A stretch of DNA of 32,615 nt from Longimicrobium sp. (lineage in GTDB: Bacteria; Gemmatimonadota; Gemmatimonadetes; Longimicrobiales; Longimicrobiaceae). Every line of letters starts with the position of its first letter. Position 1 is the stretch's first letter. Shown one piece after another: positions 1-32,615 of the stretch. The DNA is taken from NCBI GenBank assembly GCA_036389795.1, contig DASVWD010000267.1, positions 1 to 32,615 on the forward strand. The letters are read 5' to 3'. Position numbers and translations under genes: made by a program. The notes below the pieces were generated by a model, which saw only the letters and a list, made by a program, of their open reading frames with translations, did not search any database and had not been told where the DNA came from.

Positions 1-139
1 GGGATGCGCGCCCGACAGGGCCGGGACGCCGCCGCCACAGGGGTTTCGTGGCGGCGGTGGCCCGGCGCCGTTGGCCTGCGTTGTTTGCAGGCCTACGGCG
101 CGCGCAGCCCGGCCCGGAGCGCAGCGGAGGGACACGCCC
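1..139 (+). repeat. Three-branch structured repeat element, copy 1
   Basis: This is the first of three related elements (others at about 21662-21797 and 28321-28454). An outer stem pairs GGGCCGGG (18-25) with CCCGGCCC (108-115). Inside are two hairpins. Hairpin 1 pairs 29-38 with 48-57, ten base pairs, around the loop AGGGGTTTC. Hairpin 2 has the constant arms CGCCGT (66-71) and ACGGCG (95-100), then the variable stem GGCCTGC (73-79) with GCAGGCC (87-93) around the 7-nt loop GTTGTTT. The conserved flanks are GGGATGCGCGCCCG on the left and GCGCAGCGGAGGGACACGCCC-like sequence on the right. The element may start to the left of the window. Whether it acts as RNA or DNA is unknown. Confidence 0.8.
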
Positions 140-209
140 GAACCCGCAGTTCCGCCGTTATGGTAGTTCCCGGGCACACGGACGACCCAACCGCCCGGGA
201 TCGACGACC

Positions 210-683
210 TCACCGCGTTCCGCGCCGGTGCTGAGGCGGGAGCCAGATTTCCACCGCGCGAACGTTCCCGTATCCCGCGACTTCCTGCGGCGCGGCCCGC
301 CGCAGGTCCGCGAGAACGCGCGAAACCCACGGGAACTCCCGCCGGGGGCCGCTGCGCACCTGATCGGGGCGCATCCGCATGGTCGCGCGTTGCGTCGCCG
401 TATCCCCTCCGACCTGGCGAATGACCAGCAGCGCTCGGATGGCGTCGGAGAGCTGTTCCCGCGTGGCATTCGAGCGCAGCAGGATCACGTCGTGCGGGCT
501 CACGTCCGGCCTGCGCTGCACCAGGAACGGAGCATCCGCCTGTGGAAGCTGGTCCAGAAGCACGACCGTCACCGGAACGCGGGTGGGGCGATTCGAGGGC
601 GACGCTTGCTGGCCACGTACCTCCCCCGTGCCGGAGAGGGTGAAGAGAGCTGCCGCGAGCAGTAGCATGGAGCGCCTGGTCAT
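210..683 (-). CDS. Small exported protein of unknown function
   Basis: The protein has 157 residues. It begins MTRRSMLLLAAALFTLSG, a Sec signal peptide with a basic n-region and hydrophobic core, probably cleaved near VRGQ. The start at 683 is chosen because GGAG lies about nine bases upstream and the signal peptide follows directly; an upstream in-frame start at 719 would add 12 poorly fitting residues. The mature part is rich in Arg, Val and Pro and shows no motif I recognise. It is the last of three same-strand small exported proteins (with 732-1455 and 1502-1933), which may form an operon. Its stop lies about 70 bases from repeat element copy 1. Function unknown. Confidence 0.6.
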   Translation of the reverse strand: MTRRSMLLLAAALFTLSGTGEVRGQQASPSNRPTRVPVTVVLLDQLPQADAPFLVQRRPDVSPHDVILLRSNATREQLSDAIRALLVIRQVGGDTATQRATMRMRPDQVRSGPRREFPWVSRVLADLRRAAPQEVAGYGNVRAVEIWLPPQHRRGTR

Positions 684-731
684 GGATTGGTTCTCCGTAA
701 GGTGTCGTTGGAAGCTCATTGGTTCGTCGGT

Positions 732-1181
732 TCAGCAGGTCGTCGCATACCCGCATGACCATTGTTCCCACTGACCGGTTTCTTCGTTGTACACGTCGAT
801 ACAGACGTACTCGACGACGGCCTTGTCGCCGCACGCGCTGGTCCCGCCGTTGCCCTTGCCGGTCTCCCAATCCACCGTTTCTCCACCAGTGTAGTCGCCA
901 GGATAGAACTGGGTGCCGCTGCCCGGGTCCTCGCCTGTGGTCCCGCTCCCTCCCGTCCCGCCTCCACAGGTGCTGGGCGTGGGGGAACCGTCCTCGTAGG
1001 GCGTGTAGCCGACCTCGTAGAGTCCTTCATCCGTCGAGGTGTCACAGTTGATTTCGCGAACCTCGCCCTCGGTGTACTCGACTCTGAATATGGGCGTAAC
1101 GCGGTCGATTCGTACCGTTGGAGCGGTAGTAGACAAGCTTGTGACAGGAGACGTATAGACCCGCATCATCCCATGCCGCAC
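732..1181 (-). CDS. Cys- and Gly-rich C-terminal half of an exported protein (probable frameshift)
   Basis: This reading frame has 149 codons if begun at the ATG at 1181, but the convincing protein starts near the overlap with the upstream frame (about 1110-1140). The sequence runs through an acidic region (VEYTEGEVREINCDTSTDEG), a Gly/Ser/Thr-rich linker, and a Cys-containing tail ending GYATTC. It has five to six Cys, typical of a secreted domain with disulphides. The frame at 1042-1455 carries the signal peptide and overlaps this one by 140 nt. A single-base shift near 1115-1130 would join them into one protein of about 240 residues. Either the gene is broken or the assembly has an indel. 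An independent overlapping gene is the less likely alternative. No family recognised. Confidence 0.5.
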   Translation of the reverse strand: MRHGMMRVYTSPVTSLSTTAPTVRIDRVTPIFRVEYTEGEVREINCDTSTDEGLYEVGYTPYEDGSPTPSTCGGGTGGSGTTGEDPGSGTQFYPGDYTGGETVDWETGKGNGGTSACGDKAVVEYVCIDVYNEETGQWEQWSCGYATTC

Positions 1182-1455
1182 GCCTGTTTTCTGAAATGAG
1201 CGGCACCCACCAGTCGCCTTTCGGGTCGAAGAAGGCTTGCGTCAATCCCAATGCAGACGCGTTCACCCAATCACTTCGAAACGTGTACTCGATGCCTGTT
1301 CGCGCGGAAGCCTTGTCTATGTACATGTTGATCAGCTCCCGCGGGCAGGCCATCCGTTCGTACTGCTGGTACTGCGCATCCGCTCGCGCAGCCATGGCGC
1401 CGAACAGGACACACCACAGGGCGCATACCCGGACAAAGTCCTGTAGAGCGCGCAT
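1042..1455 (-). CDS. Signal-peptide-bearing exported protein, N-terminal half (probable frameshift)
   Basis: The frame starts at ATG 1455 with a typical Sec signal peptide (MRALQDFVRVCALWCVLFGAM, cleavage near ARADAQ). Protein-like sequence follows, including YIDKASARTGIEYTFRSDW, DPKGDWWVPLIS and GLYVSCHKLVYYRS. After that the frame turns into low-quality Arg-rich sequence (RPRYAHIQSRVHRGRGSRNQL) and stops. The overlapping frame at 732-1181 continues with plausible protein, so I read the two as one frameshifted gene. The gene sits 46 bases downstream of the lipoprotein gene at 1502-1933, on the same strand. No domain recognised. Confidence 0.5.
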   Translation of the reverse strand: MRALQDFVRVCALWCVLFGAMAARADAQYQQYERMACPRELINMYIDKASARTGIEYTFRSDWVNASALGLTQAFFDPKGDWWVPLISENRRAAWDDAGLYVSCHKLVYYRSNGTNRPRYAHIQSRVHRGRGSRNQL

Positions 1456-1501
1456 AGGATCCGTTTCGCATGAGAAGGGGAAGGCAGGTGCGGAATTCAG
1501 A

Positions 1502-1933
1502 TCAGCTGTGGCCGCGTTGGCGCCGCGCGATTGCCAGCCGTTTGCCGGGTCGGTCAGTCTCGTCCGCCTCGATTTCCTCCACCGTCCGATGCTCCCAAAC
1601 GGGAGCCCACACTTCTTCCAGAATCTCCTGCAGTCCGGGGTCGCCGAGATACCAGAGCTCCTGGAAGGCCTCGCCGCTCCGCGGAATGCGAAACGCGGCG
1701 AGCAGGGAGTCGCGCTGTTCCGGGCGCACATGCGACAGGAGCCGCTCCAGGGCCTCCATATCGAACCCGCGACGGATTTGCTGCCGCTCGGTCTCCGTCA
1801 GACGGTAGCTGGCGTCACGCTGCACCATTACGGTCGGGTGGAAGTCCTTCATGTTCGTCGTGGTGTTCGCGGTTTCGCATGCTGCGAGGGTGAACAGCGT
1901 GAGTAGCGTTCCGAACGCCACCGAGAATCGCAT
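1502..1933 (-). CDS. Small predicted lipoprotein
   Basis: The protein has 143 residues. It begins MRFSVAFGTLLTLFTLAAC, a type II signal peptide with lipobox LAAC, so it should be lipidated and membrane-anchored. The start at 1933 is favoured over 2014 by GGAGAAG six bases upstream and by the immediate signal peptide. The mature part is charged, with helical-looking segments (TETERQQIRRGFDMEALERLL, EEVWAPVWEHRTVEEIEADE). I recognise no family. It is the first gene of the minus-strand trio of small exported proteins and is divergent from the blaI-like gene. A plausible promoter lies at 1987-2015. Confidence 0.6.
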   Translation of the reverse strand: MRFSVAFGTLLTLFTLAACETANTTTNMKDFHPTVMVQRDASYRLTETERQQIRRGFDMEALERLLSHVRPEQRDSLLAAFRIPRSGEAFQELWYLGDPGLQEILEEVWAPVWEHRTVEEIEADETDRPGKRLAIARRQRGHS

Positions 1934-1986
1934 CGGGCTTCTCCAGCCTGGGAAGGTCGAACGAGGAGGAAACAGGGGGTCCCACA

Positions 1987-2015
1987 AGGTATGGCCCGAA
2001 CTGATTTGAGGCAAC
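1987..2015 (-). promoter_or_regulatory. Candidate sigma-70 promoter for the lipoprotein operon
   Basis: Read on the minus strand, TTGCCT (2015-2010) and TACCTT (1992-1987) are separated by 17 bases. The implied start is near 1980, about 47 bases before the lipoprotein ATG. The -35 box is good and the -10 box is weak, so this is a moderate prediction from sequence alone. Confidence 0.35.
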
Positions 2016-2136
2016 CCTCCTTCGAGCTGATCGAATGCCTGGCCGATACGGGGCTCCAGGGCGCGGGCGCGAATCGTGGTTCTCCGTTGCGGTCTCTCCC
2101 GATTCAGCGGGATTCACCCTCCCCCGAACATCATCC

Positions 2137-2165
2137 TTGACCGCCCGGACCCCGTGTGCTAATGT
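2137..2165 (+). promoter_or_regulatory. Sigma-70 promoter of the blaI-M56 operon
   Basis: TTGACC (2137-2142) and TAATGT (2160-2165) are separated by exactly 17 bases. The implied transcription start (about 2171-2173) falls inside the dyad at 2166-2182, an arrangement expected of a promoter blocked by a repressor. Confidence 0.65.
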
Positions 2166-2191
2166 ACTGACACTATGTCAGTCCATTGACA
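2166..2191 (+). promoter_or_regulatory. BlaI-type operator
   Basis: ACTGACA (2166-2172) and TGTCAGT (2176-2182) form a perfect 7-bp inverted repeat around CTA. A third half-site, TGACA (2187-2191), makes a second overlapping dyad with TGTCA (2176-2180). The dyads overlap the expected transcription start and lie just ahead of the ribosome binding site. BlaI/MecI repressors bind dyads of the TACA...TGTA type; TGACA...TGTCA is a close relative. The regulator is inferred to be the product of the next gene. Confidence 0.65.
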
Positions 2192-2203
2192 CCGGGAGAC
2201 CGC

Positions 2204-2602
2204 ATGCCGCCATCCCCTCCCCTGGACCTGGGCCGCCGCGAACGGCAGATCATGGACGCCGTCTACCGGCTCGGGCGCGCCACCGCCGCCGAGGTGCTGG
2301 CGGAGCTTCCCGATCCCCCCAGCTACTCGGCCGTGCGCGGGATGCTGCGGCTGCTGGAGGAGAAGGGCTACCTGCGCCACGAGCAGGACGGCCCGCGCTA
2401 CGTCTACCTCCCCACCACCGAGCCCGACGAGGCCCGCCGCTCGGCGCTCAAGCACCTGCTGCGCACCTTCTTCGACAACTCCCGCGAATCCGCCGTGGCC
2501 GCGCTGCTGGACCTGGGCGGGCAGCCGCTTTCCGACGACGAGCACGCGCGGCTCTCCGCGCTCCTGGACCAGGCACGCGACCCCGGAGAAGACGACCGAT
2601 GA
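2204..2602 (+). CDS. blaI: BlaI/MecI-family transcriptional repressor
   Basis: The 132-residue protein has the BlaI/MecI winged-helix layout. The N-terminal helix is RRERQIMDAVYRLG, the recognition region is ATAAEVLAELPDPPSYSAVRGMLRLLEEKGYL, the wing is RHEQDGPRYVYLP, and a C-terminal dimerisation segment contains LLRTFFDNSRESAVAALLD. In this family the partner M56 protease triggers cleavage of the repressor near that dimerisation segment. ATG 2204 is chosen because GGGAG lies six bases upstream (2194-2198); the TTG at 2186 sits inside the operator region. The gene overlaps the protease gene (ATGA at 2599-2602), so the two are probably translationally coupled and autoregulated. Confidence 0.92.
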   Translation: MPPSPPLDLGRRERQIMDAVYRLGRATAAEVLAELPDPPSYSAVRGMLRLLEEKGYLRHEQDGPRYVYLPTTEPDEARRSALKHLLRTFFDNSRESAVAALLDLGGQPLSDDEHARLSALLDQARDPGEDDR

Positions 2603-5418
2603 GCGCTCCCCTCCCCCTCTCGCCCGACGCGGCCTTCCCGCTGGCGGTGCTGGTCAAGGCGACGCTGCTGCTGGCCGCCGCCGGCCTCGCGTCGGTCGTG
2701 CTGGCGCGGCTGCGCGCCTCGGCGGCCACGCGGCACCTGGTGTGGACGCTGGCCACGTGCGGCCTGCTGGCGCTCCCGCTCTTCTCCGCCACGCTCCCCG
2801 GCTGGCGGCTGAACTTCGTGGAGGTGCGCGCGCCCGAGCCGGCGGCGTATCCCCTCCCGGCCGTGGTGATCACCGGCGACTACGTGCCGCTGGCGGTGGA
2901 GCGCAGCGTCCCCGTGTACGCCGCGGAGGGCGCGCCGGACCCGGTGCCGCCGGAGTTCGGGCGGGGCGCGCGCGGCGCCGCGGCGGCCTCGGCGGGGGGC
3001 ATCGCGCCGGGGATGCTGCTGCTGGGCGTCTACCTGGCGGGGGTGCTGGCGCTGCTGGCGCGGCTGGCGCTGGGCCGCTGGGGGCTGGTCCGGCTGGCGC
3101 GCGAGGCCCGGCCGCTGGACGACGAGGGGTGGCGGGCGCTGCTGGCCGACCTGGCGTGGATGCTGGACGTCGACCGTCCCGTCACCCTGCTGCGCAGCGC
3201 CCGCGCGACCATGCCGATGACGTGGGGGACGCGCCGCCCGGTGGTGCTGCTGCCGGACGAGGCGCTGGAGTGGCCCGAGGAGCGCCGGCGCGTGGTGCTG
3301 CTGCACGAGCTGGCGCACGTGGCGCGGCGCGACTGCCTGACGCAGACGCTCTCGGCGGTGGCGTGCGCGCTCTACTGGTTCCACCCGGGCGCCTGGTACG
3401 CCGCGCGCCGCCAGCGGGTGGAGCGCGAGTTGGCGTGCGACGACCGGGTGCTCTCGGCCGGGACCCGCGCCCGCGAGTACGCCGCGCACCTGCTGGAGGT
3501 GGCGCGCGCCTTCCGCCCCGCGGCGCTGGCCGGGCCCGTGGCGGTCAGCATGGCGCGGCCGTCGCAGCTCGAGGGGCGCCTCCTGGCGGTGCTGGACGGG
3601 GTGCGCAGCCGCCGGGCGCTCACCCGCCCCGCCGCGCTCGGCGCCGCCGCGGCCGCGCTCCTCCTGGTCCTCCCCCTTTCCGCCATGCGCCCGGGCGACG
3701 CCGCGTCGCCGTCGGCGCGCGCGGTGGATGCGCAGAAGGCCGAATCGCCCGCCGCCCCGGCATCCGCGGCCCGCCCCGCCGAGTCCGCGGGCCCGGCGCA
3801 GCAGGGCGTCTACGAGCGCGAGCTCCCCGCGCGCGAAGGAGAGCGGCTCGTCCTGCGGCTGGAGACGGGGGCGACCGCGCGGGTGATCGCCTGGGACCGC
3901 GACGCGGTGCACGTGCGGGCCGAGGTGCGCGGACCGGGCCGCGAGCGCGTCCGCTACTTCGCCGAGCGCACCGCGAACGGGATCGAGGTGAGCTCACGCC
4001 ACGTGGGGAGCCACCACGAGCACGTCCGCGGGGAGCACGTCGAGATCCGCGTGCCGCGCCGCTTCGACGTGGCCGGCACCACCGAAGGCGGCGGGCTGCA
4101 GATCGACGGGGTGACGGGGACCTTCACCGGGAGCACGGAGGGCGGCGGGCTGGCCCTCACGGGAGCGCGCGGGACGGTGCGGATGACCACCGAGGGCGGC
4201 GGCGCGGCCATCTCCCGCTCGCGCCTGGACGGCACCCTGCGCACCGAGGGCGGCGGCGTGGTGCTGAGCGGCAACCAGGGCGACCTGGACATCGACAGCG
4301 AGGGCGGCGCGGTGATCCACTCCTCGCGAGACGGCACCAACACCATCCACGCCGACCTGGGCGACCTGGGCGACCTGGATGACATGGCCGACGCGGCCGA
4401 TGCGGCGGACCTGAACGACCTGCACGACCTCGCCGACCTCGAGAGGCGCAGCACGCGCGCCTCCACGCGCGGGTACGGGCAGGCCCGCGGCCAGGTGAAC
4501 ATCAGCAAGCCGGGCGGGCGGGTGGACGTGGCCGAGGCGCCGGAGGGCGCCAACATCAGCACGGGCGGGGGCGCCGTCCACGTGGGACCCGCCGGCGGCG
4601 ACGTGAACGTGAGCACCGGCGGCGGCGAGATCGTGCTGGAGGCGGTGGACGGCTCGGCGCGGGCGTCCACGGGCGCGGGACAGGTGACGGTGCGGCTCGT
4701 GGGCGGCGGCGACGTGGAGATCTCCACCGGGAACGGCGCCGTGACGCTCACCCTCCCGGCGGACTTCAGCGGCGACTTCGACGTCGAGACCGCCTACACC
4801 CGCAGCCACGCGCCGGTGCGGATCGTCAGCGACTTCCCGCTCCAGGTCACCCAGACGAACGACTGGGACGGGCGGCAGGGCACGCCGCGCCGCTACGTCC
4901 GCGCCCGGGGCCGCACCGGGAGCGGCCGCCACACCGTGCGCGTGGCGGCCGTGAACGGCGACGTGCGCATCCGCCGCGCCGGCTCGTCGCGCGGGACCGC
5001 GCTGCGCACCTCGGCGGGCGGCGACGTGGAGTGCGGGGCGGGCTGCACCATCACCCTCGGCCGCGACGGACGCATCTCGGGGACCGGTTATACCGCGAGC
5101 ACCGCGGGCGGAATCGGGTACGCCACCCGCGCGGGAGCCGGCGCAGGCGCGACCGGCTACGTGACGCTGACGGGCGACGAGGAGGGGCGCGCCCTCTCGG
5201 TGCGGCGGATCGGCGAGAACGCCCCGCCCGCGGCCGCCGCGCAGAGCCTGCTGCTGGCGGCGTTCGGCGACCGGAGCGCGAAGGTGCAGCGCGCGGCCGT
5301 GGACGCGCTGGCCCGCCTTCCCGAGGAGCACGCCCGGCGCCCGCTGGACTCGATCGCCCGCGAGCACCCGCGCGCGGAGATCCGCGAGGCCGCGCGCGCC
5401 GCGCTGCGCCGGTTCTGA
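2599..5418 (+). CDS. M56 (BlaR1-like) membrane metalloprotease with glycine-rich repeat sensor region and HEAT-like tail
   Basis: The protein has 939 residues. Hydrophobic segments lie near 12-35, 46-62, 137-160 and 345-363. The M56 zinc protease loop contains H236-E-L-A-H240, and E277-L-A-C-D-D is the probable third ligand. Beyond the fourth membrane segment is a long extracytoplasmic region with repeated TEGGG motifs (for example TEGGGLQIDGVTG and STGGGEIVLEA), typical of the DUF4097 adhesin-like beta-helix fold. An acidic linker rich in DL and AD (about 585-617) interrupts it. The last 60 residues resemble a HEAT repeat (SAKVQRAAVDALARLPEEHA). Classical BlaR1 ends in a serine penicillin-binding domain; none is visible here, so the signal sensed is probably not a beta-lactam. 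It probably derepresses the BlaI partner by proteolysis (family inference). Confidence 0.88.
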   Translation: MSAPLPLSPDAAFPLAVLVKATLLLAAAGLASVVLARLRASAATRHLVWTLATCGLLALPLFSATLPGWRLNFVEVRAPEPAAYPLPAVVITGDYVPLAVERSVPVYAAEGAPDPVPPEFGRGARGAAAASAGGIAPGMLLLGVYLAGVLALLARLALGRWGLVRLAREARPLDDEGWRALLADLAWMLDVDRPVTLLRSARATMPMTWGTRRPVVLLPDEALEWPEERRRVVLLHELAHVARRDCLTQTLSAVACALYWFHPGAWYAARRQRVERELACDDRVLSAGTRAREYAAHLLEVARAFRPAALAGPVAVSMARPSQLEGRLLAVLDGVRSRRALTRPAALGAAAAALLLVLPLSAMRPGDAASPSARAVDAQKAESPAAPASAARPAESAGPAQQGVYERELPAREGERLVLRLETGATARVIAWDRDAVHVRAEVRGPGRERVRYFAERTANGIEVSSRHVGSHHEHVRGEHVEIRVPRRFDVAGTTEGGGLQIDGVTGTFTGSTEGGGLALTGARGTVRMTTEGGGAAISRSRLDGTLRTEGGGVVLSGNQGDLDIDSEGGAVIHSSRDGTNTIHADLGDLGDLDDMADAADAADLNDLHDLADLERRSTRASTRGYGQARGQVNISKPGGRVDVAEAPEGANISTGGGAVHVGPAGGDVNVSTGGGEIVLEAVDGSARASTGAGQVTVRLVGGGDVEISTGNGAVTLTLPADFSGDFDVETAYTRSHAPVRIVSDFPLQVTQTNDWDGRQGTPRRYVRARGRTGSGRHTVRVAAVNGDVRIRRAGSSRGTALRTSAGGDVECGAGCTITLGRDGRISGTGYTASTAGGIGYATRAGAGAGATGYVTLTGDEEGRALSVRRIGENAPPAAAAQSLLLAAFGDRSAKVQRAAVDALARLPEEHARRPLDSIAREHPRAEIREAARAALRRF

Positions 5419-5482
5419 CCGGCGGAGAACCCGGTCACCGCGCCGAGGCCCGCCCGACGCGCGGATCCCGGCGAGGGAGTCC

Positions 5483-5530
5483 GCGAAGGCGGACTTCGTG
5501 TGGTTGTTGCCGCGGTTTCAACCGCCCAGC
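5483..5530 (+). repeat. Dispersed palindromic repeat with GCGGTT/AACCGC core
   Basis: The sequence GGCGGACTTCGTGTGGTTGTTGC is followed by the core GCGGTTTCAACCGC (GCGGTT paired with AACCGC). A near-identical copy is at about 17147-17194. Related copies with the core GCGGAT/ATCCGC are at about 14388-14430 and 17013-17034. The core change is compensated on both arms. Confidence 0.65.
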
Positions 5531-5544
5531 CCCACCTGCCAACG

Positions 5545-5590
5545 AGAAAAGGCGGGCTCCCGCGCACGGGGCCCGCCCTTCTCTTCTCCG
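5545..5590. terminator. Bidirectional rho-independent terminator
   Basis: GGCGGGC (5551-5557) pairs with GCCCGCC (5571-5577), extended by CC/GG inside. The run GAGAAAA precedes the stem and CTTCTCTTCT follows it. It lies between the convergent M56 protease gene (plus) and the small protein gene at 5646-5891 (minus), so it can serve both. Confidence 0.7.
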
Positions 5591-5645
5591 TCGACCCTCC
5601 CACCAACCGATCTCGTCCGGCGACGCTCGCCTCGGCCGGGACGCG

Positions 5646-5891
5646 TCAGTGGATTCCCGCGTCGGTCTTGGCCCACTCCAGGCGGCGCTTCAGGTCCTTC
5701 TCGCTCATCGTGCCGATGGCGAACTCGGCCGCCGCCATGCTGTTGAAGGCGATCGCCGTCCGCACCGGCTCGGCGGTGGGGTCGTCGGTCGGGCGGAAGG
5801 CGAGCGTGGCCCCCTTCTTCAGGTGCGCCACCGTGCTCTCCACCGCCACCGGCTGCCAGACCCGCCCGCCGTCGTCCGTGATCTCACGCAT
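5646..5891 (-). CDS. Small protein of unknown function
   Basis: The 81-residue protein starts MREITDDGGRVWQPVAVESTVAHLKKG and contains TLAFRPTDD and a C-terminal helical segment, MSEKDLKRRLEWAKTDAG. It has no signal peptide and no membrane segment. AGAGGTGG lies about five bases before the ATG at 5891. N-terminal strands followed by a helix suggest a compact cytosolic fold. It is well spaced from RNase D (whose stop is at 6039) and has its own terminator. I recognise no family. Confidence 0.65.
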   Translation of the reverse strand: MREITDDGGRVWQPVAVESTVAHLKKGATLAFRPTDDPTAEPVRTAIAFNSMAAAEFAIGTMSEKDLKRRLEWAKTDAGIH

Positions 5892-5971
5892 CCGCCACCT
5901 CTGACGTTCTTCGTCTCAAGATCCGTATCTCGCCCGACGACTCACGCGCCGATGGCGACCCACCAGCCGGG

Positions 5972-6017
5972 GCGAGTAGATCCTTCGGGTCGCTACCGCG
6001 CCCCTCGGGATGACATC
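5972..6017. repeat. Single ATCCTTCGG-type palindromic repeat
   Basis: GAGTAGATCCTTCGGGTCGC and CTCGGGATGACATC frame a short palindrome just downstream of RNase D. It is a shortened copy of the family that forms inverted pairs at 9250-9532 and 32367-32563. Repeats of the GTCATCCTGAG...GAAGGATCT kind are familiar from many bacterial genomes. Confidence 0.6.
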
Positions 6018-6038
6018 ATTCCGCTCAGCCGGCGCGCG

Positions 6039-7163
6039 CTACCGCAGCGCCCTGAGCAGCGCCTCGCCGAAGGCCTCCACCTGCCAGCGGCGCACGCCGG
6101 GAACCTCGGCGAGCTGCTCGGGCGTCTTCGGCTGGGCCCGGGCCACCTCTTCCAGCATGTTGCGCGAGATGAGGAAGCCGGGGTCCAGCTCCAGCTCCTC
6201 GGCGCGGCGGTTGCGCGCGGCCTTAAGCGCCTCCACGCGCGCCTCCAGCTCCAGGTCACGCTCCCAGCGCGGGGCGCGCGGCCAGCGCGGGAGCTGGTCT
6301 TCGGGCACCGCCAGGCCGCGGCGGACGGCGGCCAGCAGCTCGCGCCCACGCCGCTGCGCCATTCCCTCCGACACGCCGGTGACGGCCGTGAGCGCCTGCG
6401 TGCTCTGCGGCGCGGTGGCGCTCATCTCCAGCAGCGCCTGGTTCGAGAGCACGCGGAAGGTGGCGCGGTCCAGCTCCTTCGCCACGCCCTCGCGCCACTC
6501 GTGCAGCTCGCGCAGGATCGCCAGGCCGCGCGGGGACAGGTCGCGGGCGCCCTTGACGCGCATGAACGCCTCGCGGGCGTCGTCGGGCTCGCTCCAGCGC
6601 GTCAGCTCGCGGCGGCGGAACTCCTCCTCGGCCCAGGCGAGGCGCCCCCTGCGCTCCAGCTCGGCGCGCAGGCGGTCGCGCAGCGCGGGGAGGTGCGCGG
6701 TGTCGGCGGCGGCGTACTCCTTCATCCCCTGCGAGAGCGGGCGCTCGGCCCAGTCGGCCCGCTGGTGCTCCTTGGGGAGCCGCACTCCCAGGTACTTCTC
6801 CACCACGTTGCCGAGCCCCAGCGCCCGCTCGCCCAGGAAGGCCGCGGCGATCTGCGTGTCGAAGAGGTTCGTCACACGCAGACCCGCGTCGCGGTCCAGG
6901 ATGCGCAGGTCGTAGTCGGCGTCGTGGAAGACGGTCTCGACGTGGTCGTTCTCGAAGACGGCCGCCAGCGGCGACAGGTCGCGCACGGCCAGCGGGTCGA
7001 CCAGGAAGTTGCCGGCCCCGCCCGAGAGCTGCACCAGGCTCATGCGGTCGAAGTAGCGGTGGTAGCCCGCGGCCTCGGTGTCGGCGCCCACCAGCCGCTC
7101 CCCGCGCAGCCGCTCGACCACCCGCGCGAGCCCCTCCTGCGTGTCGACGTATTCGTATTCCAT
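6039..7163 (-). CDS. rnd: Ribonuclease D (3'-5' exoribonuclease)
   Basis: The 374-residue protein is the usual length for RNase D, which trims tRNA and other stable RNA 3' ends. The DEDD-y exonuclease domain (about 1-170) shows D28-T-E30, HDADYD with D85, and Y150-A-A-A-D154. Two HRDC-like helical domains follow, at about 210-290 (LSPRGLAILRELHEWRE) and about 300-374 (PKTPEQLAEVPGVRRWQVEAF). The start at ATG 7163 is chosen because MEYEYVDTQEGLARV matches the family's N-terminus; the longer open frame upstream is not protein-like. The ribosome binding site is weak. It stands alone, divergent from the amidohydrolase gene. Confidence 0.9.
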   Translation of the reverse strand: MEYEYVDTQEGLARVVERLRGERLVGADTEAAGYHRYFDRMSLVQLSGGAGNFLVDPLAVRDLSPLAAVFENDHVETVFHDADYDLRILDRDAGLRVTNLFDTQIAAAFLGERALGLGNVVEKYLGVRLPKEHQRADWAERPLSQGMKEYAAADTAHLPALRDRLRAELERRGRLAWAEEEFRRRELTRWSEPDDAREAFMRVKGARDLSPRGLAILRELHEWREGVAKELDRATFRVLSNQALLEMSATAPQSTQALTAVTGVSEGMAQRRGRELLAAVRRGLAVPEDQLPRWPRAPRWERDLELEARVEALKAARNRRAEELELDPGFLISRNMLEEVARAQPKTPEQLAEVPGVRRWQVEAFGEALLRALR

Positions 7164-7596
7164 TGAGCCCGGGCCGAGGAAGCGCGCCAAGATCGTTGCC
7201 GCCGCGCCCTGTCGCAAGGGTCGGGCTAGACGGTCGGGCGCCCGGTGACGAGCGCGGGAGGGCGAGCGCCGGGAAGGGAAGCGCCGGAGGACGAGCGCCT
7301 GAAGACGCTCGCTGGAACTACGGGAAGCCCTTCGGGCTGGGCGGAGGCGGGATCGGCGCATCTCTCCCGGGCACCACGCGAAAACAAGGCTGCATTTCCC
7401 CTCTACCGCGTAGCGGGGGAGGGGAGCGCGCCCCCTGGCTGCGAGGAACGAGCAGCCGAGGGCCGCGCGGGGGAGGGGGCACCCACCCGCGGCCGCGCCG
7501 ACGTCCGTCGAAGCACGCCGAAGCCTTTCCGTCGTCGGGCCGGGTCGCCATCTTCCGCCGCCGATCCCGATCCGCCCCGAACCGCCGCCGCGCCGC
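7164..7596. other. Intergenic region with palindromes
   Basis: This 433-base region separates the divergent RNase D and amidohydrolase genes. It holds a hairpin near 7399-7426 (CCCCTCTAC paired with GTAGcGGGGGAGGGG), a GAGCGCC/GACGAGCGC-rich stretch at 7240-7310, and many small GC palindromes. No convincing gene or promoter was seen. Both neighbours presumably have promoters here. Confidence 0.5.
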
Positions 7597-9186
7597 ATGC
7601 ATCCGTCGCCCGAGCCCGACCTGGTCCTCGCCGCCCGCCGCATCCACGTGCTCGGCGGGCAGCCGCCCGTGGAGGCGCTGTTCATCCGCGGCGGGAGGGT
7701 CGCGGCGGCGGGGTCGCGGGCGGAGATGGAGTCGCTGGCGGGCCGCGGCGCGCTGGTCGAGGACCTGGGGGAGGCGTACGTCACGCCGGGGCTCACCGAC
7801 GCGCACGTGCACCTGACCACCTGGGGCCTCTCGCTCACCCGCGTGGACCTGAACGCGGCGCGCACCGTCGAGGAGGCGCTGGAGCGGATAGCCGCGCACG
7901 CGGCGCGGGGCACGGGGTGGGTGCGCGGGCTCGGGTGGGACGCGCACCGCTGGGGGAGGCTGCCGACGCGCGCGGAGCTGGACCGCGTCTGCCCGGAGCG
8001 GCCGTGCTACTTCCAGAGCCACGACATCCACGGCGCCTGGCTGAACACCGAGGCGCTGCGCCGCGCGGGCGTCGGGCGCGACACGCCGGACCCCGAGGGC
8101 GGGCAGATCGTGCGCGACGCGGAGACGGGCGAGCCCACCGGCGTGCTGCTGGAGAAGGCGATGGCGCTCGCCGAGCGGCACCTGCCGCCCGAGACGCCCG
8201 CCGAGCGCCGCGACGCGCTCCTGGAGGCCCAGCGTCGCGTGCACCGCCTGGGGCTCACCGGCCTGCACTCCGTCGAGGTGACCGGGATGGAGGACTTCGC
8301 CGCGCTCGACGCCGAGGGGCTGCTGCGGCTGCGCGTCCTCCAGGCGATCCCGCTGCCCCGCCTCGACGCGGCGATCCAGGTGGGCGTGCGCAGCGGCTTC
8401 GGGGGCGAGCGGCTGCGCGTGGGCGGGGTGAAGATGTTCCTGGACGGGGCCCTGGGCTCGCGCACGGCGTGGATGCGCGAGCCGTACGCGGGCACCGGCG
8501 GCGACCGCGGCATCCAGACGCTCCCGTCGGAAGAGTTCCGCGGGGCGGTGCGCCGCGCGGCCGCGGCCGGGATCTCCGCCACGGTGCACGCCATCGGCGA
8601 CGCGGCGGTGGAGCTGGCGCTGGAGGTGCTGGGGACGGTCCCGCCCCCGCCGGCGATGCCGCACCGCGTCGAGCACCTGCAGCTCTGCCCGCCGGACCTG
8701 TGGGAGCGCGCCGGCCGATCCGGGGTGGTCGCCTCCATGCAGCCCGTGCACCTGATGACCGACATCCCCGCCGCCGAGCGGCACTGGGGGCACGAGCGCT
8801 CGCGCGGCGCCTACGCCTTCGCGCCCGTGCTGCGCGCGGGGGCCACGCTGGCCTTCGGCTCCGACGTGCCGGTGGAGACGGTCGATCCGCGCCTGGGCCT
8901 GTTCGCCGCGGTGAAGCGCGTCGGCTGGGACGGCGGGCCCGCGGGGGAGTGGTTCCCCGAGAACGCGCTCACCGCCGAGGAAGCGCTCCGGGCGTACACG
9001 GAGGGCCCCGCGCGCGCCGCCGGCGAGGCGCACCGCCGCGGCCGCCTCCTCCCGGGCCATGACGCCGACCTGGTGGCCTGGGACCGCGACCCGCTCTCCT
9101 GCCCGCCCGACGAGCTGCGCGAGATGCGCTGCCTGCTGACGATGGTCGGCGGCGAGGCCGTCCACCGCGAGGAGGACGCGTCGTGA
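7597..9186 (+). CDS. Amidohydrolase-3 family metal-dependent hydrolase (YtcJ-like)
   Basis: The 529-residue protein fits the amidohydrolase-3/YtcJ group, TIM-barrel hydrolases acting on C-N bonds of mostly unknown substrates. The N-terminal beta-sandwich holds DLVLAARRIHVL. The metal motif is D-A-H70-V-H72. Further conserved blocks are VGGVKMFLDGALGSRTA, the HAIGDAAV histidine, HRVEHLQL, and FGSDVPVE with the late metal aspartate. The C-terminal ending GRLLPGHDADLVAWDRDPL is typical. There is no signal peptide, so it should be cytosolic. ATG 7597 has no obvious ribosome binding site, but the domain begins immediately. The substrate cannot be told from the sequence. Confidence 0.88.
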   Translation: MHPSPEPDLVLAARRIHVLGGQPPVEALFIRGGRVAAAGSRAEMESLAGRGALVEDLGEAYVTPGLTDAHVHLTTWGLSLTRVDLNAARTVEEALERIAAHAARGTGWVRGLGWDAHRWGRLPTRAELDRVCPERPCYFQSHDIHGAWLNTEALRRAGVGRDTPDPEGGQIVRDAETGEPTGVLLEKAMALAERHLPPETPAERRDALLEAQRRVHRLGLTGLHSVEVTGMEDFAALDAEGLLRLRVLQAIPLPRLDAAIQVGVRSGFGGERLRVGGVKMFLDGALGSRTAWMREPYAGTGGDRGIQTLPSEEFRGAVRRAAAAGISATVHAIGDAAVELALEVLGTVPPPPAMPHRVEHLQLCPPDLWERAGRSGVVASMQPVHLMTDIPAAERHWGHERSRGAYAFAPVLRAGATLAFGSDVPVETVDPRLGLFAAVKRVGWDGGPAGEWFPENALTAEEALRAYTEGPARAAGEAHRRGRLLPGHDADLVAWDRDPLSCPPDELREMRCLLTMVGGEAVHREEDAS

Positions 9187-9249
9187 GCGGCGGGTCTCCG
9201 GAGACGGCGCGTGATGGACTTGGTTGAAGAGCCGGCCTCTCCCTTCGGC

Positions 9250-9532
9250 TGTCATTCTGAGGCCCGGCCACACGGGACCAGCATCCGCACGGATGACCGC
9301 AGGGCCGAAGAATCTTCTCACCCTGGCAGGTGGGTTGGGCGCGGCAGCGGCACGGATGCCGGCCAGGCGCGATCCTTGACCGCCCGTTTCAATCGGATTC
9401 GCCATTGAGGCAACCCGGCGGCCGGACGGGGCGCAAATGATCAAGCCACCTGGCAGGGTGAGTAAATCCTTCGGTCGCCGCCGGGCTTCGTCGCGAGAGC
9501 GGGTTCGGTGCGGCGGCTCCCTCAGGATGACA
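9250..9532. repeat. Inverted pair of ATCCTTCGG-type palindromic repeats
   Basis: The left copy begins TGTCATTCTGAGG (9250) and ends GAAGAATCTTCTCACC (to 9333). The right copy runs from 9446, in inverse order, and ends CCCTCAGGATGACA (9532). The inner ends CTCACCCTGGCAGGTGG (9317-9333) and CCACCTGGCAGGGTGAG (9446-9462) are inverted repeats with one mismatch. Each half can fold by itself: in the right one ATCCT pairs with AGGAT and GCCGCC with GGCGGC. The whole fills the gene-free stretch 9187-9571 between the amidohydrolase and the sirtuin. Confidence 0.7.
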
Positions 9533-9571
9533 ACGTGTCGGGATGAGTCTTGAATTGAACCGCATGCCAGC

Positions 9572-10336
9572 ATGACGCCCGAGGGACTGGCGCGGGCGGC
9601 CGGGTTCCTGGCCGGGGCGCGGAGCGTGGTGGCCTCCACCGGGGCGGGGATGTCGAAGGAGAGCGGCATCCCCACCTTCCGCGACGCCATGGAGGGGCTG
9701 TGGGCGCGCTTCGACCCGCAGGAGCTGGCCACCGAGGAGGGGTTCCGCAGGGACCCGCGCCGGGTGTGGAGCTGGTACGCCTGGCGCCGCGGGAAGGTGG
9801 CCGAGGCCGTGCCGCACCCCGGCTACCACGCGCTGGTGGAGCTGGAGGCGCTCGTCCCCTCGCTCGCGGTGGTCACCCAGAACGTCGACGGGCTGCACGC
9901 CGCCGCCGGCTCGCGCGACGTGATCGAGCTGCACGGCAGCCTGCGCCGCGTGAAGTGCCTGGACCGCGGCCACCCGTACGGCGGCGAGCTCCCGGCGTCG
10001 AACGGAGGCGAGGAGGACCCGCCGCCGTGCCCGGCCTGCGGCTCGCCGCTCCGGCCCGACGTGGTGTGGTTCGGCGAGATGCTCCCCGAGCGGGCCGTGG
10101 AGCGCGCGTGGCGGCTGGCCGGCGAGTGCGACGTGCTGCTGCTGGTGGGCACCTCCGGCACCGTGTGGCCCGCCGCCGAGCTCCCCCACGTGGCCCGCCG
10201 CTCCGGCGCGCGGATCGTCGAGGTCAACCCCGACCCCAGCGAGCTCACGCCGCTGGCCGACGTCTTCCTGCAGGGCGCCGCGGGCCGCGTGCTCCCCGCG
10301 CTGGTGGACGCCCTGCGCGCGCGACGGCCCGGCTGA
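9572..10336 (+). CDS. Sir2-family NAD-dependent protein deacylase, class III-like
   Basis: The 254-residue protein has all the main sirtuin motifs. The NAD-binding GAGMSKESGIPTFR is at 24-37, TQNVDGLH at 102-109, the catalytic H121 is in ELHGSL, and GTSGTVWPA and VNPD come later. Y69 and R72 (WYAWR) match the Tyr/Arg pair of class III sirtuins such as CobB and SIRT5, which favour succinyl- and malonyl-lysine. The zinc site is unusual: C129, C153 and C156 are present, but the second cysteine of the first pair is missing and H134 is nearby. The gene is 26 bases upstream of carbonic anhydrase and probably cotranscribed with it. Confidence 0.9.
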   Translation: MTPEGLARAAGFLAGARSVVASTGAGMSKESGIPTFRDAMEGLWARFDPQELATEEGFRRDPRRVWSWYAWRRGKVAEAVPHPGYHALVELEALVPSLAVVTQNVDGLHAAAGSRDVIELHGSLRRVKCLDRGHPYGGELPASNGGEEDPPPCPACGSPLRPDVVWFGEMLPERAVERAWRLAGECDVLLLVGTSGTVWPAAELPHVARRSGARIVEVNPDPSELTPLADVFLQGAAGRVLPALVDALRARRPG

Positions 10337-10362
10337 GCGTACCCCTATCCATTCGAGAGACG

Positions 10363-10956
10363 ATGCCCGGACTGGAGCACCTGATCGAGAACAACCGCGC
10401 CTGGTCGCGCCGCACGGTGGAGCGCGACCCCGAGTTCTTCCGCACGCTGGCGCGGCAGCAGTCGCCCGAGTACCTGTGGATCGGCTGCTCGGACAGCCGG
10501 GTGCCCGCCAACGAGATCGTGGACCTGCTCCCGGGCGAGCTGTTCGTCCACCGCAACGTGGCCAACGTGGTGGTGCACACCGACCTCAACTGCCTGTCGG
10601 TGCTCCAGTTCGCCGTCGAGGTGCTCAAGGTGAGGCACGTGATCGTCTGCGGCCACTACGGCTGCGGCGGGGTGCAGGCGGCGCTGGAAGACGCCCGGCT
10701 GGGGCTGATCGACAACTGGCTGCGCCACGTGCAGGACGTGAAGCAGAAGCACGCCGCCGAGCTCGAATCCACGGCTCCGGCCGCGCGCCTGGACCGCCTC
10801 TGCGAGCTGAACGTCACCGAGCAGGTGGCGAACGTCTGCCAGACCACCATCGTGCAGGGCGCCTGGGAGCGCGGCCAGGACCTCACCGTGCACGGCTGGA
10901 TCTACGGCCTCCACGACGGCCTGGTGCGCGACCTGAACGTTTCGCGCTCGGGGTGA
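10363..10956 (+). CDS. can: Beta-class carbonic anhydrase
   Basis: The 197-residue protein interconverts CO2 and bicarbonate in the cytosol. Zinc ligands C42 (with D44 and R46 in CSDSRVPAN), H98 and C101 (CGHYGCGG) are all present, as in Can-type enzymes. GAGAG precedes ATG 10363. The length and the ending GLHDGLVRDL are typical of the Can subgroup. It follows the sirtuin gene by 26 bases. Bicarbonate supply for carboxylases is the usual role. Confidence 0.95.
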   Translation: MPGLEHLIENNRAWSRRTVERDPEFFRTLARQQSPEYLWIGCSDSRVPANEIVDLLPGELFVHRNVANVVVHTDLNCLSVLQFAVEVLKVRHVIVCGHYGCGGVQAALEDARLGLIDNWLRHVQDVKQKHAAELESTAPAARLDRLCELNVTEQVANVCQTTIVQGAWERGQDLTVHGWIYGLHDGLVRDLNVSRSG

Positions 10957-11094
10957 CGCGCCCTCGCCGCCCAGCCGGCGCTGCGGCCGCCTCCGCTCCG
11001 TCCAGTTCACGCCAGCGTGGTGACAGATTGTAAGTGCGGTGGCGGTGTTCTGTGGATCTGGGCCCGTTCACTTTTTCACGCCGGGCGAGGTGCA

Positions 11095-11106
11095 TAGAAT
11101 GGGCGG
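11095..11106 (+). promoter_or_regulatory. Promoter -10 box of the PIN toxin operon, probably leaderless
   Basis: TAGAAT (11095-11100) lies only six bases before the ATG at 11107, so transcription should begin at or next to the start codon. No ribosome binding site is visible in the gap GGGCGG at usable spacing. A weak -35 (TTTTCA, about 11073) is possible. This is the pattern of leaderless genes with a TANNNT box. Confidence 0.5.
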
Positions 11107-11589
11107 ATGCCACGTCCCCGCGCCTACATTGAGACCACGATCCCAAGCGCTTACCACGAACGGCGTGGCGGCCCCAAGGTAGCCGCGAAGAGAGCGGCGA
11201 CGCGGCACTGGTGGTCGAGCGCGGGAGAAACGTACGAGTTGGTTACCAGCCGGCTTGTCATTCAGGAGCTTTCCGCGGGTCCGGCTGAGCGACGGGAAGA
11301 ATGGCTTTCGCTCGTGCGGGAACTACCGTTGTTGCGCTCGACCCCAAAGATCATCAGTACCGTCCAGGTATATCTGAACCAGAAGCTGATGCCGGCCGTC
11401 CCGCCGACAGACGCATACCACCTGGCATTCGCATCCTTCCACAGGTGTGAGTACCTGGTGACGTGGAACATGCGGCATCTGGCGAACGAGAACAAATTCG
11501 AGCACATTAGACGGGTGAACGAAGCGCTCGGGCTGTTCGTACCCAGCATCGTCACGCCACGGCAGTTGATCGGAGGAGCCGATGAGTGA
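11107..11589 (+). CDS. PIN-domain (VapC-like) toxin ribonuclease
   Basis: The 160-residue PIN-fold protein begins with strand AYIETTIPSAY, carries E54 in SRLVIQELSAG, and ends the domain with D102-A-Y-H-L-A and LVTWN121. The classical first Asp of PIN domains is Glu9 and the fourth acidic position is Asn121. The YIETTIPS / TWN variant is a recognisable subgroup usually annotated as VapC-type toxins. Such enzymes cut RNA and are kept inactive by a partner protein. The small gene at 11582 overlaps it and supplies the likely antitoxin, so the order is toxin first. The base composition is less GC-rich than that of neighbouring genes, suggesting horizontal transfer. The target RNA is unknown. Confidence 0.78.
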   Translation: MPRPRAYIETTIPSAYHERRGGPKVAAKRAATRHWWSSAGETYELVTSRLVIQELSAGPAERREEWLSLVRELPLLRSTPKIISTVQVYLNQKLMPAVPPTDAYHLAFASFHRCEYLVTWNMRHLANENKFEHIRRVNEALGLFVPSIVTPRQLIGGADE

Positions 11590-11773
11590 CCCTGAGCCCT
11601 GGGATCCGATCGTGGATCCGATCCGGGAGATTCGGATGCGCATCTCGGCGCAGTTCGATCACGACCCGGTCAAGCTGGGTGAGTACCTGATGAAGGATCA
11701 GGAGCAGTTCCGGGATCGCCTGATCTCGCCGGGTGAAACCGAGCCGCGCAAGGACGGGAAGTCGGCCGCCTGA
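11582..11773 (+). CDS. Small partner (putative antitoxin) of the PIN toxin
   Basis: The 63-residue acidic protein (MSDPEPWDPIVDPIREIRMRI...) overlaps the toxin gene by eight bases and has a strong ribosome binding site, GGAGGAG, inside the toxin's end. The pattern DPIV..IRE.R..I...FDHD is typical of small proteins next to YIETTIPS-type PIN genes, as I recall them. I infer an antitoxin or stabilising partner. It lacks a recognisable DNA-binding domain, so autoregulation is uncertain. Confidence 0.65.
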   Translation: MSDPEPWDPIVDPIREIRMRISAQFDHDPVKLGEYLMKDQEQFRDRLISPGETEPRKDGKSAA

Positions 11774-11790
11774 CTCCCGCCGTACGGATT

Positions 11791-11877
11791 GGAGACGAGC
11801 GCATCGCCCTCCGCTCGTCTCCCGGGTTACGCATCGTCTTCTGCCCCTTGCCGCCGCCGCGCGGCAGGGGGCAGTTT
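11791..11877 (+). terminator. Two hairpins after the toxin operon
   Basis: GGAGACGAGCG (11791-11801) pairs perfectly with CGCTCGTCTCC (11812-11822). A second hairpin pairs CTGCCCC (11841-11847) with GGGGCAG (11868-11874) and is followed by TTTG. The pair probably ends toxin-operon transcription before pyruvate kinase. U-tracts are short, so termination strength is uncertain. Confidence 0.5.
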
Positions 11878-11960
11878 GTCGTCTCGAACCGCGCCCGGCG
11901 GGTGCGGTCCTTCGCCCGCGGCCGCGGCGAGCCCGACGTTGCCGCCTTCCTGGGAGCTCG

Positions 11961-13379
11961 ATGCAGCGACGCACCAAGATCGTCTGTACGCTGGGCCCCG
12001 CGTCCTGGTCGCCCGAGCGCATCCACTCGCTCATCGAGGCGGGGATGGACGTGGCCCGCATCAACTTCTCGCACGGCGACCTGGACCGCCACGCCGAGAC
12101 CATCCGGAACGTCCGCGCGGCCGCCGAGCGGGCGCGCCGCCCGATCGCCATCCTGGGCGACCTGCAGGGGCCCAAGATCCGCGTGGGCGTGCTCCCCGAG
12201 CCGGTGGAGCTCCGGCCCGGCGACGCCGTCACCTTCGCCCCCGAGGGCGAGCACGCGGCCGGGGAGCTCCCCACCACCTTCGCCGAGCTGGCCGAAGACG
12301 TGGAGGTGGGCGACGTGGTGCTCCTGGCCGACGGGCTGATGGAGCTGATCGTCACCGACGTGCAGCCGCCGCGGGTGACCATGCGGGTGATCCACGGCGG
12401 CGAGCTCACCTCCAGCAAGGGGATCAACCTCCCGGGCACGCGCATCAGCATCCCCTCGCTCACGCCCAAGGACCTGCGCGACCTGGAGTTCGCGCTGGAG
12501 CACGAGCTGGACTACGTGGCGCTCTCGTTCGTGCGCTCGGCCGAGGACGTGCGCGACCTGGCGCGGCGCATCCCCGAGGGCGGCCCGCTGGTGGTGGTGA
12601 AGGTGGAGAAGGGGATGGCGCTGGAGAACCTCCCCGCCATCCTGCAGGCCTCGGCCGCGGCGATGGTGGCGCGCGGCGACCTGGGGGTGGAGCTCCCCTT
12701 CGAGCGCGTGCCGCTGGCGCAGAAGCGGATGATCCAGCTGGCCAACCTCTCCAGCCGCCCGGTGATCACCGCCACGCAGATGCTGGAGTCGATGATCGAG
12801 AACCCGCGCCCCACGCGCGCGGAGGCCTCCGACGTGGCCAACGCCATCATCGACGGCACCGACGCGGTGATGCTCTCGGCCGAGACGGCCACGGGGAAGT
12901 TCCCGATCCAGGCGGTGCAGTCGATGGTGCGCATCGCCCAGGAGATCGAGGACTCGCACATCCTGGAGGGGGGCCCGCACTACGACTTCCCGATCGAGGC
13001 GGGCCCCGACGGCCACGTCCCCACGGCGCGCGCCATCGCCGGGGCCACGGTGGAGGCGGTGCGGCGGCTCTCCGCCCCGCTCATCATCACCATGACCAGC
13101 AGCGGGAGCACGGCGCGGGTGGTGTCCTCCTTCCGCCCGCCGGTGCCGGTGCTGGCGCTCACCGACCAGGTGCGCACCTACAACCAGCTGGCGCTGGTGT
13201 GGGGGGTGGTCCCGATCCTCTGCTCGCGCGAGTCCACCTTCGAGGAGCAGCTGGCGTGCGGCCGCGAGGAGGCGCTGCGCCGCGGCCTGGCCCGGCGCGG
13301 CGACCGCGTGGTGGTGACCGCCGGCAGCCCCATGCACGTGGCGGGGACGACGAATCTCCTGCAGGTGGAACAGCTTTGA
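11961..13379 (+). CDS. pyk: Pyruvate kinase
   Basis: The 472-residue protein catalyses the last step of glycolysis, phosphoenolpyruvate plus ADP to pyruvate plus ATP. It starts MQRRTKIVCTLGPAS and has ARINFSHG, GDLQGPKIRVG, VKVEKG with the catalytic lysine, ARGDLGVE, TQMLESM and DGTDAVMLSAETATGKFP. The C-terminal allosteric-type domain includes TSSGSTARVVSSFRP and GDRVVVTAG. The length matches bacterial type II enzymes without the extra PEP-utiliser domain. GGGAG precedes the ATG at good spacing. The stop codon is followed directly by an octamer repeat hairpin. Confidence 0.96.
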   Translation: MQRRTKIVCTLGPASWSPERIHSLIEAGMDVARINFSHGDLDRHAETIRNVRAAAERARRPIAILGDLQGPKIRVGVLPEPVELRPGDAVTFAPEGEHAAGELPTTFAELAEDVEVGDVVLLADGLMELIVTDVQPPRVTMRVIHGGELTSSKGINLPGTRISIPSLTPKDLRDLEFALEHELDYVALSFVRSAEDVRDLARRIPEGGPLVVVKVEKGMALENLPAILQASAAAMVARGDLGVELPFERVPLAQKRMIQLANLSSRPVITATQMLESMIENPRPTRAEASDVANAIIDGTDAVMLSAETATGKFPIQAVQSMVRIAQEIEDSHILEGGPHYDFPIEAGPDGHVPTARAIAGATVEAVRRLSAPLIITMTSSGSTARVVSSFRPPVPVLALTDQVRTYNQLALVWGVVPILCSRESTFEEQLACGREEALRRGLARRGDRVVVTAGSPMHVAGTTNLLQVEQL

Positions 13380-13380
13380 A

Positions 13381-13469
13381 GTGCGAGAGTGCGAGAGTGC
13401 GAAAGTGCGAAAGTGCGCCTCTCGGCGGTTGCCGTTACTTTCGCACTTTCGCACTCGGCACTTTCGCAC
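13381..13469 (+). repeat. Octamer tandem repeat with inverted arm
   Basis: Just after the pyk stop, GTGCGAGA (twice) and GTGCGAAA (twice) plus GTGCG run from 13381 to 13417. The opposite arm (13438-13469) contains CTTTCGCACTTTCGCACT and CACTTTCGCAC, so the whole can form a long hairpin. The arm ends one base before the ATG of the next gene, leaving no room for an ordinary ribosome binding site there. Confidence 0.8.
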
Positions 13470-13470
13470 C

Positions 13471-14247
13471 ATGAGGCTCCGCTTCCTGGGCACCGGCACC
13501 TCGTTCGGCGTGCCCGTCATCGGGTGCCGGTGCGCGGTCTGCGCCTCCGGCGACCCGCGCGACCGGAGGACGCGCCACGCGGCGCTCCTCCAGGAGGAGG
13601 GCCGCACGCTGCTGGTGGACACGCCGCCGGAGCTCAGGCTGCAGCTGATCGCCGCGGGGGTGCGCGGGGTGGACGCGGTGTGGTACACGCACACGCACGC
13701 CGACCACGTGCACGGGGTGGACGACCTGCGCGTGTTCTCCAGGCAGGGCGGGCAGGCGCTGCCCGTCTACGCCCACGAGCGGGACAGGAAGACGCTGGTC
13801 TCGCGCTTCGCCTACGTCTTCGACCCCACCGTCCCCCCGCTGAAAGGGACGTCGAAGCCCGAGGCCGAGCTGCACGACTTCCGCTCGTACGAGCCGGTGC
13901 GGGCGGCGGGGTTCGAGCTCCTTCCCCTCCCCGTCCCCCACGGCGACGCGCAGGTGCACGGCTTCCGCGTGGGCGGGCTGGGCTACATCACCGACGCCAA
14001 GCGGCTGCCCCCGCGCACCGAGGAGGCGCTCCGGGGGGTGCGCGTGCTGGTGCTGAACGCCCTCTGGTGGGGCGAGCCGCACCCCAACCACTTCAGCGTG
14101 GAGGAGGCGTGCGAGACAGCCGGGCGCCTGGGCGCCGAGCGCACCTACCTCACCCACCTGAGCCACCGCACCAGCCAGGCCGAGCTGGACCGCCGGTTGC
14201 CCGCCGGGGTGCGGGCGGCGTACGATGGGCTGGAGGTGGAGGTTTGA
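13471..14247 (+). CDS. Metallo-beta-lactamase-fold phosphodiesterase, PhnP-like
   Basis: The 258-residue protein has the metal motif H74-T-H76-A-D78-H79 in YTHTHADHVHGVDDLR, closely matching the PhnP/YycJ-related phosphodiesterase group. Cysteines C19, C21 and C24 (GCRCAVC) match the structural zinc site of PhnP. Later metal positions are in VPHGD and TYLTHLSH. PhnP hydrolyses cyclic ribose phosphates in phosphonate breakdown, but no phn genes are nearby. A more general nucleotide phosphodiesterase role is possible. The start codon abuts the octamer hairpin. Confidence 0.85.
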   Translation: MRLRFLGTGTSFGVPVIGCRCAVCASGDPRDRRTRHAALLQEEGRTLLVDTPPELRLQLIAAGVRGVDAVWYTHTHADHVHGVDDLRVFSRQGGQALPVYAHERDRKTLVSRFAYVFDPTVPPLKGTSKPEAELHDFRSYEPVRAAGFELLPLPVPHGDAQVHGFRVGGLGYITDAKRLPPRTEEALRGVRVLVLNALWWGEPHPNHFSVEEACETAGRLGAERTYLTHLSHRTSQAELDRRLPAGVRAAYDGLEVEV

Positions 14248-14250
14248 GAA

Positions 14251-14531
14251 GTGCGTGAGTGCGAAAGTGCGAAAGTGCGAAAGTGTTCAGGGCGAGATCG
14301 GTCGTAGGGGCGAGGCCTGCCTCGCCCGTGGCTGCCCCGCGGCGGTACTCGAATCGACGCACGGCAGGCGGCGTGCAGCCTCCGCAGGGAGGCTTCCTGT
14401 GGTTGTAGCCGCGGATTCATCCGCTCTACGATGGGACCGCCGCCCGAGCCAGGAGCCGTGTCGAGCACGAAGTACTCAGCACCTGGCGCTCAGGACTCAG
14501 GACCAACGCACCAAGGACTGCAGGTAAGGAT
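14251..14531 (+). repeat. Octamer array and mixed repeats between the PhnP-like gene and pgi
   Basis: The array 14251-14285 (GTGCGTGA, GTGCGAAA units) starts three bases after the stop of the upstream gene. It is followed by a GGGGCGAGGC/GCCTCGCCC palindrome (about 14307-14331), the GCGGATTCATCCGC core (about 14411-14424) with its TGTGGTTGTAGCC flank, and a run of CTCAGCAC/CTCAGGACT-like units (about 14470-14515). No gene was seen. Confidence 0.65.
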
Positions 14532-15947
14532 ATGCCCGGCGACTCGATCACCCTCGACTACAACAACATGCTCGCGCCGCGCCTGGGCGGCGGAGAGCAC
14601 GGGATCGACCCGGCCAGCCTGGAGCGCATGGCCGCGCGCTTCCGCGAGGCGCACGCCGACACCGCGCGCCGCCGCGAGTCGGGGGAGCTGGGCTTCTACG
14701 CGCTTCCCGGCGAGACCGCGACGGTCGACGCCATCCAGGCCTTCGCCGAGGGGCCGGGGCAGGCGTTCTCGGACCTGGTCGTCCTCGGCATCGGCGGGTC
14801 GGCGCTGGGGACCATCGCGCTCCGCACGGCGCTCCTGCACCCGGCCTGGAACGAGCTCTCCGGCGAGGAGCGCGACTTCTTCCCCCGCCTGCACGTGCTC
14901 GACAACGTCGACCCGGCCACCATCGGTCCCTTCCTGGACCGGCTGGAGCTGGGGAAGACGCTCTTCGACGTGGTCTCCAAGTCCGGCGGCACCGCCGAGA
15001 CCATGAGCCAGTACCTGGTGGTCCGCGAGCGGCTGGAGCGGGAGATGGGCGAGGGCTACCGCCGCCACCTCCTCTTCACCACCGACCCCGAGAAGGGCGT
15101 GCTCCGCCGGATCGCCCGCGAGGAGGAGATCGCCACCCTGCCGATCCCCCCGAAGGTCGGCGGGCGCTTCTCCGTGCTCTCCGCCGTCGGGCTCCTCCCC
15201 GCCGCGATGGTGGGGATCGACGTGCGCGAGCTGCTGGCCGGGGCCGACGAGATGGCGCGCCGCTGCGACACGGATGACCTGCGCGCCAACCCGGCCGGGA
15301 TGTTCGCGGCGCTGCAGTACCTGGCCGACACGGAGAAGGGCGCGCCGATCCACGTGATGATGCCCTACTCCGACCCCCTGCGCGACGTGGCCGACTGGTT
15401 CCGGCAGCTCTGGGCCGAGAGCCTGGGGAAGCAGAAAACGCGCGGCGGCGGCGAGGTGTTCGCCGGGCCCACGCCGGTGAAGGCGCTGGGGGCCACCGAC
15501 CAGCACTCGCAGGTGCAGCTGTACGTGGAGGGGCCGTTCGACAAGACCATCACCTTCCTGGCCGCGCGCGAGCGGGAGGGCGACCTGCCGATCCCCGCGC
15601 TGCACGGCGAGCTGGACGAGCTGGCGTACCTGGGTGGGCACACGCTGGGCGAGCTGCTCGACACCGAGCGCCTGGCCACCGAGGCCGCGCTGGCGAAGCG
15701 GGGGCGGATGAACATGACGCTGGAGCTGCCGCGCGTGGACGCCCGCTCGGTGGGGGGGCTGTTCATGCTGCTGCAGATCGCCACCGTGTACGCGGGCTTC
15801 TTCTACGGCGTGGACCCGCTGGACCAGCCCGGCGTGGAGCTGGGGAAGGAGCTCACCTACGGGATCATGGGCCGCCCGGGCTTCGAGCGGTTCCGCCAGG
15901 AATGGGAAGGGCGCGAGCCCAGGCGCGACGAATGGACCGTCCGATAG
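14532..15947 (+). CDS. pgi: Glucose-6-phosphate isomerase
   Basis: The 471-residue enzyme interconverts glucose 6-phosphate and fructose 6-phosphate. Seen motifs are LVVLGIGGSALGT, DNVDPATI, VSKSGGTAETM, the sugar-binding GRFSVLSAVGLLPAAM, TDQHSQVQLYVEGP and the C-terminal GVDPLDQPGVELGKEL. The length fits the shorter bacterial type. AAGGAT precedes ATG 14532. Its end overlaps the start of the lipid kinase gene by 16 bases, so the two are cotranscribed. A phosphoglucose isomerase near pyruvate kinase makes this a small glycolytic neighbourhood. Confidence 0.95.
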   Translation: MPGDSITLDYNNMLAPRLGGGEHGIDPASLERMAARFREAHADTARRRESGELGFYALPGETATVDAIQAFAEGPGQAFSDLVVLGIGGSALGTIALRTALLHPAWNELSGEERDFFPRLHVLDNVDPATIGPFLDRLELGKTLFDVVSKSGGTAETMSQYLVVRERLEREMGEGYRRHLLFTTDPEKGVLRRIAREEEIATLPIPPKVGGRFSVLSAVGLLPAAMVGIDVRELLAGADEMARRCDTDDLRANPAGMFAALQYLADTEKGAPIHVMMPYSDPLRDVADWFRQLWAESLGKQKTRGGGEVFAGPTPVKALGATDQHSQVQLYVEGPFDKTITFLAAREREGDLPIPALHGELDELAYLGGHTLGELLDTERLATEAALAKRGRMNMTLELPRVDARSVGGLFMLLQIATVYAGFFYGVDPLDQPGVELGKELTYGIMGRPGFERFRQEWEGREPRRDEWTVR

Positions 15948-16891
15948 CCGCCCTGGACCCGCTCTCGCTGCTGGAGCCGGCCCCCGGGCCGTACGCCGCG
16001 CGCAACCTGGTGGTCCTGAACCCCGCCGCGGGGCAGGCGGACTCCGACCGCGTGCTGCGCCTGCTGGCCGGGGCCTTCGCGGTGCGCCGCGCCGGCTTCG
16101 ACGTGGTGGAGACGCGCGGCGCGGGCGACGCCGAGCGCTTCGCCCGCGAGGCGGCCGAGGCCGGCTACCGCGCCGTGGTGGCGGTCGGCGGCGACGGCAC
16201 GGTGGGCGAGGTGATCACGGGGCTGGCGGGGACCGGGGTGCCGCTGGGGATCGTCCCCAAGGGCACCGGGAACCAGGTGGCGTTCAACCTGGGGATCCCC
16301 CGCTCGGTGGAGGCGGCGGTGGACGCGGTGGTGCACGGGGTGGCGCTGCCGATGGACCTGGGGCAGGTGGGCGAGGGGCGCTACTTCGCGGTGGCCGCCG
16401 GGGTGGGGTGGGACGCGGCGCTGGTCTCCTACGCCACCCGCGAGCTCAAGGACCGCTGGGGGTTCGGCGCGTACCTGTACGCGGCGCTCAAGGTGGGGCT
16501 CACGCCGCCGCTCACCCGCTACCGCATCGAGGCCGACGGGGAGCCGATGGAGGTGGACGCGGCCATGGTGCTGGTGGCCAACATGGGGCTGATCGTCTCC
16601 AACCCGCCCGCGCTCAACCTGCGCCTGGGCCCGCTGATCTCGCACCGCGACGGCAAGCTGGACGTGTGCATCTTCGCGCCCCGGTCGCTCTCGCACGCGG
16701 CGGGGCTGGTGTGGCGCATGTACCGCAAGCGCTACGGCGGCAACGACCGCATGCTCTACCTCCAGGCCCGCGAGGTCACCGTGGCCTCGGACCCCGCCGT
16801 GGTCACCGAGACCGACGGCGAGCTGCTGGGCCACACCCCCCTCTTCGCCCGCGCCGTCCCCGGCGGCGTGAGCGTCTTCACCCCCCGCTAG
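15932..16891 (+). CDS. Diacylglycerol kinase-family lipid kinase
   Basis: The 319-residue protein has the DAGK catalytic fold: LVVLNPAAGQADSD for the first nucleotide loop, VAVGGDGTVGEV (G86-G-D-G-T90), and VPKGTGNQVAFNLGI. The C-terminal domain has DGKLDVCIFAP and TETDGELLGHTP. It resembles YegS/DgkB-type enzymes that phosphorylate lipid alcohols such as diacylglycerol at the membrane face. The ATG at 15932, not the upstream 15902, is preferred because the domain starts soon after it. The gene overlaps pgi by 16 bases in another frame. Exact substrate unknown. Confidence 0.88.
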   Translation: MDRPIAALDPLSLLEPAPGPYAARNLVVLNPAAGQADSDRVLRLLAGAFAVRRAGFDVVETRGAGDAERFAREAAEAGYRAVVAVGGDGTVGEVITGLAGTGVPLGIVPKGTGNQVAFNLGIPRSVEAAVDAVVHGVALPMDLGQVGEGRYFAVAAGVGWDAALVSYATRELKDRWGFGAYLYAALKVGLTPPLTRYRIEADGEPMEVDAAMVLVANMGLIVSNPPALNLRLGPLISHRDGKLDVCIFAPRSLSHAAGLVWRMYRKRYGGNDRMLYLQAREVTVASDPAVVTETDGELLGHTPLFARAVPGGVSVFTPR

Positions 16892-17801
16892 CGCGCTCCC
16901 CGGCCGCGTCTCCCCTCCCGGCCGCGTCTTCCCTCCGTCGGCCGCGTTCCTCCCCCGTCGTCCTGAGACCCGTCACAGGTACGGGATCGTCGGTTCGAGG
17001 CGGCCCCGCGCCGGGCGGATGAATCCGCGGCAACAACGGCGAGAAGCCTGCCTTCGCAGGCTGGTTCGGCGCGGAGGCCGCGTTCGGCGCGGGCAGGCCG
17101 GCTTTCAGGCGCGAAGCGCGCGGGCGCAGCCCGCTGGTCCGCGCAGGCGGACTTCGTGTGGTTGTTGCAGCGGTTTCAACCGCCCGAGACCGGGTGCGGC
17201 CCGCTTCCGGGTTCGATTGCCGGTTCGGCCTGGTCGGACCCCCGGAATGTCGGCATGTGCCCATTGATGCCGGGGAGAAGCTTTGCTGGCGTTAACGCGA
17301 CTTTTAACGTCATGTAAATTCCTGCTTGACGTCCAAAAACATTCTCTCCCAACATCTTCCGCGTTCCCGACCCAATATTCTGAAATGGAGCCGCGAACGG
17401 CGTAAAACACGCGCGATCCAGCAGAGTAAACGTCCGTACACGTCGTTGCCTTGTACCGCGCAAGTGCTTGAGCCGCGCACCCTTTTACGGAGTTCACAAA
17501 GTGGTGCGGCGTCGGCAGATGCGGGGCACTGGCGCGAATGCGCCTTTTGCTCTACTTTCTACTGTCAGGAATCACTCCACACTTTCGACCGGTACGGTGT
17601 ACCGGGCCGAGGGCACGGCCGCCGGGGGCGGGGCGCCGATGGCCGGACGCCGGGGGTCCTGATGAGTTCCTAAGGCGCCACTGGGCATACCAGCGGTGCC
17701 GTGCCCGCGTCGCTCCCCACCCGGGGCGGCGGGCGTTCGTCGTCTCTTCCTGCAACCGGGCGCCGCTCGCGCCCGGCAAGCGGTCCCCAGGAGGTGAAGC
17801 C
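16892..17801. other. Long gene-poor region, part GC-repeat and part AT-rich
   Basis: Three imperfect direct repeats beginning GGCCGCGT lie at 16902, 16920 and 16940. Repeats with GCGGAT/ATCCGC and GCGGTT/AACCGC cores occupy about 17011-17194. From about 17270 to 17560 the base composition changes to visibly more A and T, with TTAACG twice (GTTAACG, TTTTAACG) and ACGTCATGTAAAT. Open frames here (for example 17326-17673) have no protein-like features or ribosome binding sites, so I call none. The propeller gene's promoter should be in this stretch; I could not assign it. Confidence 0.55.
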
Positions 17802-19865
17802 GTGATCCGCGTCCACCCGTCCGTTCGCGCCGCGTCCGTCGCCGCGGCATTCGTGATCGCCCTCCCCGCCCGGGGAGCGGCCCAGCAGCACCAGCACCAG
17901 CCCGCGCAGCCGCAGCAGCCGGACCCGCACGCCGCGCACGCCGGCCACCAGGCGGCGCCCGCGCAGCCGGCGGCCGCCGCGCCGGCCCGGCCCGACTCGG
18001 GCGTGACCGTGCTGCGCGCCGAGTTCTCGTTCGGGCCCGTGGGCGCCGCCGAGCGGCGGGCCCCGCGCGAGAAGGAGGAGATGGAGGTGCGCCTCCGGCT
18101 GACGGACCCGGTCACCGGGCGCCCGGCCACGGGGCTCAACCCCACGGCGTGGATCGACGTGCGCCGCGAGGAGGGCGCCACCACGCTCGAGCAGTGCCGG
18201 CAGAAGGTGGCCACCTTCACCGAGGCGGGCCTGCACGTCAAGCACGGGCAGATCTCCATCGCCACCCCGGTGGAGGACCTGAACGGGCACTACGTGCTGG
18301 CCATGGCCCGCCAGCCGGCGATCGCCGTGCTGGACCCGGTGAAGGGCTTCGGCCGCACCAAGCTGTTCACGGCCATCCCGCTCCCCAGCCCCGGCGAGGA
18401 CTGGGCGGCCACCCCCGACGACCGGCGCGTCTTCGTGAGCTCGCCCGACTCGGGCGCGCTCTCCATCGTCGACACGCACTCGTTCCGGGTGACGAAGACG
18501 CTGCGCCTGCCGCACCCCACCGTGGTGCGCATCGACCCGGCCGGGCGCTACGTCTGGGTCTCGACCCAGGAGGGCGCCGCGTGGGGGATGGCGGTGGTCG
18601 ACGCGCTGGCCGGCACCGTGGTGCAGCGGCTCCCGGCCGGCGCCGGGCCGCACGCGCTGGCGTTCAGCGACGACGGGGCGTACGCCTTCGTCGCCAACCG
18701 CGCGGCGGGGACGCTCTCGGTGTTCGACGCGCGGAGCCTGCGCCCGATCGGCGAGGCCGAGGTGGGGCAGCAGCCGGTGGACGTGGCCTGGTCGGCCGTG
18801 CGCAGCGCCGCCTACGTGGTCAACGAGGGCGACGGCACGGTGGCGGTGGTGGACCCCGCCCGCAAGGCGGTGGTGGAGCGCGTCACCTTCAAGCCGGGGA
18901 TCCGCTCGCTGCGCTTCGCGCCCGAGCCGATGAACCCGGCCGGGCACGCGGGGCACGACATGGGCCCGGCGCGCGGGGGGCGGCTGGCCTTCGTGCTGAA
19001 CCCGCGCGAGGGCGTCATGCAGATCCTGGACGTGGTGGACCGGCGCATCGTCCGCACGCTGTCGGGGGCGCCCGAGCCGGACCAGGTGGCCTTCACCGGC
19101 TCGTTCGCCTACGTGCGCGCGGCGGGGACGGCCTCGGTGGCGCTAATCCCGCTGGCCAACCCCACGGGGGGCGCGGTGGGGCCGCACGACTACTTCCCCG
19201 CCGGGAGCAACGCGCCGGGGGCGATCGCGGGCGACCACCTGGGCGACGTGATCATCTCGCAGCCCGGGATGCACGACGCGATCTACGCGGCCAACCCCAA
19301 GGAGCGGATGATCTACTCGTACCACTACATGGAGGGGATGCCCGTGCCGCACGGGGGCCTCACCACGTACTCGTTCGAGCCGCGCGCCATCCGCACCATC
19401 AGCCGCCACGTGCGCGAGGTGGAGCCGGGCGTGTACGCGGCCACCCTGCGCATGGACCGCGCGGGCGAGTACGACCTGGTGCTGCGCAACCCCGACCCGT
19501 ACGTGCTGGGGTGCTACAGCTTCACCGTGCAGCCCGACCCGTCGCTGAACACGGGCCACTCGGTGCGCGTGGAGGCGGTGGCCGAGGGCGGCCGCGCGCT
19601 GAAGGTGGGGAGGAACGCGCTGCGCTTCCGGGTGACCGACACCCGCGCCGGCGCGGCGCTGGAGGGGCTCACCGACCTGCGCGTGCAGCTCGCCTCCACC
19701 TCGGGGTGGCAGATGCGCGCCGACGCGAAGGCCGTGGGCGGCGGGGTGTACGAGGTGGAGTTCGACATCCCGGAGGCCGGGGTCTACTACGCGGCCTTCG
19801 AGATCCCCTCGCACAACCTGGGGCTGCGCGACCACTCGCCGATCTCGTTCCAGGCGCAGCCGTGA
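17802..19865 (+). CDS. Exported His-rich beta-propeller protein (YncE-like) at the head of the T2SS genes
   Basis: The 687-residue protein starts at GTG 17802 behind a near-perfect ribosome binding site, AGGAGGTGA (17789-17797). A signal peptide (about 1-27, ending ALPARGAAQ) precedes a Gln/His/Pro/Ala segment (QHQHQPAQ, HAAHAGHQ). Residues from about 165 to 470 show propeller blades of the YncE/cytochrome D1-like type (VFVSSPDSGALSIVDTHSF, YAFVANRAAGTLSVFDARSL, AYVVNEGDGTVAVVDPA). A second short His/Met motif, GHAGHDM, sits within them. The C-terminal third looks like two beta-sandwich domains. It overlaps gspE through GTGA (19862-19865). Possible roles are a metal-binding secreted protein or a T2SS substrate; function unproven. 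Confidence 0.8.
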   Translation: MIRVHPSVRAASVAAAFVIALPARGAAQQHQHQPAQPQQPDPHAAHAGHQAAPAQPAAAAPARPDSGVTVLRAEFSFGPVGAAERRAPREKEEMEVRLRLTDPVTGRPATGLNPTAWIDVRREEGATTLEQCRQKVATFTEAGLHVKHGQISIATPVEDLNGHYVLAMARQPAIAVLDPVKGFGRTKLFTAIPLPSPGEDWAATPDDRRVFVSSPDSGALSIVDTHSFRVTKTLRLPHPTVVRIDPAGRYVWVSTQEGAAWGMAVVDALAGTVVQRLPAGAGPHALAFSDDGAYAFVANRAAGTLSVFDARSLRPIGEAEVGQQPVDVAWSAVRSAAYVVNEGDGTVAVVDPARKAVVERVTFKPGIRSLRFAPEPMNPAGHAGHDMGPARGGRLAFVLNPREGVMQILDVVDRRIVRTLSGAPEPDQVAFTGSFAYVRAAGTASVALIPLANPTGGAVGPHDYFPAGSNAPGAIAGDHLGDVIISQPGMHDAIYAANPKERMIYSYHYMEGMPVPHGGLTTYSFEPRAIRTISRHVREVEPGVYAATLRMDRAGEYDLVLRNPDPYVLGCYSFTVQPDPSLNTGHSVRVEAVAEGGRALKVGRNALRFRVTDTRAGAALEGLTDLRVQLASTSGWQMRADAKAVGGGVYEVEFDIPEAGVYYAAFEIPSHNLGLRDHSPISFQAQP

Positions 19866-21349
19866 GCGAGGGGGGACCGGCGCCGCTCGCCCGGCTGGGC
19901 GAGACGCTGACGCAGGAGTACCTGGAGGAGAACCGCCTCCTCCCGCTCGGCCGCGAGGACGGGCGGCTGGTGGTGGCGTGCGCCGGCCGCCCCGACCCGC
20001 AGGCGGTGGCGGAGCTGGAGGTGCTCTTCGGGGCGCCGGTGGAGCTGCGCCAGGTCCCCGAGCACGAGCTGCTGGAGGACATCCGGCGGGCGGTGGCGTC
20101 GGACTCCACGGCGGCCGGGCTGGTGGCCGACCTCTCCGCCGGCGGGTCGCTGGAGTCCGACGGCGAGGCGGTGGCGCACGACCTGGAGGAGATGGCCAAC
20201 CAGGCGCCCGTGGTGCGCCTGGTGAACCTCCTGCTGGCTGAGGCCGTGGACTCGGGCGCCAGCGACGTGCACCTGGAGGCGGAGCCGCGCGCCATGCGCG
20301 TGCGCTACCGCATCGACGGCGTGCTGCAGCCGGCTCCCTCGCCGCCCCCGCACCTGCGGGCGGCGGTGGTGAGCCGGCTGAAGATCATGGCCGAGCTGGA
20401 CATCGCGGAGCGGCGCCTCCCGCAGGACGGCCGCGTGCGGCTGCGCACCGGCGAGCGCGAGCTGGACGTGCGCGTGAGCACGCTCCCCACCCTGCACGGC
20501 GAGAGCGTCGTGCTGCGCCTGCTCGACATCGAGGGGCAGCGCATCGACGTCGCCGGGCTGGGGATGGGCGACGACACGCTGGCCTCCCTCCTGCGCTTCG
20601 CGGAGCGGCCGCACGGCGTGCTGCTCTCGACCGGGCCCACGGGGAGCGGGAAGACGACCACGCTCTACGCGCTCCTGGACCGCATCCGCACGGGGCGCGA
20701 GAAGATCGTGTCGGTGGAGGACCCGGTGGAGTACGAGCTGCCGGGGGTGGCGCAGGTGCCGGTGAACGCGCGCGTGGGGCTCACCTTCGCGCGGGCGCTG
20801 CGCTCGATCCTGCGGCAGGACCCCGACGTGCTGCTGGTGGGCGAGATGCGCGACCCCGAGACGGCGGAGATCTGCATCCAGGCGGCGCTCACCGGCCACC
20901 TGGTGCTCTCGACGCTGCACACCAACGACGCGCCGGGCGCCCTGACGCGGCTCGTCGACCTGAACGTCCCCGACTACCTGGTGGCCAGCACGGTGGAAGC
21001 CGTCCTGGCCCAGCGGCTCGTGCGCAAGGTGTGCGCGCAGTGCGCGGAGGCGGAGGCGCCGGAGCCGGCGGTGGCGCGCGAGATGGCGGAGGCCGGCTTC
21101 CCGGCGGACCGCGTCCGCCGCGGGCGCGGCTGCTCGGCGTGCCGGGGGACCGGCTACCGCGGCCGCACGGGCCTCTACGAGCTGTTCACGGTGGACGGCC
21201 CGATCCGCAGCGAGCTGCTGCGCCGCCCCGACGCCGACGCGCTGCGCCGCGTGGCGCTGGAACGCGGAATGCGCCCCCTGCGCGCGGACGGGTGGCGGCA
21301 GGTGGCCGCGGGGGTCACCACGCCGGACGAGGTGTTGAGGGTTGCCTGA
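19862..21349 (+). CDS. gspE: T2SS assembly ATPase GspE
   Basis: The 495-residue cytoplasmic ATPase powers pseudopilus assembly in type II secretion. It has an N-terminal GspE/MshE-like domain (about 1-110), Walker A GPTGSGKTT with K264, the Asp box SVEDPVEY, Walker B with E328 in LLVGEMRD, and a His box near TGHLVLSTLHTND. A four-Cys zinc module (C391, C394, C424, C427) is typical of GspE and PilB. The start is GTG 19862, overlapping the propeller gene's stop. It differs from PilT by the zinc module and N-terminal domain. The next gene, gspG, is 564 bases away because of repeats. Confidence 0.93.
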   Translation: MSEGGPAPLARLGETLTQEYLEENRLLPLGREDGRLVVACAGRPDPQAVAELEVLFGAPVELRQVPEHELLEDIRRAVASDSTAAGLVADLSAGGSLESDGEAVAHDLEEMANQAPVVRLVNLLLAEAVDSGASDVHLEAEPRAMRVRYRIDGVLQPAPSPPPHLRAAVVSRLKIMAELDIAERRLPQDGRVRLRTGERELDVRVSTLPTLHGESVVLRLLDIEGQRIDVAGLGMGDDTLASLLRFAERPHGVLLSTGPTGSGKTTTLYALLDRIRTGREKIVSVEDPVEYELPGVAQVPVNARVGLTFARALRSILRQDPDVLLVGEMRDPETAEICIQAALTGHLVLSTLHTNDAPGALTRLVDLNVPDYLVASTVEAVLAQRLVRKVCAQCAEAEAPEPAVAREMAEAGFPADRVRRGRGCSACRGTGYRGRTGLYELFTVDGPIRSELLRRPDADALRRVALERGMRPLRADGWRQVAAGVTTPDEVLRVA

Positions 21350-21661
21350 CAGGCGCGTCCCCACGTTCCCCGGTGACGGGGGGTGGGGAAAGTACGAGGT
21401 ACGAGGTACGGAACTGCGGGATTCGGCGTGACTGACGGGTGCCGGTGCGAGGCGGGGGGCCCTCACCCGGCGCCGCTACCGCGTCGCCACCCTCTCCCAA
21501 CTTCGGGAGAGGGTACTCGACGGAGCTGGGTGCGGGAGACGGGGGTGATTCGTAGGGGCGAGGCATGCCTCGCCCGGCGGATGACGGCCCGTGCGCGGGA
21601 GGCGGGGAATCCGGCGCTGGCTGTTCCCTGTACCCTGTTCCCTGTCCCCTGCAGTTGCGTG
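21350..21661. repeat. Mixed short repeats between gspE and gspG
   Basis: Heptamer array GTACGAG (21392-21412), the hairpin CCCTCTCCC/GGGAGAGGG (about 21490-21511), and the GGGGCGAGGC/GCCTCGCCC palindrome (about 21554-21578) lie here. No gene was seen. These separate gspE from the element copy 2. Confidence 0.6.
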
Positions 21662-21797
21662 AGGGATGCGCGCCCGAAGGGCCGGGACCGGGCGTGCCGG
21701 GGGTTTGGCACGACCGGGCCCGGCGCCGTTGGGCACGGTCGTATCGTGCCCTACGGCGCGCGCAGCCCGGCCCGGAGCGCAGCGGAGGGACACGCCC
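21662..21797 (+). repeat. Three-branch structured repeat element, copy 2
   Basis: The outer stem is GGGCCGGG (21679-21686) with CCCGGCCC (21766-21773). Hairpin 1 pairs CGTGCC (21693-21698) with GGCACG (21707-21712) around GGGGGTTT. Hairpin 2 has the same constant CGCCGT/ACGGCG arms and a variable stem GGGCACG (21731-21737) with CGTGCCC (21745-21751) around GTCGTAT. It lies in the T2SS operon, about 115 bases before gspG, and in the same orientation as the other copies. Confidence 0.85.
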
Positions 21798-21806
21798 AAA
21801 CCCGTA

Positions 21807-21850
21807 GTGCGAAGTGCGAAGTGCGAAGTGCAAAGTGCGGAGTGCGAAAG
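21807..21850 (+). repeat. Heptamer array before gspG
   Basis: GTGCGAA occurs three times, followed by GTGCAAA, GTGCGGA and GTGCGAAA. Unlike the other arrays it follows element copy 2 instead of a stop codon. Confidence 0.8.
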
Positions 21851-21913
21851 ACGAGCGGTGCGCGGTTCGAGCGGTTCAGTCGTTTTCAAATAGCAGCAGC
21901 GGAGCGTGAGGCC

Positions 21914-22357
21914 ATGCGGAACATGAAGCGGGTCCGGGGGACGGCGGGGTTCACCCTGGTGGAGATCCTGGTGGTGATCATCGTGATCGCCGTGCTGGCC
22001 ACGCTGGTGGCGCCCAACGTCTTCCAGCACGTGGGACGCGCCAAGGACTCCACCGCGCGCGCCCAGCTCGAGATGCTCTCGGCGGCGATCGACGCGTACC
22101 GGCTGGACAACGACCAGTACCCCACCACCGAGCAGGGGCTGGCGGCGCTGCGCACGAAGCCGAATGTCGACCCGCTCCCGCGCGACTGGCGCGGGCCGTA
22201 CCTCAAGCGCGACGTGCCGCTGGACCCGTGGGGCCGCCCCTACCTCTACCGCGCGCCGGGTACGGCCAACCCCGACGGCTACGACCTGCTGACGCTGGGG
22301 CGCGACGGCCGCGAGGGCGGCCAGGGCGAGGACGCCGACATCCTGGGCTGGAAGTAG
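21914..22357 (+). CDS. gspG: Major T2SS pseudopilin GspG
   Basis: The 147-residue protein has a class III prepilin leader, MRNMKRVRGTAG, cleaved before F13. The hydrophobic helix follows (FTLVEILVVIIVIAVLATLVAPNV) with the conserved Glu at mature position 5. The pattern WRGPYLKRDVPLDPWGRPY and the ending TLGRDGREGG is typical of GspG and its calcium-binding loop. It forms the body of the pseudopilus. ATG 21914 is chosen with GGAG nine bases upstream; ATG 21923 is possible. It precedes gspF by only a few bases. Confidence 0.94.
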   Translation: MRNMKRVRGTAGFTLVEILVVIIVIAVLATLVAPNVFQHVGRAKDSTARAQLEMLSAAIDAYRLDNDQYPTTEQGLAALRTKPNVDPLPRDWRGPYLKRDVPLDPWGRPYLYRAPGTANPDGYDLLTLGRDGREGGQGEDADILGWK

Positions 22358-22362
22358 GCCCC

Positions 22363-23571
22363 GTGCCCGCCTTCGCCTACCGCGCCGCCACGGCGGCGGG
22401 CCGCACCGTCCGCGGGGTCGAGGAGGCCGAGAGCCCGGCCGCGCTGGAGCGCGTGCTGGGCCAGCGCGGCCTCTACCCGCTGGAGGTGGCGCCCGCCACG
22501 GCGCGCTCGGCGGGCGAGGAGCGGCGCACCGGCTTCCGCTCGCGCCGCGCCGACGTGGTGGAGGCGATCCGCTACCTGGCCACGCTGATGGACGCGGGGT
22601 TCCCGCTGGACCGCGCCCTCACGGCGGTCTCGCGCGTGGTCGCCCGGCGCGACGTGGCGGCAGCGGTGCTGGACGTGCGCGACCGGGTGCGCGGCGGGAC
22701 GCGGCTGGACGACGCGCTCTCCGCGCACCCGCGCGTCTTCCCCCGCTTCGCGGTGGGGATGGTGCGGGCCGGCGAGCGCGGCGGGCACCTGGCCGACGCG
22801 CTGGAGCGGCTCTCGGTGCAGATGGAGCGCGAGCAGGCGCTGCGCGCCCGGCTGATCTCGGCGCTCATCTACCCGGCGGTGATGGTGGCGGTGGGCGCGG
22901 GGGCGCTGGTGGTGCTCTTCGTGTTCGTGCTCCCGCGCTTCGTCACCCTGCTGCAGGACACCGGCTCGGCGCTGCCGCGCTCGACGGCGCTGCTGCTGGC
23001 CACCGGCCAGTTCGTCTCCGAGTGGTGGTGGGCGCTCCTCCTGGCGCCCGTCGTCCTGGCGATGCTGGTCTCCGCCGCGCGCGCCACCGACGAGGGGCGG
23101 GCGTCGGTCGACCGGGTGCTGCTCAGGCTCCCGATCGTGGGGCCGATGCGGGGCCGGCTGGCGTCGGCGCGGCTGGCCAGGACGCTCTCGACGCTGCTGG
23201 CGAGCGGGCTGCCGATCCTCCCGGCGCTGGAGATCGCGGCCGAGTCGCAGGCCGACGCGGCGGTCGCCGAGGAGGTGCTGCGGGCGCGCGAGGAGGTGCG
23301 CGCGGGCGACCGGCTGGCGGCGTCGCTCAGGCGCGCGGGGAGCTTCCCCTTCCTGTTCGTGCAGATGGTGGAGGTGGGCGAGGAGGGCGGCCGGCTGGCG
23401 GAGATGCTGGAGCGGGCCGCCAGCGCCATGGAGGGCGAGCTGGAGCGCGGGCTGGACCGGCTGATGAGGCTGGTGGAGCCGGCGATGATCGTGGTGTTCG
23501 GCGGGCTGATCGGCTTCGTGGCGCTCTCGCTGCTGCAGGCGATCTACGGCATCCAGCCGGACCGGTTTTAG
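22363..23571 (+). CDS. gspF: T2SS inner-membrane platform protein GspF
   Basis: The 402-residue protein has two similar GspF domains. The cytoplasmic parts contain IRYLATLMDAGFPLDRAL and LARTLSTLLASGLPILPALE. Membrane segments are near 168-192 (IYPAVMVAVGAGALVVLFVFV), in WWWALLLAPVVLAML, and near the C-terminus (MIVVFGGLIGFVALSLLQAI). The GTG start at 22363 is five bases after the gspG stop; no ATG fits better. GspF links the ATPase to the pseudopilus. The stop TAG forms the start of the repeat that follows. Confidence 0.92.
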   Translation: MPAFAYRAATAAGRTVRGVEEAESPAALERVLGQRGLYPLEVAPATARSAGEERRTGFRSRRADVVEAIRYLATLMDAGFPLDRALTAVSRVVARRDVAAAVLDVRDRVRGGTRLDDALSAHPRVFPRFAVGMVRAGERGGHLADALERLSVQMEREQALRARLISALIYPAVMVAVGAGALVVLFVFVLPRFVTLLQDTGSALPRSTALLLATGQFVSEWWWALLLAPVVLAMLVSAARATDEGRASVDRVLLRLPIVGPMRGRLASARLARTLSTLLASGLPILPALEIAAESQADAAVAEEVLRAREEVRAGDRLAASLRRAGSFPFLFVQMVEVGEEGGRLAEMLERAASAMEGELERGLDRLMRLVEPAMIVVFGGLIGFVALSLLQAIYGIQPDRF

Positions 23572-23658
23572 TCCTTAGTGCTTAGTCCTTAGTGCGTTAG
23601 TACCGGGTCGCCGCGCAGTTCAGGACTAAGGACTTAAGGACTAAAACACCAAGGACTT
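23570..23658 (+). repeat. CCTTAGT-type repeat with inverted arm between gspF and gspL
   Basis: AGTCCTTAGTGCTTAGTCCTTAGTGC begins inside the gspF stop codon. After a 20-base spacer the inverse arm (CAGGACTAAGGACTTAAGGACT) follows. The array ends near a TTG start candidate for gspL. Units are built on CTTAGT(G/C) instead of GTGCGAAA, but placement and hairpin form are the same. Confidence 0.75.
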
Positions 23659-23698
23659 GAACGCCGACGTAGGGCGCTTTCGCAGGGATTCGAGGAAG

Positions 23699-25216
23699 AT
23701 GCTGCACGCGCTGCAGGGCTCGCGAGACGGGCCGGTCCGGGCCGGGTCTTCCGCCGCGGCGATCGACGCCGCGGGGGTGGACGAGCCGCGCGCGCCCCGC
23801 CGCCTGGTGGGCACCCGCCGGGCGCGGCTGGCGCTGGCCGTGGCGCCCGACCACCTGACGGTGGTGCGGCTGGCCCGCGGCTTCCTGGCGCCGCGCCCGG
23901 TGGAGGTGCTGCAGTGCACGCTGCCGCCGCCGGGGAAGAACGCCTGGCCGGAGCTGGAGGAGGCGCTGCGCGAGCTGGCGGCCACGCTGCGCGTCTCGGG
24001 CGGCTCGGTGGACGTGGCGCTGCTGCGCCGGCTGGGGCACGCCAAGGTGGTGCCCCTGCCGCCGGTGCGCCGCGCGGAGCTCTCGGCCCTGGTGCGCCGC
24101 AACGCCCGCCGCCACTTCGCGGTGCGCGACGAGGTGCTGGTGGCCGACGCGGTGCGCGTCCCCGGCCCCCGCTCGGGGACGATGGCGCCCACGCTGGCCG
24201 CCTGCGCCCCGGCGGGGCTGGTCGAGGCCGTCACCGCGGCGTGCGCGGCGGCCGGCTTCCGCGTGGGCCGCATCGTCCCCGCGGCGGTGGGGCTGGCCGA
24301 GGGCGCGCGCGCGCTGGCCCCGGCGGTGAAGAAGGGCCGCGTGGCCGTCCTGGCCGCGACGGCGGACGGGCTCGACCTGGTGCTGCTGGAGGACGGCTCC
24401 GCGCGCCTGGTGCAGCCGATCGCCCCGGGGGCGGACGCCGCCTCCACGGCGGAGCGGGCGACGCAGGCGATGAAGGCCACGGAGGCAGAGGGCGCCGCCC
24501 TCGCGGGGGTCCTGGTCGCCGGCTCGGGGCCGGGGGCCGAGGCGCTCCGGACGGCGCTCACGCTGGGCGAGGACTACGGCGGGCGGCTGCTGCGCTCGCG
24601 CGAGGCGGAGCGCGTCCCGGCCGAGGCCGTGGTCGCCCTCGGCGCGGCGCGCGCGAGCGGGCGCGCCCCCGTGCTCCTCCCCGACGCGCTGGTGCGCGAC
24701 CGGGCGCGGCGCGCGCGCCGACGGACGATCGGGCTCGCAGCGGCGGCGGCGGTGCTGCTCTTCGCGGCGGCGTGGCTGCACCTGTGGGGCGTGAAGCGCG
24801 AGCTGGAGGCGGTGCAGGCCAGGCGGCGCGAGATCGCCCCGGCGGTCCGGCGGGCGCTGGAGGCGCGCGCCGACGTGGAGGGCGTGCGCTCGCGGCTGAC
24901 GACGATCGCGAAGCTGGAGGGCGCCTCGCGGGGGTGGACGCGCGAGATCGCGGCGCTGGCCCGCGCGCTCCCCGACTCGTCGTACCTGCGCACGCTGGCG
25001 GCGGACTCCACGGGCTTCCGGCTGGCGGGGATCGCCCGCTCGGCGTCGGCGGTGGTCCCCGCGCTGGAGGCGTCGCCGGTGTTCGAGCGCGTCTCGCTCG
25101 CCTCGCCGGTGCGCTGGGAGCAGGGCGACGCGGGCGAGCGCTTCGACGTGGCCGCCGCGCTGCAGTCGGCCCGGGCGGGGCGCTCCGCGCGGCCCGCGGG
25201 CGGGAGGCGGCCGTGA
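23699..25216 (+). CDS. gspL: T2SS GspL-like protein (PilM/PilN-like halves)
   Basis: The 505-residue protein starts at ATG 23699 (GAGG upstream); a TTG at 23657 would extend it. An actin-like cytoplasmic part (about 40-330) begins RLALAVAPDHLTVVRLARG. A single membrane helix lies near 343-363 (GLAAAAAVLLFAAAWLHLWG). The periplasmic part has a coiled-coil-like stretch (KRELEAVQARRREIAPAVRR) and a ferredoxin-like ending (RTLAADSTGFRLAGIA). This matches GspL, which recruits GspE. It overlaps gspM by GTGA at 25213-25216. Confidence 0.8.
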   Translation: MLHALQGSRDGPVRAGSSAAAIDAAGVDEPRAPRRLVGTRRARLALAVAPDHLTVVRLARGFLAPRPVEVLQCTLPPPGKNAWPELEEALRELAATLRVSGGSVDVALLRRLGHAKVVPLPPVRRAELSALVRRNARRHFAVRDEVLVADAVRVPGPRSGTMAPTLAACAPAGLVEAVTAACAAAGFRVGRIVPAAVGLAEGARALAPAVKKGRVAVLAATADGLDLVLLEDGSARLVQPIAPGADAASTAERATQAMKATEAEGAALAGVLVAGSGPGAEALRTALTLGEDYGGRLLRSREAERVPAEAVVALGAARASGRAPVLLPDALVRDRARRARRRTIGLAAAAAVLLFAAAWLHLWGVKRELEAVQARRREIAPAVRRALEARADVEGVRSRLTTIAKLEGASRGWTREIAALARALPDSSYLRTLAADSTGFRLAGIARSASAVVPALEASPVFERVSLASPVRWEQGDAGERFDVAAALQSARAGRSARPAGGRRP

Positions 25217-25920
25217 AGCGCCCCAACCTGTCGCCGCGCGACCGGCGCGCGCTGCTGCTGGGCGGCGCGCTCCTCGTCCCCGCCCTCTTCTTCGTGCTGG
25301 TGGTCTCGCCGTACCTGGACGCGCTCGGCACGGCGCGGGAGCGGCTGGAGCAGGACCGCGCCGTGCTGCGCCGCGAGCTGGCGCTGCTGTCCGAGGCGGC
25401 CGACTACCCGCGCGTCTTCGACGAGGGAGCCGAGCGGCTGCTCACGGCGGCCCCGCGGCTGATGGGCGGCGACGACGACGCGGCCGCGGCCGCCGCGGTG
25501 GCGGGGTACGTCCGCCGCCTGGGGCGGATGGCGCCCGCCAACGTGACCCGGGTGGAGCCCGCGCCCAGCCGCGACGCGGGGGGCGGGGTGACCGCGCTCC
25601 CGGTGGCGGTCAGCGGCGAGGCCGACCTGGAGGGGCTCCTGACGCTCCTGCACATGCTGGAGACGGGCCCCAAGCTGGTGGACGTGAGCGAGCTGCGCAT
25701 CGAGTCCTCCGCCGTCCCCGCGGCGGGCGAGGCCGGGGGCCCGGCGTACTCGCCCACGCCGTTCTACACGCCCGGCGGAGCCGGCGTGCAGCCCGAGGTG
25801 CTCACCTTCCGCTTCACCGCCACCGGCTTCACGCTGGCGCAGCCGGCCCGGCGCGGGGCGGAGGGAGGCGAGGACCAGGACCCGGAGACGGAGACGGAGA
25901 CGGAGGAGGACGCGGGATGA
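25213..25920 (+). CDS. gspM: T2SS GspM-like protein
   Basis: The 235-residue protein starts at GTG 25213 overlapping the gspL stop. It has one N-terminal membrane helix (ALLLGGALLVPALFFVLVVSPYL), a coiled-coil-like segment (RERLEQDRAVLRRELALLSEA), and a ferredoxin-like domain (LEGLLTLLHMLETGPKLVDVSELRI), all typical of GspM/PilO proteins. The tail is acidic and low in complexity (DPETETETEED). It overlaps gspC by ATGA at 25917-25920. Position between gspL and gspC supports the call more than sequence alone. Confidence 0.78.
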   Translation: MKRPNLSPRDRRALLLGGALLVPALFFVLVVSPYLDALGTARERLEQDRAVLRRELALLSEAADYPRVFDEGAERLLTAAPRLMGGDDDAAAAAAVAGYVRRLGRMAPANVTRVEPAPSRDAGGGVTALPVAVSGEADLEGLLTLLHMLETGPKLVDVSELRIESSAVPAAGEAGGPAYSPTPFYTPGGAGVQPEVLTFRFTATGFTLAQPARRGAEGGEDQDPETETETEEDAG

Positions 25921-26441
25921 GCATCGCCGCGGGGTGGACCCCCGCCAACCGCATCGCCCTGGGGGCGCTGGCCGGCGCCGCCCTCCTGCTGGTCTCGGCG
26001 TACGCCGGGGCGCGGCGGGTGGAGCCGCTCCCGCCGCGCCCCGCCGCCCGCCGCGCCGCGCCGATGCCCGAGGTGCGCCCGCGCGCGGCCGCCGGCTCCG
26101 ACGCGGCGATCCTGGCGGCGGTGGCGAAGGACCCCTTCCGCCCCGAGCGCAGCCGCCCCGCCGGGCGCTACCGGATGCCGGGCGAGGCGGTGCCTCCCCC
26201 GATGGCGGCCGCCCCCGTGGCCCCGCCGGCGCCGGTGTGGAACCTCCGCCTGCTGGGCACGGTGGCGCTCCCCAGCGGCGGCATCGCGGCCATCGCCGGG
26301 CAGACCGGCGAGAGCCGCGTGGTGCGGGTGGGGCAGGAGATCGACGGATTCAAGCTCGTCCGGGTGACGCCGGGGAAGGCGCGGCTGGAGGGCAACGACA
26401 CCACGCTGACCCTGGAAATGCAGCCGGGAGGAACCCCGTGA
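25917..26441 (+). CDS. gspC: T2SS GspC-like protein
   Basis: The 174-residue protein has a membrane helix near 15-32 (RIALGALAGAALLLVSAY), a Pro/Arg/Ala-rich linker, and a C-terminal HR-type domain (LRLLGTVALPSGGIAAIAG, VRVGQEIDGFKLVRVTPGKARLE). It lacks the PDZ domain of longer GspC proteins, so it is the short form. GspC links the inner-membrane platform to the secretin. The start ATG overlaps gspM, and its end overlaps gspD (GTGA at 26438-26441). Confidence 0.8.
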   Translation: MSIAAGWTPANRIALGALAGAALLLVSAYAGARRVEPLPPRPAARRAAPMPEVRPRAAAGSDAAILAAVAKDPFRPERSRPAGRYRMPGEAVPPPMAAAPVAPPAPVWNLRLLGTVALPSGGIAAIAGQTGESRVVRVGQEIDGFKLVRVTPGKARLEGNDTTLTLEMQPGGTP

Positions 26442-28231
26442 CGCGCACCCTGTCCCTGCTCGCCGCCCTGCTCCTCGCCTCGGCCGCGCCGCTCGCCGCG
26501 CAGCAGGGGGTGACGCGCACCGACGGCGGGATCATGATCGACTTCCAGGGGACGGACCTGCGCCTGGCGGTCCCCGCGCTGGCCGAGGCCGCGGGGCTCA
26601 ACATCGTCTACGGCGAGCTCCCCCAGCGCCCGGTGGTGCTGCGCACGCCGAACCCGATCTCGCCGGCGCAGGTGCGCCAGTACCTGGAGAGCATCCTCAA
26701 GGCCAACAACCTGGAGCTGGTCGACGAGGGCGGCGGGATCATGCGCGTCCGCGGCACCGGCGACCCGGCGGGAGGCGTGGTCCCCGGGGCCCAGCCGCAG
26801 GCCGCGCCGCAGCAGGGCGGGCCGCTGCAGCTCTTCGTCTACAACCTGCGCCACGCGCCGGCCGAGGACATGGCCCGCAGCATCGGCGCGCTCTTCGGCC
26901 TCTCGGGCGCCGCGGGGCCCAGCGACCGGGCGCGCTCGCTCACCGAGGAGCTGCGCGGCGACGCCATCCCGCCCGGGGCGCAGCCACAGGCGCCCCGGCT
27001 GCAGGCGCAGGGGATCGCGGCGGGCTTGCGCGGCGAGGTGCAGATCTTCGCCGACCAGCGCACCAACTCGCTCCTGGTCCGCGCCAGCCCGGCCGACTAC
27101 GCCACCATCCAGCAGGCGATCCAGCAGCTGGACCGGCGCCCGCTGCAGGTGCTGATCGAGGTGCTGATCGCCGAGGTGCGCCGCAACCGGCAGTTCAACG
27201 TGGGGATCGCCTTCGACGTCCCCGACCAGGAGGTGCGCACCGGGAGCGACACCCGGGTGGGCGGCACGCTGGCCGGCGCCACCGACGGCGACGTGGTGAT
27301 CCGCATCTCCCGGCTGGGGGGCGTGGACGCGAGCCTCACGCTCTCGGCGCTGGCCTCGTCGGGGAACGTGAACATCCTCTCGCGCCCGGTGATCATGGCG
27401 CAGAACAACGAGGAGGCGCGCATCCTGGTGGGCGACCAGCGGCCCTTCATCCAGATCTCGCGCGCGCTGCCCACCGACAACGCGGCGCGCGACCAGGTGA
27501 TCCAGTACCGCGACGTGGGGACGCAGCTCACCATCCGCCCGACGATCAACCCCGACGGCTACGTGACGCTCACCGTGCTGCAGGAGGTGAGCACGGCCAC
27601 CAACCAGACGCAGTTCGGAGCGCCGATCATCAGCACGCGCGAGGCGGAGACGCGGCTGCTGGTGAAGGACGGGCAGACGATCGTGATCGGCGGGCTGATC
27701 GACCAGCAGCGCTCGGTGACCAACTCGGGGATCCCGTTCCTGAAGGACATTCCGATCCTGGGGAACCTGTTCCGCTCGACGAACCGGACGAACGACATCA
27801 CCGAGCTGTTCCTGTTCCTGACGCCGCACGTGCTGGCCACCGACGAGGACGTGAGCGAGGCCACGCGCCGGGTGCGCGAGGACGCGCCGCGGCTGGACCG
27901 GGTGCTCCCCGACTCGATCCCGCTGTACTGGGAGCTCTCCACCGACACGCTCTTCGTCCCCACCGGCCCGCAGCGCGGCCGGCCGCAGCCGCAGCGCCCG
28001 CAGCCGCAGCGTCCGCAGCCGCAGCGTCCGGCCCCTGCTCCGGCGCCCGCTCCGCCCCCGGCGCCCGCCCCGGCCCCGGCGCCGCCGCCCCCGTCGGCGG
28101 CGCCGCAGCAGCCGCAGCAGCAGGGCACGCCTCCGGCTCCGGGGACGGGCCCGACGGCGCTGCTGCCGGCGACGACGATCGGCGGGGAGCGGCGGCGGGG
28201 ACGCAGAGCCGCCGGAGGATCGCGGAGATGA
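26438..28231 (+). CDS. gspD: T2SS secretin GspD with proline-rich tail
   Basis: The 597-residue outer-membrane channel protein has a signal peptide (LLAALLLASAAPLAAQ), an N0/N1-like part (IDFQGTDLRLAVPALAEAAGLN), and the secretin domain with VLIEVLIAEVRRNRQFNVG, LTIRPTINPDGYVTL, GIPFLKDIPILGNLFR (G431 onward) and TELFLFLTPHVL. Normal secretins end soon after this. Here about 90 further residues follow (from about 508): repeated RPQPQ units and runs of AP/PA, which could span the wall or bind another component. GTG 26438 follows GGGAGGA. It overlaps gspC. Confidence 0.93.
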   Translation: MTRTLSLLAALLLASAAPLAAQQGVTRTDGGIMIDFQGTDLRLAVPALAEAAGLNIVYGELPQRPVVLRTPNPISPAQVRQYLESILKANNLELVDEGGGIMRVRGTGDPAGGVVPGAQPQAAPQQGGPLQLFVYNLRHAPAEDMARSIGALFGLSGAAGPSDRARSLTEELRGDAIPPGAQPQAPRLQAQGIAAGLRGEVQIFADQRTNSLLVRASPADYATIQQAIQQLDRRPLQVLIEVLIAEVRRNRQFNVGIAFDVPDQEVRTGSDTRVGGTLAGATDGDVVIRISRLGGVDASLTLSALASSGNVNILSRPVIMAQNNEEARILVGDQRPFIQISRALPTDNAARDQVIQYRDVGTQLTIRPTINPDGYVTLTVLQEVSTATNQTQFGAPIISTREAETRLLVKDGQTIVIGGLIDQQRSVTNSGIPFLKDIPILGNLFRSTNRTNDITELFLFLTPHVLATDEDVSEATRRVREDAPRLDRVLPDSIPLYWELSTDTLFVPTGPQRGRPQPQRPQPQRPQPQRPAPAPAPAPPPAPAPAPAPPPPSAAPQQPQQQGTPPAPGTGPTALLPATTIGGERRRGRRAAGGSRR

Positions 28232-28249
28232 GGAGCACAGCCGTGGACG

Positions 28250-28275
28250 CAGGGGCGAGGCAGGCCTCGACCGGC
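28250..28275 (+). repeat. Degenerate GGGGCGAGGC palindrome
   Basis: A GGGGCGAGGCAGGCCTCGACC palindrome lies directly after gspD. It is a decayed copy of the repeat at 14307 and 21554. Confidence 0.5.
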
Positions 28276-28320
28276 GGAAGGCGGCCCCGCAACGGGACGC
28301 GGCGGGAGGGCACGAGCGTG

Positions 28321-28454
28321 AGGGATGCGCGCCCGGAGGGCCGGGACACGGGCGCGCCGGGGGTTTGGCGCGGCCGGGGCCCGGCGCCGTTGGGCAGCGT
28401 CGTTTGCTGCCCTACGGCGCGCGCAGCCCGGCCCCGCGCAGCGGGGACACGCCC
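28321..28454 (+). repeat. Three-branch structured repeat element, copy 3
   Basis: The outer stem is GGGCCGGG (28338-28345) with CCCGGCCC (28427-28434). Hairpin 1 pairs CGCGCC (28353-28358) with GGCGCG (28367-28372) around GGGGGTTT. Hairpin 2 has CGCCGT/ACGGCG arms and a variable stem GGGCAGC (28392-28398) with GCTGCCC (28406-28412) around GTCGTTT. The right flank is shortened compared with copies 1 and 2. It lies inside the operon between gspD and gspH. Confidence 0.85.
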
Positions 28455-28476
28455 AGACGAGCCGTTGCAGCTCGCG

Positions 28477-28956
28477 GTGCGCGGCTCGCGGTACCCGGGA
28501 CGAACGACCGCCGCCGGCTTCACGCTGGTCGAGGTCCTGGTCGTGATCATCATGCTGGGGATCGCGGCCGCGGTGGCGCTCCCCGCCTTCCGCCCGCCGG
28601 CGGAGCGGAGCGCCGGGGCCGCGGCCAGCGCGCTGCGCGGCGTCTACGCCCACGCGCGGGAGCTGTCGGCCCGGCGCGGGACGCCCGTCGTGATCACGCT
28701 CGACGTCGCCACGGGGCAGTGGACCTCGGTCACCGAGCCCGAGGACGGCAGCGCGGCCGAGACGCTGGAGACGGGGACGCTCCCGCTCCCGGCGGAGGGG
28801 CGGATCACCGGCGGGACGGACGGGGTCGCGCGGGCGCGGTTCCACCCGCTGGGGAGGGCGCGGGCGGACCGGGTGGAGATCGCCGAAGGGGAGGTGCGCC
28901 ATGCGGTCACGGTCGACGGCTGGACCGGCGCGGCGCGGCAGGCCGCCGCTCGATAG
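28477..28956 (+). CDS. gspH: Minor T2SS pseudopilin GspH-like
   Basis: The prepilin motif is TTAAG before FTLVEVLVVIIMLGIAAAVALPAF, with Glu at mature position 5. The body has the GspH/FimT look: ARELSARRGTPVVITLDVATGQW, and LGRARADRVEI. The start is uncertain. GTG 28477 gives a usual 14-residue leader but has no ribosome binding site. TTG 28465 and ATG 28228 (overlapping the gspD stop) are also in frame; the last would translate the whole repeat element copy 3. The gene ends inside gspI, overlapping it by 56 bases. Confidence 0.82.
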   Translation: MRGSRYPGRTTAAGFTLVEVLVVIIMLGIAAAVALPAFRPPAERSAGAAASALRGVYAHARELSARRGTPVVITLDVATGQWTSVTEPEDGSAAETLETGTLPLPAEGRITGGTDGVARARFHPLGRARADRVEIAEGEVRHAVTVDGWTGAARQAAAR

Positions 28957-29341
28957 CCGGGGCTTCACGCTCCTGGAGGCGCTGGTCGCCCTGGTGATCC
29001 TGGGCCTCGCGCTCGTCCCCCTGCTCTCGTCCATCCGCGCGGGGACGAACGAGCAGGGGCGGCTACAGGCGCACCTGGAAGCGGTGTCGCTGGCCGAGGA
29101 GCGCATGTCCGAGCTCACCCTCCTCTCCGTCGACTCGATCGCCGAGTACCTGCGCCCGCGCGAGGGGGTCTTCCCCGCGCCGTTCGAGCGCTACCGCTGG
29201 CGGACGCTGCTGCGCATCGAGGAGGGCTCGCCCGCGCTGGTCCAGGCCGCCGTGCTGGTGCGCTGGCCCGGGGGCGAGTACTCGCTGGAGACGGTGTTCC
29301 ACCGGGTGGAGATGCTCCCCGAGTTCGCGCCTGCCCGATGA
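28901..29341 (+). CDS. gspI: Minor T2SS pseudopilin GspI-like
   Basis: The 146-residue protein has a basic leader (MRSRSTAGPARRGRPPLDSRG) then FTLLEALVALVILGLALVPLL with Glu5. The rest (AHLEAVSLAEERMSELTL, WPGGEYSLETVF) fits the GspI tip pseudopilin. AGGTG precedes ATG 28901. It begins within gspH. Its stop at 29339-29341 shares ATGA with a possible gspJ start, and the octamer array begins six bases later. Confidence 0.85.
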   Translation: MRSRSTAGPARRGRPPLDSRGFTLLEALVALVILGLALVPLLSSIRAGTNEQGRLQAHLEAVSLAEERMSELTLLSVDSIAEYLRPREGVFPAPFERYRWRTLLRIEEGSPALVQAAVLVRWPGGEYSLETVFHRVEMLPEFAPAR

Positions 29342-29347
29342 GCGGGA

Positions 29348-29384
29348 GTGCGAAAGTGCGAAAGTGCGAGAGTGCGAAAGTGCT
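29348..29384 (+). repeat. Octamer array after the gspI stop
   Basis: GTGCGAAA, GTGCGAAA, GTGCGAGA and GTGCGAAA run in tandem from six bases after the gspI stop. If gspJ starts at 29338, the array is translated as part of its leader (SAKVRKCESAKV). Confidence 0.8.
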
Positions 29385-29406
29385 CCGGCTTCGCCGGCAT
29401 CGACCG

Positions 29407-30120
29407 ATGCACAGCGCCGGGTTCACGCTGGTCGAGGTGCTGGTGGCGATGGTGGTCACCGGGATCGTGATCGGGGCGGCGTACGGGGTGCTCAGGACGG
29501 CGGCCGACGCGCGCACGCGGGTGGAGCGCGAGCGGCAGGAGGCGCTCCCCGGGCCCGCCGCGCGCGCGGTGCTCGACGGGTGGCTGCGCGCCGCGGCCAT
29601 GGTCGAGGGGGGCGGGCCCTTCGTGGGGCGCGACCTCCGCGACGGGCCGCTGGAGGTGGACGCGCTCTCCTTCGCGGTGGAGGACGGCGGCGCGCTCTAC
29701 CCCGGCCCCCGGCGCATCCGCCTGTGGGTGGAGCGCGGGCTGTACGCCGCGCGCCCCGGGCTCCTGGCCGAGGTGGCGCCGCTCCGGCCCGGCGAGCCCG
29801 CCGAGACGCTCTCGGTGGCCCCCGCGGCCGCCGGGCTCTCGGTGCGCTACCGCACCATCGTGCAGGGCTACGAGCGCTGGATCGAGGCGTGGGCCTCGGA
29901 CTCGGTGCTCCCCGAGGCGGTGGAGCTGCGCGTGCTCCCCCCGCCCCTCCTGGCGGCCGACCCCGGAGCGGGGGGGCTGCCCGGCGTGCTGCGGCTGCCG
30001 CTGGTGGCGCCGCTCCGGTCCAACCCCGACGCGAGCGTGAGGAGGCATGTCCAACCGGCGGGGCTTCGCCCTGGTGGCGGTGCTGTGGGCGCTGGTGCTG
30101 ACGGCCGCCCTGGCGGCTGA
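29407..30120 (+). CDS. gspJ: Minor T2SS pseudopilin GspJ-like
   Basis: From ATG 29407 the protein has 237 residues with a leader MHSAG, then FTLVEVLVAMVVTGIVIGAAYGVL with Glu5. ATG 29338, overlapping the gspI stop, would give a 28-residue basic leader partly encoded by the octamer repeat. The body (GGPFVGRDLRDGPLEVDALSFAV, EAVELRVLP) is compatible with GspJ, and the position between gspI and gspK supports that. Neither start has a clear ribosome binding site. The end overlaps gspK by 74 bases. Confidence 0.8.
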   Translation: MHSAGFTLVEVLVAMVVTGIVIGAAYGVLRTAADARTRVERERQEALPGPAARAVLDGWLRAAAMVEGGGPFVGRDLRDGPLEVDALSFAVEDGGALYPGPRRIRLWVERGLYAARPGLLAEVAPLRPGEPAETLSVAPAAAGLSVRYRTIVQGYERWIEAWASDSVLPEAVELRVLPPPLLAADPGAGGLPGVLRLPLVAPLRSNPDASVRRHVQPAGLRPGGGAVGAGADGRPGG

Positions 30121-30961
30121 GCTGCACACCGGCGTCCGCGCCGACCAGCGAGTGACGGCCAACGCCCGCGCCTCGGCCCGGGCGCGCTGGGCCGCGCGCG
30201 CCGGCTTCGCGCGCATGTCCGAGGCGCTGCGCTCGAAGCTCGCCGTCTCGGCCGCCACCGGCGCGCTGGTGCTGCGCGACACGCTGGTGGTCCCCGCCCA
30301 GGAGTTCGAGGTGGACCGCGTGCACGTGCGGGCCACCGTGGTGGACGCGCGCAGCAAGCTGAGCCTCAACACCGCCACGCCCGACGAGCTGCGCGCGCTC
30401 TTCGCGGCGGTGGGCTACGGCCCCGAGGACGCCGCCCGGCTGGCGCTGGCGGTGGACCGCTGGCGCTCGGAGCACCTGCCGGCCTTCGAGAACGCCCCGG
30501 CCGACTCGCTACGCGAGCGCTTCCGCCCCCCGCGCGGCGCCTTCGCCTCGGTCGAGGAGCTGCAGGGGGTGCCGGGCGTCTCCCGCGCCGCGTACGCCTC
30601 GGCCTCGCCGCACCTCACCGTGTCGAGCGACGGGCGGATCAACCTGAACACCGCGCCCGTCCCCGTGCTGCTCACCCTGCCGGGGATCGAAGACGAGGGG
30701 GCGCGGGCGCTGGTGGAGCGGCGGCGGGAGAGCCCGTTCCTCTCCCCGTACGAGGTGCTCGGCGCGCTCCCGCGGTTCCGGCGCGAGGAGGCGCAGGCGC
30801 GGCTCCCCGAGCTGATCGCGCGCACGGCGTTCGTGCCGCGCGAGGCCGAGGTGCGGGTCACGGCGCGCCAGCCCGGGACGGCCGTGGGGTCGACGATCCG
30901 GGCGGTGGCGGTGATGCCGGGCGGGCCGCGGGTGCCGATCCTGGGGGTGGTGGAGCGGTAG
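30047..30961 (+). CDS. gspK: T2SS tip pseudopilin GspK
   Basis: The 304-residue protein has the short leader MSNRRG, then [21 protein letters not shown], without the Glu5 of other pseudopilins, as is normal for GspK. Two helix-hairpin-helix-like parts ([35 protein letters not shown]) are typical of the GspK tip domain. GAGGAGG precedes ATG 30047. With GspI and GspJ it should cap the pseudopilus. It begins inside gspJ, so translation is coupled. Confidence 0.92.
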
Positions 30962-30966
30962 CGGCG

Positions 30967-30987
30967 CCCGCCGCGGAGCGCGGCGGG
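30967..30987 (+). terminator. Strong hairpin after gspK
   Basis: CCCGCCGCG (30967-30975) pairs perfectly with CGCGGCGGG (30979-30987) around GAG. It is followed by AAAC, not a U-tract, so it may attenuate rather than fully end transcription into the regulator gene. Confidence 0.45.
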
Positions 30988-31010
30988 AAACTCATCACGG
31001 ACGAGGACGC

Positions 31011-32054
31011 ATGCGGGAGCCGATCCGACAGGCGACGATTCCGTTCCGGCAGCCGGCCGTGGTGCCGGCGCGGGGGCTGGCGCCCGTTCCGGTGCGCAAC
31101 GGCGACGGGGGCAGCCACATCATCGGCCAGAGCCCGCGCATGCAGGCCGCGGTGGCGGTGGCGCGCAAGGTGGCCGACAGCACCGCCACCGTGCTCGTCC
31201 ACGGCGAGAGCGGCACGGGGAAGGAGCTCCTGGCCCGCATCATCCACGAGCACAGCGCGCGCGCCCGCGGCCCCTTCGTGGCCGTCAACTGCGCCGCCAT
31301 CCCCGAGACGCTGCTCGAGTCGGAGCTCTTCGGCCACGAGAAAGGCGCCTTCACCGGCGCCTCCGCGCGCCGGGCGGGGCGCTTCGAACGGGCCAGCGGA
31401 GGCACGCTTTTCCTGGACGAAGTGGGCGACATGAGCCCGGGGATGCAGGCCAAGATCCTGCGCGTGCTCCAGGAGGAGGAGATCGAGCGCGTGGGCGGCG
31501 AGCGGCCGATCCACGTGGACGTGCGGGTCGTGGCCGCCACCAACCGCGACCTGGCCGAGGAGGTGGCGGCGGGCCGCTTCCGCGACGACCTGTACTACCG
31601 CCTGGCCGTCGTCGTGCTGGAGCTGCCCCCCTTGCGCGAGCGCGGCGACGACGTGGAGCTGCTGGCGCGGCACTACGTGGAGCACTTCGCGCGCAAGCAC
31701 GGCCGTCCCGTGCACGAGATCTCGGACGGGGCGATGAACCTGCTGCGCAGCCACAGCTGGCCGGGGAACATCCGCCAGCTGCGCAACGTGATCGAGCGGG
31801 CGCTGCTGGTGGCCGAGGGCGGCGTGCTCCTCCCCGAGAACCTGCCCCCCGAGGTGCGCCTGGGAGAGGGGTCGCCGCGCGAGCGGGGGAAGGAGGACGG
31901 CGAGTTCCTGCCGCTCAGGGAGATGGAGATCCGCCACATCCGCCGCGCGCTGGCGCTCACCGGCGGCAACCTGGGCCACACCGCCGAGATCCTGGGGATC
32001 CACCGCAACACGCTCCGGCAGAAGCTCAGGAAGCTGCACGAGGACGAGGATTAG
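31011..32054 (+). CDS. Sigma-54-dependent activator without sensor domain
   Basis: The 347-residue protein has a short N-terminal region (about 1-40), an AAA+ sigma-54 interaction domain with Walker A GESGTGKE (K71), GAFTGA (112-117), Walker [13 protein letters not shown] and arginine-finger region FRDDLYYRL, and a Fis-type C-terminal helix-turn-helix ([19 protein letters not shown]). It should activate RpoN promoters. There is no receiver, GAF or PAS domain, so its activity must be set by level or a partner. GAGGAC precedes ATG 31011. It follows gspK by 49 bases, so it may control secretion genes. Confidence 0.9.
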
Positions 32055-32116
32055 TACGGAAGTACGGAAGTACGAGAGTACGGAAGTACGAGGTACGAGG
32101 TACGGAGTACGAGGTA
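32054..32116 (+). repeat. Octamer/heptamer GTACGGAA array overlapping the stop codon
   Basis: GTACGGAA or GTACGAGA units (four octamers) then GTACGAG or GTACGGA units (four heptamers) begin with the G of the TAG stop at 32052-32054. Confidence 0.8.
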
Positions 32117-32124
32117 GATTCGGC

Positions 32125-32162
32125 GAGCGGGGGCGTCTCGGGTGAGGCGCCCCGCTCTGTTG
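32125..32162 (+). terminator. Rho-independent-like terminator after the activator gene
   Basis: GAGCGGGGGCGTCTC (32125-32139) pairs with GAGGCGCCCCGCTC (32144-32157) with one bulge and a G-U pair, followed by TGTTG. It probably ends the T2SS and regulator operon. Confidence 0.5.
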
Positions 32163-32227
32163 CGACCGACTGTGCATCTCATACCAAGTTGCCGAGCATA
32201 GTTCTGGTTCCAAACAGATTGGAATCA

Positions 32228-32303
32228 CACAGAGGACACAGAGAACACAGAGGGAACTGAAGACGCGATTGAAGTTCTCTCTGTGTCCTCTGTGTCCTCC
32301 GTG
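32228..32303. repeat. Long inverted repeat of CACAGAGGA-type units
   Basis: Arms 32228-32258 and 32273-32303 (31 bases each) are complementary with only three mismatches, around a 14-base loop. Each arm is made of CACAGAG(G/A)A-like units. Repeats of this kind are known in many bacterial genomes. No gene lies in 32163-32585; two short open frames here look spurious. Confidence 0.75.
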
Positions 32304-32366
32304 AGAGGCTTTTCAGAAGCTGTACCTGAACGATGCTCTGCAAGGTGGTATCATGCCACACGCGAA

Positions 32367-32563
32367 GTCATCCTGAGGGAGCGTCCGCGCGTAATTCGTT
32401 CCTGCGCCAATGGTTGGACGCGACCGAAGGATCTACTCCGCGTGTCTGGTGGCCAGATGCAGTGCGCAGGAGCCGGCCTCGCTCCGGGGTGAGTAGATCC
32501 TTCGGTCGCCGCCAGGCATTGGTGCGGAGGATGGTTCTGCTCGGCGGCTCCCTGAATAGAAAC
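32367..32563. repeat. Second inverted pair of ATCCTTCGG-type repeats
   Basis: The left copy begins GTCATCCTGAGGGAGC (32367) and ends GACCGAAGGATCTACTC (to 32437). The right copy begins GAGTAGATCCTTCGGTCGCC (32491) and ends GGCGGCTCCCTGAAT, with decayed last bases (to about 32563). Arrangement and spacing resemble 9250-9532. Confidence 0.65.
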
Positions 32564-32585
32564 TACGGAGCCGGGGTCGCGCTCT

Positions 32586-32615
32586 TCAGGCGGCCTTCCG
32601 CAGTTCCACCTTGTA
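32586..32615 (-). CDS. Possible C-terminus of a gene entering from the right
   Basis: On the minus strand, reading from the window edge, YKVELRKAA is followed by TGA (32588-32586). Only nine codons are visible, so this is a guess from reading frame and position after the repeats. Confidence 0.2.
   Translation of the reverse strand, partial: YKVELRKAA

Follow-up and report, generated by a model that had tools for sequence, protein, structure and literature searches.

An element of ~140 bases, folded and non-coding, lies between the genes of a soil bacterium of the genus Longimicrobium in more than 230 copies. Comparison at the level of sequence and pairing shows that these chromosomal copies and copies carried by plasmids form one homologous six-helix non-coding family. 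On balance, we lean to the reading that the element is a signal of conjugative plasmids that acts as single-stranded DNA (ssDNA) on the transferred strand, and that a descendant of it spread as a structured repeat on Longimicrobiaceae chromosomes.

Copies and their setting in the Longimicrobium genome

The window, the whole stretch of 32,615 nucleotides that was analysed, contains three copies of the element, scored here with the covariance model R1:

1-139, + strand: element copy 1 (122.7 bits, model positions 7-143)
21657-21797, + strand: element copy 2, complete (138 bits; gspE-gspG gap)
28316-28454, + strand: element copy 3, complete (121.9 bits; gspD-gspH gap)

The sequence-only reading had placed these copies at 1-139, 21662-21797 and 28321-28454. 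The copies are real and their location stands, but the 5' end lies 5 nt further out, in a GCGTG/CACGC terminal stem, because nearly all complete copies start with GCRTG and finish with CAYGCCC. The full-length element reads GCRTG...CAYGCCC. Copy 1 begins where the contig begins and so lacks the initial 5 nt, which belong to the terminal stem; several further contigs of the same assembly likewise start or stop within a copy.

The core of the element, GCGCGCAGCCCGGCCC, has 231 exact matches in the 7.5-Mb genome (110 on the + strand and 121 on the − strand), and its reversed pattern has 0. The copy number is far above chance. R1 finds at least 150 copies in the host genome. The copies share ancestry, and counts of copies and of pairs are not counts of independent events. 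In shortened copies, the core is deleted between GCGCGC repeats, leaving about 53–60 nt. In the internal-deletion copies L010, L022, L083, L195 and L204, the join is at GCGCGC, where the fold has its base; replication slippage across a DNA hairpin would be expected to leave such junctions.

All 68 copies mapped with full context are intergenic, while coding sequence makes up about 74% of a 419-kb sample (both by a home-made gene caller). Thirty-two of them lie in tandem gaps in sense orientation, 18 in tandem gaps in antisense orientation, 7 in convergent and 7 in divergent gaps, with 4 undetermined; sampled background gaps of 200–1200 bp comprise 90 tandem, 28 divergent and 16 convergent gaps. 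Adjacent chromosomal copies have the same orientation in 18 cases and the opposite in 25, with no strand bias. A replication-strand bias of insertion on the chromosome was also considered and is not seen from adjacent copies.

A type II secretion operon (gspE, gspG, gspF, gspD and gspH by Pfam) contains copies 2 and 3 and is syntenic in four relatives. The gspE-gspG and gspD-gspH junctions of these four relatives contain no element, so the operon copies were either gained in the host lineage or lost in all four. An operon-internal regulator had been suggested from the window; this idea is unsupported and was rejected on the mixed orientation of the copies, 18 of the 50 tandem-gap copies being antisense to both neighbours. 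The parallel suggestion of a mobile element agrees with the data: hundreds of intergenic copies in both orientations, absent at orthologous sites, fit a dispersed and probably mobile repeat, and in being dispersed and absent from such sites the element resembles MITEs. Empty-site comparison reveals no recognisable target duplication, the flanks being mosaics of other repeats. Only internal-deletion derivatives, and no autonomous parent element with an ORF, were seen.

Other repeats are present in the window:

5479-5527, 14378-14426 and 17137-17185: REP-like repeat GTCCGCGAAGGCGGACTTCGTGTGGTTGTTGCCGCGGTTTCAACCGCC
13364-13429, 14234-14299, 21800-21850, 29331-29396 and 32045-32094: AGTGCGA/AGTGCGAA arrays
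21557-21640: MITE-like repeat with ends CGTAGGGGCGAG...CTCGCCCCTACG

The AGTGCGA/AGTGCGAA arrays frequently adjoin the element on its 3' side and CCCTGTT arrays on its 5' side, and the MITE-like repeat, about 110 bp long and also found at L127, L133 and L121, is often just 5' of it. Further repeat families, at least three in number (M1, M3 and M4), make mosaics of the intergenic regions. REP/RAYT systems (PMC3733652, PMC3116915) also consist of dispersed palindromic repeats, and the host has two Y1 transposase genes. Both Y1_Tnp genes (RAYT-like; L066 and L067) are flanked by another repeat, the REP-like GTCCGCGAAGGCGGACTTCGTGTGGTTGTTGCCGCGGTTTCAACCGCC, and on this transposase check a RAYT link was rejected. 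ERIC/IRU and similar small mobile repeats of enterobacteria (PMC2229807, PMC2759123) are also about 100–170 bp, intergenic, of high copy number, self-folding and non-coding. The element differs from them in being multibranched and in having strand-biased plasmid relatives. To our knowledge, their sequence is unrelated to that of the element.

The element also occurs on related Gemmatimonadota MAG contigs. R1 is positive in 12 of 117 genomes of the order, with copies in the genus and in some sister genera of Longimicrobiaceae, and has no match in the scanned genomes of the order's other families. Phage and viral contigs have no match to the element. The element had not been recognised as a named family at the outset, and Rfam, at gathering and relaxed thresholds, returns nothing credible. 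A search of open papers in PMC, also by sequence string, matched none to the element; subscription papers may mention the plasmid element.

A six-helix fold supported by covariation

A nested fold of six helices (P1, P1b, P2, P3, P4 and P5) is strongly supported by covariation among aligned copies. In copy 2, parts of the fold are assigned as follows:

21657-21661 with 21791-21795, + strand: P1, terminal stem, GCGTG with CACGC (GC/AT covariation; A1 columns 3-142)
21663-21671 with 21760-21768, + strand: P1b, GGGaTGCGC with GCGCAgCCC (invariant on the chromosome)
21681-21724, + strand: P3, variable arm with base GCCGGG/CCCGGC (hairpin 1 of the sequence-only reading)
21725-21759, + strand: P4, arm with heptaloop GTNGTWT (hairpin 2 of the sequence-only reading)
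21771-21789, + strand: P5, variable hairpin CCC...GGG (length and sequence vary, the ends pair)

The chromosomal alignment, A1, contains 51 copies (45 from the host genome and 6 from relatives). Across the 51 copies, 97.8% of the cells of the fold are paired, and both sides have changed in 21 of the 47 pairs. None of 500 shuffles matches the fold on any measure, and sliding the pairing register by one base leaves pairing of only 31–40%. RNAalifold, run independently, returns nearly the same structure.

The two hairpins with compensated stems are borne out in all three window copies. Both sides have changed in 12 of 16 pairs of P3 and in 8 of 12 pairs of P4, with 100% of the P4 cells paired (51 chromosomal copies). 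P1 is GCATG/CATGC in other chromosomal copies. The identical outer stem proposed earlier, GGGCCGGG with CCCGGCCC, was mispaired, and covariation does not support this pairing. Instead, GCCGGG pairs with the CCCGGC that immediately follows hairpin 1 on its 3' side; in relatives this pairing covaries to GCCGAG/CTCGGC (A1 columns 27-31/68-72). The partner of the 3' CCC is the 5' GGG of AGGGATGCGC, and the next CCC closes the third, variable hairpin.

In copies of the genomes G008 and G002 (L039, L040, L053, L054, L063 and L147-L167), P3 is about 60–75 nt long. Its tip diverges strongly between copies within one genome, and the remainder is nearly identical.

Homologous copies on conjugative plasmids

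A distant plasmid search found an exact match of 36 of 36 nt to the element on a Methylomagnum plasmid, and a Burkholderia plasmid scores 57 bits with R1. Both plasmids carry complete short versions of the element. With the Burkholderia version as query, 669 plasmid records were matched, 574 of them typed conjugative. The hosts are Proteobacteria of many kinds, and R46 is among the plasmids. All 182 places found in 5,426 E. coli genomes are on plasmids, with 0 on a chromosome. The element is unannotated in the plasmid records examined.

A typical plasmid copy is 84–113 nt long, with P3 and P4 shrunk to mini-hairpins, and the mean GC content is 72%. In a plasmid-only alignment of 23 copies, fitted to model R1, covariation is seen in all six helices, including P1, P1b, P2 and P5, which are near-invariant on the chromosome. 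The P1 types on plasmids include GCGTC/GACGC, GCGTT/AACGC and GCGAG/CTCGC. P1b occurs as GGGATG/CAGCCC and GGGATT/AAGCCC; its column 12/157 is G-C in 16 copies and T-A in 7, and one plasmid, L249, holds both types. All three pairs of P5 covary. Selection on the fold, as proposed from three copies, thus has strong support from 51 chromosomal copies and a separate set of 23 plasmid copies. A plasmid-only model, R2, in turn finds G018 (72 bits) and G000 (47 bits), both Longimicrobiaceae, and none other among 395 Gemmatimonadota genomes under strict filters with ten candidates scored per genome.

Orientation and neighbours on plasmids were taken from 14 annotated regions. The neighbours are mostly of leading-region type (DUF932, ParB, SSB, RadC, antirestriction, methyltransferase, TrfB-related and stbABC), and plasmids carry one to five copies among such genes. 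In all 8 multi-copy plasmids the copies share one orientation (chance 1.2e-4); in tandem gaps, copies antisense to the flanking genes outnumber sense copies 19:3. In conjugation, the transferred strand enters the leading region from nic in the 5' to 3' direction. In L243, L249 and R46 (L268), the mobF-oriT-stb geometry identifies the + strand of the element as the transferred strand; the leading-region position follows from oriT geometry in these three plasmids and from gene content only in the others. R46, which was left out of every model, has three copies at 22066-22164, 23777-23880 and 26282-26385, all on the + strand (matches at 22080, 23791 and 26296). All are within 22.0–26.4 kb, in the stb-ard leading region, and there is no element elsewhere in the 50 kb scanned.

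The CUP elements of IncN plasmids (R46/pKM101; PMC5371602, PMC6289460) are also repeated and intergenic and occupy the same R46 leading region. R46 has repeats at the CUP positions 23209-23654, 24550-25000, 25760-26202 and 27778-28047, and the folded element is just beyond two of them. The element is a separate R46 repeat family, CUP identity being assigned by position and PMC5371602, and it also occurs where a plasmid has no annotated CUP regulon.

The folded strand and its possible role

On the + strand, G.T wobbles exceed A.C wobbles in both sets (13 versus 2 in plasmid copies; 36 versus 5 in chromosomal copies, only 15 versus 5 without pair 34-65), so folding of the + strand is more likely than folding of the − strand. 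When the 51 chromosomal copies are folded by minimum energy, the + strand as ssDNA regains 90% or more of the covarying pairs in 45 of them; the same criterion gives 21 copies for the + strand as RNA, 14 for the − strand as RNA and 8 for the − strand as DNA. With the short plasmid copies, the predicted energy minimum is often a structure other than the branched fold; all four predictions are poor but rank as on the chromosome, + strand ssDNA doing best (sensitivity 0.40, versus 0.31 for + strand RNA). Action of the + strand as DNA rather than RNA is favoured by these predictions, not proven. The element had been read as a folded RNA or DNA; the fold stands, and from wobbles and minimum-energy folding RNA is less likely than ssDNA.

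A structured RNA, either a small RNA or an mRNA cis-element, could have been copied around the genome, with covariation arising because the RNA must fold. Strong covariation on chromosome and plasmids, wobbles of G.U type on the + strand and the nearly identical RNAalifold structure are all consistent with it. Nevertheless, we consider it unlikely. Besides the 18 of 50 tandem-gap copies antisense to both neighbours, 14 more copies have convergent or divergent neighbours, most plasmid copies run antisense to their operons, the covarying fold is reproduced in fewer copies with RNA than with DNA parameters, and Rfam has no match. Far less probable still are neutral repeats whose stem complementarity is kept by template-switch (quasi-palindrome) correction instead of selection. 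P3 and P4, the long hairpin arms in which such correction is expected, covary most strongly, and the internal-deletion copies have slippage-like junctions; but P1 and P1b change together though closed across 75–130 nt of branched structure, and loops and junctions are conserved across phyla.

The main rival is a selfish element that moves as ssDNA, specifically a miniature mobile repeat (REP/ERIC/MITE-like) whose folded single strand is acted on by a transposase in trans. The orientation bias on plasmids would then reflect insertion into single-stranded incoming DNA, and same-strand plasmid copies would be explained without any plasmid function. Hundreds of dispersed intergenic copies, a burst in one genome and absence from orthologous sites point the same way. 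We also hold this explanation to be improbable: none of the 182 E. coli places is chromosomal, plasmids show one to five leading-region copies and no burst, neither a target duplication nor an ORF-bearing parent was found, the repeat that flanks both Y1 transposase genes is a different one, and the chromosome has no strand bias.

PMC11541004 describes leading-region genes that are templated by the transferred strand, together with Frpo ssDNA promoters. Frpo/ssi ssDNA promoters and priming sites of conjugative plasmids, as presented in PMC11541004 and PMC9849209, citing Masai and Arai 1997, resemble the element by description: they are folded on the transferred strand, are present in several copies in the leading region, and lie between genes that use this strand as template. 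The element differs in being very GC-rich and six-helix branched, and in being a chromosomal repeat in another phylum. Its best score for sigma70 −35/−10 hexamers is 5.6–5.7 of 12, versus 6.1 in shuffles. Because promoter hexamers are absent, the element may instead serve for priming, for protein loading, or as a promoter that another factor uses.

In the transferred-strand reading that we prefer, the plasmid element would function as ssDNA. The transferred strand would fold in the recipient into the stem-and-branches structure and be recognised by a protein, possibly RNA polymerase, a primase/primosome or a plasmid factor. Recognition would make the structure a leading-region signal, specific to one strand, for starting or loading, like Frpo/ssi but without Frpo promoter boxes. 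A plasmid or ICE would have carried the element into an ancestor of Longimicrobiaceae, where it multiplied on chromosomes as a non-autonomous intergenic repeat. Since the chromosome has no strand bias, a transferred-strand role cannot act there; the fold is probably kept by selection because the folded single strand is still recognised, for spread or host use. More tentatively, at somewhat below an even chance, we suggest that the plasmid copies represent an unnamed, non-Frpo class of transferred-strand ssDNA signals in proteobacterial leading regions, one lineage of which became the several-hundred-copy Longimicrobiaceae repeat.

Many clinical resistance plasmids (IncN, IncP-2, Pseudomonas and Enterobacterales types) carry the element. 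Should its plasmid copies act as ssDNA signals, they would form a second, GC-rich class active before the incoming strand becomes double-stranded, and would give sites at which to test a stage of conjugation for which most knowledge comes from F. If true, the Longimicrobiaceae repeat would be a plasmid control element turned chromosomal repeat in another phylum.
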